A DNA stretch of 64,000 nt from Acidimicrobiia bacterium (GTDB lineage: Bacteria; Actinomycetota; Acidimicrobiia; Acidimicrobiales; AC-14): positions 1 through 64,000 of the forward strand of contig JAHFUP010000019.1 of NCBI GenBank assembly GCA_023265025.1, in the 5' to 3' direction. A model generated the notes under the pieces. That model searched no databases. It saw nothing but the letters and a program-made list of their open reading frames with translations, and was not told the origin of the DNA. Numbering within the stretch: position 1 is the stretch's first letter; every line of letters starts with the position of its first letter. The position numbers and the translations under genes are program-made. This document shows, one piece after another, positions 1 to 64,000 of this stretch.

Positions 1-1
1 T

Positions 2-823
2 AGTGATCTCCTGGGCGTCGACGATCCGACCGACTATGGGGCGGCACGTCGAGCGATCGTCCGGGTGACCGCGCAACTGATCGACCTTCTCATCGGCCTG
101 GATCGCACCGACGCCGCCATACCGGGCCTGGAGTGGACGGTGGCCGGTACGGCCGCCCACCTGGTGAAGGGCTTCCGCGCCTTCGCTGCGGCGGTCGAAG
201 GTCGCCTCGACGGGTGGGGGACCCCTGCCGCTGATGCGGTTCTCTCCAGTCTCGCCGAGATCCCCGATCAACACGACCCGCGGACCGTGGCGCGCCAGCT
301 CGGGCACGCGGTCGACGCGTTTCTCTCCGCTAGCGCGGACCGGTCGCCCGACGACCGGTTTCCCACGCCCTGGTACACGGTCGACCGGACGAACTGCGTC
401 GGTCCCATGACCTGTCTCCTCCTCGGCGAACTCGTGATCCACGGTGTTGACATCTCCGCTGGCGCCGGGCGCCCATGGCCGATCGATGCCGACGACGCAC
501 GCCGCATCATCACCGGGGTCTTCCCGGTGAAGATCCCCGTCCTGGTCAACCCGGACACGACGAAGGGGCTCAAAGCCCGTGTTGAGCTCGCCGTCGACGG
601 GGGGCCGACGCTCGTCGTGCAGTTCAGCGATGGAACTGCGACCGTCGAGCCCGCCAATACCGGGCCGGTCGACTGTCACGTTGGCGGAGACCCGACCGCG
701 GTCCTTCTGCTCGCCTATGGACGGGCGGCCTCGGACGAACTTTTCACTCAGGGAAGGCTCAGGGCCTGGGGGACCGACCCCGCCCTTGGCGTGAAGTTCA
801 AGAGCTACATGAAGAACCCCTGA
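2..823 (+). CDS. Maleylpyruvate isomerase-like / SCP2-like protein (5' end probably cut by window edge)
   Basis: The protein has an N-terminal DinB-like maleylpyruvate isomerase domain (PGLEWTVAGTAAHLVKGF, with the metal-ligand-type His of the AHL motif) and a C-terminal SCP2-like half (LAVDGGPTLVVQFSDGTA, VGGDPTAVLLLAYGR). Members of this actinobacterial group are thought to be mycothiol-dependent or small-molecule binding proteins; the substrate here is unknown. A GTG at 65 could start a 252-residue protein, but the frame stays open to the left edge and the upstream residues (YGAARRAIVRVTAQLIDLL) look like a continuous coding helix. I therefore infer that the true start lies outside the window. 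Confidence 0.7.
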   Translation, partial: SDLLGVDDPTDYGAARRAIVRVTAQLIDLLIGLDRTDAAIPGLEWTVAGTAAHLVKGFRAFAAAVEGRLDGWGTPAADAVLSSLAEIPDQHDPRTVARQLGHAVDAFLSASADRSPDDRFPTPWYTVDRTNCVGPMTCLLLGELVIHGVDISAGAGRPWPIDADDARRIITGVFPVKIPVLVNPDTTKGLKARVELAVDGGPTLVVQFSDGTATVEPANTGPVDCHVGGDPTAVLLLAYGRAASDELFTQGRLRAWGTDPALGVKFKSYMKNP

Positions 824-1060
824 CGCCCGTAGCCGCCCGCCAGCGCCAACGCCACGACGTGGTCGGTGTCGACGCTGTCAGTCGTCCGCCGGCTCCGTGG
901 ACTTATCCACCACCCTGGCCCGCGTCGTTCCTATCCTTGGGGTCGACTCGCGTCGCCTCGCTGAAGGGGCCGCCCATCCCCGTCGATGACACCGGGGCCT
1001 GCCTTCGAGGAAGCTCTGTAGGAGGGAAGCGATGAGCTCGAGCGGACAACGAATCGCCCC

Positions 1061-1831
1061 GTGGAGGACGCGGGCGTAACGCCGACGTGGACAGTGAGCC
1101 AGGTGCACGCCGGGCTGGACGCGGCGCCGGCCAACGCCGGCATGCGTCAACTCTGGGTGGTGGGGACCGTAAGCAGTATGCGGCGGAAGAGCGGCTTCTT
1201 GTCGCTGGAGCTGGTCGAGTACCAGCCCGACGCAACGACCGTACGGTCGGTGCTACCGGTGGGGATCTCTTCCATGCCGCAGCGGCCGAGATCGACCGGG
1301 TGCTGGCCGGAGCCGGCGTGCAGCTGGAGGGACGGGATCGAGGTCGCCCTGTACGGGCGCCTCGAGTCGAACGGCGCGTACGGCCCGCTGCGCATGGTCG
1401 GCCTTGGGGTGGACCCCCGGGTCGCGGTCGGCGCGGCGGTGCTGGCTCGGGACGCACTGGGTGCGGGAGCTCGAAGCGAGTGGGGCGATGGCCGCCCAGC
1501 GGGCGCTGGGGATGCCGGCGGTGCCCCGGCGGATCGGGCTGGTCTCGGCGACGGAGGGTGCGGGCCGAGCCGATGTCATCGAGGTGTTGCGGCGCTCGGC
1601 CCACGCCTTCGAGGTGGTCGAGGCCCGTGCGGCCATGAGCGGGCCGACGGCGCCGGCGCAGGTGGCTCGGGCCCTGTCGGGGCTGTGTGCCCAAGGTGTC
1701 GAGGTCATCGTCCTGGCCCGGGCGGCGGCGCCCGGAGCGACCTGGTCGCGTTCGACTCGCCGGAGCTCGCGAGGGCGGTGGCGGCGTGCCTTGTCCCGGT
1801 GCTGACCGCCATCGGCCACTCCACAGATCGG
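1061..1831 (+). pseudogene. xseA: Decayed exodeoxyribonuclease VII large subunit (xseA) remnant
   Basis: Pieces of XseA appear in order but in different plus-strand frames. The OB-fold start (TWTVSQVHAGLDAAP, LWVVGTVSSMRRKSGFLSL) is in one frame, EIDRVLAGAGVQLEG in a second, IEVALYGRLESNGAYGPLR back in the first, RELEASGAMAAQRALGMP and PRRIGLVSATEGAGRADV in a third, and DLVAFDSPELARAVAACLVP then AIGHSTDR back in the first. At least four frame changes are needed. The C-terminal half after the GH(S/E)TD motif is missing, so the gene is dead. The family normally exceeds 400 residues and pairs with XseB, which is not here. The break lies about 40 bases before a tRNA-like fragment and 370 before an integrase, which suggests damage by an integrating element. 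Confidence 0.8.
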
Positions 1832-1870
1832 TTTCAGGGCATTATCGCTGGTCAGCGCAGCACCCTGATC

Positions 1871-1915
1871 ATGCTTTGCAAGCAGGGTTCGCCGGTTCGA
1901 GTCCGGTTGTCTTCC
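1871..1915 (+). other. tRNA-Ala(UGC) 3'-half fragment, possible relic attachment site
   Basis: These bases match the 3' half of a tRNA: anticodon loop TTTGCAA, a T-arm GCCGG-TTCGAGT-CCGGT, and an acceptor 3' strand ending GTCTTCC. The complementary 5' acceptor strand is not found upstream and the anticodon stem has a mismatch, so this is not a working tRNA. Tyrosine integrases often use tRNA 3' halves as attachment sites, and one integrase gene begins about 280 bases downstream. That this is an old att site is an inference. Confidence 0.55.
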
Positions 1916-1965
1916 TGTCGGCCGCTCTCAGTCGAGAGAGCGCTGGTCATGGACGACGGTGTCCG

Positions 1966-2007
1966 AGGTTGCCGAAGTCTTGGTGCAGGTGGCCGAAGTC
2001 TTGTGCA
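1966..2007. repeat. Two imperfect tandem copies of a 21-bp unit
   Basis: The unit AGGTTGCCGAAGTCTTGGTGC is followed directly by AGGTGGCCGAAGTCTTGTGCA. It lies in the gene-free stretch of about 280 bases before the integrase. A short stem (GCTCTC/GAGAGC) lies just upstream at about 1924-1942. No other gene is seen between 1916 and 2196. Confidence 0.5.
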
Positions 2008-2056
2008 CGACCAGTGACGCCGCTCCCGGCATCGCCCCGGAGACTGATGCTAGGTG

Positions 2057-2066
2057 CTGACCTGCA
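2057..2066 (+). repeat. CTGACCTGCA motif, copy 1 (upstream of integrase 1)
   Basis: The ten bases CTGACCTGCA occur here, again at 3334-3343 just after the integrase stop codon, and a third time at 60467-60476 just after the stop codon of the second integrase. The first two flank integrase 1 as direct repeats about 1.28 kb apart. A role as arm or core recombinase sites is an inference. Confidence 0.4.
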
Positions 2067-2196
2067 GGTTTTCCGGTTTTCCCAGGTCATGGCACTGCTA
2101 TGTGTCGACTTCCCAAGTTGAGGACGGTTGAAGTCGGTCGCCGCCCGGCAACTTGCGTGCGTGCCTGATAACTGACAAGCCGCGTATTATCCGGTC

Positions 2197-3330
2197 ATGG
2201 CATCGATCAGGAAAACGGGCTCATCGACTTGGCAGGTGCGGTACCGGGACCCCAACGGGCGGCAGCACGCCCGGAACTTCGCCCGGAAGACCGATGCGAG
2301 CCGCTTCGTACATGCAGTCGAGACCGACAAGGTCCGAGGCGACTGGCTTGACCCGCGGCTCGCCAAGGTCACATTCGAGGAGTGGGCGGTCGAATGGCTT
2401 ACTCAGCTGGGCCATCTGAAGCCCAAGACTCGCCGGAGCTACGAGACATCCTTGCGGTGCCACGTTCTGCCGTTGTTAGGTGACGCGAAGGTGGGAACGC
2501 TCGACCGGAGCGCGATCCGGAGATTCACCAGCCAGCTCACCGAGGGTGGCGCCGGCCCGGCGGTGGTGCAGGTGGCTATCCAGGTGACCCGTCATGTGCT
2601 CAGCGTCGCTGTCGACGGTGGCGCCCTACGGGCGAATCCCGCGGTTGCCCTGCGACTGGCGAAGTCGGTACCCGGCGAGAAGCTTTTCCTGCGTCCGGAA
2701 CAGGTCTCCGCCCTGGCCGATTCGATCCGACCCGACAAGTACGCAACGCTGATCCGGTTCGCCGCGTACACGGGGCTGCGGGCAGGGGAGATAGGTGCCC
2801 TCCGTCTCGGTCGCCTCGACCTCTTGAGGGGCACGGTCGAGGTCGCCGAGTCCCTCGCCGACTTGGGAGGACACCTCGAGTTTGGCGCGACCAAGAACTA
2901 CGCCCGGCGGCATGTGCCCCTCCCGCCGTTCCTGAGGGACGAGCTGGGTGAGTACCTCGCGTTGAGCCGCCGGAGCACCGACGACTTGGTGTTTTCCGCT
3001 CCTAAGGGCGGTCCGTTGCGTCACGGCCTGTTCTACAGACGTGCGTTCAAGCCGGCGGTACTGGCGGCCAACCTGCCGGAGGGGCTGCGCTTCCATGACC
3101 TCAGGCACACCTACGCGGCGTTCTGCATCGCTTCCACGGCCGACCCGTATGCGGTAATGCGGCGCATGGGTCACTCGTCGATCACGGTGACCTACAACAC
3201 CTACGGCCACCTGTTCCCGGAGCGGGATGCCGAGATAACCGACCGCCTCGAGGACCTCTTCCGCCGAGCGGGTGTGGACTTTTCGTGGACTCGGCCCGGC
3301 GCTCCGGCCAACGTCTCCGCTCTGAAATAG
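2197..3330 (+). CDS. Tyrosine recombinase / phage-type integrase (first copy)
   Basis: 377 residues, usual for actinobacterial phage/ICE integrases. An AP2-like arm-binding region occupies about 1-60 (STWQVRYRDPNGRQHAR), followed by a SAM-like core-binding domain to about 160 and the catalytic domain. All six catalytic positions are visible: R195 (TGLRAGE), K233 (ATK), H300 and R303 (HDLRH), H326 (GHSS) and Y336 (NTYGHL). It should catalyse site-specific insertion or excision of a mobile element. The gene reads toward tRNA-Thr and its stop is 20 bases from the tRNA 3' end, the classic position for an integrase beside its tRNA target. Everything to its left may be relic island; no excisionase or transfer gene is seen beside it. 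Confidence 0.9.
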   Translation: MASIRKTGSSTWQVRYRDPNGRQHARNFARKTDASRFVHAVETDKVRGDWLDPRLAKVTFEEWAVEWLTQLGHLKPKTRRSYETSLRCHVLPLLGDAKVGTLDRSAIRRFTSQLTEGGAGPAVVQVAIQVTRHVLSVAVDGGALRANPAVALRLAKSVPGEKLFLRPEQVSALADSIRPDKYATLIRFAAYTGLRAGEIGALRLGRLDLLRGTVEVAESLADLGGHLEFGATKNYARRHVPLPPFLRDELGEYLALSRRSTDDLVFSAPKGGPLRHGLFYRRAFKPAVLAANLPEGLRFHDLRHTYAAFCIASTADPYAVMRRMGHSSITVTYNTYGHLFPERDAEITDRLEDLFRRAGVDFSWTRPGAPANVSALK

Positions 3331-3333
3331 CGT

Positions 3334-3343
3334 CTGACCTGCA
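3334..3343 (+). repeat. CTGACCTGCA motif, copy 2 (between integrase 1 and tRNA-Thr)
   Basis: This is an exact copy of the ten-base motif at 2057 and 60467. It lies four bases after the integrase TAG stop and eight bases before the CCA end of tRNA-Thr. Confidence 0.4.
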
Positions 3344-3350
3344 CTCTTGC

Positions 3351-3427
3351 TGGAGCCCGAGGTCGGATTTGAACCGACGACCTGCTCATTACGAGTGAGC
3401 TGCTCTGCCGAACTGAGCTACCCGGGC
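3351..3427 (-). tRNA. tRNA-Thr (anticodon CGU)
   Basis: On the minus strand the acceptor GCCCGGG pairs with CTCGGGC (one G-U), followed by encoded CCA. The D-arm contains TAGCTCAGTTCGGCAGAGC. The anticodon stem GCTCA/TGAGC closes the loop CTCGTAA, giving anticodon CGT (decodes ACG). The T-arm is GTCGG-TTCAAAT-CCGAC. The stop codon of holB (3418-3420) lies inside tRNA positions 8-10, so gene and tRNA overlap by ten bases. The tRNA 3' end faces the integrase gene, which fits use as an integration target. Confidence 0.95.
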
Positions 3428-4494
3428 GAGCTGTCGAGTATGGCACGCCGGCCACCAAGCGGCGGGAGCTTGAGCAGGAGGCTCTGCAGGAGCAGCGCCT
3501 CGGTGGGGTTGCGGACCATGGCCTCGGCGGTGGCCTGGATGGCGCCGACGGCGTCCATGCACGCTTTGGCGTCGCCGGCGCCGGCGGTCAGGGCGTCGCC
3601 GTAGACGCCGGCCAGGGTGGCCAGGCCGAACCGCAGCTCGTCGTGGCGGAGCCGGCGCAGCTCGCGCTTGTGGCGGTCGGCGAGGACCTTGCGGCCGGCG
3701 CCCCGCTCGCCGGTGCGCTCGACCCGGTCGGCCAGTTCGGTGAGCTCGGCGGCCTGGCGGGCCTCCAGGGTGGCCACGCCGGCCGACCCCAGCAGCTCGG
3801 CCAGGTCGGCGGCCACCACGGCCACCGTCGCCCCGGTGCCGTCCAGCCGGCTCGGAACGGCTCGCCAGGCGTCGCGCCGGGCGCTGAACCCGCGGTCGTT
3901 GGCCAGCAGGCGGGCCCGGTCGAGTCGGCCACCTGCCACTGCCGCCACCTCGGCGGCCACCTCGGCAACGACCCCCTCGCCCACCAGCGCGGCCTCCACC
4001 TCGGCCGGGCTCAGCGCCCCGAAGTCGACCCGGACGCACCGCGAGGCGATGGTCACCAGCTCGGGCGTCAGCTGCTCGGCCAGGATGACGAACACCGTGC
4101 TCGCCGGCGGCTCCTCCAGCACCTTCAGCAGCACGGACGCCGCCTCGCGCACCAGGTGGAAGTCGGTGAGGATCAGGACCTTCCGGGCCCCCTCGTTGGG
4201 CGACCGCATGGCCAGCCGGCGGACCTCCCGGGCCTGGTCGACGGTGATCGATGGCCCCGACCGCTCGACCAAAACGACGTCGGGGTGCGCCCCCGCCAAG
4301 GCCCGCCGGCACGCGTCGCATTCCCCACACCCCCCACGGGGACAGAGAAGCGCAGCGGCGAAGGCGACCGCCGCGGTGCGCTTGCCCGAGCCGGGCGGGC
4401 CGACCAGCAGGTAGGCATGCACCGGCGCCGGCACCGCGGCCCGTAGGTGGGCGACCGCCGACTCCTGCCCGATGACGTCGTCGAAGACCGACAT
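3418..4494 (-). CDS. holB: DNA polymerase III subunit delta' (clamp-loader)
   Basis: 358 residues. The start MSVFDDVIGQESAVAHLRAA is typical of delta'/gamma family AAA+ proteins, followed by Walker A GPPGSGKRT, a four-Cys zinc module (CPRGGCGECDAC), the sensor-like EEPPASTVFVILAE and the SRC motif (IASRC). The protein helps the gamma/tau and delta subunits load the sliding clamp. The ATG overlaps the tmk stop (TGATG), so the two are probably translationally coupled, the usual tmk-holB order in many bacteria. The last codons run into tRNA-Thr, whose TAG at tRNA positions 8-10 supplies the stop. Confidence 0.9.
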   Translation of the reverse strand: MSVFDDVIGQESAVAHLRAAVPAPVHAYLLVGPPGSGKRTAAVAFAAALLCPRGGCGECDACRRALAGAHPDVVLVERSGPSITVDQAREVRRLAMRSPNEGARKVLILTDFHLVREAASVLLKVLEEPPASTVFVILAEQLTPELVTIASRCVRVDFGALSPAEVEAALVGEGVVAEVAAEVAAVAGGRLDRARLLANDRGFSARRDAWRAVPSRLDGTGATVAVVAADLAELLGSAGVATLEARQAAELTELADRVERTGERGAGRKVLADRHKRELRRLRHDELRFGLATLAGVYGDALTAGAGDAKACMDAVGAIQATAEAMVRNPTEALLLQSLLLKLPPLGGRRAILDSSPG

Positions 4495-5087
4495 CAGGCC
4501 TCCAACGCCGCCAGCACGAGCGATTCCACGTCCTCGACACTGCCCGACCCGTCGACGACCCGCCAGCGCGCCGGGTCGGCGGCCGCCAAGGACCGGTACC
4601 CCTCTGCGACCCGCCGGTGGAAGTCGTCGCCGGCCGCCTCCATCCGGTCGGGCACCGCCTTCCTCCGGCTGGCGGCGACCTCGGCGGTCACGGCGAGCAG
4701 GATCACGACGTCCGGCGCCAACCCGCCGGCGGCCCACGCCGACAGGCGGGCCAGCTCGTCGACGGACAACCCCCGGGCGAACCCCTGGTACGCCAGCGTC
4801 GAGCCGGTGAAGCGGTCGCTGACCACGTCGTCGCCCCGCGCCAGTGCCGGTCGGATGACCTCGGCGACGTGCTGGGCCCGGTCGGCGGCCATGAGCAGCG
4901 CCTCGGCCCGCACGTCGAGCGCGGTGCCGACGCCGCCGGCATCGAGCACCAACGACCGGATCCGCGCGCCGACCGACGTCCCGCCGGGCTCGTGCGTGAG
5001 CACCGCGCCCAAACGAGCCGCGAGCCGGGCAGCCTGGGTCGACTTCCCACTGCCCTCCCCACCCTCGAACACGAGGAAGCGGCTCAC
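4494..5087 (-). CDS. tmk: Thymidylate kinase (dTMP kinase)
   Basis: 197 residues, near the family norm. P-loop FEGGEGSGKST at 8-18, the substrate DR motif in VVSDRFTGSTLAYQG, and a LID region with RRK and PDRME. It phosphorylates dTMP to dTDP in the cytoplasm for DNA synthesis. The GTG start overlaps the stop of the upstream MFS gene (GTGA) and its own stop overlaps the holB start, so MFS-tmk-holB is a tight cotranscribed set. Confidence 0.93.
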   Translation of the reverse strand: MSRFLVFEGGEGSGKSTQAARLAARLGAVLTHEPGGTSVGARIRSLVLDAGGVGTALDVRAEALLMAADRAQHVAEVIRPALARGDDVVSDRFTGSTLAYQGFARGLSVDELARLSAWAAGGLAPDVVILLAVTAEVAASRRKAVPDRMEAAGDDFHRRVAEGYRSLAAADPARWRVVDGSGSVEDVESLVLAALEA

Positions 5088-6475
5088 GTCCGCACGCGCG
5101 ACGCCCGCAGCGCCAGCCCGCCGGCGGTCAGGATGATCGCGGCACCGATCCAGAGGGTGATGCGCACGCCGGGCAGGCTGAAGTCGGCCGACCCCAGGCT
5201 CAGCTCACCGTCGAACACGGCGTCGGAGAAGTCGTCCAGCACCCGCGACACCAACGGCGCCAGCGACAGTGAGATCAGCATGCAGAGGCGGGACAGGGTG
5301 TAAAGGGTGGCGAAGGTCCGGCCCCGCAGCTCGTCGTCCACGCTCTCCTGCAGGATGGTGAAGCCCAGCACGTAGACCGCTCCTGCACACACGCCCATCA
5401 CGGCGATGAACGCCATCGTCAGGCCGAGGCTGCCCATCGAGACCGCGATCAGCATCGATCCGCCAGCCCCGACCACCACCCACGGGAAGGCCCGGCTGTG
5501 GGGCACCCGCTTCTGAACCGTCGACAGCCCCACCACTCCGACCGCCAACCCTATGCCCAGGGCGGTGAGCAGCAACCCGAAGCCGGCGGCGCCGGCATGC
5601 AGGACCTGGTTGGCGTAGATGGGCCCGAGGGGGGCGATCATGCCGCCGCCGATCAGGCCGGTGCCCAGGCCGATCATCACCGACCGCACGGTGGGGTTGG
5701 TGCCGATGAACCTCCACCCCTCCTTGATCTCCGAGAAGGTGCGGGTGAGGTCGATGGGCGCCCGCTGGACCGGCCGGTTCCGGGGCAGGGTCAACGACCA
5801 GATGAGGAAGGCGGATAGGAAGAACGTGCCGACGTCGAAGTAGATCGCCAGCGACTCCTGGTTGAGACGCAGGAAGTCGAGGCTGCCGGCGTGGCGGCCC
5901 AGGATCTCCGACACCTTGGTCAGCGAGGCGAACAGGGCCGAGGCGATCGGGAACGTCCCGTACGCGGCGGCCAGCGAGAAGGAGTTGGCCGACGCCAGCT
6001 TGCCCGCTTCCACCAGGTTGGGCACCGACGCCTCCTTGGCCGGCGACCACAGCAGGGTCAGCACTTCGAGGACGAGTGAGGCCACGAACAGGCCCCACAC
6101 CGTGTCCACAAAGGGCAGGGTGAAGAGGACCATGCCCCGGCCGACGTCGCAGGCCACCATCACCTTGCGCCGGTCCCACCGGTCGACCAGGACGCCACCG
6201 ACGGACGCCAGGAAGAAACCCGGGATCATCCGGGCGCTCATGACGAGGGCGATGGCCGCCTCGGGGGAGCCCTTCCCCACCCGGGCGGTAAGGGTGAGGA
6301 TGGCGAACAGACCGATCCAGTCGCCCATCGACGAGACGACCTGGGCCAGCCACAGCCGGAAGAACGACGTCGACCCGAGCAGCTTGGGACCAGAAGGCTC
6401 CGTCCGCGCGCCGTTCACCGACGGCAGCGGCTGCGTCGCGTCGCCGTCGGGCGTATCGGAGACGCGCTCGGCCAC
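5084..6475 (-). CDS. MFS transporter (MFS_3/EntS-like exporter)
   Basis: 463 residues with about 12 membrane segments after a 30-residue polar N-terminus. The first loop signature GGVLVDRWDRRKVMVACDVGRG is the MFS loop 2-3 motif of the drug/siderophore efflux-like family (MacB/EntS-type MFS_3). The substrate cannot be told from sequence. It is a plasma-membrane protein in a tight operon with tmk and holB, which suggests a housekeeping rather than inducible role. Its stop overlaps the GTG of tmk. Confidence 0.8.
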   Translation of the reverse strand: MAERVSDTPDGDATQPLPSVNGARTEPSGPKLLGSTSFFRLWLAQVVSSMGDWIGLFAILTLTARVGKGSPEAAIALVMSARMIPGFFLASVGGVLVDRWDRRKVMVACDVGRGMVLFTLPFVDTVWGLFVASLVLEVLTLLWSPAKEASVPNLVEAGKLASANSFSLAAAYGTFPIASALFASLTKVSEILGRHAGSLDFLRLNQESLAIYFDVGTFFLSAFLIWSLTLPRNRPVQRAPIDLTRTFSEIKEGWRFIGTNPTVRSVMIGLGTGLIGGGMIAPLGPIYANQVLHAGAAGFGLLLTALGIGLAVGVVGLSTVQKRVPHSRAFPWVVVGAGGSMLIAVSMGSLGLTMAFIAVMGVCAGAVYVLGFTILQESVDDELRGRTFATLYTLSRLCMLISLSLAPLVSRVLDDFSDAVFDGELSLGSADFSLPGVRITLWIGAAIILTAGGLALRASRVRT

Positions 6476-6499
6476 CTCGTCAGCGTACGGGAGGCGGGG

Positions 6500-9136
6500 C
6501 TATTTCTTGCGTCTTGCCGCGGCCTTGCGCTTCGGCGGCGCCGGCCCCTTGTCACGCTTGTCCTGCAGCAGTTGGGCGCCCCGCTCCGGCGTCAGGGAGT
6601 CGACGTCGTCCCCGCTCCGGAGTGACGCGTTCGTCTCGCCGTCGGTCACGTAGGGCCCGAAGCGGCCCTCCTTGACGACCATCGGCTTCTTGCTGACCGG
6701 GTCGTCTCCGAGCTCCTTCAGCGGCGGTGCCGCCGTCCCCCGCCGTCCCCGAGCCTTGGGCTGGGCCAGCACGGTCAGGGCGTCCTCGAGTGTCAGGGTG
6801 AACAGCTGCTCCTCGTCCTCCAGGCTGCGGCTGTCGGTGCCCTTCTTGACGTACGGCCCGTAGCGGCCGTTCTGCACCGTGATGTCCGCCCCGTCGGCGG
6901 GGTCCTTGCCCAGCGAGCGCGGCAGGCTCAGCAGGCGCAGGGCGTCCTCGAGGGTGACGGCCTCCACGTTCATGTTCTTGAGCAGCGATGACGTGTGGGG
7001 CTTCTTCTTCGACGAGGAGTCGGCCTCGCCGAGCTGGACGTAGGGACCGAACCTCCCGGCGCGGGCGATGACCGCCAGCCCGGAGGTGGGGTCGTCGCCG
7101 AGCACCCGGTCGCCGCTCGGGGTGGCCAGCAGCTCGACGGCCTTCTCGATGGTGAGCTCGTCGGGGGCGATGCCCTCGGGCACCGCTGCGGTCTCGCCGT
7201 CACGGGACAGGTAGGGCCCGTAGCGGCCCACCCGCACGACGATCTCCTTGCCGTCCGTGTCGGTGCCGAGCGGGATGGAGTTGATGGCCCGGGGGTCGAT
7301 GGCCTCCAGGCGGTCTTTCACCATGTCCTTCAGGCCCGGACTGCCATTGTCGGCCGCTGCGGCCGAAGAACCGGCACTGCCGAAGTAGAACTTGGACAGC
7401 CAGGGCTGCGCCTCCTGCGACCCGCCGGCGATGCCGTCGAGGTCGTCCTCCATGCGGGCGGTGAAGGCGTAGTCGACGAGGTCGCCGAAGTGGCTCTCCA
7501 GCAGGTTGACGACCGCGAACGCGGTGAAGGACGGGATGAGCGCCGAGCCCTTCTTCCAGACGTAGCCACGGTCCTGGATGGTGCCGATGATCGACGCGTA
7601 CGTCGACGGCCGGCCCACGCCCATCTCCTCCAGCGCCTTGACCAGCGACGCCTCGGTGAACCGGGCCGGCGGCTGGGTGGTGTGGTCCTTGGCCTCCAGC
7701 GACTCGGCGGTCACGGTGTCACCCACGGACAGCGCCGGCAGCCGGACCTCGCGGTCCTCGAGCTCGGCATTGGGGTCGTCGGAGCCCTCGACGTAGGCCC
7801 GCAGGAACCCCGGGAACTCGATGACCTTGCCGCCGGCGCTGAACTCAGCCTCCTCACCGGTCGAGGACCGCCCGGTGATGCGGACCTGGACGCTCTTGCC
7901 GCGGACGTCGGCCATCTGCGACGCGATGGTGCGCTTCCACACCAGCTCGTAGAGGGCGGCCTCCTCGGGGCTGACCTCGCGGGCCACCTGCTCGGGCATG
8001 CGGAACGTATCTCCCGCTGGCCGGATGGCCTCGTGGGCCTCCTGGGCGTTCTTGACCTTCTTCGCGTACCGGCGGGGCTGATCGGGCACGTACTCGGGCC
8101 CATAGAGCTGGGCGGCCTGGCTGCGGGCCGCGTTGAGCGCGGTCTCCGACAGCGCCGTGCTGTCGGTCCGCATGTAGGTGATGTAGCCGTTCTCGTACAG
8201 GCGCTGGGCGACGCTCATGGCCCGCTGGGCGGTGAAGCGCAGCTTGCGTCCGGCCTCCTGCTGCAATGTCGACGTCATGAAGGGGGGGTACGGCGTGCGC
8301 TTGTACGGCTTCTCGTCGACCGACTTCACGGTGAACGTCGACTCGGCCAGGCGGGCGACCAGGCTGCGGGCATCCTCGGAGTCGAGGACGACGACGTCGG
8401 GCGCGGTGCGGGCGCCGGTCTCGTCGAAGTCCCGGCCGGTGGCCACCCGGGTGCCGTCCAGCGAGACGAGGGTGGCGCCGAACGGCGGCGAGTCCTTGGA
8501 GAATTTGCCTTCGACGTCGGAGTACGACGCGCTGCGGAACCGCATGCGGGCCCGCTCACGCTCCACCAGGATGCGGGTGGCGACGCTCTGCACCCGGCCG
8601 GCGGAAAGGCGGGGGAGGACCTTGCGCCACAGGACGGGCGACACCTCGTAGCCGTACAGGCGGTCGAGGATGCGGCGGGCCTCCTGGGCGTCGACCAGCC
8701 GGCGGTCGAGGTCGCGCCAGTTCTCCACCGCGTCCCTGATGGCGCCGGCCGTGATCTCGTGGAAGACCATGCGCCGTACAGGCATGCTCGACGGCGGTTT
8801 CAGCACCTCCATGAGGTGCCAGGCGATCGACTCGCCCTCCCTGTCCTCGTCTGTCGCGAGGTAGAGCTCGGTGGCGTCCTTCAGGAGGGCCTTGAGCTTG
8901 GTGACGACGTGGCGCTTCTCGCTGTTGACCACGTAGAGCGGCTTGAACCCGTTGTCGACGTCGACGCCGAGGCGGGCCCAGGACTCGCCCTTCTGCGCCG
9001 CCGGGATCTCCTTGGCGTCCTTCGGCAGGTCGCGGATGTGCCCCACGGAGGACTCGACGACGAACTCACTCCCGAGGAAACGGGAGATCGTCCGGGCCTT
9101 CGCGGGCGATTCGACGATGACGAGGGGTTTGGCCAT
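6500..9136 (-). CDS. topA: DNA topoisomerase I (type IA)
   Basis: 878 residues. The Toprim domain starts at MAKPLVIVESPAKA with the acidic LATDEDREGE motif near 93-102. The catalytic tyrosine is Y321 in GYITYMRTDST. Instead of C-terminal zinc fingers there are repeated Topo_C modules marked by GRYGPY or GRFGPY (four clear copies), followed by a basic tail (KRKAAARRKK), the pattern known from actinobacterial TopA. It relaxes negative supercoils. ATG 9136 is chosen because the conserved protein begins there. It faces the dedA-like gene across an 88-base divergent gap. Confidence 0.95.
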   Translation of the reverse strand: MAKPLVIVESPAKARTISRFLGSEFVVESSVGHIRDLPKDAKEIPAAQKGESWARLGVDVDNGFKPLYVVNSEKRHVVTKLKALLKDATELYLATDEDREGESIAWHLMEVLKPPSSMPVRRMVFHEITAGAIRDAVENWRDLDRRLVDAQEARRILDRLYGYEVSPVLWRKVLPRLSAGRVQSVATRILVERERARMRFRSASYSDVEGKFSKDSPPFGATLVSLDGTRVATGRDFDETGARTAPDVVVLDSEDARSLVARLAESTFTVKSVDEKPYKRTPYPPFMTSTLQQEAGRKLRFTAQRAMSVAQRLYENGYITYMRTDSTALSETALNAARSQAAQLYGPEYVPDQPRRYAKKVKNAQEAHEAIRPAGDTFRMPEQVAREVSPEEAALYELVWKRTIASQMADVRGKSVQVRITGRSSTGEEAEFSAGGKVIEFPGFLRAYVEGSDDPNAELEDREVRLPALSVGDTVTAESLEAKDHTTQPPARFTEASLVKALEEMGVGRPSTYASIIGTIQDRGYVWKKGSALIPSFTAFAVVNLLESHFGDLVDYAFTARMEDDLDGIAGGSQEAQPWLSKFYFGSAGSSAAAADNGSPGLKDMVKDRLEAIDPRAINSIPLGTDTDGKEIVVRVGRYGPYLSRDGETAAVPEGIAPDELTIEKAVELLATPSGDRVLGDDPTSGLAVIARAGRFGPYVQLGEADSSSKKKPHTSSLLKNMNVEAVTLEDALRLLSLPRSLGKDPADGADITVQNGRYGPYVKKGTDSRSLEDEEQLFTLTLEDALTVLAQPKARGRRGTAAPPLKELGDDPVSKKPMVVKEGRFGPYVTDGETNASLRSGDDVDSLTPERGAQLLQDKRDKGPAPPKRKAAARRKK

Positions 9137-9224
9137 GGCTACACGACAATTGACAGGCTGGGAGGCCCCTGTCAAACGTCGTGCCGCTTCCATACCCGCC
9201 GGCAAGGGCGTCTACGGTGCAGGA

Positions 9225-9857
9225 ATGAACCCCGAATCCCTGATCGAGGCGTTCGGAACGCTCGGCCTCTTCGCCATCGTGTTCGCCGAATCCGGGCTGC
9301 TCGTGGGCTTCTTCCTGCCCGGGGACTCCCTGCTCTTCACCGCCGGCCTGCTGGCCTCGAAGGGGACGCTGAATCTCCCGCTGATCATGGTCGGCTGTGC
9401 GGTCTCCGCCATCGCCGGCGACCAGGTCGGCTACGTGATCGGCCGGCGGGCCGGGCCGGCGATCTTCCGCCGGCCCGAGTCGCGGCTGTTCCACAAGAAG
9501 AACGTCGACCGGGCCAAGGCCTATTTCGAGAAGAACGGGCCCCGCACCATCATCCTGGCCCGGTTCGTCCCGGTGATCCGCACGTTCGCCCCGGTGGTGG
9601 CCGGCGTCGGCCAGATGAACTACCGGAAGTTCGTCACCTACAACATCGTCGGCGGGATCCTGTGGGGCGGCGGCGTGACGGTGGCCGGCTACTACCTGGG
9701 GAAGTCGATCCCCGACATCGACAAGTGGCTGCTACCCATCGTCCTGCTCATAGGGGCGGTGTCCTTCATCCCGGTGATCCTCGAGCTGCTGAAGATGCGG
9801 AGGGGCGAGGCCCAGGCGGACGGCGTCGTCGTACCCGACCAGGGTGAAGGGCAGTAG
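9225..9857 (+). CDS. DedA-family membrane protein
   Basis: 210 residues with the DedA (VTT domain) pattern: re-entrant N-terminal segment ESGLLVGFFLPGDSLLFTAG, then FVPVIRTFAPVVAGVGQMNYRKF with the conserved arginine, and GGILWGGGVTVAGYYLGK. DedA proteins are plasma-membrane proteins, some shown to flip lipids or to support envelope integrity and proton-motive force; the exact substrate here is unknown. ATG 9225 follows GCAGGA. Confidence 0.88.
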   Translation: MNPESLIEAFGTLGLFAIVFAESGLLVGFFLPGDSLLFTAGLLASKGTLNLPLIMVGCAVSAIAGDQVGYVIGRRAGPAIFRRPESRLFHKKNVDRAKAYFEKNGPRTIILARFVPVIRTFAPVVAGVGQMNYRKFVTYNIVGGILWGGGVTVAGYYLGKSIPDIDKWLLPIVLLIGAVSFIPVILELLKMRRGEAQADGVVVPDQGEGQ

Positions 9858-9896
9858 CCGCGCCGACCAGCGTTCGCATGCGCCACGGTCCGGTCC

Positions 9897-10529
9897 GTGA
9901 GCGCGGTGGTCGTCGTCGGGCTGGCGGTGGCTGCCGTGGCGTGGGGGGCGCTGTTCGGGGTGGCGCGGGGCGCGTTCTGGTCGCGTGCGGCGTTGGCCGG
10001 GCTGGCCATCGGCACCTACGGCGTCATCGCCCAGCGGGCGACGATCGGTGACCTGCTGCGGCCGACGGTCCTCGACGTGGCGATCGGCGTGGTGGGGGCG
10101 GGGGTGCTCTACGCGATCTTCTGGGCCGGCGACGCGGTGTTGCGGCGCTGGCTTCCCGCTGGTGCCGCCCAGGTGCAGAACCTCTACAAGGTCCGGTCGG
10201 TGCGCACGCCGGCGCGGCTACCGATCGCCGCGGTATTGCTGATCGTCGGGCCGTGCGAGGAGCTGTTCTGGCGCGGTTTCGTGCAATCTCGGGCCGGATT
10301 CGCGGTGGCCCTCGCGGCCTACGCCGCCGTGCACGTGTGGGAACGCAAGCCTGTGCTCGTCCTCGCCGCCGTGGTCGGCGGGGCCTTCTGGGCCGCCCTC
10401 TTCGCCTGGCGGGGCACGCTCGTGGCGCCGACCGTCAGCCACGCGTTGTGGGATTTGGTCCTGATTGTCTGGTTCCCTTTGCCTACCGCCGACGGTGCGG
10501 ATGGTCCCAAACCCGCGGAGGTCGATTAA
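9897..10529 (+). CDS. CPBP-family intramembrane protease-like protein
   Basis: 210 residues, mostly hydrophobic. The CPBP (type II CAAX protease/Abi) motifs are present: CEELFWRG (the EExxxR motif), a histidine in AYAAVHV, and VSHALWDL near the C-terminus. Members are Rce1-like glutamate-type intramembrane proteases. The substrate is unknown. The start is a GTG 39 bases after the DedA gene stop, so the two may be cotranscribed. Confidence 0.8.
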   Translation: MSAVVVVGLAVAAVAWGALFGVARGAFWSRAALAGLAIGTYGVIAQRATIGDLLRPTVLDVAIGVVGAGVLYAIFWAGDAVLRRWLPAGAAQVQNLYKVRSVRTPARLPIAAVLLIVGPCEELFWRGFVQSRAGFAVALAAYAAVHVWERKPVLVLAAVVGGAFWAALFAWRGTLVAPTVSHALWDLVLIVWFPLPTADGADGPKPAEVD

Positions 10530-10559
10530 AGCCGGTGCGGATCCCGCCGAAAGGTGGGT

Positions 10560-11231
10560 ATGCGAACCGCTGGCCGAACCCGACGTCTCCTCATCGGAGC
10601 TGGCGCGGTGAGCGGCATCGCCACCGTCGCCCTCGGCACTCTCGCATGGTGCGTCGCCGCTACGTCCCCGGCCGCCAACGCCGCCATCGCCGCTGCCGCC
10701 GCGCCCTCGTCGACCACCACGTCGACCACCGCGAAGCCGACCACGACGACGTCGACCACCGCGCGCCCGACGACCACGACGCCGACGACCGTGAAGCCCC
10801 GGCCCGTCACCACCGCGGCGCCCACCACCCGCCCGCCGGCGACGGCCCCGGCGCCCACGGCCCCCCGGGTCACGTCGACTCCGGCGGCGATCGCGCCGAC
10901 GACCGCCACGCCGGAGGCACGTTGTGCGGAAGCACGCCAGTGGGTCGCCGAGCACGGGCTCACTCTGCCGGCGGGCTGGGGGTTCCGCTGCCCCGGCACC
11001 GCCATCGTTGCCGGGGAAGCGCGCTGGGGCGTCGCCTGCTGGAACTGCGAGGGCAATGGGAGCAGCTGGATCGCCGTCGACATCGGGCGCATCGGCTCCT
11101 CCACCGCCGCCCTGCGCTACGTGATCGCCCACGAGACCTGCCACGCCATCGACTACGTCGGGGTCCTCGGCATCACCACGGAGGTCGGCGCCGACCTGTG
11201 CGCCGCCGTGCACGGCGCACCCCGCCCCTAG
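10560..11231 (+). CDS. Secreted or membrane-anchored protein with Thr/Pro-rich stalk and HExxH motif
   Basis: 223 residues. A basic N-terminus and one hydrophobic segment (signal or anchor, about 10-35) are followed by a low-complexity stalk of Thr, Pro and Ala (about 50-120) and a compact C-terminal domain. That domain carries four Cys residues before the motif (RCAEARQ, FRCPG, ACWNCEG) and HETCHAID, a zincin-type HExxH, followed by TEVGADLCA, whose acid could be the third zinc ligand. I infer a small extracellular metallopeptidase-like domain; no named family was recognised. ATG 10560 is preferred over GTG 10554 because AAAGGTGG precedes it as ribosome-binding site. It ends 13 bases from the convergent hppA gene. 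Confidence 0.6.
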   Translation: MRTAGRTRRLLIGAGAVSGIATVALGTLAWCVAATSPAANAAIAAAAAPSSTTTSTTAKPTTTTSTTARPTTTTPTTVKPRPVTTAAPTTRPPATAPAPTAPRVTSTPAAIAPTTATPEARCAEARQWVAEHGLTLPAGWGFRCPGTAIVAGEARWGVACWNCEGNGSSWIAVDIGRIGSSTAALRYVIAHETCHAIDYVGVLGITTEVGADLCAAVHGAPRP

Positions 11232-11244
11232 CTAGCGCCACCGC

Positions 11245-13547
<2,303 letters not shown>

Positions 13548-13551
<4 letters not shown>

Positions 13552-14234
13552 GCCGGCGTCTCCTCCATTGGTTTCAGGTCCTTCTTCACGTAGAGATGGT
13601 GGGCGACCTTCTCGCCCAGGGTGCGGTCCTTCCCGTCGACGCGCAGCACAAGCGGTCCCTCGAAGGGGTGCTTCTCCCGCACCTCGACGCGGACGCCGGG
13701 GCGCAGGCCGAGGGTGTCGAGGAACTTCACGATCTCGGGGTCGGTGTCCCCGGGTACCGCCACGACCGCCACGTCGCCCGGCTCCAGATCGTAGAGCGCC
13801 GGCATCTCGGGGATCTCGCCGACCTCCGGGGCCGGGATCGGGAAGCCGTGGGGGCACGAGGCGGGCTGGTCGAGGGCGACGTACAGCCGGTCCTCGACCT
13901 CCTGGGGCAGGTCGTGCTCGAACGACGTCGCCAGCCGGTCCGCCTCGTTCCAGGCGTAGCCCAGCATGTCGGCCAGGAAGCGCTCGACGATGCGGTGCCG
14001 GCGCATGGCGGCGATGGCGACGGCGCGGCCGCTCGGCGTCAGCTCGACGCCCCGGTAGAGCTTGTGGTCGAGGAGGCCCCGCTCGGCCAGGCGCTTGACG
14101 GTGGCGGTGGCGGTGGCCGGCGAGACGCCCAGGATCTCGGCGAGTGCCCCGGTGTGGGCGTCGTGGCCGTCGCGCGCCAGGCGGTACAACGACTTCAGCG
14201 TCTCGCGCTCGGACTTCGTGAGGGGGGCGACCAT
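13548..14234 (-). CDS. DtxR/MntR-family metal-dependent repressor
   Basis: 228 residues from ATG 14234 (a TTG at 14252 is also possible). Winged-helix DNA-binding domain at about 5-65 (GVSPATATATVKRLAERGLLDH), metal-binding/dimerisation domain (MRRHRIVERFLADMLGYAWNE, with CPHGFPIP) and a C-terminal FeoA/SH3-like domain. Such proteins bind Fe(II) or Mn(II) and repress metal uptake genes; which metal is not clear. It is transcribed into hppA. The start region contains TTAGGTTG, which resembles half of the usual DtxR-family box, so autoregulation is possible but unproven. Confidence 0.85.
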
Positions 14235-14309
14235 GGTTTCGACGATGGACAACCTAACTTTCGGGTGAGCGAAACGTCAAGGGTTTGGATCCGGGTCAAG
14301 ATCGCGGCA

Positions 14310-15449
14310 ATGGCCGACGGACCCCCACCCGGGCGCTCGCCCTGGGCCGGCGCCGCCCTGGGGCTGGTCGTCGTGGTGGTCATGAGCGCCGGCCTGGTGC
14401 CGCTCCGGGACGACCTCGGCCGGGCGTCGCCGGCACTCCTGTTCGTGCTGGCGGTGGTGGGCGCCGGCCTGGTCGGCGGCGTGCGGGCCTCCGTGCTCAC
14501 GGCTGTCGTGGCCGCGGCGGCATTCAACCTGGTCTTCATCCCGCCGTACTGGACCCTCAAGGTCACCGCCGGCGAGGACTGGGTGGCGCTCGGGGTCTTC
14601 CTGGCCGTCGCCCTCGTCGTCGGCCTGCTCATGACCGCGGAGGTCGAGCGCCGACGCACGGCCGAGGAGCGCCAGGCCGACCTGGCCCGCCTCTACGAGC
14701 AGCTACGGGCCTCGGCCGCCGAGCGCGACCGGCTCCTGGAGGACGCCAACCGGGCCCAGGTACTGGAGCGGGTCGACGAGGAGCGCTCCGCCCTGCTGCG
14801 CTCGGTGTCGCACGACCTGCGCACCCCGCTGGCGACCATTCGGGCCGTGGCCAGCGATCTGCGCGACGGCGTCGTCTATGACGACGCCGTCCGCACCGAG
14901 CTCCTGGCCACCGTGTGCGACGAGGCCGAACGCCTCGACCGCATCGTGGCCAACCTCCTCTCGATGAGCCGCATCGAGGCCGGCGCCTTCCAGCCCGAGC
15001 GCCAGGCCGTCGACCTCGACGAGCTGGTCACGGATCGCGTCCGCCGGATGAAGGACCTCTTCCGCCGGATCCGGGTGCAGATGGAGCTGCCCAGGAACCT
15101 GCCGCTGGTCGACGGCGACTACTCCCAACTCGACCAGGTGTTCACCAACCTCCTGGAGAACGCCGCCCGCCACGCCCCGCCGGGCTCCTTCGTCCGCATC
15201 TCCGGCCGCAGCCGGGGGGGCGATGTCGAGGTGCGGGTGTCCGACGAGGGCATCGGCGTACCCGACTGGGAACGAACGAAGGTGTTCGAGCCCTTCCGCC
15301 GGGGCGAGGGGAGCGGGTCGAGCGGCGTCGGCCTGGCCATCTGCAAGGCGGTGGTCGAAGCCCATGGCGGCAGGATCAGCGTGGAGCGCACCGCCGGGGG
15401 CGGGGCCACCTTCGTCGTCGCCCTGCCGGCCAGGGCGGCGAACCCTTGA
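14310..15449 (+). CDS. KdpD-like sensor histidine kinase lacking the N-terminal KdpD/USP domains
   Basis: 379 residues. A four-helix DUF4118 membrane domain of the KdpD type (PPYWTLKVTAGEDWVALGVF) is followed by a coiled linker, a HisKA domain with the phospho-acceptor in SVSHDLRTPLA, and a HATPase with N box (LDQVFTNLLENAARHAPPG), G1 box (VSDEGIGVP) and G2 box (SGVGLAICKAV). Full KdpD has a cytosolic N-terminal KdpD plus USP region of several hundred residues; this protein lacks it. GTG 14265 is an alternative start. It overlaps the response regulator (TTGA), so the pair is coupled. It lies beside a K+ permease and Trk proteins, which supports a K+ or turgor role. Confidence 0.85.
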   Translation: MADGPPPGRSPWAGAALGLVVVVVMSAGLVPLRDDLGRASPALLFVLAVVGAGLVGGVRASVLTAVVAAAAFNLVFIPPYWTLKVTAGEDWVALGVFLAVALVVGLLMTAEVERRRTAEERQADLARLYEQLRASAAERDRLLEDANRAQVLERVDEERSALLRSVSHDLRTPLATIRAVASDLRDGVVYDDAVRTELLATVCDEAERLDRIVANLLSMSRIEAGAFQPERQAVDLDELVTDRVRRMKDLFRRIRVQMELPRNLPLVDGDYSQLDQVFTNLLENAARHAPPGSFVRISGRSRGGDVEVRVSDEGIGVPDWERTKVFEPFRRGEGSGSSGVGLAICKAVVEAHGGRISVERTAGGGATFVVALPARAANP

Positions 15450-16156
15450 GCACCATCCTTGTCGTCGACGACGAGCCGGCCATCCTGCGCGCCGTGGGCG
15501 CCGGCCTCGAGGCCCGCGGCTTCCGGGTCGTCACCGCCGCGACCGGCCGGGCCGCCCTGGACGCCATCACCACCGAGGCCCCCGACGTCGTGGTGCTCGA
15601 CCTCAACCTGCCCGACGTCGACGGCGTCGAGGTGTGCCGGCGGGTGCGGGAGTGGTCCGACGTGCCGATCGTGGTCCTGTCCGCCGAGGGGTCCGAGCAC
15701 CGCAAGGTCCTGGCCCTCGACGTGGGGGCCGACGACTACGTGACCAAGCCGTTCTCCATGGCCGAGCTGCTGGCCCGGGTGCGCGTCGCCCTGCGCCACC
15801 GGGGGCGGGCGGCCGGAGGGCCGGTGGTCGACGACGCCGTCCTGGTCGTGGGCGACGTGCGCCTCGACGTGGCCCGCCACGAGGTCACCGTCGCCGGACG
15901 GGCCGTCGACCTGACGCCCAAGGAGTTCGGCTTCCTCGCCCTGCTGGCCCGTTGGCCCGGCCGGGTCCTGACCCACCGGGCCATCCTCCAGGAGGTGTGG
16001 GGACCGGAGTACGGCACCGAGACCCAGTACCTGCGGGTCTACGCCAGCCAGCTCCGCAAGAAACTGGCCGACGACCCCGAACGGCCCCGCCTGGTCACCG
16101 AGCCGGGGGTGGGGTACCGGCTGCTCGATCCGGCGGATCTTCGTCCTGGGGAGTGA
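15446..16156 (+). CDS. KdpE-like OmpR-family response regulator
   Basis: 236 residues. The receiver has the acidic pair in VVDDEPAILRAV, phospho-acceptor Asp in VVVLDLNLPDVDG, Thr/Ser in VVLSAEG and Lys in DDYVTKPFSMAELLARV. The winged-helix output domain has LTPKEFGFLALLARWPGRVL and RVYASQLRKKL, as in KdpE. The TTG start overlaps the kinase stop. Its end overlaps the convergent permease gene by 62 bases, so antisense interference between the two transcripts is possible. Confidence 0.88.
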   Translation: MSTILVVDDEPAILRAVGAGLEARGFRVVTAATGRAALDAITTEAPDVVVLDLNLPDVDGVEVCRRVREWSDVPIVVLSAEGSEHRKVLALDVGADDYVTKPFSMAELLARVRVALRHRGRAAGGPVVDDAVLVVGDVRLDVARHEVTVAGRAVDLTPKEFGFLALLARWPGRVLTHRAILQEVWGPEYGTETQYLRVYASQLRKKLADDPERPRLVTEPGVGYRLLDPADLRPGE

Positions 16157-18083
16157 CCGTCCCGGGCGGCGCCTCGCCGTTGGGCGACGGAGGCGCTTGG
16201 CTGTTCGGCAACGTGGCGCCGGCGACCGGCGCGCTGGGGTGGAACGGCACCGAGGTGACGACGGTGTTGGGCCGGTCGATCAGGGCCAGCTTGAGGGCCA
16301 GCGCGCTCTGGCCGTGGAGGAGGTTGGCCAGGCTGCGCGTCCCGACGACGAATTCGGGGATCACGATGGTGATGGTGTCGTTCTTCCAACGGTCGTCGAG
16401 ATCGTCGAGGAAGGCCTCCACCGGGGCCACCAGGTCCCTGAATCGGGAGTGGACGATGTCGAGGGGCACGTCGAAGCCGAAGCGCTTCCACTCCTCCTGC
16501 ATCCGTTGCGCCTCGTCGCTGTCGGTGGCGACGAAGAGGGCCATCAGATGGTCGGGCCGCATGGACCTCGCATAGTTGAGCGCGACCACCACCCCCTTGT
16601 GGACCCGGCCGACCATGACGACGACGGTGTGGTGGAGGTCGTGGCGCTGCACCTCCTCCGGCGTGAGGGCGAGGGCGATGGCCAGCGACTTGTAGTGGCG
16701 GTTGATGGCCTTGAAGACGCAGATGATGGCGGGGACCACGATGATCGGCACCCACGCCCCGATGGTGAACTTGGTGACGCCGACGATCAACGCCACGACG
16801 CCGGTGGCGGTGGCGCCGACCCCGCTGATCGTGGTGGCGACCCGCCACCCGGGCTGCTTGAGCCTGAGATGGCGGCGCACCATGGCCGACTGGCTGAGGG
16901 TGAACGAGGTGAAGACCCCGATGGCATACAGCGGGATCAGGGCGGTGGTGACACCGCCGAAGGCGATGATGAGGCCGGAGGCGGCCACGGCCAGGAAGAC
17001 GACCCCGTTCGAGAACACCAGGCGGTCGCCGCGGTTCATGAACTGGCGGGGCAGGAAGCCGTCGCGGGCGATGAACGACGACAGGCGGGGGAAGTCGGCG
17101 TAGGCGGTGTTGGCCGCCAGCACCAGGATGGCGGCGGTGGCGAACTGGAGGACCCAGTAGAACGGCCCGTCGCCGATGACGACGCGTGACATCTGCGACA
17201 GCACGGTCTCCTCGTGCGTCGGGTAGGGCTTGAGGTGGTGGGCGAGGAGCGAGACGGCGAAGAAGAGGGATCCGAGGATCGTGGCCATGACTACCAGGGT
17301 CCTCGCCGCGTTCTTGGCCTGGGGCTTGCGGAAGGCGGGTACGCCGTCGGAGATGGCCTCGACGCCGCTCAAGGCCACGGCACCCGACGAGAACCCCCGC
17401 AGCAGTAGGAACAGCCCGATGGAACCGCCCATCTCCCGGACGCCCTCGAACCGCTCGGGGTTGAACGGGACGGGGTCGATGTGGCCGAAGTAGGTGCGAA
17501 AGATCCCGATCGCCAGCATGCCGCCGAGGCTGAAGATGTAGATGTAGGTCGGGAAGGCGAAGACCTTGCCCGACTCCTTCATCCCCCGCAGGTTGATGAC
17601 GGTGATGAAAGCGATCAGGCCCAGGCACAGGAGGACCCGGTGCTCGGCCAGGCTCTGGAACGTCGGGATCGAGATGATGGCGGCCACGCCGGCGGAGATG
17701 GACACCGCCACGGTGAGGACGTAGTCGACCAGCAGTGACGCGGCCGCCACCAGCGAGGGCATCTCGCCCAGATGCTCCTTGCTGACGATGTAGGAACCGC
17801 CGCCGTTCGGATAGGCGAAGATCGTCTGGCGATAGGAGAACGTGACGATGGCGAGCAGGAAGGCGACGGCGATGGCGATCGGGATGAGCTTGGAGAGGCC
17901 GAGGGTGAGGCTCGACGCGCCGAGGGCGACGACGAACAGGATCTCCTCGGTGGCGTAGGCCGTGGACGAGATGGCGTCGGAGGAGAAGACGGGGAGCCCG
18001 ATCCATTTCGGGATGCGCTGATGGTCCATCTCTTCGGACGCGAGCGGCCGCCCGACCATCACCCGCTTCAGCATGCTCAGCAC
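16095..18083 (-). CDS. APC-superfamily permease, KimA-like potassium transporter
   Basis: 662 residues. About 12 membrane segments of the amino acid-polyamine-organocation fold (AISSTAYATEEILFV, GGSYIVSKEHLG, LSGVEAISDGVPAFRKPQAKNA) precede a cytosolic C-terminal domain of about 200 residues (HHTVVVMVGRVHKGVVVALN). This matches the KimA/YdaO group, which imports K+ with protons and is often gated by c-di-AMP. It was formerly annotated as an amino acid permease. Position between a KdpDE-like pair and TrkA-like genes supports K+ transport. The C-terminal tail is Pro-rich and overlaps the kdpE-like gene end. Confidence 0.75.
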   Translation of the reverse strand: MLSMLKRVMVGRPLASEEMDHQRIPKWIGLPVFSSDAISSTAYATEEILFVVALGASSLTLGLSKLIPIAIAVAFLLAIVTFSYRQTIFAYPNGGGSYIVSKEHLGEMPSLVAAASLLVDYVLTVAVSISAGVAAIISIPTFQSLAEHRVLLCLGLIAFITVINLRGMKESGKVFAFPTYIYIFSLGGMLAIGIFRTYFGHIDPVPFNPERFEGVREMGGSIGLFLLLRGFSSGAVALSGVEAISDGVPAFRKPQAKNAARTLVVMATILGSLFFAVSLLAHHLKPYPTHEETVLSQMSRVVIGDGPFYWVLQFATAAILVLAANTAYADFPRLSSFIARDGFLPRQFMNRGDRLVFSNGVVFLAVAASGLIIAFGGVTTALIPLYAIGVFTSFTLSQSAMVRRHLRLKQPGWRVATTISGVGATATGVVALIVGVTKFTIGAWVPIIVVPAIICVFKAINRHYKSLAIALALTPEEVQRHDLHHTVVVMVGRVHKGVVVALNYARSMRPDHLMALFVATDSDEAQRMQEEWKRFGFDVPLDIVHSRFRDLVAPVEAFLDDLDDRWKNDTITIVIPEFVVGTRSLANLLHGQSALALKLALIDRPNTVVTSVPFHPSAPVAGATLPNSQAPPSPNGEAPPGTVTPQDEDPPDRAAGTPPPAR

Positions 18084-18170
18084 GGTTCCCGACGATAGGC
18101 CCCTGTCAGGAGGGGGACGTCATCGGTGTCGCTTCCCTCCGAGTTGTGCTCGGCCGTCAGGCGGTGTTGC

Positions 18171-18842
18171 ATGGCGCACGTGCACGTCATCGTCGTGGGT
18201 TGCGGCCGGGTGGGGCGGGAGCTCGCGATGGTCCTCGACAGGGACGGCCACAGCGTCAGCGTCATCGACAAGGCCCGCAACGCCTTCCACGAGCTGCCGG
18301 ACGGCTTCGGGGGCAAGGCCATCCTCGGGTTCGGCTTCGACCGGGAGCACCTGGAGCAGGCCGGCATCCGCGAGGCCGACGCCGTCGCCGCGGTGACCAA
18401 CGGCGACAACTCCAACATCCTCACCGCACGGATCGCCCGGATGACCTACGAGGTGCCCCACGTCGTCGCCCGCATCTACGACCCGCGGCGGGCCGTCATC
18501 TACCGCCAGCTCGGCATCTCGACGGTGGCCGCGGTGGCCTGGACGACGGATCAGGTCCTGCGCCGGCTGTTCCCCGAGAAGTCGGTCTCGGAGTGGACCG
18601 ATGCGTCGGGCACCGTCAGCCTCCTGGAGCGGGCCCTGCCCGATTCCTGGGCCGGCCGCAAGCTCAGCGAGATGGAGGAGCCCGGGAGGTACCGGCTCGT
18701 CGCCCTGACCCGTGCCGGCGTGGCCCGGCTGTACGGCCCCGAGCTCGTGGGCCAGGAGGGGGACATCCTGCACCTCATCGTGCGCAACGACGGCCAGGAG
18801 GAGCTGGAGGCCCGCATGGCCGCCGGACCGGAGGCCCGATGA
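18171..18842 (+). CDS. TrkA/Ceo-type potassium channel regulator, first of a pair
   Basis: 223 residues with an N-terminal RCK (TrkA_N) Rossmann domain (HVIVVGCGRVGRELAMVL, dinucleotide-binding GxGxxG) and a C-terminal TrkA_C domain. NAD(H)-binding Trk peripheral subunits sense the cell state and gate K+ uptake. Actinobacteria often carry two adjacent single-unit genes (ceoB and ceoC) instead of one double TrkA, as here. ATG 18171 starts the conserved domain. Its TGA overlaps a six-codon reading frame that leads into the second gene. Confidence 0.88.
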   Translation: MAHVHVIVVGCGRVGRELAMVLDRDGHSVSVIDKARNAFHELPDGFGGKAILGFGFDREHLEQAGIREADAVAAVTNGDNSNILTARIARMTYEVPHVVARIYDPRRAVIYRQLGISTVAAVAWTTDQVLRRLFPEKSVSEWTDASGTVSLLERALPDSWAGRKLSEMEEPGRYRLVALTRAGVARLYGPELVGQEGDILHLIVRNDGQEELEARMAAGPEAR

Positions 18843-18859
18843 AGGCGGTGTCCGTATGA
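18839..18859 (+). CDS. Possible six-residue leader peptide between the two TrkA genes
   Basis: An ATG overlapping the stop of the first trkA-like gene opens the frame MKAVSV, whose TGA overlaps the ATG of the second gene (GTATGA). Such a mini-frame would pass ribosomes from one gene to the next. It also looks like a failed duplicate of the second gene's start (ATGAAGGC in both). Coding use is uncertain. Confidence 0.3.
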   Translation: MKAVSV

Positions 18860-19554
18860 AGGCAGCAATCGCCGGCGCCGGCAACGTGGGCACCCACATC
18901 GCTAACGACCTGGCCCAGGCCGGTCATGAGGTGCTGCTCCTGGAGCAGAACCCCGACATCGCCGCCCGCCTCCGCCTGGTCGAGGGCGTGCAGGTGGTGG
19001 TGGCCGACGCCTGCGAGCCGACGCTGCTGACCGCCGCCGGCCTGGAGACCTGCGACGTGATGGTGGCGGTCACCGGCGACGACGAGGACAACCTGGTCAT
19101 CTCTCTGCTGGCCAAGCAGGTGTTCGCCGTCACCCGTGTCGTCGCCCGGGTCAACCACCCCAACAACCAGTGGCTGTTCAACGAGACGTGGGGCGTCGAC
19201 ATCGCCGTGTCCACGCCGCACCTGCTCACCGCCCTGGTCGAGGAGGCGGTGTCGGTGGGTTCGCTCGTCCGCCTCCTGCAGTTCGAGGACGCCCGCCTGG
19301 TCGAGATCACCCTGGCCGAGGACTCGCCGGCCGGGAACCGGGCCATCAGCGAGCTGGGCGTGCCACGGGACGCCACCGTGGTGGCGGTGATCCGGGAGCG
19401 CCACGTGATCGTCCCCCGGGGTGAGACGGTGATGGCCGCAGGCGACGAGGTGCTCGTGCTGGTGACGCCGGACTCCGAGGAGGCCGTCAAGACGCTGTTC
19501 GTCGGTGCCCGGCCGGCGCCGTCCGGCGCTACAGGAGCTCGTAGCGGGGGTTGA
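18856..19554 (+). CDS. TrkA/Ceo-type potassium channel regulator, second of a pair
   Basis: 232 residues. RCK domain with AIAGAGNVGTHIANDLAQ at the N-terminus and acidic tip residues after the second strand (LLEQNPDI), then a TrkA_C domain (VEITLAEDSPAGNRAISEL). It pairs with the preceding protein, from which it is separated by 13 bases. The last residues are disordered. It ends inside the 3' end of the convergent OB-fold gene (26-base overlap). Confidence 0.88.
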   Translation: MKAAIAGAGNVGTHIANDLAQAGHEVLLLEQNPDIAARLRLVEGVQVVVADACEPTLLTAAGLETCDVMVAVTGDDEDNLVISLLAKQVFAVTRVVARVNHPNNQWLFNETWGVDIAVSTPHLLTALVEEAVSVGSLVRLLQFEDARLVEITLAEDSPAGNRAISELGVPRDATVVAVIRERHVIVPRGETVMAAGDEVLVLVTPDSEEAVKTLFVGARPAPSGATGARSGG

Positions 19555-19888
19555 GCAGCATGAGGCGGCCGCCGGCGCCCTGAGGGCTGCCCCGGCCGCT
19601 CAGGACCAGGCGCTTGCCCGGCGTGACGCCGGGGATGTGGCGGCGACCGGTCCAGACGATCACCAGTGAGCCGCTCCCGTCCTTCACCGTCACCTCCAGC
19701 GACGGTGTCCCGGCCCGGGGCACGATGCGCAGCGAGGAGATCTCCCCCGCGACAGTGATCTCCTGGCGGGGCTGGGCGTCGACGATACGCGTCACGCCGG
19801 GCACGTCGGCGCAGAACTGCCTGAGCCGCTCGCGGTCGAGATCGGCGTCGGAGGTGGTGAGCCGCTGGAGCAGCTTCCGGAAGGCCAC
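19529..19888 (-). CDS. Small OB-fold nucleic acid-binding-like protein
   Basis: 119 residues from GTG 19888. One OB-fold (EITVAGEISSLRIVP, LEVTVKDGSGSLVIVWTGRR, IPGVTPGKRLVLSGRG, LLNPRYELL) after a short helix. This small protein is commonly found next to the TrkA-like genes in actinobacteria; its function is not established. AAGGAG lies 12 bases before the GTG and six before an in-frame ATC, so the exact start is uncertain. Confidence 0.75.
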   Translation of the reverse strand: MAFRKLLQRLTTSDADLDRERLRQFCADVPGVTRIVDAQPRQEITVAGEISSLRIVPRAGTPSLEVTVKDGSGSLVIVWTGRRHIPGVTPGKRLVLSGRGSPQGAGGRLMLLNPRYELL

Positions 19889-20107
19889 GGCGATGCCGCT
19901 CTCCTTGCTAGCTGTGGGCTGACCACAAACGTTCGCCGCGTTCGTGGGGTTTCCCGTCCGCGGCCGCCGTCGCCGCCGAAGGCGGCCCCTCCGGCAGCGG
20001 ACACGAGGGAGGGACAGGGCGGAGGCGGCGCGAGCTCCGCTCGCCCGCCGGAGCACGATCACTTCGACCGAATGGAGTGAGCGAAGCGAACGAATGAGGT
20101 CGAGGCA
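19889..20107. other. Gene-free stretch with a palindromic element
   Basis: About 220 bases without a convincing gene separate the OB-fold gene from the anti-sigma gene. TAGCTGTGGG occurs near both ends (about 19909 and 20109). A 15-base palindrome GCCGCCGAAGGCGGC lies at 19972-19986; the same sequence recurs at 32292-32306. Confidence 0.5.
19972..19986. repeat. Palindrome GCCGCCGAAGGCGGC, copy 1
   Basis: Six-base stem with GAA loop. The same 17 bases (CGCCGCCGAAGGCGGCC) appear at 32291-32307, also in a gene-free gap. A dispersed REP-like element is possible; two copies are too few to be sure. Confidence 0.45.
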
Positions 20108-20569
20108 CTAGCTGTGGGTGCCGTTGGTGCCATGGCGCATGACGAGGCGCACCGACGTGCCCTTGTCGGTGGGACTGAACTCCACCTCGTCGACCAGGGC
20201 CCGGATGAGCGGGATGCCGAGGCCCCGCTCGAACTTCAGCCGGTCGGGGTCGGTGACGGGAGGGTGGTCGGGCAGCTGGGCCGGGTCGAAGCCGTGGCCT
20301 CGGTCCTCGACGTAGACCTCGACGGTGTCGACGCCGGCCTTGCAGCGCACGAGGACCCCCTCGGACGTCCCCGCCGCGCTGTGGGCCTCGATGGCGTTGG
20401 TGCACGCTTCGGAGACGGCCAGCTTGAGGTCGTCGATCCGCTCGTCCGCCAGGCTGCTGTCGGACGCGGCCAGCGCGGACACGACGAGCCGGGCGAGGGC
20501 GACGAACTCGGCCCGAGCTGGGATCTCCAGCTCGATGACCTCCCCCCCGGCCAGGTCGTTGTCGTTCAC
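20108..20569 (-). CDS. RsbW/SpoIIAB-like anti-sigma factor serine kinase
   Basis: 153 residues of a GHKL ATPase: N box LKLAVSEACTNAIEAH, G1 box VEDRGHGFDP, G2 box ERGLGIPLIRALVDEV. It probably binds a sigma factor or phosphorylates the STAS protein encoded directly upstream. GTG 20569 start. The gene follows the STAS gene by four bases in one operon. No partner sigma factor lies beside it, so the target is unknown; an RpoD/SigB-type sigma gene is 12 kb away. Confidence 0.85.
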   Translation of the reverse strand: MNDNDLAGGEVIELEIPARAEFVALARLVVSALAASDSSLADERIDDLKLAVSEACTNAIEAHSAAGTSEGVLVRCKAGVDTVEVYVEDRGHGFDPAQLPDHPPVTDPDRLKFERGLGIPLIRALVDEVEFSPTDKGTSVRLVMRHGTNGTHS

Positions 20570-20573
20570 GGTC

Positions 20574-20933
20574 CTACGTGGCGGCGCCGCCGTCGGCCCC
20601 GCCGCTCACCGCCGCGTCGACGGAGTCGAAGATGGAGAACACCTTGGTCAGGCCGGTGATCTCGAACACCTTCAGGATTCGGCTCTGGGTGCACACCAGG
20701 AGAAGGTCGCCGTCGTGGCTGCGGAGGCGCTTCAGGCCGCCGACCAGGACGCCGAGCCCGGTGGAGTCCAGGAAGTCGACACCTTCGAGGTCGACGATGA
20801 TCTTGTGCTTGCCCTCGCTCACCAGCTCGATGAGGCGCTCCCGGAAGCGCGGGGCGGTGTAGACGTCGACCTCGCCGCGCACGCTGAGCACCGCGAACCC
20901 GTCCCTCTCCTCGACGTCCAGACCGAGATCCAT
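20574..20933 (-). CDS. STAS-domain anti-sigma factor antagonist
   Basis: 119 residues, a single STAS domain ([20 protein letters not shown]). The phosphorylatable serine sits in [13 protein letters not shown]. In the unphosphorylated state such proteins sequester the cognate kinase, here most likely the RsbW-like product of the next gene. ATG 20933 follows GGGAGGAA by five bases. Confidence 0.9.
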
Positions 20934-20999
20934 GCAGTTCCTCCCAGGAGTTCTCTCTCCTGCCACGCTAGCAAGCGAGCGGGAGGTGATCGGAAGGGA

Positions 21000-22439
21000 T
21001 CAGCGACTCCCGGCGCGCGCGAGGGTCCGCCGGGTGGAGGAGACGACTTCGACGACCTCGATCTCGTCGGGGTTGAACGCCGGCGGTTGGGGCTCGTCCT
21101 CGACGGCCGACGCCCACACGGTCACGAGATCCGGTTCGGCCTCCGGGTCGGCGGCGGGAGCCGGCGGCGCCCAGTCCTCCCCGGCGCCCCAGTCCTCCTC
21201 GGCGGCAATGTCGAACAGCACGGGCTCGGGGTCGCGCTCGGTCGCCGGGGCCAGGGGCGCCGCCGGGGCGGGCGTCAGGGCCGGCGCCGGCGCCGGCGTG
21301 GCGGCCACGACGGGAAGGTCGGTGCCGGCGCCGGCCGGCGCCTTCACCCGCTTGCCGAGCAGGCGCATGTGCATGGCGATCAGGAGGAGGACCAGGCCGC
21401 CGGCCACCGGGACCAGCGGGCGGCCCCCGTCGAGGCTAACGATCGAGGATCCGCCGGTGTCACGGGGCGGCGTGGCGTCGGCGTCGCCCTCCTCGAGCTC
21501 CTCGCCCGGCGGGCGGGCGCCGAACGGCAGGGTCCCCTTGAACCCGGTGTCCGGTGGCTCTGGCACCGTGATGACGGGGACCGTCGCCGGCGTCTGGCGG
21601 GCCGAGAGGAACCCTGACAGGTCGACGCCGGCGGGTGGCGCCGGCTTCGCCGTCGTGGTCGGGCCGGCGCCCGGCGTACCGGGGGCCGGCGCGGTCGTCG
21701 GGGTGGTCGTGGGGGGGGCCGGCACGGCGGCGGTTGCTGCGGCCGACGGCTCGGACAGCTTCTCGCTCCCGGCCGTGCCGGTGGCACCCTTGCGCACGGC
21801 GACGATCTGGTAGCTGTAGTCGCCGGCGCCGAACGTCGAGGTCGTCGTGTCGGAGAAGGTCACCTTGGTGCCAGAGGTGGGCTGGTTGACCTTGCCCCCG
21901 ACCTGGAAATACTTGGAGGCGCCTGGGTCCTTGCGGAAGACGGCGTAGTAGAGCATGTCGCCCTCGGTGTTCCGTGACCACGACAGGTCCACGGTGCGGC
22001 CGTCGGTGATCTTGGGTGCGTCGAGCACCGGTCGGGCCGCCGGCGCGGCGACGCTGAACTTCCGATCCGTTGTGGTGGTTGGGCCGTCGAGCCCGAGCTG
22101 GCTGTCGGTGGCGGCGATCGTGTATGCGTGCGGGCCGTTCAGCGGGAACGCGGCGGTGTAGGTGAATGGGCACTGCCTGGTGGTGCAGTCCTTGGTGAGC
22201 ACTCCCTTGCCGTCGAGGGTCAGCGTCACCCGCTTGATGGTGACGAGGCCGTCGAGGAGCGAGTCGCTGGCGGTCGCCGTCCCTGCGATCGTGACGGACG
22301 CGTTGTCGAGCGTGGCGTCGGCCGCCGGTTTGTCGACCTTGACGACCGGGTCGGCGCCGGCCGGTGACGCCGGCGTGCACAGCAGCACGGCGAGGATGAG
22401 CGCAGCCGCCGCCCCGGCGCGCCGCCCGAGGCCGGGCAT
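21000..22439 (-). CDS. Membrane-anchored extracellular protein with Ig/FnIII-like repeats
   Basis: 479 residues. Signal peptide at 1-30 (AALILAVLLCTPASPAGA), one Ig-like domain (about 35-125), one fibronectin-III-like domain (RPVLDAPKITDGRTVDLSWS to SYQIVAVRKG), a Thr/Pro/Ala stalk, one membrane helix (PVAGGLVLLLIAMHMRLLG, about 345-365) and an acidic/Pro-rich intracellular tail. The role is unknown; adhesion or envelope structure is likely. Its ATG overlaps the stop of the class E sortase gene (TGATG), so both are produced together. No LPxTG-like motif is present, so it is not an obvious sortase substrate. Confidence 0.7.
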   Translation of the reverse strand: MPGLGRRAGAAAALILAVLLCTPASPAGADPVVKVDKPAADATLDNASVTIAGTATASDSLLDGLVTIKRVTLTLDGKGVLTKDCTTRQCPFTYTAAFPLNGPHAYTIAATDSQLGLDGPTTTTDRKFSVAAPAARPVLDAPKITDGRTVDLSWSRNTEGDMLYYAVFRKDPGASKYFQVGGKVNQPTSGTKVTFSDTTTSTFGAGDYSYQIVAVRKGATGTAGSEKLSEPSAAATAAVPAPPTTTPTTAPAPGTPGAGPTTTAKPAPPAGVDLSGFLSARQTPATVPVITVPEPPDTGFKGTLPFGARPPGEELEEGDADATPPRDTGGSSIVSLDGGRPLVPVAGGLVLLLIAMHMRLLGKRVKAPAGAGTDLPVVAATPAPAPALTPAPAAPLAPATERDPEPVLFDIAAEEDWGAGEDWAPPAPAADPEAEPDLVTVWASAVEDEPQPPAFNPDEIEVVEVVSSTRRTLARAGSR

Positions 22440-23050
22440 CACGCCGCCTTCAAATCCTTGACCCAGGTGGCGCGGATGATCAGGCGCTGGGCCGCCGACC
22501 CTTTGGGGTGGCACGTGGTGAGGGTGAGGGAGCGCTCGCCGGTGGGGTCGATGACGCTCATGTCGCTGGGCGCGACCACGTACGGGTCCTTGGCCACCTG
22601 GTACACGCACCCGCCGATGGGCGTGGTGAGCTCGATGGTGGCGCCGGGCTTGAGCTGGTCGACGTTGCCGAACGGACGCCCGTAGGTGGTCCGGTGGCCG
22701 GCGATGGAGACGTTGCCGCCCTCGCAGGGCAGGGGCGTCTGGGGGTAGTGGCCGGCGCCGGCCCGCAGCGCGCTGGGGGTGATGCCCTCGACGACCACGG
22801 TGTCGAGGCCGATCGAGGGGATCTTGATGCGCGTGAGGCTGTCGCCCGTCTCGACCTTGCGCTCCTTGTACGCCTGCTGGAGCTCGGGGCTGGCGATCTG
22901 CTCCTCGAGCTTGTCCTGGATGCGCCCCTGCCACATGTTGGTGGCGAACGGGTACCCGACCAGCCCCAGCCCGCCGAGGAGGAGCACGACCGAGAGACCG
23001 GAGAGGGTGCGGCGCAGCCAGGGCTTGGTACGGAGGAGGTCTATGAGCAT
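22439..23050 (-). CDS. Class E sortase
   Basis: 203 residues. N-terminal membrane helix (LSGLSVVLLLGGLGLVGYPF), then the sortase beta-barrel with catalytic His in SIAGHRTTYGRPF, catalytic Cys in LTTCHPKG and Arg in QRLIIRATW. Class E enzymes of high-GC Gram-positives prefer LAxTG rather than LPxTG. The gene just upstream on the same strand encodes a protein ending in LAKTG, a fitting substrate. The enzyme acts on the outer face of the membrane and attaches proteins to peptidoglycan. Confidence 0.88.
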   Translation of the reverse strand: MLIDLLRTKPWLRRTLSGLSVVLLLGGLGLVGYPFATNMWQGRIQDKLEEQIASPELQQAYKERKVETGDSLTRIKIPSIGLDTVVVEGITPSALRAGAGHYPQTPLPCEGGNVSIAGHRTTYGRPFGNVDQLKPGATIELTTPIGGCVYQVAKDPYVVAPSDMSVIDPTGERSLTLTTCHPKGSAAQRLIIRATWVKDLKAA

Positions 23051-23099
23051 GTTGAACCGTTGGTCATGACCATCAAGAGGCTACCCGTGCGGGTTGCGA

Positions 23100-24407
23100 T
23101 TACTCGCTCACCCGCTCGTCGATGCGGGCCGGCTGGGCGGCCAGGACCCGGCGGCGGATGCCGAGGGCCATGACGAGCAGGCCGGCGCCGGCGAGCGGCA
23201 GCCAGGGGTCGTTGCCGGTCTTGGCCAGCGTGGGCACGACCGGCGTGATCACCTGCTGCTGGCTGACCAGGCGGGTCTGGCCGCCGGCGCCGGTCTCGGC
23301 GTGGGCCAGCTCGAGGCCGATGCCGCCGTTGAGGCCCTTGAGCAGCTGGATGCTGACGCCGTCGGCGTAGGAGGCGACCGCGCCGGTGTTGGGGTCGGTC
23401 ACCGTCCGGCCGGCGCCCAGGGAGATGGTGGTTTCGAGGGGCGTGCCGGCGAGGAGGGTCAAGGGGGCGCCGAGCTGGATCGGAAGGTCGACGCCGCCCA
23501 GGAGGGCTCCGAGGTGGACCCGGGCGACGGCGGCGTCGAAGGTCGGCGTGCTCTTGGCGGTTCCCCGGTCGAAGGTGGAGACCGACTTGGCCTGGCCGAC
23601 GATGATCGACAGCAGAGGGGTGCCGCCGATGGTGAGGCCGGGCAGCAGGTCGATCTGGGCGCCGGCCGCGTTGGCCGTGGCCGTGACCGCGGCGGCGGTG
23701 GTGACGGCCTGCGCCGTCGACTCGCCGAGGGTGATGTCGACCAGGCCGGTGGCCCGCCGCACGCCGTCGAGCAGGCTGCTGACCAGGCTGGTGACCGGGT
23801 TGATGCTGGACGTGGTGCCCAGGCCGAGGGTGCCGGCCAGGCTGCCGACGAGGCCGCCGATGCCCGGCAGGGTGGTGACCACGCTACCGACGGTCTGGTC
23901 GACGACCGGGAGGAGCTGGTTGAGCAGGGTCTGGAGGAGCTGGACGACCGGGTCGAGGGCGTTGAGGGCGGCCACGTCGACCCCGGCCACCGAGCCCTTG
24001 CCAATGGCCGACGGGGCGCCGTTACTGGTGTCCACCTTGGACTCGCCGCAGGCCAGCTCGACGGCCAGCAGGGCGGCGACGGGGAGGTTCAGCAGGCAAG
24101 CCTTGGGCGGCGCCGCGCTCTGGTTCGGCGCGCTGACCTCGCTGCTGCTCACGGTCCCGGGAGCGAGGACGACGCCGGCGCCCGACGCTCGGGCCAGCGG
24201 CGTGCTGTTGATGAGGGCGCTGGCCTGGCCGATCGTGACCTTGGTACCGAAGACGTTGAGGTCGAGCCCCCGAGCGGCGGCGGTGGCGATGAAGCTCTCG
24301 GGACGGGTCTCCACCGTCGTCTGCTGGGCCGACGCCGGCAGTGCCAGCACCGCCGTCGTGACCATGGCCGACAATGCGATGGCCCCGAGACGTTGCACCG
24401 TGCGCAT
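23100..24407 (-). CDS. Secreted cell-wall protein with LAKTG sortase signal
   Basis: 435 residues. Signal peptide at 1-28 (ending ALPASAQ), a long Ala/Gly/Leu/Thr-rich secreted body with two Cys residues (KACLLN, LACGESK), and a C-terminal wall-sorting signal: LAKTG at 394-398, a hydrophobic stretch (PLAGAGLLVMALGI) and a basic tail (RRR). This is the form used by class E sortases, and a class E sortase is the next gene. The body is not a family I recognise; repeats of short hydrophobic valine/leucine segments suggest a beta-rich surface layer protein. Confidence 0.78.
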   Translation of the reverse strand: MRTVQRLGAIALSAMVTTAVLALPASAQQTTVETRPESFIATAAARGLDLNVFGTKVTIGQASALINSTPLARASGAGVVLAPGTVSSSEVSAPNQSAAPPKACLLNLPVAALLAVELACGESKVDTSNGAPSAIGKGSVAGVDVAALNALDPVVQLLQTLLNQLLPVVDQTVGSVVTTLPGIGGLVGSLAGTLGLGTTSSINPVTSLVSSLLDGVRRATGLVDITLGESTAQAVTTAAAVTATANAAGAQIDLLPGLTIGGTPLLSIIVGQAKSVSTFDRGTAKSTPTFDAAVARVHLGALLGGVDLPIQLGAPLTLLAGTPLETTISLGAGRTVTDPNTGAVASYADGVSIQLLKGLNGGIGLELAHAETGAGGQTRLVSQQQVITPVVPTLAKTGNDPWLPLAGAGLLVMALGIRRRVLAAQPARIDERVSE

Positions 24408-24437
24408 CTGTTGAACCCCTCCTCATGAGTAATCACG

Positions 24438-24457
24438 GCGAGCGCTGACGCGCTCGC
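24438..24457. repeat. Hairpin upstream of the LAKTG protein gene
   Basis: An eight-base perfect stem GCGAGCGC/GCGCTCGC with a TGAC loop lies 31-50 bases upstream of the gene start, so it may fall in the 5' leader. Confidence 0.4.
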
Positions 24458-24594
24458 GCATGATCACCACCACCCCGGTATCTGCTGTGCACAAGTAGCT
24501 ACCAGACGGGCGGGGTCGGGTCCAGCCTTCCGGCGGTATTTCTTGCAGAAAAGAGCGGGCTCGTCACGGAGAGTGGCATCTCGGCGGCATTCCA

Positions 24595-24972
24595 CTACCT
24601 CTCGACTCGCATGGTGGCGGAGGCCCGCAGCGTGAGGCCCCGCATGGCCGCGCCGACGAGCGGCACCGCGGTCGAGGCCTGGTAGGCCACCTCCACACGG
24701 ACCCTGCTCCCGGGCGCGCCCCGGCCGGTGCTCGTGACCGTCAGGCGGTCGCCGGCCAGGGTGGAGCTGCCCAGTGCCGCCCGGCGCGGGGCGTCGGCCG
24801 CCGGGTCGACCGCCGCTTCCCGGGCCGCCTCCCGGGCGGCGTGGACCACGAGGATCTGGTCGCGCACGAGGAGGCCGAGCTGTGCGACCGCCAGCAGGAG
24901 GATCATGACGAGCGGGAGGACGAGCGCGAGCTCCACCGAGGCCTGGCCCCCGTCCCCCCTTTCCCGTCTCAC
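24595..24972 (-). CDS. TadE-like minor pilin
   Basis: 125 residues. Leader GDGGQASVELALVLPLVMIL is typical of TadE: a glycine before a glutamate-containing hydrophobic helix. A short extracellular beta-rich domain follows. It is the last gene of the tad operon and would be a minor component of a Flp-type pilus or of the assembly platform. It begins ten bases after the stop of the Flp-like gene. Confidence 0.82.
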   Translation of the reverse strand: MRRERGDGGQASVELALVLPLVMILLLAVAQLGLLVRDQILVVHAAREAAREAAVDPAADAPRRAALGSSTLAGDRLTVTSTGRGAPGSRVRVEVAYQASTAVPLVGAAMRGLTLRASATMRVER

Positions 24973-24982
24973 GGTCGGACGC

Positions 24983-25198
24983 TCACTTGACCTTGTCGGT
25001 GATGGCCTTCATGACCGCGTCGAGCAGCTTGCCGAACAGGTCGGACTTCGTCGCCCAGGCCACGAGGAGCAGGGCGACGGCCGCCGCGCCCAGCAGGACG
25101 AGGGCGTACTCGGCCGAGGCCTGGCCCCGCTCGTCGGGCGCGGGGCGGGCCGCCAGGGCGGTGAGGTAGGTGGACAGATGGACGTAGAGGGCGAGCAT
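24983..25198 (-). CDS. Flp/DUF4244-like pilin subunit
   Basis: 71 residues. The motif ERGQASAEYALVLLGAAAV has the GxxxxEY prepilin cleavage pattern followed by the assembly helix. Flp pilins are the main subunits of Tad pili. The 20-odd residues before the cleavage site would be removed by a prepilin peptidase, which is not encoded in this window. ATG 25198 follows AGGAGGGAG. Confidence 0.82.
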   Translation of the reverse strand: MLALYVHLSTYLTALAARPAPDERGQASAEYALVLLGAAAVALLLVAWATKSDLFGKLLDAVMKAITDKVK

Positions 25199-25227
25199 TG
25201 GTCGCTCCCTCCTTCTTCTCGGAGTGC

Positions 25228-26022
25228 TCACAGGCGCAGCGAACGGATGGCGCTGGCGATGAGAGGGGCCACGGTGAGCAGCCCGAAGGCGGGGAGTGTG
25301 CAGCTGACCAGGGGGAAGAGAAGCTTGACGGGGACCTTGCGGGCGGCCTCCTCGGCCCGCCGGCGCCGGTCGGCCCGGACCTCGTGGGCCAGACGCTCCA
25401 GGCCGGCCCCGAGCGGGGCGCCGTAGCGATCTGACGCGATGAGCGCGGCGACCAGCGGCCGGGTGGCCTCGCCGGCCCGCGCCGGGATGTCGTCGAGGGC
25501 GTCGCCCAGCCGGCGCCCGAGGTCGGCCTCGCTGCCCGCTTGGGCCAACTCGGCCCCGAGCGGGCCCGGTGACCGGCGGGCCACCGCGGCCACGGCCAGG
25601 CGGACGGTGAGCCCGGCGCCCACCGCCAGCACCAGCAGGTCGACCACGTCGGGCAGGTCGCGGGCGACGGCAGCCAGCCGGCGCCGGCGCTGACGGCGGG
25701 CCCGCAGCGCCGGCACCGACCACGCCACCAGGCCGGCGGGGACCGCCGCCGGCGGGAGGACCGGGAGGGCGAACGCCGCGGCGACCAGCGCAGTTCCGAG
25801 CCGTTGGGCCGTCGCCGGGTCGGCCGGGCGCCCGAGCCGACGGAGGACGGCGGCCCCCACGCGTTCGAACAGCAGCGCCACCGAGGCGGCGGCGCTACGG
25901 CCCGGCGCGGACCCCGGCTCGGGCGTCGACAGGGCACGGACCCTGGCCGGCGCCGGCCGGCGCCGCCAGCCAACGGCCAGCACGGCTACCGACCAGGCGA
26001 GGAACGCGACCGCCGCGCTCAT
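25228..26022 (-). CDS. tadC: TadC-type platform protein (T2SS F family)
   Basis: 264 residues with N-terminal and C-terminal membrane helices and the central T2SSF domain (RDLPDVVDLLVLAVGAGLTV, EVRADRRRRAEEAARKVPVKLLFPLV). It forms the inner-membrane platform of the Tad machine with TadB. Its ATG overlaps the stop of the second micro-ORF (ATGA). Confidence 0.85.
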   Translation of the reverse strand: MSAAVAFLAWSVAVLAVGWRRRPAPARVRALSTPEPGSAPGRSAAASVALLFERVGAAVLRRLGRPADPATAQRLGTALVAAAFALPVLPPAAVPAGLVAWSVPALRARRQRRRRLAAVARDLPDVVDLLVLAVGAGLTVRLAVAAVARRSPGPLGAELAQAGSEADLGRRLGDALDDIPARAGEATRPLVAALIASDRYGAPLGAGLERLAHEVRADRRRRAEEAARKVPVKLLFPLVSCTLPAFGLLTVAPLIASAIRSLRL

Positions 26023-26151
26023 TGGGCCGCCGCCTCCGGCGGCTGCCCCGCTGAGCGGGGCACTGTGTCCATCGATTCGCTCTCGCTCATTGGGCCGGCG
26101 CCTCCGGCGGCTGCCCCGCTGAGCGGGGCACTGTGTCCATCGATTCGCTCG
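26016..26151. repeat. Near-perfect 68-bp tandem duplication between tadB and tadC
   Basis: Unit 1 is 26016-26083 and unit 2 is 26084-26151, differing inside by only one base (GGGCCGC versus GGGCCGG) and at the last base. Each unit contains a strong hairpin (GCCCCGC-TCA-GCGGGGC on the minus strand). Period 68 equals a 24-codon frame (72 bases) minus a four-base ATGA overlap, so the duplication keeps the chain of coupled starts intact. Confidence 0.9.
26019..26090 (-). CDS. Micro-ORF 2 in the tad operon (23 residues)
   Basis: The frame MSESESMDTVPRSAGQ continues to a TGA that overlaps the tadC ATG. Its own ATG overlaps the stop of micro-ORF 1. The peptide is nearly the same as micro-ORF 1 over MDTVPRSAGQPPEA. 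No known domain. It is likely to act as a translation relay, with or without a peptide function. Confidence 0.5.
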   Translation of the reverse strand: MSESESMDTVPRSAGQPPEAAAQ

Positions 26152-26167
26152 CCTGCGGCTCGCTCAT
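26087..26167 (-). CDS. Micro-ORF 1 in the tad operon (26 residues)
   Basis: The frame MSEPQASESMDTVPRSAGQ begins with an ATG that overlaps the tadB stop and ends with a TGA that overlaps the ATG of micro-ORF 2. The four genes tadB, micro-ORF 1, micro-ORF 2 and tadC are thus joined by three ATGA junctions. The frame contains a 7-bp hairpin within the coding sequence. Confidence 0.5.
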   Translation of the reverse strand: MSEPQASESMDTVPRSAGQPPEAPAQ

Positions 26168-27060
26168 ACGTCGACCTTGGCCAGGCGCTGCATCCACAGC
26201 CACCCCACGGCGTCGAGGGTCAGGCCGGCGACCAGCAGGATCAGGCCCCCCGTGGTGTGGAGCAGGAACTGCGACGTTCGCGGATCGGTGGCCGCCGCGA
26301 ACGCCCCGAAGCCGACGGGCGCCAGCCCGATGACGAGGGCCGAGATCCGGGCTTGGGACGACAGCGCCCGCAGCTCGGCGGCGACCGCGATGCGCTCCCG
26401 AACCGTGGCCGCCACGCCGTCGACCGCCCGCGCCTGGGCGCCACCCGTCTCCGCCCCGAGGCACAGGGCGGCCACGCCGAGGCGCACCCCGGGCAGCGGC
26501 CGGCGCCGGCCCACGCCCTCCAGTGCGGTGACGAGGCTCGCCCCCTGACCCGCCTCCGCCGCGGCCCGGGACAGCTCGGCGGCCAGCACCCGGCCGGTGC
26601 CGGCCGCGGCGCCGGCCTCGGCCACCGCCTGGCGCAGCGACGCTCCCGAGCGCAACGACCGTGCGACCGCCTCCAAGGCGCCGGGCAGCGCCTGTTCGAG
26701 CCGCTCGCCGGCCCGCCCCCGCCGGCTGCGGACCAGCACGTACGGGCCGGCGGCGAGCCCGAGGAGGGCGACGCCGGCCAACCCCAGCCCGCCGCCGACG
26801 CCGGCCAGCAGCGGGCCGATGGCCAGCGCGCCGAGCCACGCCGTCCACGCCACCGCCGGCGGGACCGGGAGGTCGGCCTCGACCAGCGCGGCCGCCACCC
26901 GCTCCGGCGGCGCGACCGGCTCCCAGCGCCGGCGCTCGGCCGGCGCCGGCGCCTCGGCCAGCCGCCCGACGACGCTACCTCGCCGGGACAGCCGGTGGGC
27001 CTCACGAGCCAGGGCGCCGGCGGCGAGCACGGCGAGCGCGAGCAGGGCGGCGAGCGTCAT
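26164..27060 (-). CDS. tadB: TadB-type platform protein (T2SS F family)
   Basis: 298 residues. N-terminal membrane helix, a cytosolic linker, and the T2SSF domain (LEQALPGALEAVARSLRSGASL, ALCLGAETGGAQARAVDGVA) with C-terminal helices. It pairs with TadC at the base of the pilus. ATG 27060 is taken as start. The 160 bases separating it from tadA hold two long palindromes. Confidence 0.85.
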   Translation of the reverse strand: MTLAALLALAVLAAGALAREAHRLSRRGSVVGRLAEAPAPAERRRWEPVAPPERVAAALVEADLPVPPAVAWTAWLGALAIGPLLAGVGGGLGLAGVALLGLAAGPYVLVRSRRGRAGERLEQALPGALEAVARSLRSGASLRQAVAEAGAAAGTGRVLAAELSRAAAEAGQGASLVTALEGVGRRRPLPGVRLGVAALCLGAETGGAQARAVDGVAATVRERIAVAAELRALSSQARISALVIGLAPVGFGAFAAATDPRTSQFLLHTTGGLILLVAGLTLDAVGWLWMQRLAKVDV

Positions 27061-27082
27061 GGCCGGCTCCGTCCCGCGATCC

Positions 27083-27143
27083 GTGTGCATTCCGGGTCGT
27101 GGAATCGCCGGTTTCGGCCCGAATCACGACCCGGAACGCACAC
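27083..27143. repeat. Long inverted repeat 1 between tadA and tadB
   Basis: Arms GTGTGCATTCCGGGTCGTG (27083-27101) and CACGACCCGGAACGCACAC (27125-27143) pair over 19 bases with one mismatch around a 23-base centre. In the tad transcript this would form a strong stem. Confidence 0.85.
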
Positions 27144-27155
27144 CGCGGTCGCCCG

Positions 27156-27214
27156 GGTGCATTTCTGGTCGTGAAATCGCCCGTTCAGGCCCGGATCACG
27201 ACCCGAAATGCACC
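27156..27214. repeat. Long inverted repeat 2 between tadA and tadB
   Basis: Arms GGTGCATTTCTGGTCGTG (27156-27173) and CACGACCCGAAATGCACC (27197-27214) pair over 18 bases with one mismatch around a 23-base centre. It is a diverged second copy of the element at 27083. It ends seven bases from the tadA stop. Confidence 0.85.
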
Positions 27215-27220
27215 GGGAGC

Positions 27221-28336
27221 TCACGACGCCACCAGCCCGTCGGCGTCGGCGATCAGCCGGGTGCGGCCGCCGGCGTCGGAGGCACCCTCGACGACCTCGG
27301 CGACAGCGACGACCCGCCGCCGGCCCTCGGGGAACCGGGCGACCTGGACGACGAGGTCGAGCGCAGCCTCCAGTTGGCTGCGGACGGCGGCCAGCGGGAG
27401 CTGGACCTCACCCATGAGGACCATGGTCTCGAGCCGGCGCAGGGCGTCGTCGGGGCTGTTGGCGTGGCAGGTAGAAAGCGATCCCTCGTGCCCGGTATTC
27501 ATGGCCTGGAGCATGTCGAGCGCCTCCGGGCCCCGGACCTCGCCCACGACGATGCGGTCGGGCCGCATGCGCAGGGCGTTGCGGACGAGGTCGCGGATGC
27601 GGACCTCGCCGGCGCCCTCGGCGTTGGCCGGCCGGGCTTCCAGCCGGACGACGTGCTCGCGGGGCAGGTTCAGCTCGGCCGCGTCCTCGACGGTGATGAC
27701 CCGCTCCGCCGGCGGGATGCAGGCGGCGAGGGCGTTGAGCAGGGTGGTCTTCCCGGCCCCGGTGCCGCCGGAGACCACGAGGTTCCGGCGCGACGCCACC
27801 GCGCCGGCGAGCAACGCCGCCACCTCGGGGCCGGCGAAGTCGGCGAGCGGGACGGCCCGGGCGCCGAAGCGCCGCACCGTGAGGCACGGCCCGTCGACGG
27901 CCAGGGGCGGGACGACCGCGTTGACCCGGGACCCGTCGGGCAGCCGGGCGTCGACCAGGGGGGACGAACGGTCGACCCGCAGGCCGAGCGGAGCCACCAC
28001 CTTCTCGATGAGGTGCTCGATGGCGGCGGTGTCGAGGTCGATCGGGACCCGGACCAGGGCCCCCCGGCGCTCGATCCACACCCGACCGGGGCCGTTCACC
28101 ATGATCTCGGTGACCTCGGGGTCGGCCAGCAGGGGCTCGATGGCCCCCAGCCCACAGACGTCGGCCAGCACGCCGGCCACCAGCCGCCGGCGCAGCGCCC
28201 CGCCGAGCAGCGGCACCTCCTCGGAGACCAGGGCGGCCACCCGCTCGGCCAGCGAGCCGGTGCCGGCGTCGGCCAGCAACCGGGCGTGGATCCGGGCCTT
28301 GGCGTCGTCGAGCGGTGCCAGCGCGGCGGCACTCAT
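27221..28336 (-). CDS. tadA: TadA/CpaF secretion ATPase
   Basis: 371 residues of the VirB11-like family. N-terminal domain with ITEIMVNGPGRVWIERRG-type signature (EVTEIMVNGPGRVWIERR), Walker A SGGTGAGKTTLLNAL, Asp box VITVEDAAELNL, Walker B DRIVVGEVRGPEALDMLQAM and His box TGHEGSLSTCHANS. It powers Flp pilus assembly at the cytosolic face. The ATG overlaps the tadZ stop (ATGA). Confidence 0.93.
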   Translation of the reverse strand: MSAAALAPLDDAKARIHARLLADAGTGSLAERVAALVSEEVPLLGGALRRRLVAGVLADVCGLGAIEPLLADPEVTEIMVNGPGRVWIERRGALVRVPIDLDTAAIEHLIEKVVAPLGLRVDRSSPLVDARLPDGSRVNAVVPPLAVDGPCLTVRRFGARAVPLADFAGPEVAALLAGAVASRRNLVVSGGTGAGKTTLLNALAACIPPAERVITVEDAAELNLPREHVVRLEARPANAEGAGEVRIRDLVRNALRMRPDRIVVGEVRGPEALDMLQAMNTGHEGSLSTCHANSPDDALRRLETMVLMGEVQLPLAAVRSQLEAALDLVVQVARFPEGRRRVVAVAEVVEGASDAGGRTRLIADADGLVAS

Positions 28337-29025
28337 GCCGCGTCCCGGCCGGCACGGGGCAGCACGATCGGGCGCAGCGCCCGCTCGAGCGAGCGGGGGA
28401 GGCGCCGGCCCAGCAGGCCGGCGTCGACCGCCCGGGCCACCACCTCGTCCAGGGCGACCTCGGCCCGGACCGGCACACCGAGCACGTCCTCCACGTCGCG
28501 CCGGCCGAGCGACCGGCCCTGCTCGGTGACCAGCACGACGCCCGACGGGCGCACCGGCGCGGCCAGCGCCCGGCGCAGCGCTAGGTAACAGGGCCGCAGG
28601 ACAAGCAGCGAGACCTCGGCGCCGGCGGCCAGGGCCAAGCCGGCGCCGAAGGCGCCCGACCCGCAGTCGGCCACCACCGGCCGGCGTTCGGCGGACAGAG
28701 CGTCGAGCAGCGACTCGGCCCGACCGGACCCCGGACGGGCGGCATCGGGCCCGGCCGGCCTCCAGGCCAGCAACCGCAGGCCGGCGCCGGCCTCGAGCTC
28801 CAGGCGGGCCAGCGCGCCGGCGGAGACGTCGGGCCCGGCGGCCAGCCACTCGGCCAGGCCCGGCGCAGGGGGCTCGGCCACGCCGAGCACCGCGGCAGCA
28901 TCGCCCGACAGGTCGGCGAGCAGCGCGCCGGGCGGCGGCGCGGTACGGGCGAGCGCGGCGGCGAGGCCGCAGGCGACCACCGTGGTGCCGCTGCCCCCCT
29001 TGGGCGACCAGCAGGCAATCAGCAT
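28333..29025 (-). CDS. TadZ/CpaE-like ParA-family protein
   Basis: 230 residues. Deviant Walker A SPKGGSGTTVVACGLA at the N-terminus and an overall MinD/ParA fold, as in TadZ or the actinobacterial septum-site-determining proteins that head tad operons. These localise the pilus machine in the cell. It begins the operon; ATG 29025 follows GGGGAGGG by four bases. Confidence 0.82.
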   Translation of the reverse strand: MLIACWSPKGGSGTTVVACGLAAALARTAPPPGALLADLSGDAAAVLGVAEPPAPGLAEWLAAGPDVSAGALARLELEAGAGLRLLAWRPAGPDAARPGSGRAESLLDALSAERRPVVADCGSGAFGAGLALAAGAEVSLLVLRPCYLALRRALAAPVRPSGVVLVTEQGRSLGRRDVEDVLGVPVRAEVALDEVVARAVDAGLLGRRLPRSLERALRPIVLPRAGRDAA

Positions 29026-29041
29026 TGAACCCTCCCCGGGC

Positions 29042-29081
29042 GCGGAAAACTGAACCCCGGGGAAGAGTCGAGCGGAAAACT
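29042..29081 (-). promoter_or_regulatory. Two direct repeats AGTTTTCCGC upstream of the tad operon
   Basis: GCGGAAAACT on the plus strand lies at 29042-29051 and 29072-29081, exactly 30 bases apart (about three helical turns), starting 17 bases upstream of the tadZ ATG. The spacing suits a dimeric regulator. No known consensus was recognised. Confidence 0.4.
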
Positions 29082-29143
29082 ACCGGTTGGGCCGCCGCCT
29101 GGCAAGACCCGATTTCACGGGCGGGCGACGGCCGGGCAGAGCG

Positions 29144-29218
29144 CTAGGCGGAGCGCACCTTCTTGGCCGCGACCACGCCGAGGGCGACGAGCATGACAAG
29201 CAGGATCAGCTTCTTCAT
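29144..29218 (-). CDS. Small hydrophobic peptide (24 residues)
   Basis: The frame MKKLILLVMLVALGVVAAKK ends in VRSA: a basic N-terminus plus one membrane helix. It resembles the start of the short DLW-39-type membrane peptides of actinobacteria but lacks their C-terminal part. It lies between the tad operon and tRNA-Sec on the minus strand. Only a weak ribosome-binding site is visible. Confidence 0.4.
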   Translation of the reverse strand: MKKLILLVMLVALGVVAAKKVRSA

Positions 29219-29269
29219 CCCGACAGCGTAACGCGCCCGCCTTGCCGGGGCGCCGGGCCGGCCGGCAGG

Positions 29270-29365
29270 TGGCGGAGGTGGACGGGAATCGAACCCGCCG
29301 GACGGGGATCGCCCGTCCCACCCGCTTTGAAGGCGGGGGAGCCCACCAGGTGCCCGGACACCTCC
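29270..29365 (-). tRNA. selC: tRNA-Sec (selenocysteine, anticodon UCA)
   Basis: On the minus strand the acceptor GGAGGTG pairs with CACCTCC, followed by G and encoded CCA. The anticodon loop is TTCAAAG (anticodon TCA, reads UGA) on a CCCGC(C)/(G)CGGG stem, a long variable arm GGACGGG-CGAT-CCCCGTCC follows, and the T-arm is GGCGGG-TTCGATT-CCCGTC. The 96-base length and long extra arm are those of bacterial tRNA-Sec, not of a nonsense suppressor. This implies that SelA, SelB and SelD and at least one selenoprotein exist elsewhere in the genome. Confidence 0.93.
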
Positions 29366-29501
29366 GCCTGCGACCATAGACGCCCCCGGCCGGGTGTACC
29401 GACACGAAAGGTGTGAGAATCGGTCGTAACGGGAACGGTGGCTGAGGCGGTCCAGACCAGGGCCGCGACGACGGGGCTCATCCGAGCCGGGGGAGAGGGA
29501 C

Positions 29502-31856
29502 ATGCTTTCGGCGACTGAGACTCGCTTCGGGCGTCGCGGCGATGGCTCCCACACCCCCCTGTGGTCGGCGCCCTCCGTCTGGGACGACCCCGTCTTCCGC
29601 GGCGTGACCGCGCTGGCCGTGGCCAGCCTGCTCGTACCGATCCTGGTCGTCGGCATCCTCGCCGTGTCGCTCCTGACCATGCCGTTCAAGGGCTCGCTCC
29701 CCCCGGAGCGGCCGTCGATCGAGTCACGCATCACCCGGGTCTTCGACAGCACCGGCGCCGAGATCGCCAACTACCGCCGGTTCGAGACCAGCCTGCCCGT
29801 CGCCAAGGGCGACATCCCGCCCGTCCTGATCGACGCCGTCCTCGCCATGGAGGACCAGCGCTTCTACGAGCACAAGGGCGTCGACTCCCGGGGCATCTTC
29901 CGGGCGCTGTGGGCCGACATCCGCGGCGGGGGCTACGTCGAGGGCGGCTCGACGATCACCCAGCAGTACGTCCGCCTGCTCTACACGGGCGACGAGCGCA
30001 CCGCCGGGCGCAAGCTCCGTGAAGCCATCCTCGCCGGCCGCGTCGAGAAGGAACTGACCAAGGACGAGATCCTCTACGGCTACCTGTCCCGCGCCTACTT
30101 CGGCAGCGGCGCCTACGGGGTGGCCGCCGCTGCGGAGGCGTACTTCGGCAAGTCCGTGCGCGACGTGAGCCTGACGGAGGCGGCCACGCTCGCCGGCCTG
30201 CTGTCGGCGCCGAGCCTCTACGACCCCCGCACCAACCCCGGCGAGGCCGAGTACCAGCGTCAGCGGGCCCTCGGCAAGATGGCGGACCAGGGCAAGATCA
30301 CCCAGGTCGAGCTGGCCCAGGCCCTGCCCTTGCGGGTCACGCTGCAGGGCAACCTGCCCAAGACCGGCGCGCCGGCGGCCACCGTGGTGAAGCCGGCCAA
30401 GGCGCTGCCGACCAAGTACCCATGGTTCAGTGACTACGTCCGCGGCTATCTCGTCGCCAAGTACGGCGACGACCTGGTCTACTCCGGCGGCCTTCGGGTC
30501 GAGACCACCGTCGACCCGGTCCTGCAGGCCAAGGCCGACGCTGCGGTCAGCGAGGCGCTGAAGGGCACCTCGGCACCGCTGGACATGGCGCTGGCCACCG
30601 TCGACCCCAAGACCGGCTTCGTGAAGGCGCTGGTCGGCGGTCGGGACTTCACCCGCTCGCAGGTCAACCTGGCTCTCGGGAGCTGCCCGACCCCGAAGGC
30701 CCCGGTGTTCGGCGAGAAGCCCGACAAGGACCCACCGCCGGGCCCGGTCTGCGTCGCCGGCGGCGGCAGCGGCCGCCAGCCTGGGTCGTCGTTCAAGCCC
30801 TTCACCCTGGCCGAGGCGCTCGAGGACGGTATGAGCCTCGACAAGACCTACCGGGGCCCGGGCACGTACACCTATCCCCGTTGCAAGGACACGGGCACCG
30901 GCGGCTGTACGGTCCACAACGTCGAGAGCGGGAGCTACGGCACCATCGACCTCCGCCAGGCCACCGCCAACTCGGTGAACACGGTCTTCGCCCAGCTGAT
31001 CCAGGACGTCGGCGTGAAGGACACGGCCGAGCTCGCCCACCGGCTCGGCATTACCTCCATCGACCCCGACGGGAGGCTGAACGACAAGGAGTCGTACGGG
31101 CCGAGCCTGACCCTGGGCGCCGCCGAGGTGTCCCCGCTCGACATGGCCGCCGCCTTCGGCGTCTTCTCGGCCCGGGGCCTGCAGTTCCCGGCCACCCCCG
31201 TCCTGCGCGTCGTGGCGCCCGACGGCAAGGTCCTGGAGGACAACCGCTCCCGGGCGGGCAACCGGGTCCTCAACGAGACCATCGCCGACCAGATGAACGA
31301 GGTGCTCAAGGGCGTGATCGGCCACGGCACCGGGAAGGCCGCCGACCTGGGGCGGCCCAACGGCACCGCCGGCAAGACGGGCACGAGCGAAAACTTCAGC
31401 GACGCGTGGTTCGTGGGCTACACGCCCGAGCTGTCGACGTCGATCTGGATGGGCTTCACCGACGCCCAGAAGCCCTTGGTGAACATCAAGGGGCTGGCCC
31501 GGGTCTACGGCGGCACCCTGCCGGCCAAGACGTGGCACGACTACATGACGGCCGCCCTCGACGGAAAGCCGACCGCCGACTTCGCCCCGCCGGCCGAGCC
31601 CCCGCCCCCGCCGCCATCGCCCGTCGCGCCCCGGCCGGGCGGCACCACCACCGTCCCGCCCGTCGCCGACCCCGTCGATCCGTACGCCCCGGCGCCGGCC
31701 GGCGGCACCGTTCCGTACTCCCCCGTCGACCCGAACTACGTGCCGGCGCCGGTGATCACCGTGCCGGACCAGCCGGTGTGGGTCCCGCCCACCGTCTACG
31801 TCCCGCCGCCGCCTGCGCCGAGCAAGCCGTCGTTGCTCGGAGGGTTGGTGCGCTGA
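29502..31856 (+). CDS. Class A penicillin-binding protein (bifunctional)
   Basis: 784 residues. A cytosolic N-terminus of about 30 residues and one membrane helix (LAVASLLVPILVVGILAVSLL), then a GT51 glycosyltransferase with catalytic Glu in MEDQRFYEHKG and the GGSTITQQYVR motif, then a transpeptidase with SSFK (active Ser), SVN and KTGTSE. The C-terminus is a Pro-rich tail of about 90 residues. It polymerises and cross-links peptidoglycan outside the membrane. A small two-helix membrane protein gene overlaps its stop (TGATG). Confidence 0.93.
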   Translation: MLSATETRFGRRGDGSHTPLWSAPSVWDDPVFRGVTALAVASLLVPILVVGILAVSLLTMPFKGSLPPERPSIESRITRVFDSTGAEIANYRRFETSLPVAKGDIPPVLIDAVLAMEDQRFYEHKGVDSRGIFRALWADIRGGGYVEGGSTITQQYVRLLYTGDERTAGRKLREAILAGRVEKELTKDEILYGYLSRAYFGSGAYGVAAAAEAYFGKSVRDVSLTEAATLAGLLSAPSLYDPRTNPGEAEYQRQRALGKMADQGKITQVELAQALPLRVTLQGNLPKTGAPAATVVKPAKALPTKYPWFSDYVRGYLVAKYGDDLVYSGGLRVETTVDPVLQAKADAAVSEALKGTSAPLDMALATVDPKTGFVKALVGGRDFTRSQVNLALGSCPTPKAPVFGEKPDKDPPPGPVCVAGGGSGRQPGSSFKPFTLAEALEDGMSLDKTYRGPGTYTYPRCKDTGTGGCTVHNVESGSYGTIDLRQATANSVNTVFAQLIQDVGVKDTAELAHRLGITSIDPDGRLNDKESYGPSLTLGAAEVSPLDMAAAFGVFSARGLQFPATPVLRVVAPDGKVLEDNRSRAGNRVLNETIADQMNEVLKGVIGHGTGKAADLGRPNGTAGKTGTSENFSDAWFVGYTPELSTSIWMGFTDAQKPLVNIKGLARVYGGTLPAKTWHDYMTAALDGKPTADFAPPAEPPPPPPSPVAPRPGGTTTVPPVADPVDPYAPAPAGGTVPYSPVDPNYVPAPVITVPDQPVWVPPTVYVPPPPAPSKPSLLGGLVR

Positions 31857-32089
31857 TGCTGTTCCTGCTGATCCTGGGACCACTGCTGGTCTTCGCGGTG
31901 GCGGCCATCATCGTCATGGACCGCATGGGCGTCCTGCCCCGCCTCGACGGCGGGCCGTCCCGGCCGTCAGGGGGCTTCCTCGAGAGCGTGCCCCGCGGCG
32001 CGCTCTACGCCGCCGGCGGGGTCATGGCGCTGTGGATCGTCGGCTGGTTCGTCTTCCTGGTGGTCGGCCTGAGCGTCCTGTCCGGCTGA
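31856..32089 (+). CDS. Small membrane protein with two helices
   Basis: 77 residues. Helices at about 2-21 (LFLLILGPLLVFAVAAIIVM) and 48-75 (GALYAAGGVMALWIVGWFVF). The ATG overlaps the stop of the PBP gene, so it is probably coupled to it. No family recognised; a PBP-partner or envelope role is an inference from position. Confidence 0.65.
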   Translation: MLFLLILGPLLVFAVAAIIVMDRMGVLPRLDGGPSRPSGGFLESVPRGALYAAGGVMALWIVGWFVFLVVGLSVLSG

Positions 32090-32129
32090 CCGGTACCCTC
32101 ACGCCGGGCTTGGCGCGGGAGGGGACAAC

Positions 32130-32260
32130 ATGATCGAGCACGCGGTCGAGATCACCATCGACCGGCCGCCGGCGGAGGTCTTCGCCTTCGTGACGGACGC
32201 AGCCAACCATCCGCGCTGGGACACGTCGTCGGTGTCGATGCAGCCCGACGAGCCGGGCCC
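32130..32260 (+). pseudogene. Truncated SRPBCC/polyketide-cyclase-like gene
   Basis: The first about 43 residues (MIEHAVEITIDRPPAEVFAF to VTDAANHPRWDTSSVSMQPD) are the start of an SRPBCC-fold protein of the usual 140-150 residues. After about 32260 the translation turns into low-complexity Arg/Ala/Pro sequence and runs into the antisense of the sigma gene, so the rest of the domain is missing. The break coincides with a cluster of GC-rich palindromes. I read this as a gene cut short rather than a new fusion. Confidence 0.65.
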
Positions 32261-32291
32261 TCGGGACGCTCAATGCCGGCGGCCGCCCGGC

Positions 32292-32306
32292 GCCGCCGAA
32301 GGCGGC
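32292..32306. repeat. Palindrome GCCGCCGAAGGCGGC, copy 2
   Basis: The same as the element at 19972. It lies where the SRPBCC homology stops, about 100 bases past the end of the convergent sigma factor gene. Confidence 0.45.
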
Positions 32307-32341
32307 CTCAATCCGGCTGCCGGCCAAGAAGAACGGCGAAA

Positions 32342-32364
32342 GGCGTCCGGCTCCGCCGGACGCC
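32342..32364 (-). terminator. Hairpin GGCGTCCGG/CCGGACGCC downstream of the sigma gene
   Basis: A nine-base perfect stem with a five-base loop, 46 bases beyond the stop of the minus-strand sigma gene. It could serve as a terminator, although no T-run follows. Confidence 0.4.
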
Positions 32365-32409
32365 CGAAGCGCGATTGCCTCGCCGAGCAGCCTCCGGCTG
32401 CGACGGCGA

Positions 32410-33348
32410 TTACACCGCGAGGAGGTCGCGGGCGCCGGTGTCGGAGCTGGGGTGACGCAGCTTCGACATGGCCCGGGCCTCGATCTGGCGGATGCGCTCC
32501 CGGGTGAGGTTGAAGTGCTCCCCGACCTCCTCGAGGGTGCGGGGCTCGCCCCGGTCGAGGCCGAAGCGCAGGCGCAGGATCTCGCGCTCGCGCTCGTCGA
32601 GCGGGCCGAGGAGCTTGGAGATCTCCTCGGGCAGGAGGGCGGTGGCGGCCACCTCGAAGGGCGACTCGGCCGAACGGTCCTCGACCACGTCGCCCAGCTC
32701 GGCGTCGCCGTCCTCACGGAGCGGCTCGGACAGCGACAGCGGCTCGGCCGCGAAGCGCAGGGCCTCGGTGACCTTGTCCTCCGGCATCTCCACCTCGGCC
32801 GACAGCTCCGAGAGCGTGGCCGGGCGGCCCAGCTTGAGCTCCAGGCGGGCGCGGGCCTTCTGCAGCCGGGCGAGGGTGTCGCCGGCGTGGACGGGAAGGC
32901 GGATGGTGCGGCCGGTGTTGGCGATGCCGCGGGTGATGGCCTGGCGGATCCACCACGTGGCGTAGGTGGAGAACTTGAAGCCCTTGCGCCAGTCGAACTT
33001 CTCGACGGCGTGCATCAGGCCCAGGTTGCCCTCCTGGATCAGGTCGAGGAGGGGCAGGCCGGAAGCCTGGTACTTCTTGGCGATGGAGACGACCAGACGG
33101 AGGTTGGACTGGACGAACGTGCGCTGGGCGTTCACGCCCTCGGCGTTGACGCGACGGAGCTCACGCCGGCGGGCCTGGGGCACGCTGGTGCCCTCACGCT
33201 CGAGGTGCAGACGGGCCTCGTTGCCCGCCTCGATGGCCTTGGCCAGGCGCACTTCGTCGTCCTTGGTGAGCAGGGGGTACTGCCCGATGTCCGTGAGGTA
33301 AAGCCGGACGAGGTCTTCCTCGTCCCGCTCGACACGCTCCTTGGCCAA
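32410..33348 (-). CDS. RpoD/SigB-type sigma-70 factor (group 1/2)
   Basis: 312 residues without the long N-terminal region of housekeeping SigA. Region 1.2 (DLVRLYLTDIGQYPLLTKDDE), 2.1-2.4 (LVVSIAKKYQASGLPLLDLI; FSTYATWWIRQAI), region 3 and region 4.2 (TLEEVGEHFNLTRERIRQIE) are intact, and the -10 recognition helix is of the primary-sigma type. It is either a group 2 sigma of the SigB kind or a short principal sigma. TTG start 33348 with AAGGAAG ten bases upstream. Confidence 0.88.
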   Translation of the reverse strand: MAKERVERDEEDLVRLYLTDIGQYPLLTKDDEVRLAKAIEAGNEARLHLEREGTSVPQARRRELRRVNAEGVNAQRTFVQSNLRLVVSIAKKYQASGLPLLDLIQEGNLGLMHAVEKFDWRKGFKFSTYATWWIRQAITRGIANTGRTIRLPVHAGDTLARLQKARARLELKLGRPATLSELSAEVEMPEDKVTEALRFAAEPLSLSEPLREDGDAELGDVVEDRSAESPFEVAATALLPEEISKLLGPLDEREREILRLRFGLDRGEPRTLEEVGEHFNLTRERIRQIEARAMSKLRHPSSDTGARDLLAV

Positions 33349-33747
33349 TTGAAAGCTTCTTCCTTGGGGGTTCTGCTAGCGGCCGCTAGCGGGTGTCCGG
33401 ATGACAGACCGGCAAAGAGACAACGCCGACGCAGGCGCGGGAATTCCGCACAGCACTGAATCGGCGCAGACTGCCTTTTCTCAGTCTACCTGGCAGGTCA
33501 ACCCTCGCCGGCATGGCGACGATCTGGCTCCATCGTACGCTCTTTGGATGCATTTCGCATCGTAGTTTCGCTCACTCCTCCGCAGGGCCAAGAGACCGAC
33601 CGACGGCAAGAGGGAGAACGAAGGCCGGAAGGCCGTACGTTCCCCGGAACACCCCGCCCGAAACATGAAACGCCGGCAGGGGAGGGCCGCCGTGGCCCTC
33701 CCCTGCCCTGTCGTGGTGTGGCTGCCCTGTCGTGGTGTGGCGGCCGG
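33349..33747. other. Gene-free stretch between sigma gene and CARDB gene
   Basis: About 400 bases with no convincing gene. It holds the sigma-gene leader on the right side of 33348, a strong hairpin at 33675-33707 and two direct copies of CTGCCCTGTCGTGGTGTGG starting near 33703 and 33722. The base composition is less GC-rich around 33500-33580, as expected for a promoter region. Confidence 0.6.
33675..33707 (-). terminator. Terminator-like hairpin after the CARDB gene
   Basis: GGCAGGGGAGGGCC and GGCCCTCCCCTGCC form a perfect 14-base stem around GCCGT, 41 bases past the stop of the minus-strand CARDB gene. The stem is strong but lacks a clear T-run. Confidence 0.7.
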
Positions 33748-34749
33748 TCAGATGACCCGGGTCACCTGCATGGTGAGGCTGTAGCGGGCGTCGTCGCTCT
33801 GGTAGATGCGGGTGTCGCTAAAGCCGCCCCGGGCCGGGAGGGCGGCGGCCAGGCCGGCGGCGTCGAAGGCGTAGGTGTTGGTCCCCAGGAGGTCGTCCTC
33901 CGCCCAGCCGAGGATGAAGTCCATGGCCTTGCCCATGGTCGACGTGGCCGTCCCTACCCACGGCGGGGCGCCGGCGGCGGTCAGGATCGGGCCGGCCTGC
34001 TGGAAGAAGGACGCGGTGTCGTGCAGCGTCTCAGAGACGTGGCCGAGGTCCTGCTCCCACAACTGCACGCTGAGGCCGATGCCGAAGGGCGCCGGGGCGC
34101 CGGCGACGCCGCACCCCCACACGCAGCTGTCGACCGGGGCGAAGTACTGGGTGTCGTCGGTGTCGATGCCGCCGAAGACCTGGCTGGCCCGGCTCGCGGC
34201 GGTGCCGGCGGTGCCGACGGAGTTGAAGACCCAGTACGGCTCGTCCGACCCGCTCCAGTCGATGCCGCTCTCGTCGAGGGCCTTGAAGCTGTAGGCGGTG
34301 ACCCGGTAGCGGGCCGGGCAGGGCGGGAGGACGCCGAAGGCCAGGCGGGGGTTGTTCGTCTCGTTGGTCTCCTTCACGACCTTGCCCGAGTCCGCGGTCA
34401 CGTTCATGGCCACGTAGCAGTCGGCCGTGCGGGGGATCGTGAGCGATCCCGACCGGCTGGCGCCGGCGGCGAGGGAGGTGACGCTGCGGGAGGCGGCCAT
34501 GCCGCCGCCTCCGTTGAACGAGATGGTCGAGGCGGCCGCCGATCCCGCGCCGCTGTTGACCACCGTCCAGGTGATCGACCAGTCGCCCCCGACGGGCGAC
34601 ACGGCCAGCGCGCTCACCTTCAGGTCGGGCAGATCGACCGTGGGTTCGGGGGGATCGCCGTCGATCATGGCGCCGGCCGGCGAGGCCATGGCGAGGGCGC
34701 CGGCGACGGCGGTGAGGGCGGTGAGTCGACGGAAACGGGTCATGGGCAT
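33748..34749 (-). CDS. Secreted protein with CARDB-like domain
   Basis: 333 residues. Signal peptide at 1-27 (ALTAVAGALAMASPAGA), a CARDB-like beta domain at about 40-140 (PDLKVSALAVSPVGGDWSIT; KETNETNNPRLAF, the typical NETNN turn), then a C-terminal domain of about 190 residues that I do not recognise. It carries four or more Cys residues (ADCYVAM, PPCPARY, DSCVWGCG) that probably form disulphides. It is divergent from an ECF sigma gene and both have similar ECF-type promoters, so it is probably a member of that sigma regulon. Confidence 0.72.
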   Translation of the reverse strand: MPMTRFRRLTALTAVAGALAMASPAGAMIDGDPPEPTVDLPDLKVSALAVSPVGGDWSITWTVVNSGAGSAAASTISFNGGGGMAASRSVTSLAAGASRSGSLTIPRTADCYVAMNVTADSGKVVKETNETNNPRLAFGVLPPCPARYRVTAYSFKALDESGIDWSGSDEPYWVFNSVGTAGTAASRASQVFGGIDTDDTQYFAPVDSCVWGCGVAGAPAPFGIGLSVQLWEQDLGHVSETLHDTASFFQQAGPILTAAGAPPWVGTATSTMGKAMDFILGWAEDDLLGTNTYAFDAAGLAAALPARGGFSDTRIYQSDDARYSLTMQVTRVI

Positions 34750-34794
34750 CTCGGCTCTCCTTCACGAGGCTGTTGCTGAGCTGTGTCGGCTCCG

Positions 34795-34822
34795 TCTACG
34801 CAGGCCGCCGGCCGGCGGTTCA
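34795..34822 (-). promoter_or_regulatory. ECF-type promoter for the CARDB gene
   Basis: On the minus strand TGAACC (34822-34817) and CGTAGA (34800-34795) are 16 bases apart, 46 bases upstream of the gene start. The same element pair precedes the divergent sigma gene. Confidence 0.55.
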
Positions 34823-34845
34823 CCGCGACTTTCTTTTCGTCCGGG

Positions 34846-34874
34846 TGAACCTCGACCACCCTCCGGTCCGTATC
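34846..34874 (+). promoter_or_regulatory. ECF-type promoter for the sigma gene itself
   Basis: TGAACC (34846-34851) and CGTATC (34869-34874) are 17 bases apart. A transcript would begin at about 34881, right at the GTG start (34883), so the message would be leaderless. AAC-type -35 and CGT-type -10 boxes are the usual ECF pattern. Confidence 0.6.
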
Positions 34875-34882
34875 CGGGCACG

Positions 34883-35476
34883 GTGACAGGCGGCCTGGTT
34901 GACTGTGTGGACGTGGACGAGGCGCCGGCTTCGGCCCGCCGGGGCGACGAGGCGGACCTCGTCGCACGGGTGGCCGCCGGTGACCAGGGCGCCGCCCTCC
35001 GCCAGCTCTACCGGGCCTACGAAGGCCGGCTGTACGGGCTGGGATTGCGGCTCCTCGGCGACCCGAGCCTGGCCGAGGAGCTGGTCCAGGAGACGTTCGT
35101 CCGGGTGTGGCGCAAGGCGGGACAGTTCGACCCCGACAAGGGCTCGGTCGCCACGTTCGTCTTCACCATCGCCCGGAGGATCGCCGTCGACCTCTGGCGG
35201 CGCCCGTCGTCGCGGCCGTTCCAGCCGGAGCCGGCCGAGGAGGCCGCGCCCGGCGATCCCATGGAGCGGGTGCTCGTGGGGCTGACCGTCCGCCACGCCC
35301 TCGACTCGCTCTCGCCGGCCCATCGCGAGGTGCTGGAGCTGTCCTACCGGAAGGACCTCAAGCAGAGTCAGATCGCCGAGCGGCTCGGGGTGCCGCTCGG
35401 TACGGTGAAGACCCGTACCTTCCACGCCCTGCGGGCGATGAAGGCGGCGCTGGAGGAGGGAGGCGTCGGTGGCTGA
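34883..35476 (+). CDS. ECF-type sigma factor
   Basis: 197 residues. Region 2 (ALRQLYRAYEGRLYGLGLRL; LAEELVQETFVRVWRKAGQF; FVFTIARRIAVDLWRR) and region 4 (SLSPAHREVLELSYRKDLKQ; QIAERLGVPLGTVKTRTFHA) are complete. It directs RNA polymerase to ECF promoters under envelope or redox signals. The start GTG 34883 is supported by the promoter position; GTG 34907 is an alternative. Its end overlaps the anti-sigma gene by eight bases. Autoregulation is likely from the promoter match. Confidence 0.9.
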   Translation: MTGGLVDCVDVDEAPASARRGDEADLVARVAAGDQGAALRQLYRAYEGRLYGLGLRLLGDPSLAEELVQETFVRVWRKAGQFDPDKGSVATFVFTIARRIAVDLWRRPSSRPFQPEPAEEAAPGDPMERVLVGLTVRHALDSLSPAHREVLELSYRKDLKQSQIAERLGVPLGTVKTRTFHALRAMKAALEEGGVGG

Positions 35477-36182
35477 GCACGAGCACGCCCAACCCGACGT
35501 CGCCGGCTATGTGCTCGGCGTGCTGGAGCCTGACGAGGCCGCGGCATTCGCGGCCCACATCGAGGGCTGCCGCGCCTGCCGGGACGAGGTGGCCGACCTC
35601 GCCGGCGCCGGCGAGCTGCTGGCACGGGCCGCACCTGCGGTCGACGTTCCCGCCGGCCTGGAGGCGCGCACGTTCGCCGCCATCGCCGCCGCCGACTACG
35701 GGCCGACACCCGCCCGCCGGCGGCGCTGGGACGGGGCCCGCCGGCTCGTGGCTGCCGCCGCGGCCGTCGTGCTCGTCGGCGTCGGCATCACCGTCGTGCG
35801 GCAGGCGACGGAGCCCGAGGCCGCGGTGGCGCAGGTGATCGAGCTGGAGGCGCCGGGCGGCGGGCCGGCGTCCGCCGTCGCCCACGTGCGGCGGACGCCC
35901 ACTGGCGGCGTCATCGAGATGGAGGTCGAGGGGCTGGCGCCACCGCCGCCCGGCTCGGTGTTCGAGTGCTGGCTGGTGGCCGCCTCGGGCGACTCGATCG
36001 ACCGTCCGAACCGTGTCTCGGTCGGCACCTTCACGGTCGATCAGGACGGTCGGGCGACGGTGCGATGGGACTTCAGCGCCGACACCACCCGGTTCCCCCG
36101 GATGGGCGTCACTATCGAGCCCGACGACGGCAATCCGGTGCACACCAGCCAGCGGGTCCTGGCGGCCAAGACCCTGCTCTGA
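35469..36182 (+). CDS. RskA-like anti-sigma factor with zinc-finger domain
   Basis: 237 residues. N-terminal ZAS-type domain with HIEGCRACRDEV (HxxxCxxC), one membrane helix at about 93-112 (LVAAAAAVVLVGVGITVV) and an extracellular RskA domain (GSVFECWLVAASGD; TRFPRMGVTIEPDDGNPV). It should hold the ECF sigma at the membrane and release it after proteolysis. Coupled to the sigma gene by overlap. Confidence 0.9.
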   Translation: MAEHEHAQPDVAGYVLGVLEPDEAAAFAAHIEGCRACRDEVADLAGAGELLARAAPAVDVPAGLEARTFAAIAAADYGPTPARRRRWDGARRLVAAAAAVVLVGVGITVVRQATEPEAAVAQVIELEAPGGGPASAVAHVRRTPTGGVIEMEVEGLAPPPPGSVFECWLVAASGDSIDRPNRVSVGTFTVDQDGRATVRWDFSADTTRFPRMGVTIEPDDGNPVHTSQRVLAAKTLL

Positions 36183-36539
36183 AGGCCGTCGCGCGAGAAC
36201 GACGGGATGGGGGCGCCGGGGCTGGCGGCGTTGCTGAACCTGTACCGGGAAGCGAGCGGTCAGCCGCCGGCGCCGAGGCGGGACCGCGTGACGTGGTTGC
36301 AGTCCAGGCGGGTCGCCCGGAAGGACGAACGGCCGCGCCCGCAGTTCCGACGGCCGCGTCGGTACCCTGGGTCGAGTGCGCCGTCAGGCAACGTTCGCCG
36401 CGCTCAGGCCGGCCAGGACCACCCCTGGCTGCGTTCTCGGCCTCGACGCGCGCCGCGTGCGCCTTCGTCCTGCGGCCTTGCCAGCGGCGCCCCTGGCTCG
36501 TCCTGAGCATCGCCAACGTCACCTGACGGAGCGCTAGCC
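36183..36539. other. Gap with no convincing gene
   Basis: About 360 bases. A plus-strand frame at 36207-36506 (starting MGAPGLAALLNLYREASGQP) gives an Arg/Pro-rich translation after the first 50 residues and lacks a recognisable domain. It could be the remnant of a gene, but no support is seen. Confidence 0.4.
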
Positions 36540-37139
36540 ATGAAGCGCGGCGTGCGACCCAGCCAGGCGCTGCTCGTGATCGCCCTGTCGCTGGCCGGCG
36601 TCGGTGTGGGCCACGTCGGGGAGTACATGCTCCTCGCCCACGACGACACGGCCTGGCACCGGCTGCTGGCTCACACCGGTCATCAGTACCTGCCGTCCGC
36701 CCTGAACACCGCCACGTTCGTCGCCCTCCTCGGACTGGCATTGGTGTTCGTCGTCGGCGTGCGGCGAGGCCTCGGCGCGACGGACGGCGGGCGGCGAGCG
36801 CTGCGGTGGTCGGCTGCGCTCCCGGTGGCCCAGATGCTGGCGTTCGCCACCCTGGAGGTGGGCGAGCGGCTGGTCGCTCACGCGCCGCTGAACGACCTCG
36901 TCGTCGTCCTGGTCATCGGCCTGCCGCTGCAGGCCCTCGTCGGATTCCTCGCCGGCCGCCTGACCGCCGAGCTGGAGCAGGCCGGCGAGCGCCTCGGCGA
37001 GCGACTCCGGGCCGCCTCGCTCCATACCCGACGATCGCCTTCGGCGTGCCCGCTCCCGCACCCCTCTCCCCGGCCCTGCCCCCGCTGGTCGGCCGCCCCG
37101 ATCCCGGCCCGCGGGCCTCCCCTCCTCGTCGTCGCCTGA
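36540..37139 (+). CDS. Four-helix membrane protein of unknown function
   Basis: 199 residues. Four hydrophobic helices (LLVIALSLAGVGVG; NTATFVALLGLALVFVVGV; ALPVAQMLAFATLEVGERLV; LVVVLVIGLPLQALVGFLAG) and a Pro/Arg-rich tail. His residues sit near the outer ends of the first helices (GHVGEY, HTGHQY), which could bind metal. It leads a group of copper-type genes on the same strand, so a role in metal or redox envelope chemistry is an inference. Confidence 0.6.
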   Translation: MKRGVRPSQALLVIALSLAGVGVGHVGEYMLLAHDDTAWHRLLAHTGHQYLPSALNTATFVALLGLALVFVVGVRRGLGATDGGRRALRWSAALPVAQMLAFATLEVGERLVAHAPLNDLVVVLVIGLPLQALVGFLAGRLTAELEQAGERLGERLRAASLHTRRSPSACPLPHPSPRPCPRWSAAPIPARGPPLLVVA

Positions 37140-37197
37140 ACCACGTCATCCCAGGCGCCGGCCCACGTGGGCCGGCACGACAACGAGGAGAAATCAC

Positions 37198-37899
37198 ATG
37201 CGAATTCGCTACGCGCGCCTGGCCGCGTCCGCCATGGGCGCCAGCCTGCTGGTCGGGCCGCTCGCCGGCACCGCCTTTGCCCATGAGCGGCGGACCGCCG
37301 GCACCGTGCAGATGACCGTCGGGTGGCTCAACGAGCCGGCCTACTCGGGCTTCCTGAACGCGGTGCAGCTCCGGCTGGCGGATGACGCCGGCCCGATCAC
37401 CGACGTGGGGGCGGACGCCCTCAAGGTCGAGGTCAGCTTCGGCGGCCAGAAGACCGGACCGCTGGCCATGGCTCCCGCCTTCGGGTCCCCGGGGGAGTAC
37501 CGCGCGCCATTGGTGCCGGACCGCCCCGGCCCCTACACCTTCCGCTTCGTCGGCACCGTCAAGGGCCAGCAGCTCGACCAGTCGTTCACGTCGTCCGACA
37601 AGACCTTCGACTCGCCGAAGGACACCGCCGACGTCCAGTTCCCGGCCAAGGATCCGACCACGGGGGAGCTGGCCGCCCGCGTGGAGCGCATCGAGCCCCG
37701 GATCGACCAGGTCCGCACCGACGCGGAGTCGGCCGCCGATGACGCCAAGAGCGCGGCGACGCGGGCCACCGTGCTGGCCGTCGTCGGTCTGCTCGTCGGC
37801 GTCGCCGGCATCGCCTTCGGCGTGACGGCCCGCCGGCGGGGCCCGGCCGTCCCGGGGGCGACGTCCCGGTCATCGGCGAAGGTTCCCACCGGCAGCTGA
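37198..37899 (+). CDS. Secreted, membrane-anchored protein upstream of copCD
   Basis: 233 residues. Signal peptide at 1-28 (ending GTAFAHE), a beta-sandwich-like domain of about 120 residues (TVQMTVGWLNEPAYSGFLNA; YTFRFVGTVKGQQLDQSF), a coiled segment (LAARVERIEPRIDQVRTDAE) and a C-terminal membrane helix (ATVLAVVGLLVGVAGIAFGV). The mature N-terminal histidine (AHE) recalls copper-binding N-termini such as CopC and YcnI, but no copper motif is certain. It is in a row with the CopC/CopD gene 20 bases downstream. Confidence 0.65.
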   Translation: MRIRYARLAASAMGASLLVGPLAGTAFAHERRTAGTVQMTVGWLNEPAYSGFLNAVQLRLADDAGPITDVGADALKVEVSFGGQKTGPLAMAPAFGSPGEYRAPLVPDRPGPYTFRFVGTVKGQQLDQSFTSSDKTFDSPKDTADVQFPAKDPTTGELAARVERIEPRIDQVRTDAESAADDAKSAATRATVLAVVGLLVGVAGIAFGVTARRRGPAVPGATSRSSAKVPTGS

Positions 37900-37919
37900 C
37901 CCTGACATCCCCCAAGCGC

Positions 37920-39854
37920 ATGGGCAGGGCGGCAGCCGTCGCCTTGGGTCTCGCCGCGGTCGTGCTCGGGGCGTCGAGGGCCGACGCCCACGGCGTGCTC
38001 AGCGCCTCGCAACCGCAGAGCCGCGCCGTGCTGGCCGAGGCCCCGCCGGCGGTCGTCCTCACGTTCACGGAGGCGCCCGAGGTCGGGTTCTCCTCGGTCC
38101 AAGTCCTCGACCGCCAGGGCGCGTCGTTCGGGACGGGCCGGCTGGAGGCCGCGCCCGGCGATCCCCAGACGATCCGCCTCGGCCTGCGACCGCTGGACCA
38201 CGGCGTCTATACCGTCAACTGGCGGATCGTCTCCCGGGTCGACGGCCACCTCACCGCCGGCTCCTTCGCCTTCGGCGTGGGCGAGGCGGTGACCGACGAC
38301 GCCGTCCGTGCGGCCGGCGACGCGCCGAGCAACCGCTCGGTGTTGGGCGTCGGTGGACGCGCCCTGCTCTACGCCGGCCTGTCCGCGCTGTTCGGGGCCG
38401 CCTGGGTGGGCCTCGTCGCCTTCCGGGAGCGCCGGCGGAGCGTGGCCGTCCTGCTGGCCGGCGCGTGGGTCGTCTCGATCGCCGGCGTGGTGGCCCTCGG
38501 GGTGGCCCAGCGTCACACCACGGGCGCATCGGTCGGCGCCTTCCTCCGCGCCCCGCTCGGCCGCTCGGTGTTGTGGCGCGCCGTCGGCGTCGGGGCCGCC
38601 GGCGCCGGCCTGCTCCTGGCCCGGCGGCGGTGGCGGGCGGGCACGGCGGTGGCCGCCGCCGGTGCGGCGGGCGCCATCGTGGCCCACGTGCACGCCGGCC
38701 ATGCCGCGGCCGCCTCCTCGCCGTGGACCATGGTCGGGCTGCAGAGCGCCCACTTCATCGCCGCCGGCGGCTGGCTCGGGGGCCTCGTCGCCCTGCTCGT
38801 CGGCGTCGGGAAGCGGCCCGGGCCGGCGGCGGCCGCTGCGGCCCGGCGCTACGCGGCCGGCGCCGGCGTCGCCCTCGGCGTCCTGGTGGTGACCGGGGTC
38901 ATCCGGGCGATCGACGAGGTCGGGAGCTGGGCCGCGCTGGTGGACACCGGCTACGGGCGGCTCGTCGTGGTGAAGTCGGGCCTGCTCGTGCTGCTGGCCG
39001 GCGCCGGCGCGGTGAACCACTACCGCAACGTGCCGGCGGCCGGGAGGTCGTTGCGCGGCCTCCGTCGCGTCGGCACTGCCGAGCTGGCGGTGGCGGCCGG
39101 CGTCTTCACCGTCACCGGCTTCCTGACCACCGCGGCGCCGCCGGCGAGGGACACAGTGCCGGCGCCGTCGGTGGTGGTCGTCGACGGCAACGACTTCGCC
39201 ACCACGGTCAGGGTGCGACTCCAGGCCACGCCCGGCGTCGCCGGCGACAACCGGTTCGAGGTCACGGTGCGCGACTACGACACCGGCGACCCGGTCGCGG
39301 CCGACCGCGTCACGGCCCGGTTCGCACCGCCCGCCAACCCTGCAGCCGGCGAGAGCACGCTGGACTTCGTCCCGGGCCCGCTGGGTTCGTTCTCAGCCTC
39401 CGGGACGAACCTCGCCGTCGCCGGGCGATGGCGGGTCACCGTCGTGGTCCAGCGGGGCGCGGACGCGGTGGAGATCCCGTTGGACCTCGTCACCGCGGTC
39501 CCCGCGCCCACGATGACCGAGTCCCGGTCGCCCGGCCAGCCGACGCTCTGGGACGTGGCCCTTTCCCGGGGCCGCTCCGTCCAGGTCTACGCCGACCCGG
39601 AGCGCCCCGGCCCCACCGAGTTCCACGCCACCTTCTTCACGGCCGACGGGAAGGAGCTCCCTGTCGACGCCGCCACCGTCACCGCGCTGAAGGCCGGCAT
39701 TGACGCGGTCGTCTCCACGCCCCGCCGCCTCGGCCCGGGCCACTTCGTGGCCGACCTCACCGCGCCGGCGGGGCGCTGGGCGCTGGAACTGACCGCCGTC
39801 ACCGCCGACGGTGACTACCTGTTCGTCCCTCTCGAACTGCCCATGCCCACCTGA
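37920..39854 (+). CDS. CopC-CopD fusion (copper resistance/uptake protein)
   Basis: 644 residues. Signal peptide to ADA, then a CopC domain with its N-terminal histidine (AHGVLSASQPQSRAVLAEAP) and VDGHLTAGSFAFGV, then about eight membrane helices of a CopD domain (GGRALLYAGLSALFGAAWVG; LQSAHFIAAGGWLGGLVALL), then a C-terminal YtkA-like beta domain outside the membrane (FEVTVRDYDTGDPVAADRVT). CopC/CopD/YcnJ proteins move copper across the membrane. Substrate copper is the family expectation, not proven here. Confidence 0.85.
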   Translation: MGRAAAVALGLAAVVLGASRADAHGVLSASQPQSRAVLAEAPPAVVLTFTEAPEVGFSSVQVLDRQGASFGTGRLEAAPGDPQTIRLGLRPLDHGVYTVNWRIVSRVDGHLTAGSFAFGVGEAVTDDAVRAAGDAPSNRSVLGVGGRALLYAGLSALFGAAWVGLVAFRERRRSVAVLLAGAWVVSIAGVVALGVAQRHTTGASVGAFLRAPLGRSVLWRAVGVGAAGAGLLLARRRWRAGTAVAAAGAAGAIVAHVHAGHAAAASSPWTMVGLQSAHFIAAGGWLGGLVALLVGVGKRPGPAAAAAARRYAAGAGVALGVLVVTGVIRAIDEVGSWAALVDTGYGRLVVVKSGLLVLLAGAGAVNHYRNVPAAGRSLRGLRRVGTAELAVAAGVFTVTGFLTTAAPPARDTVPAPSVVVVDGNDFATTVRVRLQATPGVAGDNRFEVTVRDYDTGDPVAADRVTARFAPPANPAAGESTLDFVPGPLGSFSASGTNLAVAGRWRVTVVVQRGADAVEIPLDLVTAVPAPTMTESRSPGQPTLWDVALSRGRSVQVYADPERPGPTEFHATFFTADGKELPVDAATVTALKAGIDAVVSTPRRLGPGHFVADLTAPAGRWALELTAVTADGDYLFVPLELPMPT

Positions 39855-39877
39855 CAATCAATGGAAGGAAGCCCCTC

Positions 39878-40301
39878 ATGCGTCGAAGATTCCTGGTGCC
39901 CCTGGTGCCCCTGGTCGCCCCTGGCGCTGACCCTCACCGCGTGCGGAGGCGGCAGCAGCGGCGCCGCCACCCCGGCGAAGACACGACCGACCTCCACCGC
40001 CAAGCTGGACATCATCGATCCGGCCGCGGGGTCGACCATCCCGGGCGGCACGGTCAACGTCAAGCTCAGCCTGGAGGGCGCACGGATCGTGCCGGCCGCC
40101 ACCAAGGACCTCAAGCCCGACGAGGGCCACGTCCACCTGACCATGGACGACAAGCTGCAATCCATGAGCTTCAGCCTGGAGGACACCATCCAGGCGTCGC
40201 CCGGCACCCACATCCTCCTCGCCGAGTTCGTGGCCGGCGACCACGCCCCCTTCAACCCCCGCGTGCAGGTGACCCGGACGTTCGTGGTCCCGCCGGCGTA
40301 G
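39878..40301 (+). pseudogene. Lipoprotein gene with a frameshift in the signal peptide
   Basis: ATG 39878 follows GGAAGGA and opens MRRRFLVPLVPLV, but the lipobox and body (LALTLTACGGGSSGAATPAK; LDIIDPAAGSTIPGGTVNVK; DEGHVHLTMDDKLQSMSFSL) lie in another frame. The junction is inside a short tandem repeat (CTGGTGCCC twice, then CTGGTCGCCC); removing one C near 39920 restores an uninterrupted lipoprotein signal and a protein of about 140 residues. It may be a slippage variant, a sequencing error or a real loss. The GHVHL motif recalls small envelope proteins of the DUF4399 kind, but this is a guess. Confidence 0.65.
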
Positions 40302-40323
40302 AAGTGCCGGGCACCTTCGCCGG

Positions 40324-41751
40324 TCAGCCGGCCGGGACGACGTTGCGGTTGACCCGGAAGAGGTTGTCGGGGTCGTAGGCGGCCTTGACCCGTTGGAGAC
40401 GCTCGAAGTTTCGCCCGTACGCCTCGGCGGTGCGGGTCGGGTCATCGTCGGCCACCTGGAAGTTGACGTAGTTGCCCGTCGAGAAGGACCGGATCGCCGA
40501 CCATGACTCGCGGACCCAGGCGACGTGCTCGCCCCCACGGGGGTCCGCGGGTGGCCACGAGCCGGCGAAGCCGGTCACGTAGCCGGCGTCACGGTTTCCC
40601 ATGGCTCCGTCGTCCCGGCTGCGCTCGTTCAGGGCGCCGGCGAGGTGGAACATGATGGACTGCGACATTGGCGAGGTGACCTTGAGCGCACCGGCCTTGA
40701 AGCTCGCGAGGAACTCCTCGGAGATGCGGGGGATGAACTCGGTCTTCCAGTAGTAGTTCATGCCCTTGGGCTGGGTCGCGTCGAGCATCGCCTGCTGGGC
40801 GGCGTAGGGCTTCTCGACGATGAGGTCGACGATCGGAGACCCGAGGTCGCGCAGGACGGTCAGGTCGGCTGGCGCATCCGTCCCGGTGTGGCACACGACG
40901 ACACCGACGATGGGCCGGCCGTGCCATTCGGTCGGCAGGAACGGTGCCGGCGGGGCCAGGCGGATCGTCAGCACTGCGGTGAGCTCGCGCGGGGCGGACT
41001 CGGTGAGTGTCCGGTAGGCGGCCAGCACGTCGTCGACCCGCTCGGCGCCCCAGGCGATCAGCCCGCCGGTGACCATGGGGCCGACGTCGAACAGCTCGAA
41101 GGTGAAGCGGGTGACGACGCCGAAGTTCCCGCCGCCGCCACGCAGGGCCCAGAACAGGTCGGCGTTCTCGTCTCGGCTGGCCCGGCGCACCTGGCCGTCG
41201 GCGGTCACGATCTCGACCTCGTCGAGGGCGTCGACCGTCCATCCGTAGCGGCGGGTGAGGTAGCCGAACCCCCCGCCAAGGGTGAGGCCGGCGACGCCCG
41301 TCTCCGACACAAACCCCAGCACCGCGGCCAGCCCGTGCTTCTGCGTCTCCGCGTCGACCTCTCCCAGCTTGCAGCCGGCCCCCACGTGCACCTGCCTCGC
41401 ATCCAGGTCGACGGTCACCTCGCGCATCCGGGACATGTCCAGGGTCACGCCACCGGGCGCCATGGAGGTGCCGGCGATGTTGTGGCCGCCGCCCTTCACG
41501 GAGAGGAGGAGGCGGTGCTCGGCCGCGAAGCGAACGGCCGAAGCCACTTCATCGGCCGAGGTGGGCTGAAGGATCACGGCGGGCTGCTTGGCCGCCATCG
41601 CGTTCCAGATGAGCACGGCCTCGTCCCATCCCTCGTCCCCAGGTCGCAGTAGCCGCCCTCCGGTTCCGGATACGAGCGCCTCGACCTCGTCTTCCGACAG
41701 CGTCACGGAACCAACGTCAATTCCGGCGATCTCGATGCTGCCTGGCGTCAT
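40324..41751 (-). CDS. BBE-family FAD-linked oxidoreductase with bicovalent flavin signature
   Basis: 475 residues. FAD_binding_4 domain with SVKGGGHNIAGTSM (the His of this motif links to the flavin 8-alpha carbon) and VHVGAGCKLGEVD (Cys for the 6-S link), and a C-terminal BBE motif (YDPDNLFRVNRNVVP). Such enzymes oxidise sugars, alcohols or alkaloid-like compounds with oxygen as acceptor; the substrate is unknown. ATG 41751 follows GGAGGAGG. It converges on the lipoprotein gene. Confidence 0.88.
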   Translation of the reverse strand: MTPGSIEIAGIDVGSVTLSEDEVEALVSGTGGRLLRPGDEGWDEAVLIWNAMAAKQPAVILQPTSADEVASAVRFAAEHRLLLSVKGGGHNIAGTSMAPGGVTLDMSRMREVTVDLDARQVHVGAGCKLGEVDAETQKHGLAAVLGFVSETGVAGLTLGGGFGYLTRRYGWTVDALDEVEIVTADGQVRRASRDENADLFWALRGGGGNFGVVTRFTFELFDVGPMVTGGLIAWGAERVDDVLAAYRTLTESAPRELTAVLTIRLAPPAPFLPTEWHGRPIVGVVVCHTGTDAPADLTVLRDLGSPIVDLIVEKPYAAQQAMLDATQPKGMNYYWKTEFIPRISEEFLASFKAGALKVTSPMSQSIMFHLAGALNERSRDDGAMGNRDAGYVTGFAGSWPPADPRGGEHVAWVRESWSAIRSFSTGNYVNFQVADDDPTRTAEAYGRNFERLQRVKAAYDPDNLFRVNRNVVPAG

Positions 41752-41977
41752 ACCGTCCTCCTCCGTTCCTGCGGATGTCGAAGCACACCGCGATAGCACG
41801 CCCCGGTTGCCCGAAGGCCAGGGATATCGTCACGCAAGTGGAAGGAAACGGGCCGGGCTCGAGGAGGGTGAAGTCGATATCGAGCGGGATGCAGAGTGCC
41901 TCCTCCGGACAGCTCCCGTGAGCCTGCCGCTCGTCCGCCAACATCGTCAACAGGGCCGAGCGCTGAAGCCGCTTCAT
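41717..41977 (-). CDS. Small hypothetical protein (86 residues) upstream of the flavin oxidase
   Basis: ATG 41977 is preceded by GAGGAGG at good spacing. The protein has a short helix (RLQRSALLTMLADERQAHG), two Cys residues and a beta-like middle (TCVTISLAFGQPGRAIAVCF), then a basic tail. It overlaps the oxidase start by 35 bases in another frame. No family recognised. The good ribosome-binding site is the main support. Confidence 0.4.
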   Translation of the reverse strand: MKRLQRSALLTMLADERQAHGSCPEEALCIPLDIDFTLLEPGPFPSTCVTISLAFGQPGRAIAVCFDIRRNGGGRYDARQHRDRRN

Positions 41978-42046
41978 CGGGAACCCTCCTCGGAGACCTA
42001 CCTGCTGCCTCCGCCGCCTCGACGCGAGCACCGGTAGGTTCCGCGC

Positions 42047-45000
42047 ATGGTCCGCCCGGCGGCCCTTCTGCGCATCTTCCTATCCTCGCCCGGCGACGTG
42101 TCGGACGAACGGGCGTTGGCGTCTCTGGTCGTGGAGCGGCTGCGGTACGACCCCTTCATCCGGGGCCGGGCCTCAATCGACCTCGTGGCGTGGGACCAGC
42201 CGGGCGGCGGCGCGCCCCTGCTGGCGGCGGTGACGCCCCAGGCGTCGATCGACGCCGGGCTCCCCCGGCCTTCGGAGTGCGACATCGTCGTGGTGATCTT
42301 CTGGTCACGGGTTGGCACGCCGCTGCCTTACCCCGAGTACCAGCGCCCGGACGGGACCCTCTACGAGTCCGGCACGGCGTGGGAGCTCGAGGAAGCGCTG
42401 TCCGCCGCCCGGACCACCGGTCTTCCGGCCGTCCTCCTCTACCGCCGCACGGCCACGGTGCTGCTCGACCCGGACGCCGCCGACTTCGAGGCGCGCCTCG
42501 AGCAGAAGCGGCGCGTGGGGCAGCTGTTTGAGCGCTTCCGCAACCCCGGCACGGACGCCATCACGCACGGCTACAAGTCCTACGTGACGCCGGACGACTT
42601 TAGGGCCGAACTAGAGGCTGACCTCCGGGCACTCGCCCACCGGTTGCTCGACGCGAGCCCATCGCCGCCCACGGCGGCCGACGCGGCGCGCCCTCCCGCC
42701 GTCCGCCGGTGGGAGGGCTCCCCGTTTCCCGGCCTGCGCGCCTTCACATCCGCCGACGCGCCGATCTTCTTCGGCCGGGGCCGGGAGGCCGACGAGCTGG
42801 CGCGCCGGCTTGCCGTCAGCCGTTTTGTGGCCGTGGTGGGCGCCAGCGGGTCGGGCAAGTCCTCCCTCGTCGGCGCCGGCCTCATCCCCCGACTTGCCGA
42901 GACCGCGCAGTGGTTGCTGCCTGAGTTCGACGCCGCGAGCCAGCAGTGGGACGGCCTCCGGTTCACGCCGGCCGAGTTGGGCGACGACCCCTTTGTCGCC
43001 TTGGCCGTGAAGCTCGCGCCGCTTGTGGCCCGCCCGCCACGGCCCATCGCCGACGAGTTGCGATCTCGCCCGAGCGCGGTGAACGCTCTCCTGGCCGCCG
43101 CGCTGGCCCAGCGTGGACTGGCCGAGGCGCTCGTCTTCGTCGACCAGTTCGAGGAGCTGGTGACCACGGTCTCCCTTGCTCACCGGGAACCGTTCGTGGC
43201 CCTGCTCGCGTCGATCGCCGAGGGCGAGGTCGCACGGGCCGTCGTCACCATGCGGGCCGACTTCTACCACCGCTGCGTGGCGCTTCCGGCACTGGCCCGG
43301 CTCCTCGAACGCGGCCAGCTGCCCGTCGCCACACCCACCGACACGCTCCACGAGATGATCACCCGCCCGGCCGAGCTGGCCGGGCTGGAGTTCGACGAGG
43401 GCCTGCCCGGACGCATGCTCTGGGAGACCGGCCAGAGCGCGGGTGCACTGGCGCTGCTGGCGTACGCCCTTGAGGAGCTGTACCGCGCCTGCCAGGGCAC
43501 GGGGCGGTTGACCGCGGCGGCCTACGACGACCTCGGTGGGGTGCAGGGCGCCATTGGTGCCCGGGCCGAGGACGTCTACCGGCGTCGGCTAGGACCGGCC
43601 GAGCAGGCGGCCTTCGGCTCGGTCTTCCGCAATCTCATCGAGACGGACGAGGACGGCCGGCCGGCGCGCCGGCGCACCGCCCTCGACCAGGCGGCCCCCG
43701 ATCCGGCGTCGCGGCGCGTGGTCGACGTGTTCACCGAGGCCCGGCTGCTGGTCCAAAGCCGCGGCCTCGACAACGAGCCCGTCGTGTTCGTCGCCCACGA
43801 GGCGCTGTTCCGCAGCTGGGACCGCCTGCGGCTGCGTATCGAGCTCGAACGCGACGACCTCCGGCTCCTGCGCCAAGTCGTCGTCGCCGCCCACGAGTGG
43901 CACCGGACCGGTCGGCGGGAGGCCTACCTCTGGCCGCACGAACGACTCGTCGGCGTCTACGAGATGCGCGCGCGGGTCGACCCGAGGTTCGACGACGTGA
44001 CCGAGGCGTTCGTCCGACCGGAGCAGGAGCGGCTGTTCGAGGCGCTCGACGAGCCCGAGCTGCCGCCCCACCGCCGCCGCGCCACCGCGGACCGTCTGGT
44101 CACGATCGGTCCGGCGACGATCCCTGGCCTGGTCATGGCGCTTGAGACATTCGACGCCGACGTCCGGGACGCCGCCGCCTCGGCTCTCGCCCGGCTGGGA
44201 CCACCGGCGGTCGACGCACTCGGCGCGGTCGCCACCACGAGCCAGTGGCCCTGGACCCGCCTCGCCGCGGTCGGCGCCCTGCGCCAGATCGGGGACCCTG
44301 CCGCCCGGGGCCACCTGGCCAGGGCCGTGGGCGACACCGACCTGTCCGTTCGGTCCGCCGCCGTGGGCGCGCTGGGCGAGCTGGGTGGCCCCGAGGCGCT
44401 GCACGCCCTCGTCGGCGTGCTTGGCGACAGGGCGGTGGATGTGCGTTGGCGCGCCGCCGGCGCCCTCGGTGCCTTCGGGCCCGCCGCCGTTGGCCCGCTG
44501 ATCGAGCGCCTGAGTGGGACGGATCCAGGGGCGGCCGAGGCGGCGCGCCGCGCACTCCTCGCTCTGGGGTCGTCCTCGGTCGACGCCCTCGTCGGTGCCT
44601 TGCGCAGCGATACGGCACCTGAACGCGAGGCGGTGGCATCGGTCCTCGTTTCCATCGGCGAGCCGGCCGTGGGCGCTCTCGCAGGCGCGCGGTTCGACGG
44701 CGACCCCGACGCCAGGTGGCGGGTGGTCGAAATCCTCGGCGAGATCGGCAGTACGACCGCCGCTGCCCGGCTGCTCGAGGCCTTGCGGAACGGCGAGGCG
44801 CCCCCCCACCGTGTGGCACTGGCGCTCGCCAACATCGGCGATCCAGAAGCGCTCCCCGCGCTGGTGGCTGCGATGTCCGGCAACGACCCGGACGCGGACC
44901 AACTGGCACCCGCCCTTGCTGCCTTTGGCGAAGCGGCGGTCGACCCGCTCATCGACGTGATGTGCCACTCCACGGTGAGCAAGCACCGCCGCCTGGCGGC

Positions 45001-45664
45001 GCACGCGCTCGGTGCGATCGGCGTGCCGGCAATCGACCCCCTGATCGCCCTGCTCGATGTGGGGGGCGCGAAGCAGACCCTCGCCGAGATCGCCCTCTGG
45101 CCCAACCGGGCCGTGGCGATCCCTTTCCTCGTCGAGACCCTCGCCTATCCGCAGCCGAGGGGGGCGGACAGTGCTGCCCACCTACTGGCGCGGATGGGCC
45201 CCCTCGCCCTTCCCGCGCTCAGCGAGGCGGCCCAGGCCGACGATGTCGTCCTCCGGAGAGCTTCGACACGAGTCCTCGCCGCCACGGCGCTTCCCGAGGC
45301 GCTGACCCCGTTGCTCGATCGACTGGGCGAAAGCGACTACTTGACACGCTCGGACGCAGCAGCCGGCCTCGGCACGTTGGGGCCAGCGGCGTGGGCGCCG
45401 CTCGTACGGCGGCTCGCCGCGGCCGACACCGTCGTGCGCGAGGGCGCGCGCGAGGCGCTCGTCGCGGCCGGGCCCGGGGCCGTCCCGGAACTCCTCTCGA
45501 CCTTTCGCCTGCACGCCGAACCGGCCCGGACCGAAGCCGCGCTCTGCCTGGCGCGGATTCCGTCGCCGGCAGCCACGTTCGCCCTCTTCCACCGAGCGTG
45601 GTCGGACGCCGTGCGCCGTGGCCGCTCAGATGCTGGCGAAGACCACGCGGAACATCAGCGTTGA
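42047..45664 (+). CDS. DUF4062-STAND NTPase-HEAT repeat protein (NLR/Avs-like architecture)
   Basis: 1205 residues in three parts. Residues 1-190: DUF4062/TIR-like alpha-beta domain (LRIFLSSPGDVSDERALASL; SECDIVVVIFWSRVGTPLPY). Residues about 220-640: nSTAND1-type NTPase starting FPGLRAFTSADAPIFFGRGR, with Walker A VGASGSGKSS near 265, Walker B LVFVDQFEELVT near 362 and a winged-helix region. Residues about 668-1190: many HEAT/PBS-lyase-like repeats of about 30 residues (VRSAAVGALGELGGPEALHA). STAND proteins oligomerise on ligand binding by their repeats and activate the N-terminal effector; many serve in anti-phage defence. The ligand and effector action here are unknown. Its 3' end overlaps the tail sheath gene by 39 bases. 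Confidence 0.88.
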   Translation: MVRPAALLRIFLSSPGDVSDERALASLVVERLRYDPFIRGRASIDLVAWDQPGGGAPLLAAVTPQASIDAGLPRPSECDIVVVIFWSRVGTPLPYPEYQRPDGTLYESGTAWELEEALSAARTTGLPAVLLYRRTATVLLDPDAADFEARLEQKRRVGQLFERFRNPGTDAITHGYKSYVTPDDFRAELEADLRALAHRLLDASPSPPTAADAARPPAVRRWEGSPFPGLRAFTSADAPIFFGRGREADELARRLAVSRFVAVVGASGSGKSSLVGAGLIPRLAETAQWLLPEFDAASQQWDGLRFTPAELGDDPFVALAVKLAPLVARPPRPIADELRSRPSAVNALLAAALAQRGLAEALVFVDQFEELVTTVSLAHREPFVALLASIAEGEVARAVVTMRADFYHRCVALPALARLLERGQLPVATPTDTLHEMITRPAELAGLEFDEGLPGRMLWETGQSAGALALLAYALEELYRACQGTGRLTAAAYDDLGGVQGAIGARAEDVYRRRLGPAEQAAFGSVFRNLIETDEDGRPARRRTALDQAAPDPASRRVVDVFTEARLLVQSRGLDNEPVVFVAHEALFRSWDRLRLRIELERDDLRLLRQVVVAAHEWHRTGRREAYLWPHERLVGVYEMRARVDPRFDDVTEAFVRPEQERLFEALDEPELPPHRRRATADRLVTIGPATIPGLVMALETFDADVRDAAASALARLGPPAVDALGAVATTSQWPWTRLAAVGALRQIGDPAARGHLARAVGDTDLSVRSAAVGALGELGGPEALHALVGVLGDRAVDVRWRAAGALGAFGPAAVGPLIERLSGTDPGAAEAARRALLALGSSSVDALVGALRSDTAPEREAVASVLVSIGEPAVGALAGARFDGDPDARWRVVEILGEIGSTTAAARLLEALRNGEAPPHRVALALANIGDPEALPALVAAMSGNDPDADQLAPALAAFGEAAVDPLIDVMCHSTVSKHRRLAAHALGAIGVPAIDPLIALLDVGGAKQTLAEIALWPNRAVAIPFLVETLAYPQPRGADSAAHLLARMGPLALPALSEAAQADDVVLRRASTRVLAATALPEALTPLLDRLGESDYLTRSDAAAGLGTLGPAAWAPLVRRLAAADTVVREGAREALVAAGPGAVPELLSTFRLHAEPARTEAALCLARIPSPAATFALFHRAWSDAVRRGRSDAGEDHAEHQR

Positions 45665-47182
45665 ACCGCCGTCGAGGTTGAGCGCGCACTCCGCCTTCGT
45701 GAGCCCAGCGCTCAATGCCTCGGCCGGGTTCGTGTCCTCGTCGCACTTGACCGAATACGCGGCCTCGGCCGACACGCCGGCGAGCGCACCGGACAGCAGC
45801 AACAGGTCGAAGAAGCCGCGAAGCTCCCGGGTGACCTCCGCCCACAGCGCGGGCCCGCCCGGGCGGTGGATCACCCAGCGCATGGCCGCCGTGATGTTGC
45901 CGGCAACGAAGTTGGCGACGAGCCGAGTGCGGACCAGGCGCCACGTCGGGTCGCTCGACAGCGTTCGGGCCCCCCAAACGATCGGCGCGCTGCCGGCGGG
46001 CGACACGATCGTGTTGATGCCCTCCGGGTTGAGGAGGTCCACCTCGGCCCGGAAGAGCGAGCGCTCCACAGTCACCGCGCCGATGAGCGCTTCATTGGCC
46101 GGTGAACGCCGGAAGCCCTCACCTGCCACTGTGCGGGCGCAGACGCCCGCCACGTGGCCGCACGGTGGCACCGTGATCCGCCCGTCGGTGCTCGGATCGC
46201 TCACACCGATCCAGGGGTAGTACATCGCGGCCGACGAGGAGTCGTAGCGGGCAACCTCTGTGCGCCACTCGCGCACCATCGAGGCGTTGAGCCCGGGGGG
46301 CACGTCGAGCACCGCGATCCGGTCGCCCATGTGCTCGCAGTGCGCGATCAGCGCATGCTGGTTGCTGAGGACCGTTTCGACTCCGATCTCACCGCCGGCG
46401 TAGAGCGACATGATGTCGGGAGCCGCCACCACCTGGACCCGCTCGGCGAGCTCCGTCAGGGCGTCAATCGCGGTGTGGTGCACATCGACGCCGTCGGAGC
46501 GGCTGGTGACGGTATCGGAGGGACCCTGGAAGCTGCCGCCGATGAGCGGGTACCTCCCGATCGCCGGAGGGGCGAGCGGTTCGGGGCCGGCGACGGCGAC
46601 CAGCAGCGAGAGGTCGTTCACGGCGACGCCCGCGTTGCTCTGATTTGGCTCGACCTCTAGGCCTTGGAACTGCTCGACCGCCTCGCCCGCCCTCGTCACG
46701 ACGAGGTCGAAGCCGCTCGGGTCCTCCGATGGCAACACCTCGACGGCGAGCGCGTTGCCGGCGGGGCCGGGGGACCGGGCCACGATGCGCAACGCGGAGG
46801 TCCGGGGATCCGTCGCCGACGGGACGGCCACCTCAGCGTATCTCGACAGGCTGCCCTGGGCGCCGGCGCGCACGACGTACGCGCTCTGGCCGCCGTTCTG
46901 GAAGAAGCCGTACATGGCATGGCCGAGGAACGCGCCCTCGACGAAGCCACCGAAGTAGGAGACGTACTCCTGCCAGCTCGTGATGTAGGCGGGTGCATTG
47001 ACGGGCCCGCGGTCGGCGAAGCCGACGAACGCGGCTGTCAACCGCGGATCGAGCCAGCGCGACCGGGTGATGGGAAGCTCGAACGCCGACCGCGTCGCGG
47101 TGCCGCGTGCGAATCCACCGGTGTCCGGGTTCGTTCCGGCGGCGAACTCCTCGAAGTAGACACCGGGCGAGAGGTAGCGCAT
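45626..47182 (-). CDS. Contractile tail sheath protein (eCIS/phage-type), orphan
   Basis: 518 residues from ATG 47182. The N-terminus MRYLSPGVYFEEFAAGTNPD and the block AAFVGFADRGPVNAPAYITS then YFGGFVEGAFLGHAMYGFFQ and SAYVVRAGAQG are the hallmark of sheath subunits of extracellular contractile injection systems, and the later part has IAVLDVPPGLNASMVREWRT, SSAAMYYPWI and APIVWGARTLSSDPTWRLVR as in sheath C-terminal domains. The last residues (LMFRVVFASI) fit the sheath end strand. No tube, baseplate, spike, ATPase or cap gene lies nearby, so this is not a complete injection system. ATGs at 47239 and 47287 are alternatives. Confidence 0.85.
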   Translation of the reverse strand: MRYLSPGVYFEEFAAGTNPDTGGFARGTATRSAFELPITRSRWLDPRLTAAFVGFADRGPVNAPAYITSWQEYVSYFGGFVEGAFLGHAMYGFFQNGGQSAYVVRAGAQGSLSRYAEVAVPSATDPRTSALRIVARSPGPAGNALAVEVLPSEDPSGFDLVVTRAGEAVEQFQGLEVEPNQSNAGVAVNDLSLLVAVAGPEPLAPPAIGRYPLIGGSFQGPSDTVTSRSDGVDVHHTAIDALTELAERVQVVAAPDIMSLYAGGEIGVETVLSNQHALIAHCEHMGDRIAVLDVPPGLNASMVREWRTEVARYDSSSAAMYYPWIGVSDPSTDGRITVPPCGHVAGVCARTVAGEGFRRSPANEALIGAVTVERSLFRAEVDLLNPEGINTIVSPAGSAPIVWGARTLSSDPTWRLVRTRLVANFVAGNITAAMRWVIHRPGGPALWAEVTRELRGFFDLLLLSGALAGVSAEAAYSVKCDEDTNPAEALSAGLTKAECALNLDGGSTLMFRVVFASI

Positions 47183-47329
47183 GTCGCCCCCAACCGTAGG
47201 CCTCGCTCCGTCTTCGCAGCAGGCCTGCTCGATGTTCATGGGAACCCCATTGGTCAGGATCAGCCACGGTGTCCTGCTCACGCACATTGCCGTGGGTCGT
47301 CGCGTGCGGCCGATCGAGGACGCCTGTGG

Positions 47330-49054
47330 CTATCCCTTGTAGCGGTTGGTGATCGGAAGGCGCCGGTCCTTCCCGAACGCCTTCGGCGTGACCCGGACGC
47401 CGGGCGGCGCCTGCCGGCGCTTGTACTCGGCCCGGTCGACCATGGTCACGACGCGGCGGACCACTTCGGGGTCGAAGCCGGCGGCGACCAGGTCGCCGGC
47501 GGTGGCGTCACCCTCGACGTAGGCGAGCAGGATCGGGTCGAGCTCGTCGTAGGGGGGCAGCGACTGGTCGTCGCGCTGGTCGTGGCGCAACTCGGCCGAC
47601 GGCGGCTTGGTCAGCACGTCGGGCGGGATGGGCCCGGGCTCGCCGGCGGCGCGGGCCCGCTCGTTGCGGTTGCGGCACAGGTCGTACACCAAGAGCTTTG
47701 AGACGTCCTTGATCACCGCGTAGCCGCCGGCCAGATCGCCGTAGAGGGTGGAGAAGCCGGCGGCCATCTCGCTCTTGTTGCCGGTGGCCAGGACGAGCCA
47801 GCCGAACTTGTTCGACAGCGCCATGAGCGTCGTTCCCCGCACGCGGGCCTGGATGTTCTCCTCGGTGAGGTCCTCGGCCACGCCGGCGAAGGACGGGCCG
47901 AGCATCTCCAGGAAGGCAGTGTGCGCCGGCTCGATCGGGATGGTGCGGGTCTCGATGCCCAAAGCGCCGGCCAGGGCCAGCGCATCGGTCAGCGACCCCT
48001 CGCTCGAGAACCGCGACGGCATGCACACGCCGTGGACGTGGTCCGGCCCGAGTGCGTCGGCGGCGATGGCGGCGACCAGCGACGAGTCGACGCCACCCGA
48101 CAGGCCGATGACCGCGTCGGTGAACCCGTTCTTGCGGGCGTAGTCGCCGGTGCCGAGCACGAGCGCCTCGTAGACCTCCTCGACGGCCGACAGCGGCTCG
48201 GTCACCTCGGGTACACAGAACTCGTCGTGGGGCCGCGCCTGTGCCGACACCAGCACCTCGGGCAGCGGCGGCGCGCTGGCCCGGCCGCGGGGGTCGAGCA
48301 GGCGCTTGCGGAACACGGGGCGGATCTCGATGTCGGTGATGAGGTCGGCGGGCTTGAACTGCGGCGCCCGGGCCACGACGCGGCCGTCGGCGTCGAGCAC
48401 GAGCGACGCCCCGTCGAAGACCAGCTCGTCCTGGCCTCCGAGCAGGTTGACGTAGACGAGCGCGCACGAGGCGTCGGCGGCCCGGGTGGCCAGCATGCGC
48501 TCCCGCTCGGCCAAGCGGCCGGCGTAGTACGGCGAGGCGTTGAGGTTGACGATCAGCTCGGCGCCGCCGGCGGCCTGGTCGGCGATGGGGCCGTCGGGCG
48601 CCCAGGAGTCCTCACAGATCGACACTCCGACCTTCACGCCGCCGATCACGAACAGCTGCGGGTCGCCGAAGCCCGGCGCGAAGTACCGCTGCTCGTCGAA
48701 CACCGAGTAGTTCGGCAGGATGCGTTTGCGGTAGACGCCCTTGACCTCGCCCCCGGCGCAGACCGCGGCGGCGTTGTAGAGGTCGCGGCCGGCGTCGACG
48801 AACCCCACCACCGCCGCGCACCGGCCGGTACGGGCCGCCAGCTTGGCGAGGGCCGACCGGTTGTCGGCGACGAAGGCCGGCTTGAGCAGGAGATCCTCAG
48901 GCGGGTAGCCGGTGATGGCCAGCTCGGGGAACACGGCGACGTCACAGCCGGCGGCGTCGGCCCGGCCCAGGGCGGCCAGGATCAGCTCGACGTTGCCGTC
49001 GAGATCGCCGACGACGTTGTTGACCTGGCAGGCGGCGACGCGCAGTCGGGGCAC
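47330..49054 (-). CDS. nadE: Glutamine-dependent NAD+ synthetase
   Basis: 574 residues. N-terminal nitrilase-type glutaminase domain with catalytic Glu (FPELAITGYPPEDLL), Lys (KRILPNYSVFDE) and Cys (SICEDSWAPDGP); C-terminal synthetase domain with P-loop IGLSGGVDSSLVAAIAADAL. It turns deamido-NAD into NAD+ with ATP and glutamine. GTG 49054 start. It is divergent from glnE with a 32-base gap, so the two must have overlapping promoters. Confidence 0.94.
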   Translation of the reverse strand: MPRLRVAACQVNNVVGDLDGNVELILAALGRADAAGCDVAVFPELAITGYPPEDLLLKPAFVADNRSALAKLAARTGRCAAVVGFVDAGRDLYNAAAVCAGGEVKGVYRKRILPNYSVFDEQRYFAPGFGDPQLFVIGGVKVGVSICEDSWAPDGPIADQAAGGAELIVNLNASPYYAGRLAERERMLATRAADASCALVYVNLLGGQDELVFDGASLVLDADGRVVARAPQFKPADLITDIEIRPVFRKRLLDPRGRASAPPLPEVLVSAQARPHDEFCVPEVTEPLSAVEEVYEALVLGTGDYARKNGFTDAVIGLSGGVDSSLVAAIAADALGPDHVHGVCMPSRFSSEGSLTDALALAGALGIETRTIPIEPAHTAFLEMLGPSFAGVAEDLTEENIQARVRGTTLMALSNKFGWLVLATGNKSEMAAGFSTLYGDLAGGYAVIKDVSKLLVYDLCRNRNERARAAGEPGPIPPDVLTKPPSAELRHDQRDDQSLPPYDELDPILLAYVEGDATAGDLVAAGFDPEVVRRVVTMVDRAEYKRRQAPPGVRVTPKAFGKDRRLPITNRYKG

Positions 49055-49086
49055 GGCACAGAGCCTAACGACGCGACACTTGGGCG

Positions 49087-51783
49087 ATGTCCCTGGCCGC
49101 CGCCATCGAGCGATCGGCGGCGCCGGCCTCGGTCCGCCTGGCGGTCGATCGGCTCGGTGAGGGCCGCCCCGCCGTGCTGGACCGGCTCCAGGACGACCCG
49201 ACGCTGCGGGACGCCTTCGTCGCGGTGACCGCGGCCAGCCGGTCGCTCACCGAACTGGCGCTCACCGATCCTGTCGCGATCGACGTTCTCGCCGACCTCG
49301 ACCGACGGCCGACCCGGGACCCCGACGACGACCTGCGCCGCTGGAAGCGCCTGGAGCTCCTGCGGATTGCGGCCCGCGACCTGCTCGGTTGCGACGACCT
49401 GCCCGCGGTCGGCGCCGCCCTGGCCCGGCTGGCCGACGACGTGCTCGGCGCCGCCCTGACCGCGGCCGGGCCGGCGGCCGATGGCCTGGCGATCATCGGC
49501 ATGGGCAAGCTCGGCGGGGCGGAGCTGAACTACTCGAGCGACGTCGACATCCTCTTCGTCAGCACCGGCGCCGGCTCGGCCGACGACGACGCCCGGACCG
49601 CCCGCGCCGTGCTCGACGTGGCCCGCACGTGCTTCCGGGTCGACGTCGACCTGCGGCCCGAGGGCCGCGACGGCCCGCTGGTCCGGTCGCTCGGTTCCTA
49701 CGAGGCGTACTGGGACCGGTGGGCGCAGACGTGGGAGTTCCAGGCGCTGCTCAAGGCGCGGCCCGTCGCCGGCGAGCCGGCGCTGGGTGCCGCCTTCGCC
49801 GCGGCCGCCGCCGAACGACTGTGGGAGCGGCCGTTCAGCGCCGAGGATCTCCGGGCGGTGCGGGCCATGAAGGCACGCGCCGAGGCCGAGCTGGCCAGGA
49901 AGGGCGTCGGTGACCGGGAGGTGAAGCGGGGGCGGGGCGGCATCCGCGACATCGAGTTCTCCGTCCAGCTCCTCCAGCTGGTCCACGGCGCCCATGACCC
50001 GGCGCTGCGGTCACCGACCACCCTCGACGCCCTGGCCGAGATGGGCGCCGGCGGGTACATCGAGCCAGGCGACGCCCGGTCGCTCGACTACGCCTACCGG
50101 CTCCTGCGGACGGTCGAGCACCGGCTTCAGCTCGTCGCCGAGCAGCAGGTCCACACCCTGCCGGCCCGCGGCGAGGCCATGGACCGCCTGGCCCGCGTCA
50201 TGGGGTACCGGGACACCGCCGAGGCCAGCGCCGGCGACCTGCTCGCCGGCTACCTCAGCCGCCAGCAGGCCACGGTACGAGCCATTCACGAGCACCTCTT
50301 CTTCCGTCCCCTGCTGGACCAGCTCACCCATGGGTCGACGACCGCCCACCTGCGCGACGACGCGGTCGCGGCCCGGCTGTCGGCGTTCGGCTTCACCGAT
50401 GCCGAGCGGACCCGCCAGGCGCTCCACGAGCTGACCCGCGGCCTAACACGGTCGTCCCGGCTGATGCAGCAGATGCTGCCGCTTCTCTTGGGCTGGCTGT
50501 CCGAGTCGCCCGACCCCGACCTCGGCCTGCTCGGCCTGCGCATCCTCACCACCGGCCGGCAACAGGCCACCGAGATGGGCGTCGCCTTCCGGGAGTCGCC
50601 CGAGGCTGCCCGCCGGCTCTGCCTGCTCCTCGGCACCGGCCGCATCTTCGCCGACACCTTTGAGCACCAGCCCGACATGATCCCCTCCCTCGGCCAGCCC
50701 GACGGGCTGGCCACCCGGCCACCCGGCGCCCTCCTGGCGGGGAGCACCAACGCCCTCGCCTGGCGAGAGCACACCGAGGACCGCCAGCTGGCCCTGCTGC
50801 GCTACAAGCGGCGGGAGCAGCTGCGCATCGCCGCCGCCGACGTGCTCGACCTGGCGCCGGCGGCGGGCGAGGATCATGTCGTCGTCACCGCCGCCCAGCT
50901 CACCGCGCTGGCCGAGGCGTGCGTCTCCGCCGCCCTCGACGCACTGGAGCCGAAGCTCCCGTTCGCGGTGATCGCCATGGGGCGCTTCGGCGGGGCCGAG
51001 CTGTCCTACGCCAGCGACCTCGACCTGCTCTTTGTCTACGACGGGTCCACGCCGGCCGACTTCGCGGTGGCGGAGCGGCTGGGCGAGCACCTGGTGCGCT
51101 TCCTCGCCGGTACGTCGCCGCCCACGCGCGTCTACCCCGTCGACCTCGCCCTGCGCCCCGAAGGAAAGGACGGCCCCCTGGCCCGCAGCCTCGACGGCTA
51201 CCGCGCCTATTACGGGCGTTGGTCGCGCACGTGGGAGCGCCAGGCGCTGGTCCGGGCGCGGCCGGTCGCCGGCGACGAGGAGGTGGCCCGCCGGTTCATG
51301 GAGATCGTCGAGCCCCACGTCTGGGGCGACGGGCTGTCCGACGAGGGGGTACGGGAGATCCGGCGCATGAAGGCCCGCATCGAGCGGGAGCGGCTGCCCG
51401 CCGGCGAGGACCCGCAGTTCCACCTCAAGCTCGGCCGGGGCTCGCTGTCCGACGTCGAGTTTTGCGCCCAGCTCCTTCAGTTGCAGCACGGCGTGCGGGC
51501 CGCCGGCACCATGCCGGCGCTGGCTGCGCTGGACGCCGCCGGCGCCCTCGCCCCCGACGACCACGCCGTGCTGGCCGAGGCCTACCGCTTCTGCGAGCGC
51601 ACCCGGAACCGGCTGTTCCTGATCCGGGGCGCGCCCGGCGACTCGCTGCCCAGCCGGCCCGAGCAGCTCACCCGCCTGGCCCGGTCGCTGGGCACCGGTC
51701 CCCACGACCTGCGCGAGCAATACCGGCGCACCACCCGCCGGAGCCGCGCCGTCGTCGAGCGGCTGTTCTACGGCAAGTCGTGA
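49087..51783 (+). CDS. glnE: Glutamine synthetase adenylyltransferase / adenylyl-removing enzyme
   Basis: 898 residues with two nucleotidyltransferase domains, each with its catalytic GG...DxD: MGKLGGAELNYSSDVDILFV near 140 and MGRFGGAELSYASDLDLLFV near 635, and helical GlnD-PII-uridylyl-type linkers (RGGIRDIEFSVQLLQLVHG; RGSLSDVEFCAQLLQLQHG). It adenylylates and de-adenylylates glutamine synthetase type I-beta. The likely target is the GS at 59029, which keeps the tyrosine site. Confidence 0.94.
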   Translation: MSLAAAIERSAAPASVRLAVDRLGEGRPAVLDRLQDDPTLRDAFVAVTAASRSLTELALTDPVAIDVLADLDRRPTRDPDDDLRRWKRLELLRIAARDLLGCDDLPAVGAALARLADDVLGAALTAAGPAADGLAIIGMGKLGGAELNYSSDVDILFVSTGAGSADDDARTARAVLDVARTCFRVDVDLRPEGRDGPLVRSLGSYEAYWDRWAQTWEFQALLKARPVAGEPALGAAFAAAAAERLWERPFSAEDLRAVRAMKARAEAELARKGVGDREVKRGRGGIRDIEFSVQLLQLVHGAHDPALRSPTTLDALAEMGAGGYIEPGDARSLDYAYRLLRTVEHRLQLVAEQQVHTLPARGEAMDRLARVMGYRDTAEASAGDLLAGYLSRQQATVRAIHEHLFFRPLLDQLTHGSTTAHLRDDAVAARLSAFGFTDAERTRQALHELTRGLTRSSRLMQQMLPLLLGWLSESPDPDLGLLGLRILTTGRQQATEMGVAFRESPEAARRLCLLLGTGRIFADTFEHQPDMIPSLGQPDGLATRPPGALLAGSTNALAWREHTEDRQLALLRYKRREQLRIAAADVLDLAPAAGEDHVVVTAAQLTALAEACVSAALDALEPKLPFAVIAMGRFGGAELSYASDLDLLFVYDGSTPADFAVAERLGEHLVRFLAGTSPPTRVYPVDLALRPEGKDGPLARSLDGYRAYYGRWSRTWERQALVRARPVAGDEEVARRFMEIVEPHVWGDGLSDEGVREIRRMKARIERERLPAGEDPQFHLKLGRGSLSDVEFCAQLLQLQHGVRAAGTMPALAALDAAGALAPDDHAVLAEAYRFCERTRNRLFLIRGAPGDSLPSRPEQLTRLARSLGTGPHDLREQYRRTTRRSRAVVERLFYGKS

Positions 51784-51804
51784 GCACCGTCGCACGCCGG
51801 CGAC

Positions 51805-51843
51805 GTGTGCAAAAAGTGTTGCATAGCGACACTTTTTGCACAC
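51805..51843. repeat. Palindrome GTGTGCAAAAAGTGT / ACACTTTTTGCACAC
   Basis: Two perfect 15-base arms with a nine-base spacer (TGCATAGCG), 21 bases after the glnE stop and about 46 bases before the next gene start. As RNA it would make a terminator-like stem with an A/T-rich upper part. As DNA it could be an operator for the downstream gene. Its A/T-rich arms stand out in GC-rich DNA. Confidence 0.75.
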
Positions 51844-51889
51844 TCGGTTGATCGGCCACAGCGCCGGCGCCGCTCGGCCACACTTGGGC

Positions 51890-53287
51890 GTGGTTGACAC
51901 CGCTCTCAGCCGGCCCGTCGAGACGTTCGTCCGAGATTTCGCACCGGTCCTCGTCGACCTCGTCGCCGACCTGCCCCTGGCCAAGGCCGACAAGCTGCCG
52001 GACGATGTCGCCCTCGAGGCGTTCAACCTGGTGGCCGCCTTCATCGACGCCGACGGGCGCCACACCGACGAGGAGCTGTGGGCGTTCATCGGCGCCTTCG
52101 CCGCCCGCTTCGACACCGTCGCAAGTGCCGCCAGCCCGCCGGCGCTGCGGGCCGCCGGCCTCCTCGCCGGCCGGCGCACGTTCCTCGACCGGCCGTCGCC
52201 GCTGTTCGAGCTGCTGCTCCAGGCCGACCTGCGGGGCGGGACCGGCCAGAACTCGTGGCGCTACTACCTGGCCGCCGTCGACCTGGCCCACGTCGTGTTC
52301 TCCCTCGACGACCACCCGTCGCACGCCGAGCTGACAGCCGTCGAGCGGTTCCGGTCCATGCTCCTGCGGGCCATGGACCAGGCCGGCGTGCCGAGGCCCG
52401 GGGGCCCGACGCCCCAGCCGTCGGCCGCCGGCGGAGAGGCGCCGGCGGCGGCGGCCGAGCCGGCCGAACCCCTCGAGCCGCCCCGCCCGTTGGAGGAGCT
52501 ACTCGCCGAGCTCGACGGCCTGGTCGGGCTGGCTCCGGTCAAGGCCGAGGTGAAGCTGGTCACCAACCTGCTCCGGGTCGAGAAGCTGCGGACCGAGCGG
52601 GGCCTGCCCGTCGTCGAGCACAGCCGCCACCTCGTCTTCACCGGCAACCCCGGCACGGGCAAGACCACTGTCGCCCGCCTGCTGGCCCAGATCTACCGGA
52701 CCCTCGGTGTGGTTGAGAAAGGCCAGCTCGTCGAGACCGACCGGTCGGGCCTGGTGGCCGGCTACGTCGGGCAGACGGCCATCAAGGTCAAGGAGGTCTT
52801 CGCCAAGGCCCTCGGCGGCATCCTGCTGATCGACGAGGCGCACGCCCTGGCCCGCGGCGAGGACCGCGACTTCGGCCACGAAGCCATCGACATGATCGTC
52901 AAGCTCATGGAGGACCACCGCGACGACGTGGTCCTGATCGTCGCCGGCTACCCCGACGAGATGGCGGCCTTCCTCGACGCCAACCCCGGTCTGCGATCGC
53001 GGTTCCCGAAGACGATCTTCTTCGACGACTACTCCGACGACGAGCTACTGCGGATCTTCGACGGCATGTGTGTCAAAAGCCATTACACGCCTACCGAGGA
53101 TGCCAGGAAACGGGTCCTCGAGTACGTGACCTCCCGACCGCGTGACCGGGGCTTCGGCAACGCCCGCCTCGTCCGCAACCTGTTCGAGGCCGCGGTCTCG
53201 GCTCAGGCCAGCCGGGTCGTCGAGTTGGGGGAGGTCTCCGACGAGGTGCTGGTCGCGCTGGAGGCGGCCGATATCCCGCAGGCCTGA
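51890..53287 (+). CDS. CbxX/CfxQ-type AAA+ ATPase with TerB-like N-terminal domain
   Basis: 465 residues. Residues about 15-80 look like a TerB-type helical domain (DDVALEAFNLVAAFIDADGR), a Pro/Ala linker follows, then an AAA+ domain with Walker A FTGNPGTGKTTVARLLAQIY near 250, pore-type loop (AGYVGQTAIKVKE), Walker B GGILLIDEAHAL and sensor 1/arginine-finger region (LRSRFPKTIFFDDYSDDELL). Related ATPases include EccA and CbbX activases. The client is not known. GTG 51890 is the likely start. Its 3' end overlaps the TPR gene tail by 243 bases. Confidence 0.85.
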   Translation: MVDTALSRPVETFVRDFAPVLVDLVADLPLAKADKLPDDVALEAFNLVAAFIDADGRHTDEELWAFIGAFAARFDTVASAASPPALRAAGLLAGRRTFLDRPSPLFELLLQADLRGGTGQNSWRYYLAAVDLAHVVFSLDDHPSHAELTAVERFRSMLLRAMDQAGVPRPGGPTPQPSAAGGEAPAAAAEPAEPLEPPRPLEELLAELDGLVGLAPVKAEVKLVTNLLRVEKLRTERGLPVVEHSRHLVFTGNPGTGKTTVARLLAQIYRTLGVVEKGQLVETDRSGLVAGYVGQTAIKVKEVFAKALGGILLIDEAHALARGEDRDFGHEAIDMIVKLMEDHRDDVVLIVAGYPDEMAAFLDANPGLRSRFPKTIFFDDYSDDELLRIFDGMCVKSHYTPTEDARKRVLEYVTSRPRDRGFGNARLVRNLFEAAVSAQASRVVELGEVSDEVLVALEAADIPQA

Positions 53288-53899
53288 TCTCGGTGGCTGC
53301 GCCTGCCGGCGTTCGAGGAGCCCGGAGAGGGCGGCGGCGATGCCGGCCACCTCGTCGGGATCCGAGCCGGCGGTGACCTCCGCCCGCACCAGGGCGTGGC
53401 GGTAGAGCTCCTCGGCCTCGTCGGCTCGGCCCAGCCCCTCCCACAGCAGTCCGAGCCCCGCCATGGTGGCGATGGTGTCGACGTCGGAAGGGCCCAGCAG
53501 CTGCTCGGCCAGGCCGAGGGCGGCCACCAGGATGGCGTCCGCTTCCTCGCCGCGGCGCTGGATCCGCAGGTTGGCGGCCAGGCCGCGGGCGCAGCGGATG
53601 CGGGCCTTGTCGTCCGATCCGCCGGTGGGCAGGGCCGAGAAGATGGCGCCCGCCCGCCGGTAGTGGGCCTCGGCCCGGGCGTGGTCGCCGAGGTCGTCGA
53701 GGGTGCCGGCCAGGGCGTGGCAGGCGCGGCCCACCGCGGGCCCGTCCGGCTCGCCGGCGAGGATCGACGCCGCCCGCCCGGCCAGCGCCTCAGCCTCGGC
53801 CCACCGCCGCATCGCCTGCATGTCGGCGGCCGACCGCTGCAGCCGGCCTGCCTGCTCCGTGGGGTCTCCGGGCGTCGTGCCCATGAGTCGTTCCGCCAC
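53045..53899 (-). CDS. TPR protein, probably controlled by the adjacent LuxR regulator
   Basis: 284 residues from GTG 53899 (AGGAGA seven bases before). Tetratricopeptide-like helices cover about 10-200 (GRLQRSAADMQAMRRWAEAE; GDHARAEAHYRRAGAIFSAL; GLGRADEAEELYRHALVRAE). After about residue 204 the translation is the antisense of the AAA+ gene, so the frame has lost its natural stop or simply reads through. A TTGAGTA-N5-TACTCAA palindrome lies 71-89 bases upstream of its start, the same as that upstream of the LuxR gene. Confidence 0.65.
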   Translation of the reverse strand: MAERLMGTTPGDPTEQAGRLQRSAADMQAMRRWAEAEALAGRAASILAGEPDGPAVGRACHALAGTLDDLGDHARAEAHYRRAGAIFSALPTGGSDDKARIRCARGLAANLRIQRRGEEADAILVAALGLAEQLLGPSDVDTIATMAGLGLLWEGLGRADEAEELYRHALVRAEVTAGSDPDEVAGIAAALSGLLERRQAQPPRSGLRDIGRLQRDQHLVGDLPQLDDPAGLSRDRGLEQVADEAGVAEAPVTRSGGHVLEDPFPGILGRRVMAFDTHAVEDPQ

Positions 53900-53969
53900 G
53901 CCGCTTTCTCCTGCTCTGTCTGAGGGGTCCCCGCCCGTCAACAGAACATCAGGTCCTGGCGCCGGCGTC

Positions 53970-53988
53970 TTGAGTACCGGGTACTCAA
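53970..53988. promoter_or_regulatory. Operator palindrome TTGAGTACCGGGTACTCAA
   Basis: Perfect seven-base half-sites (TTGAGTA/TACTCAA) around five bases. It lies between the LuxR stop (54007) and the TPR gene start. The same half-sites precede the LuxR gene at 56684. Confidence 0.7.
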
Positions 53989-54006
53989 CCGGGCCGAGGG
54001 AGCCCG

Positions 54007-56634
54007 TCAGACCGAGAGAAGCGCCTGGGCCAGGTCGGCCCGCCGGGCCACGCCCAGCTTCTCGTAGACCCGCTGCAAGTGGTTCTCGACCGTCCGCACG
54101 GAGACGGACAGCCGGGCGGCGATGTCCTTGTTGGACAGGCCGGCGGCGCCGAGGGCGGCCACCTCGATCTCCCGGCTGCTGAGCAGCGCCTGGGTCTGGA
54201 TGGCCCGCAGCGCCGGCGTCATGGCCCCCTGGCAGCGCCGGGCCAGCTCGGCGGCCCGCACCTCGGCGGCTGCGGCCCGGCGAGCGTCGCCGCCGCGCCG
54301 GAGCACGACGGCCGCCGCGGCCGAAGCCTCGGCGGCGAGGAGCCAGGCCCCCATGGCCGCGAAGGCGGCGGACACCTGTCCGAGGGTACCGGCGTCGCCG
54401 GCCACCAGTGCGCCGGCGTGGTCGGCCCGGGTCGGTGCCAGGTCGCCCTCGACCAGCCCGGCCAGCTCGGCCAAGCGGGGGGCGACCTCGGCGGCCCGCC
54501 CGAGGCGGGCCTGGTCGTGGAGGGCCTCGGACTCCCACACCAGGTCGGCGCGCTCGTTGGCCAGGGCGACGGCCTCCCGGAGGTGTCGCTGCGCTTCGGC
54601 CAGGTCGCCGGCCGCCGCGGCAGTCCAGGCCCGCGCCCGACTGAGCTCCACCGCGTTCAGGTCGTTCGGCGGCAGGTCGAGGCCGTCGATCTCGGCCAGG
54701 GCGGCGCCGGCCTGCTCGACGGAGCCGCCCAGGGCGTGGGCCAGTGCCAGTTCGGTCAAGGCGGTGCGCGACAGGTTCAGCCACCGCATGTCGCGGAAGT
54801 GGTTGCGGGCCTCGAGCGCGTACCGCGCCGCCTCGGCGACCTTGCCCATCATGATCTCGACCCGGGCCAGGTGGAGCGAGGCCACCGCCTGGATGGTGAC
54901 CGACCCGTCGGCCACGCCGCGGGCGTACTCCTCGGCGCCCGCCTCCTCGGCTTCCCGGAGGCGGCCGGCGCCGGCGAAGACGGCGCACCGCACCACGGCT
55001 TCGAGCGACGGACGGAAGGACGGCGGCCCTCCACCGAAGGCCGTGGCCGCCCGGGCCAGCTTCTCGCACAGCAGCAGCGCCTCGGCGAACCGTCCGGCCC
55101 GGGCCATGCAGGCGCCGCCTATGTACCAGGCGAAGCTGAACTCCGGGCCCTCGGCCCGGACCAGCATCGGCAGGAGCACGTCCAGCGCCTCCTGCAACCG
55201 GCCGCTGACGTGCAGGGCGAAGGACCGCTTGGCGATCAGCTGGTCGAGGGCGGTGGGGTCGGACACGAGGCGTTCGGCCTCGCCGACGACGGCCAGCGCC
55301 TCGTCGGTCCGGCCCAGCGAGCTGATGAGGTTGTTCACCCTCATGCTGGCGACACGCACCCGGTCGGCGTCGTCGGGCGCCGCCGGTGCGAGCATGGCGA
55401 GCTGCTCCTCTGCCTCCTGGCCTCGTCCCCCCATCATGGCCAGCTCGGCCCGGAGCATCGCCGCCTCGAACCCACCACCTGCGTCGACCGCGGCGTCGGC
55501 CAGCCGTGCGGCCAGTGTCAGGTCCCAGCGGTCGCGAGCCGCCGTGGCGGCGGTCACCATGAGCTCGGGAGCCATGGTGCCGCCGGCGTCGATGCGCAGC
55601 GTGGCGACGCACAGGGCGTCCTCCCGCCGGCGGGCGCCGACCGACTCCAGCCGGCCGGCGATCGCCTGGCGTACGAGCTGGGAGCGGAAGGCGGGGATGC
55701 GGGCCCGGATCACCTCGCCGTAGAGCGGGTGGGTCAGGCACGCCTGGAGCCGGCGACGGTCGTACGCCGTCACGATCAGGCCGCGCTCCTCCAGTTCCTG
55801 CAGCTTCGCCTCGGTGGTGAGCCCGAGCAGGCAGGCCACGCCGAGCGGTTCCCCGAAGGCCAGGGCGTCGAGGACCTTGCGCTCGGGATCGCGCACCTCG
55901 ACCAGGCGGGCCTCGATGAGCTCGATCAGGCGGGTCGACACGACCGGCGCCCCGGTCAGCCGCCAGACGCCGTCGGCGTCGCTGAGCCGGCCCGACTCCC
56001 TGCCGGCCAGCACGAGCTCCCGCAGGTACAGGGCGTTGCCGGCGCTGCGCTCGTTTAGCTGGTGGAGGGTGGCCGCGCCGACCGGGCCGCCGAGCACGCC
56101 GGTCAGGACCTCCTCGACGTCGGCCGGCGTAAGCGGTTCGAGGTCGACGCGCTCGGCCAGCTCGTCCTTCCAGAGGGCAACCACCGGTTCGGGAGCGGCC
56201 TCGCCGGTGCGGACGGTGAGGATCACGAAGACCGAGCGGGTGGCGACGAGCTGGTGCACGAGCGTGGCCGACGCATCGTCGAGGAGGTGGGCGTCGTCGA
56301 CCAGCAGGACGAGCCGCCGCCCGGCACCCAGGCCGACGATGGCCTCGCGCGCCCGCCAGAGCATGTCGGCGGGCTCGGTCCGGGAGCCGATCGTGTTCGG
56401 CAGCAGGGGGGCGAGGGCGCCGAAGGGCAGGCTCCGGGCGGCCTGACCCGCCTTGACCCGGGCCGTGGCCAGGCCCCGCGCCTCGGCCAGGGCCAGCCAC
56501 TCCGAGGCCAGCCGGGTCTTGCCGACGCCCGCCAGGCCGGCCACGACGACCCCCCACCGCTCGCCCCCGGTCAGCAGGGCCCCCGCGAGCCCCAGCTCGT
56601 GGGTCCTGCCTACCAGCGGCCAGGGCCTGTGCAT
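54007..56634 (-). CDS. Large MalT/LAL-type LuxR-family transcription regulator
   Basis: 875 residues. N-terminal AAA/STAND ATPase (VGRTHELGLAGALLTGGERW; Walker A GLAGVGKTRLA near 36; Walker B RLVLLVDDAHLLDD), a middle TPR-like sensor region of about 450 residues (ATP-type helical repeats with AAA-rich faces) and a C-terminal LuxR helix-turn-helix (LSSREIEVAALGAAGLSNKD; VSVRTVENHLQRVYEKLGVA). Such LAL proteins bind a small ligand and ATP, then activate nearby genes. A matching palindrome is found upstream of itself and of the TPR gene. Confidence 0.9.
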   Translation of the reverse strand: MHRPWPLVGRTHELGLAGALLTGGERWGVVVAGLAGVGKTRLASEWLALAEARGLATARVKAGQAARSLPFGALAPLLPNTIGSRTEPADMLWRAREAIVGLGAGRRLVLLVDDAHLLDDASATLVHQLVATRSVFVILTVRTGEAAPEPVVALWKDELAERVDLEPLTPADVEEVLTGVLGGPVGAATLHQLNERSAGNALYLRELVLAGRESGRLSDADGVWRLTGAPVVSTRLIELIEARLVEVRDPERKVLDALAFGEPLGVACLLGLTTEAKLQELEERGLIVTAYDRRRLQACLTHPLYGEVIRARIPAFRSQLVRQAIAGRLESVGARRREDALCVATLRIDAGGTMAPELMVTAATAARDRWDLTLAARLADAAVDAGGGFEAAMLRAELAMMGGRGQEAEEQLAMLAPAAPDDADRVRVASMRVNNLISSLGRTDEALAVVGEAERLVSDPTALDQLIAKRSFALHVSGRLQEALDVLLPMLVRAEGPEFSFAWYIGGACMARAGRFAEALLLCEKLARAATAFGGGPPSFRPSLEAVVRCAVFAGAGRLREAEEAGAEEYARGVADGSVTIQAVASLHLARVEIMMGKVAEAARYALEARNHFRDMRWLNLSRTALTELALAHALGGSVEQAGAALAEIDGLDLPPNDLNAVELSRARAWTAAAAGDLAEAQRHLREAVALANERADLVWESEALHDQARLGRAAEVAPRLAELAGLVEGDLAPTRADHAGALVAGDAGTLGQVSAAFAAMGAWLLAAEASAAAAVVLRRGGDARRAAAAEVRAAELARRCQGAMTPALRAIQTQALLSSREIEVAALGAAGLSNKDIAARLSVSVRTVENHLQRVYEKLGVARRADLAQALLSV

Positions 56635-56647
56635 TCCCGGGATTCTC

Positions 56648-56674
56648 CCACTCGATCCCCGATCGGTCGAGTGG
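56648..56674. repeat. Inverted repeat CCACTCGA/TCGAGTGG upstream of the LuxR gene
   Basis: Perfect eight-base arms with an 11-base spacer, 14-40 bases before the ATG. It would lie in the 5' leader or near the promoter. Confidence 0.4.
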
Positions 56675-56683
56675 CGGACCGCG

Positions 56684-56702
56684 TTGAGTAGTCCCTACTC
56701 AA
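56684..56702. promoter_or_regulatory. Operator palindrome TTGAGTAGTCCCTACTCAA
   Basis: The same perfect TTGAGTA/TACTCAA half-sites with five bases between as at 53970, 50-68 bases upstream of the LuxR start codon. The conserved half-sites with a free centre are what a dimeric HTH regulator would select. Confidence 0.75.
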
Positions 56703-56895
56703 GTCGGTTCGCCCCATCCTGTGGTCTGCTTCGCCATGGCGGCGATCGCAGCTCGGTCGCCCTGAGGAGTGCCGGGCGCCGCGACTTCGGGAGCAGCCAA
56801 CGACGGACGGGCATTCGGCAGGGAGCCGGCGACCGACCAGCCCGCCGTTCGCTGGGGAGTCGCCGGAACGGCGGTCTCCCCCGGACGCCCCCCGG

Positions 56896-57576
56896 TCAGA
56901 GCCCCCAGCGGGACTGGCCGAACCGGTAGCCCACCGAGCGCACCGTCTGGATCAGCGCAGCGTGCTCCTCGCTGAGCTTGGCCCGGAGCCGGCGGATGTG
57001 GACGTCGACCGTGCGGGCCCCGCCGTAGTACTCATAGCCCCACACCCGCGACAGCAGCATTTCGCGGGTGAACACCTTGCCCGGGTGGGTGGCCAGGAAC
57101 CTGAGCAGCTCGTATTCCATGTAGGTGAGGTCGAGCGGGCGACCGTCGATGGCGGCCTGATAGGTCTCCAGGTTGAGGATGAGCGGCCCGTACTCGATCA
57201 GCTCGGGACGGGTGCCTCGGCCGGTTCGCCAGAAGAGGTGCTTGAGCCTGGCCTCCAGCTCACCCGGCTGGAGGGGGAGGAGGCAGAAGTCGTCGAACAG
57301 GTCCTCGCGGGGCTCCAGGGAGCCCAAGTGGTTGCTCCGGACCACCAGCAGGAGCGGCTCGAGGGGGATGTCACGCTTGCGCAGGTGCCGGCACATCGCC
57401 GCCGCACCCTCCGGGTCCTCGTCAGAGCAGATGAGGGCGCCGGCCCAGCCGTCCTCCGGCTCGATGCGGGTGGCCTCGTCGGAGGTCGTGGCGGCGCGGA
57501 AGGGGTAGCCGGCGTCGGCGAGTGCCTTGGCCAGCGACGGGGGCGGCGGATCGGGAAAGACGAGCAGGGGTTCCAT
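56896..57576 (-). CDS. glnR: GlnR-type OmpR-family nitrogen regulator
   Basis: 226 residues. The receiver-like N-terminal domain is atypical (the usual acidic pair and the switch Thr are not in place), as in orphan GlnR proteins that work without a kinase. The C-terminal winged helix has YMEYELLRFLATHPGKVFTR and WGYEYYGGARTVDVHIRRLR, then IQTVRSVGYRF, a GlnR hallmark. It should regulate nitrogen assimilation genes such as glnA. It is 16 bases downstream of a glutamine synthetase gene on the same strand, so the two form an operon. Confidence 0.85.
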   Translation of the reverse strand: MEPLLVFPDPPPPSLAKALADAGYPFRAATTSDEATRIEPEDGWAGALICSDEDPEGAAAMCRHLRKRDIPLEPLLLVVRSNHLGSLEPREDLFDDFCLLPLQPGELEARLKHLFWRTGRGTRPELIEYGPLILNLETYQAAIDGRPLDLTYMEYELLRFLATHPGKVFTREMLLSRVWGYEYYGGARTVDVHIRRLRAKLSEEHAALIQTVRSVGYRFGQSRWGL

Positions 57577-57592
57577 TTTTTCTTCGTGGCCG

Positions 57593-58927
57593 CTAGAGGT
57601 TCAGGTACCGGTCGAGCTCGAACTGGGTCACCTGCGTGCGGTAGCTGTCCCATTCGGCCCGCTTGTTGCGGATGAACCACTCGAAGACGTGCTCGCCCAG
57701 GGCCTCGGGCAGCAGCTCGGACCTCTCCATGCACCCGATGGCCTCCGACAGCGAGCCGGGCAGGGCCTCCACGCCCTCGGCCAGCCGCTCCTCCGCCGTC
57801 ATCTCGTACAGGTTCTGCGTCAGCTCGGGCGGCAGGTCATAGGACTCCTCGATGCCCTTGAGGCCAGCGGCCAGGATGACGGCGAAGGCCAGGTAGGGGT
57901 TGCAGGCCGGGTCGGGCGAGCGGAACTCGATGCGGGTCGACGCCGGCTTGTTGCGCTTGGAGCTGGGCACCCGCAGGAGGGCCGAGCTGTTGTTCCGGGC
58001 CCACGCCACGTAGGCCGGCGCCTCGAAGCCGACGACCAGCCGCTTGTAGGAGTTGACCCACTGGTTGGTGACGGCGGTGATCTCCCGGGCGTGGTGCAGC
58101 AGCCCGGCCAGGAAGCCCTTGGCCACCTTCGACAGGTGGGCCTCGTCGCCGGGGTCGTGGAAGGCGTTGACGTCGCCTTCGAAGAGCGACAGGTGGGTGT
58201 GCATGCCCGATCCCTGCACGCCGGCGAGGGGCTTCGGCATGAAGCTGGCGTGGACGCCGCGCTCCAGGGCGATCTCCTTCACGACCAGCTTGAAGGTCAT
58301 GACGTTGTCCGCCATGGTCAGGGCGTCGGTGTAGCGCAGGTCGATCTCGTGCTGGCTCGGGCTGTCCTCGTGGTGGCTGTAGCGCACGGGGACGCCGATC
58401 GACTCCAGCCCCAGGATGGTGCGCCGGCGCAGGTCGGTGGCCACGTCGACCGTCGTGAGGTCGAAGTACCCGCCGGTGTCGAGCGGGGTGTTGGTCGGCT
58501 TCCCGTTCTTCCCCTGGGCGAAGTAGAAGAACTCGATGTCGGGGCCGACGTAGAACGAGAACCCCTTCTCCCGGGCGATGTCGAGCTGCCGGCGCAGGAC
58601 GTGGCGGGGGTCGCCGGCGAAGGGGGCGCCGTCGAGTGTGGTGACGTCGCAGAACATGCGGGCGACCGGGGCGTCGTCGCCCCGCCACGGCAGGAGCTCG
58701 AAGGTGTTGGGGTCGGGCTGGAGGAGCATGTCGCTCTCCTGAACCCGGCTGAAGCCGTCGATCGAGGACCCGTCGAACGTCATGCCCTCCTCGAAGGCGT
58801 TCTCCAGCTCCCCTGGGACGATGGCGATGGACTTCAGCTGGCCGAGAACGTCGGTGAACCAGAGGCGGATGAAGCGGATGCCCCGCTCCTCGACCGACCT
58901 GAGCACATAATCCTGCTGGCGTTCCAT
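57593..58927 (-). CDS. glnA: Glutamine synthetase, type I-alpha-like (no adenylylation site)
   Basis: 444 residues. The GS beta-Grasp domain (TFDGSSIDGFSRVQESDMLL) and catalytic domain (SGMHTHLSLFEGD; NSYKRLVVGFEAPAYVAWAR; RIEFRSPDPACNPYLAFAVI) are intact. Where GlnE-controlled enzymes have DLYDLPPEE this one has NLYEMTAEE, and the sequence is 30 residues shorter than type I-beta. It therefore is unlikely to be controlled by GlnE. It is cotranscribed with glnR. ATG 58927. In this fold it makes glutamine from glutamate and ammonia. Confidence 0.9.
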   Translation of the reverse strand: MERQQDYVLRSVEERGIRFIRLWFTDVLGQLKSIAIVPGELENAFEEGMTFDGSSIDGFSRVQESDMLLQPDPNTFELLPWRGDDAPVARMFCDVTTLDGAPFAGDPRHVLRRQLDIAREKGFSFYVGPDIEFFYFAQGKNGKPTNTPLDTGGYFDLTTVDVATDLRRRTILGLESIGVPVRYSHHEDSPSQHEIDLRYTDALTMADNVMTFKLVVKEIALERGVHASFMPKPLAGVQGSGMHTHLSLFEGDVNAFHDPGDEAHLSKVAKGFLAGLLHHAREITAVTNQWVNSYKRLVVGFEAPAYVAWARNNSSALLRVPSSKRNKPASTRIEFRSPDPACNPYLAFAVILAAGLKGIEESYDLPPELTQNLYEMTAEERLAEGVEALPGSLSEAIGCMERSELLPEALGEHVFEWFIRNKRAEWDSYRTQVTQFELDRYLNL

Positions 58928-58965
58928 GGGATTATCTTGGCAGGCGTCCGGGCGGGTACCGCCGG

Positions 58966-58981
58966 GTTCACACGTAGTTCA
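58966..58981. promoter_or_regulatory. Candidate GlnR half-sites in the divergent glnA promoter region
   Basis: GTTCA occurs at 58966-58970 and 58977-58981, 11 bases apart (one helical turn). GlnR boxes are built from such helically phased half-sites of the GTTxC/GAAAC type. It lies in the 101-base gap between the two divergent glutamine synthetase genes. The match is weak. Confidence 0.35.
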
Positions 58982-58991
58982 TCAAGGCGCA

Positions 58992-59010
58992 ACGGCGGGG
59001 AAACCGCCGT
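58992..59010 (+). promoter_or_regulatory. Hairpin in the leader of the second glutamine synthetase gene
   Basis: ACGGCGG and CCGCCGT pair around GGAAA, 19 bases upstream of the GTG, directly before the ribosome-binding site GAGGAGGAA. It may shield or pace translation. Confidence 0.35.
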
Positions 59011-59028
59011 GCACGACGAGGAGGAACC

Positions 59029-60453
59029 GTGGAGGAGCGAAGCCCGGCTGAAGTGGTGCGCCTGTGCCAGGACGAGGGGGTCGAGATCGTCGACTTCCGG
59101 TTCTGCGACCTGCCCGGCCTCATGCAGCACTTCTCGGCGCCGGTCCACCAGCTGACCGAGGAGGGCTTCGAGGACGGCTACGGCTTCGACGGCTCGTCGA
59201 TCCGGGGGTTCCAGGAGATCCAGGAGTCGGACATGATCCTGGTGCCCGACCCGAACACCGCGGTGATCGACCCGTTCCGCCGGCACAAGACGCTCAATCT
59301 GAACTGCTTCGTGAAGGATCCGCTCACCGGCGAGTCGTACTCCCGTGACCCGCGCTACGTGGCCAAGAAGGCGGAGGACTACCTCACGTCCACCGGGCTG
59401 GCCGACACCGCCTACTTCGGGCCCGAGGCCGAGTTCTACATCTTCAACGACGTCCGCTTCCACCAGGACCAGCACTCTGCGTCCTACGCAGTCGACTCGG
59501 TCGAGGGCATCTGGAACTCCAACAAGGACGAGAACCCCAACCTCGGGTTCAAGCCCCGTACCAAAGAGGGGTACTTCCCCGTCCCGCCCATGGATCATTT
59601 CCAGGATCTCCGCTCCGAGATGATCCTGACCATGGAGCAGATGGGCATCGAGATCGAGATCCAGCACCACGAAGTCGGCACCGCCGGCCAGGCCGAGATC
59701 GACATGCGGTTCGACACGCTCCTTCGCATGGCCGACAAGGTGATGCTCTACAAGTACGTCACCAAGTCGGTGGCGTGGGCGCACAACCTCTCGGTCACGT
59801 TCATGCCCAAGCCGCTGTTCCAGGACAATGGCTCCGGCATGCACTGCCACCAGTCGCTGTGGCGGGGTGGCGAGCCGCTGTTCTTCTCCGAGACCGGCTA
59901 CGGCGGCATCTCCGACATGGCCCGCTGGTACATCGGCGGGCTATTGGCCCACGCAGCGTCGATCCTCGCCTTCGCCGCGCCAACGACGAACTCCTACAAG
60001 CGCCTGGTGCCCGGCTACGAGGCACCGGTGAATCTGGTCTACTCCCAGCGCAACCGCTCGGCGGCGGTGCGTATCCCGCTGGTGTCGAAGTCGCCGAAGG
60101 CCAAGCGCCTCGAGTTCCGCTGCCCCGACCCGTCGGCCAACCCGTACCTGGCGTTCGCCGCCATGCTGATGGCCGGCCTCGACGGCGTTCAGAACCGCAT
60201 CGAGCCGCCGGACCCCATGGACAAGGATCTCTACGACCTCCCGCCCGAGGAGCTGGCCCAGGTGCCCCAGGTGCCCGGCTCGCTGGAGGAGGCTTTGTCG
60301 GCGCTTGAATCGGATCAGGACTACCTGCTGGCCGGCGGCGTCTTCACCCCCGACCTCATCGAGACGTGGATTTCGTTCAAGCGCCTCAAGGAGATCGACG
60401 AGGTCCGCCTGCGCCCTCACCCCTGGGAGTTCTACCTCTACTACGATATCTAG
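59029..60453 (+). CDS. glnA: Glutamine synthetase, type I-beta (adenylylatable)
   Basis: 474 residues. GS domains ([58 protein letters not shown]) and the adenylylation site [10 protein letters not shown] with Y402. This is the main glutamine synthetase expected to be switched by GlnE at 49087. The GTG start is preceded by GAGGAGGAA. Its end borders the integrative element: the CTGACCTGCA motif begins 13 bases after the stop codon. Confidence 0.93.
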
Positions 60454-60466
60454 CTTCGTACCCCCT

Positions 60467-60476
60467 CTGACCTGCA
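60467..60476 (+). repeat. CTGACCTGCA motif, copy 3 (between glnA and integrase 2)
   Basis: The third copy of the ten-base motif of 2057 and 3334. It lies right beside the TAA (60478-60480) of integrase 2 at the border between core genes and the mobile element, so it is a candidate att core or integrase-linked site. Confidence 0.45.
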
Positions 60477-60477
60477 G

Positions 60478-61599
60478 TTATCTGGTCAAGGCACCCCGCT
60501 GGTGCACATCTGGTGCACATCGCGAGCCGAACTCGGCGTCGATCGCGGCCCGGGTGCGGTCCTCCTCGTCGGCGAACAGGTGGCCGTAGACGTCGAGCGT
60601 CGTCTTCGCCGAGGAGTGCCCGAGGCGGGCCTGGACGACCTTCACGGAGGCGCCGGAGCGGATCAGGACGCTGGCGAAGTAGTGGCGGAGATCATGCGGC
60701 GTCGCCCACTTGGGTAGGTCGGCTCGCCGGGCACTCGCGTCGAACACGACGGCGAACGGGCTCTGCTGGATCGGCGCGCCGCGCTCGTTCGTGAACATCA
60801 AGCCGGGGTCGTCGTGAGCCGGCCACCGGCTCAGGTGGGCGGCCACGGCGTCGGCCACCGCAGCGGCGAGTGGGACTCTGCGGTACGACGCCGGCGTCTT
60901 CGGTGGTGCGAGCGCCACGCCGTTGCCACGGACCCGGGCGAGCTGGCGGTCGACCCGGATCGACCGCCGGAGGAAGTCCACCCGGTCGACGGTGAGCCCG
61001 AACAGCTCGCCGGGGCGGAGGCCCGTGCCGGCCCCGGCCAGGACCAGCGCCCGATATCGCTCCGGTATCGACTCGGCCAGGGCGAACACGTGGTCGCGGG
61101 ACAGAACCTCGAGCATCGAGGCCGGCGGTTTGGCCGGCTTGCGGATGTCGACACAGGGGCTGGTGGTCACAATCCGATCGCGCACGGCCGCCCGGAATAC
61201 GGCGACCACCCGCCCGTAGATGACCTCGACCGTCGACGGGGCCAGCTCGGTAGCGAGCCGCTGCACCATGGCCTGGACTTCGCTCGGGCGGATGGCTGCC
61301 ATAGGACGATGGCCGATGGTCGGGTACACGTGCAGGCGGAGCTGCTGCTCGGCCGACTGCGCCGTGCCGGCCCGGTGTACCTGAATGAGCCTCCAGGTCT
61401 CGGCGAAGGTTTGGAACGTGACCTTGCCGGCAGCGGGGTCGACATAGCCGCCGATCAGCATCGAGTGGTCGACGCCGGTGACGAAGCGCTCGGCGTCGAC
61501 CTTGCGGTCGAATAGCCGAGCCTTCTGCGTGCCCTCGGGGTCCCGGTACCGGACCTCCCAGCGGTTCCCACGGTCGGCACGGCGCTTGATGCTGGCCAC
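60478..61599 (-). CDS. Tyrosine recombinase / integrase (second copy)
   Basis: 373 residues. Same layout as integrase 1: arm-binding domain (NRWEVRYRDPEGTQKARLFD), core-binding domain, catalytic domain with TGLRPGELF (Arg), APPKTPASYR (Lys), HDLRHYFASVLI (His and Arg), LGHSSAKTT (His) and DVYGHLF (Tyr). It should integrate the element to its right. It begins the block int-xis-oriT-relaxase. It is clearly different from integrase 1 in sequence, so the two elements are separate. Confidence 0.92.
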   Translation of the reverse strand: MASIKRRADRGNRWEVRYRDPEGTQKARLFDRKVDAERFVTGVDHSMLIGGYVDPAAGKVTFQTFAETWRLIQVHRAGTAQSAEQQLRLHVYPTIGHRPMAAIRPSEVQAMVQRLATELAPSTVEVIYGRVVAVFRAAVRDRIVTTSPCVDIRKPAKPPASMLEVLSRDHVFALAESIPERYRALVLAGAGTGLRPGELFGLTVDRVDFLRRSIRVDRQLARVRGNGVALAPPKTPASYRRVPLAAAVADAVAAHLSRWPAHDDPGLMFTNERGAPIQQSPFAVVFDASARRADLPKWATPHDLRHYFASVLIRSGASVKVVQARLGHSSAKTTLDVYGHLFADEEDRTRAAIDAEFGSRCAPDVHQRGALTR

Positions 61600-61735
61600 T
61601 CAACTCCTCCCTATGACGATGACGTCTGTTCGACATCAGCGTCGGGTCGCCGTGCCTTGCCTAGGCAGAATGAATGCTACGCACGTCTGGTGACATCGCG
61701 CCACGAGAACCGACGGCAATGGCGTCGGATGCCCG

Positions 61736-61987
61736 TCACCGGAGCCGACGACGCCGGGTCGATCGCGGGGACGCCGGCGCCGAGACCGGCCGCCCACCCT
61801 CGACTCGACGGGTGTCGAGCCACGCGTCGAGGTCGACGTCGGCGAATCGGTTGCGCCCGCCGACCTTGTACCGGCTCAGCTCGTGGTCCGTCACCAGCCG
61901 GCGGAGGTGTCTCACAGTGGTGCCGAGGTACTCGGCCGCCTCCTCGGTGGTGAGCATCCGACGTACGACCTTCTCGTTCCGAGTCAT
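61736..61987 (-). CDS. Excisionase-like MerR/HTH_17 protein
   Basis: 83 residues from ATG 61987. The helix-turn-helix of the DNA-binding excisionase family is seen in MLTTEEAAEYLGTTVRHLRR followed by YKVGGRNRFADVDLDAWLD. Such small proteins bend DNA and direct an integrase toward excision. It sits 136 bases upstream of int2 on the same strand. The C-terminal 20 residues are basic. Confidence 0.82.
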   Translation of the reverse strand: MTRNEKVVRRMLTTEEAAEYLGTTVRHLRRLVTDHELSRYKVGGRNRFADVDLDAWLDTRRVEGGRPVSAPASPRSTRRRRLR

Positions 61988-62028
61988 ACCTGCACCCGCT
62001 CCCTTCGCCCGGGACCGTCCCGTTCGCC

Positions 62029-62140
62029 GTACTACTGGTGTGTTTCCGCCCACGGCGCGACAGCACGGCGATGACGCCCCCACGACAGAGCCCCCGCGGC
62101 AGCATCTGTCGCGCGTCGCCGAAATCCACACCAGTAGTAC
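62029..62140. other. Candidate origin of transfer (nested inverted repeats)
   Basis: Outer perfect 14-base arms GTACTACTGGTGTG (62029-62042) and CACACCAGTAGTAC (62127-62140) enclose inner perfect nine-base arms GCGCGACAG (62055-62063) and CTGTCGCGC (62106-62114). It lies in the 200-base gap between xis and the relaxase start, the place where oriT of MobF systems is normally found. No nic site was proven. Confidence 0.55.
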
Positions 62141-62149
62141 CCCAGGAAG

Positions 62150-62169
62150 GCTTGAACACGATTTCAAGC
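62150..62169. repeat. Hairpin GCTTGAA-CACGAT-TTCAAGC before the relaxase gene
   Basis: A perfect seven-base stem with a six-base loop, 22 bases upstream of the relaxase ATG. It could be the hairpin next to nic that MobF relaxases bind, or a leader structure. Confidence 0.45.
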
Positions 62170-62190
62170 CTGCGGCTTGGGGAGCAGCCC

Positions 62191-64000
62191 ATGGCGTGGA
62201 TGCGGATGATGGGTGCGGACTCGGTGGCCTACCACCGCGACACGGTGCTGCACCGTGGTGACGACCACGCCGGCCAGGCGCTGGCCTACTACGCGTCCAG
62301 GGGCGAGACGCCGTTGGTGTGGGGCGGCGCCGGCGCCAGAGCCCTCGGCCTGGTGGGCACCGTGACCGAGGCCCAGTACGAGGCCATCTACGGCCCCGGC
62401 GGCGCCGTCGACCCCACGACCGGCGAGCGCCTGGTGTCGACCCGCCGGCCGGGCATGGAGCTGGTCATCGCCGCCCACAAGTCCGTGGCCGAGCTGGGCG
62501 TGATCGGCCGGGCCGAGGACATGCACCGCATCCTCGACGCCGAGCGCGACGCCACCCTGGCCTACCTCGACGACCTCGTGCGTGTGCGGGGCGGCCGGCG
62601 GGGCGCAGCGTCGCTGTCCACGCCCACCGCCGGGCTTACCTACGCAATCACCCGCCACGCCACCTCCCGGGCCGGCGACCCCGCCCCGCACGACCACGTG
62701 CTCATCGCCAACCTGCTGCGCATGGACGACGACCGCGGCGGCTGGAAGGCGGCCGATATGTCCCTGCCCCGAGACCACCTCCACGCCGCCACCATGGTCG
62801 GGCGGGTGGCCGCGGCCCGGGAGGCCGTGCGCCTCGGCTACGGCATCGTCGCCGACGACGGCCCGTCGGGGCGCCTGGGCCAATGGGCCATCGCCGGCGT
62901 CCCCGATGCCGCCATGGAGGTCCACTCCAAGCGAGCGGCCGAGATCACCGCCGAGACCCAGCGTCGGGGCTTGGCCAGCTACCAGGCCCGCAACATCGTG
63001 GCTCGGGACAACAGGGCGCCCAAGGGCCACGAGCCGGTGGCCGACCTGATGGCCCGCTGGCAGGCCGAGCTGGCCTCGGTGGGCTGGCCGGTGGCCGAGC
63101 TGGAGCGCTCGGTGGCCGAGGCCCGCTCCCGCAGCCGGCGTCCTCGTGCCCTGGATGATCAGCACCGCCGGCGCATCGTGGCCGAGACACTCGCCCTCGA
63201 CGGGCCACTGGCCGCCCGCAAGGTGTTCTCCCGTCGCGACGTCGTGGTGGCGGTGGCGCCCAAGCTGCTCGGGCACGACCCCGCCGAGCTGAGGTCTCTG
63301 GTCGACCGGGTCATGGCCGATCCCGAGGCCATCCCCCTCATGGCCACGCCCATGGCCCGGGAGCGGGCCTACGCCACGGCGACGATCATCGCCACCGAGG
63401 CGGCCATCGCCGCCGCCGTCGACATCGAGGTGGCCCGCACCGACGCCCCCGCTGTCGATCAGGTCGACGCCCGGCTGGCCATCGCCCACCGAGAGCGGGA
63501 GCTGGGCACCCATCTCACCATGGGCCAGCGGGCCGCGGTCATGGGCCTGACCACCTCCGGCCGGGGCACCGAGCTGGTCGTGGGTGTGGCCGGCGCCGGC
63601 AAGACCACCGCCCTGGCTGCGGTGCGGGAGGCCTTCGAGGCCGAGGGCTTCGAGGTCATCGGCACCTCCACGTCGGGCCAGGCGGCGAGGACCCTGAAGC
63701 GCCAGGCCGGCATCGAGTCCTCCCGCACATTGGCATCGCTCACCTGGCGACTCGAGCACGGCCGGCTCGCCCTGACCAACCGCCACGTGGTCATCGTCGA
63801 CGAAGCAGCGATGAGCGAGGACGCCGCCCTCCTCAGCGTCCTATCGGCGGCGTCGAGGGCGAAAGCCAAGGTGGTCCTGGTCGGCGACCACCGCCAGCTG
63901 GGCGCCGTGGGCCCAGGTGGCGGCTTCGAGTCCCTTGTCGCCCGCTACGGCGCCGCGGTGCACGTGCTGGCCGACAACGTCCGCCAACACGAGGTTGCCG
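62191..64000 (+). CDS. MobF (TrwC/TraA-type) relaxase-helicase, 3' end outside the window
   Basis: At least 603 residues, open at the right edge. The relaxase domain starts MAWMRMMGADSVAYHRDTVL with the candidate catalytic Tyr14 and second tyrosines (ALAYYASRGETPLVWGG), then the metal triad in RHATSRAGDPAPHDHVLIAN. A RecD-like helicase follows from about residue 440 with TMGQRAAVMGLTTSG, Walker A GVAGAGKTTAL near 470, Walker B VVIVDEAAM and VLVGDHRQLGAVGPGGGF. It would nick oriT and unwind the transferred strand. ATG 62191 follows GGGGAG by six bases. With int and xis it defines an integrative mobilizable or conjugative element. Confidence 0.92.
   Translation, partial: MAWMRMMGADSVAYHRDTVLHRGDDHAGQALAYYASRGETPLVWGGAGARALGLVGTVTEAQYEAIYGPGGAVDPTTGERLVSTRRPGMELVIAAHKSVAELGVIGRAEDMHRILDAERDATLAYLDDLVRVRGGRRGAASLSTPTAGLTYAITRHATSRAGDPAPHDHVLIANLLRMDDDRGGWKAADMSLPRDHLHAATMVGRVAAAREAVRLGYGIVADDGPSGRLGQWAIAGVPDAAMEVHSKRAAEITAETQRRGLASYQARNIVARDNRAPKGHEPVADLMARWQAELASVGWPVAELERSVAEARSRSRRPRALDDQHRRRIVAETLALDGPLAARKVFSRRDVVVAVAPKLLGHDPAELRSLVDRVMADPEAIPLMATPMARERAYATATIIATEAAIAAAVDIEVARTDAPAVDQVDARLAIAHRERELGTHLTMGQRAAVMGLTTSGRGTELVVGVAGAGKTTALAAVREAFEAEGFEVIGTSTSGQAARTLKRQAGIESSRTLASLTWRLEHGRLALTNRHVVIVDEAAMSEDAALLSVLSAASRAKAKVVLVGDHRQLGAVGPGGGFESLVARYGAAVHVLADNVRQHEVA

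Follow-up and report, generated by a model that had tools for sequence, protein, structure and literature searches.

On the minus strand of the window, by which we mean the whole 64,000-nucleotide stretch of DNA analysed here, tad-like genes and two very short reading frames follow one another in the order tadA-like, tadB-like, micro-ORF1, micro-ORF2 and tadC-like, with Pfam T2SSE and T2SSF domains recognised in the tad-like genes. The upstream tadB-like gene (26164..27060, its start codon picked by eye) and the downstream tadC-like gene (25228..26022) both match T2SSF, with E values of 3e-9 and 2e-15, respectively. Between them, micro-ORF1 (26087..26167) encodes 26 aa, MSEPQASESMDTVPRSAGQPPEAPAQ, and micro-ORF2 (26019..26090) encodes 23 aa, MSESESMDTVPRSAGQPPEAAAQ, in agreement with the 23-26 residues given in a preliminary description of the locus; neither has a Pfam match. 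The three ATGA junctions reported there to chain tadB, the micro-ORFs and tadC are all present on this strand: the first (26164..26167) overlaps the tadB stop with the micro-ORF1 start, the second (26087..26090) the micro-ORF1 stop with the micro-ORF2 start, and the third (26019..26022) the micro-ORF2 stop with the start codon of tadC, recognised as native from empty sites in relatives.

The two micro-ORFs lie in a direct repeat of 67 nt at 99% identity and a spacing of 68. That much of the near-exact 68-bp units described earlier stands; measured from RTGA to RTGA, the true unit lengths are 77 and 68 nt. Unit 1 (26091..26167, 5′ ATGAGCGAGCC ... GGCCCA 3′) matches a covariance model built from 36 units, model R1, with E 4e-18, and unit 2 (26023..26090), which is without 9 nt of the tip of hairpin 1, does so with E 9e-15. 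Nor is the period of 68 special for coupling, as had been supposed: any length of 2 modulo 3 holds the register, and 77 and 68 both do. The palindrome GCCCCGC-TCA-GCGGGGC, already noticed in both units, is one of three hairpins in the element (hairpin 2; 26113..26129 in unit 1 and 26045..26061 in unit 2, from sequence and family covariation). Hairpin 1 includes the start codon and spans positions 1-25 of the unit (26143..26167 in unit 1, from covariation of positions 1 and 25), and hairpin 3 lies at 26097..26111 in unit 1, with one mismatch in that copy, and at 26029..26043 in unit 2 (from covariation and sequence).

A BLAST search of its own genome with the region found copies on eight other contigs, with E values down to 4e-23. 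Since, in addition, a 20-nt core occurs twice in the window against 0.01 expected, the repeat is not a product of chance. Nine exact matches to the pattern of the 5′ module are found in the own genome besides the window's. Among 60 relatives searched, 11 genomes gave matches (the own genome included, and two with one weak match each), often in tandem with a period of 77. The covariance model placed the family in 17 of the order's 298 genomes (Acidimicrobiales-type MAGs, the own genome among them) and matched no other genome in a 396-genome sample of the phylum, a search that filtered more strictly and scored few candidates in each genome, so that its counts are lower bounds. When the exact 27-nt 5′ module was sought in one genome each for 84,980 species, it turned up in 37 stretches, every one from a record with the label Acidimicrobiales, Acidimicrobiia, Actinomycetes, Actinobacteria or Actinomycetota, and in no record among them named as a mycobacterium. 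An Rfam search gave only matches far below family thresholds, and literature searches, confined to open-licence papers and therefore weak evidence, brought up no earlier description of elements of this kind from the lineage.

Most units are 68-78 nt long, typically 77, and 14 of the 94 distinct sites hold 2 to 5 matches in tandem, a copy number that rests on the assembly of genomes taken one per species and mostly drafts. In two places (L260, and L002 at 1501-1866), a run of N breaks an array of four or more identical units. The genes beside the units are mutually unrelated and include rapZ, ruvX-mltG, clpP, atpG-atpD, der (named from its two GTPase domains) and a MerR regulator; another target is the gene of a PALP-family (threonine-synthase-like, thrC-like) enzyme that follows an ACT-domain protein gene. 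Copies in YX3bin29 and YX2bin34 (L281, L282, L284, L287, L304 and L306) have only the 27-nt 5′ hairpin module in common with the window's unit; their 3′ part is different, several having GGACCGAAGGGAGCACCG before the ATGA. The 5′ module looks fixed and the remainder appears to vary by subfamily.

Junctions before orthologous genes were compared across relatives, and both filled and empty sites were found. At tadC, a bare RTGA start comes directly after tadB in four relatives (G034, G006, G009 and G003), and in G002 the letters ATGAGGGCGGCCCG before the ATGA are a 14-nt remnant with the register intact. The rapZ junction is filled in G000 and G002 and empty in G001, where the upstream sequence continues directly into ATGAGCGAG. 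The atpD junction is filled in G001 and empty in G000 and G002, and that of der is filled in G002 and empty in G001, with an unrelated spacer of ~80 nt in G000. At both atpD and der the unit begins with G, and the start codon of the empty site is ATG, retained on the right. The left RTGA is therefore the unit's own, and the target keeps its start directly 3′ of the insert. Comparison of these sites thus shows the insertion point to be immediately 5′ of the native start codon, and from atpD and der the RTGA of junction 1 at the tad locus is inferred to be the unit's. The threonine-synthase-like junction is filled in G000, empty in G001 and occupied by a different insert in G002 (L156); this insert, of ~100 nt where the window's genome holds the element, also ends beside GTGAGC and possibly belongs to another start-codon-targeting family.

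The unit keeps a strict orientation relative to the downstream gene. A downstream gene could be assigned at 87 of the 94 distinct sites, and at 82 of these 87 that gene can be reached by translation beginning at the start codon of the unit, through stop/start overlap or in-frame fusion. At 51 of 85 sites the first TGA of the unit additionally terminates an upstream gene, and hence the target is a start codon whether or not an upstream gene overlaps it. Alternative-frame controls are uninformative, frame +1 meeting the TGA of the RTGA at once and frame +2 being the downstream frame, so length classes were used for a test of register. Of the 55 sites that are not purely 77-nt steps, 46 have preserved the overlap, with 4 fused and 5 broken. 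When every length class other than pure 77 is given a single count, the overlap survives in 24 of 33 (p 4e-6 relative to one third), although some chains in this test exceed the element or cross N runs, and shared ancestry inflates register statistics. At least four 76-nt variants (L067, L011, L090 and L110) stay chained via a second internal ATGA or GTGA. This comparison of lengths is to be read as support for selection on register, not as proof of it.

The open frame could suggest that the micro-ORFs encode a conserved functional small protein, and indeed none of the 41 canonical 77-nt units has an internal stop in the micro-ORF frame. Since pN/pS in that frame is 1.00, however, the peptide is not what is conserved. 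Entropy is similar over the codon positions, paired columns vary less than unpaired ones (0.47 versus 0.83 bits), so that constraint tracks pairing, and subfamilies differ in both sequence and length. With the absence of a Pfam match, these observations make a functional peptide extremely improbable, and the reading was set aside as disfavoured.

In the three helices, pairing is kept in 95.7% of cells versus 92.3% (sd 0.3) after shuffling, both partners have changed in eight pairs where 2.4 would be expected, and pairing falls to 32-56% when the partners are slid out of place. Hairpin 1 pairs position 25 with the start-codon letter at position 1. Across 87 distinct modules these two positions are G-C in 49, A-T in 24, T-A in 1, A-C in 12 and T-C in 1, and never G-T; the association of A/G with T/C has a Fisher p of 1.4e-12, which is uncorrected for relatedness and inflated by shared ancestry. 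Position 25 carries 0.62 bits of information with position 1, the next-best column 0.27. In one array (L082), two adjacent units differ solely at positions 1, 13 and 25, with one paired change. The stem core GAGCGA/GAGCGA is predicted to form tandem G.A pairs around two G-C pairs. Folded as DNA, a single unit is not unusually stable (z -1.0). The unit pair folded as RNA is unusually stable, and its z of -3.4 is partly due to the two near-identical copies pairing with each other.

The preliminary description had proposed a ribosome relay that sets the TadB:TadC ratio, or a copy-number-variable tuning element. The three in-register ATGA junctions speak for such a tad-specific device, as do the register retained in degraded units elsewhere and the 14-nt in-register remnant of G002, and ATGA coupling as such is maintained across the whole repeat family. 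However, the same unit family precedes unrelated housekeeping genes, on which ground tad-specific regulation was rejected, four relatives have the orthologous tadB-tadC junction without the unit, and ~40% of copies stand at starts with no recognised overlapping upstream gene. The description had itself named relatives with one or no unit, and frames out of register, as evidence against its proposal: such relatives exist and speak against a conserved tad function, whereas truncated units elsewhere are mostly in register. Its idea of a variable copy number stands to the extent that arrays of 1 to ~5 units differ between sites and species. We consider a dedicated tad device very unlikely, and any tuning of the TadB:TadC ratio by the units is probably incidental.

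Dispersal, empty sites, placement, orientation, register, covarying structure and the lack of amino-acid constraint are established at the level of genome comparison, and we put at roughly 83% the probability that the two micro-ORFs are tandem copies of a 77-nt miniature mobile repeat, similar to the mycobacterial MIRUs, that keeps the operons it enters translatable. A unit (RTGAGCGAGCC...CCCG) would have inserted immediately 5′ of the tadC start, at a junction that already had an ATGA overlap, and tandem duplication would have followed, with unit 2 losing a 9-nt hairpin tip. The unit would supply its own RTGA, of which the TGA serves as the stop of the upstream gene and the RTG as the start of a short frame free of stops, and this frame would close at a TGA overlapping the target's own RTGA. 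Terminating ribosomes could then re-initiate at each RTGA and downstream translation would be preserved. The spread of the unit would be selfish or neutral, and may have proceeded by recombination or gene conversion instead of transposition.

As to what moves this repeat, the apparent preference of target starts for RTGAGCG, which resembles the unit's own 5′ end, could be explained by recombination over short homology as well as by a recombinase whose core is RTGAGCG. An enzyme dedicated to the repeat, a recombinase or transposase that recognises RTGAGCG start codons, rather than general recombination at short homology, is compatible with a mobile repeat as one of two possible movers, and we give it slightly less than an even chance. 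The exact placement 5′ of RTGA at five sites, the strict orientation with the downstream gene and the conservation of the hairpins as nucleic acid instead of peptide argue for it; against it, the sole candidate gene sought, the Y1 transposase (PF01797), gave no match in any surveyed carrier among the 60 relatives, own included, all this in draft genomes. An IS605/RAYT mobiliser with guide pairing to the target RTGA was rejected on this absence, and guide pairing also because the covarying letter at atpD and der is the unit's own and not the target's. The other possible mover is ectopic recombination or template switching between the 5′ end of the unit (RTGAGCGAG) and similar start codons. The empty rapZ site matches 9 nt of the unit, and the letters after RTGA in the final start codons are G in 77%, C in 65% and G in 56%, an apparent preference. 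However, 7-9 nt is short for homologous recombination and some targets (RTGACG) match less well, and we regard this route as unlikely.

MIRUs have been used for tuberculosis typing for decades, and to our knowledge their movement and their effect on expression are unsettled. They are repeats of 46-101 bp at 41 loci (PMC3914561), of which the senX3-regX3 MIRU has 77-bp and 53-bp units between the two genes (PMC4213456), and the review PMC12548453, citing Supply et al. (1997), presents them as apparently mobile sequences that enter at start codons, which places an internal ORF in -4 nt coupling with the gene. The present unit is of the senX3-regX3 size, falls within the MIRU length range at many sites per genome, occurs in dispersed copies and in tandem arrays whose number varies between sites and species, and sits at start codons, where its internal ORF is joined to the downstream gene by the same -4 nt coupling. 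This likeness, drawn from descriptions of MIRUs, is one of organisation. The hosts differ, being Acidimicrobiales-type genomes and not mycobacteria, and a hairpin that includes the start codon was not found described for MIRUs. By this analogy, the element would work like a MIRU in a new lineage. A bolder and more tentative proposal, to which we give rather less than half a chance, is that it represents independently evolved, non-mycobacterial miniature elements that target start codons, are transparent to translation, carry a start at the foot of a conserved hairpin (tandem G.A core, GNA tip) and are moved by a factor recognising RTGA starts.

Two other types of short repeat bear comparison. 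REP elements, which Y1 (RAYT/IS605-type) transposases mobilise, occupy intergenic positions and keep no start-codon register; the present element shares with them short dispersed copies, hairpins that are conserved and, at the foot of the hairpin, a conserved tetranucleotide, and differs in that no Y1 transposase (PF01797) was found in its surveyed carriers. Rickettsia palindromic elements lie inside genes and are translated in fusion. They are likewise small and palindromic, with an open frame that tolerates translation, whereas the present unit is placed after a stop and before a start, each of which it restores. If a second family outside mycobacteria is confirmed, supplying a stop together with the next start would be a general strategy, and the empty sites, covarying structure and graded decay of the family offer comparative material for finding the mobiliser. 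The family also cautions annotators against taking every such micro-ORF for a small-protein gene.

A second dispersed repeat is present on the minus strand at 27078-27222 of the window, between the tadA-like and tadB-like genes, and consists of two strong palindromes in tandem (TGCATTTCGGGTCGTG...). It has no match in ten less related genomes, one in G001, seven in G002 and ~30 in the own genome (some places counted on both strands), and is a separate, genus-level palindromic family.
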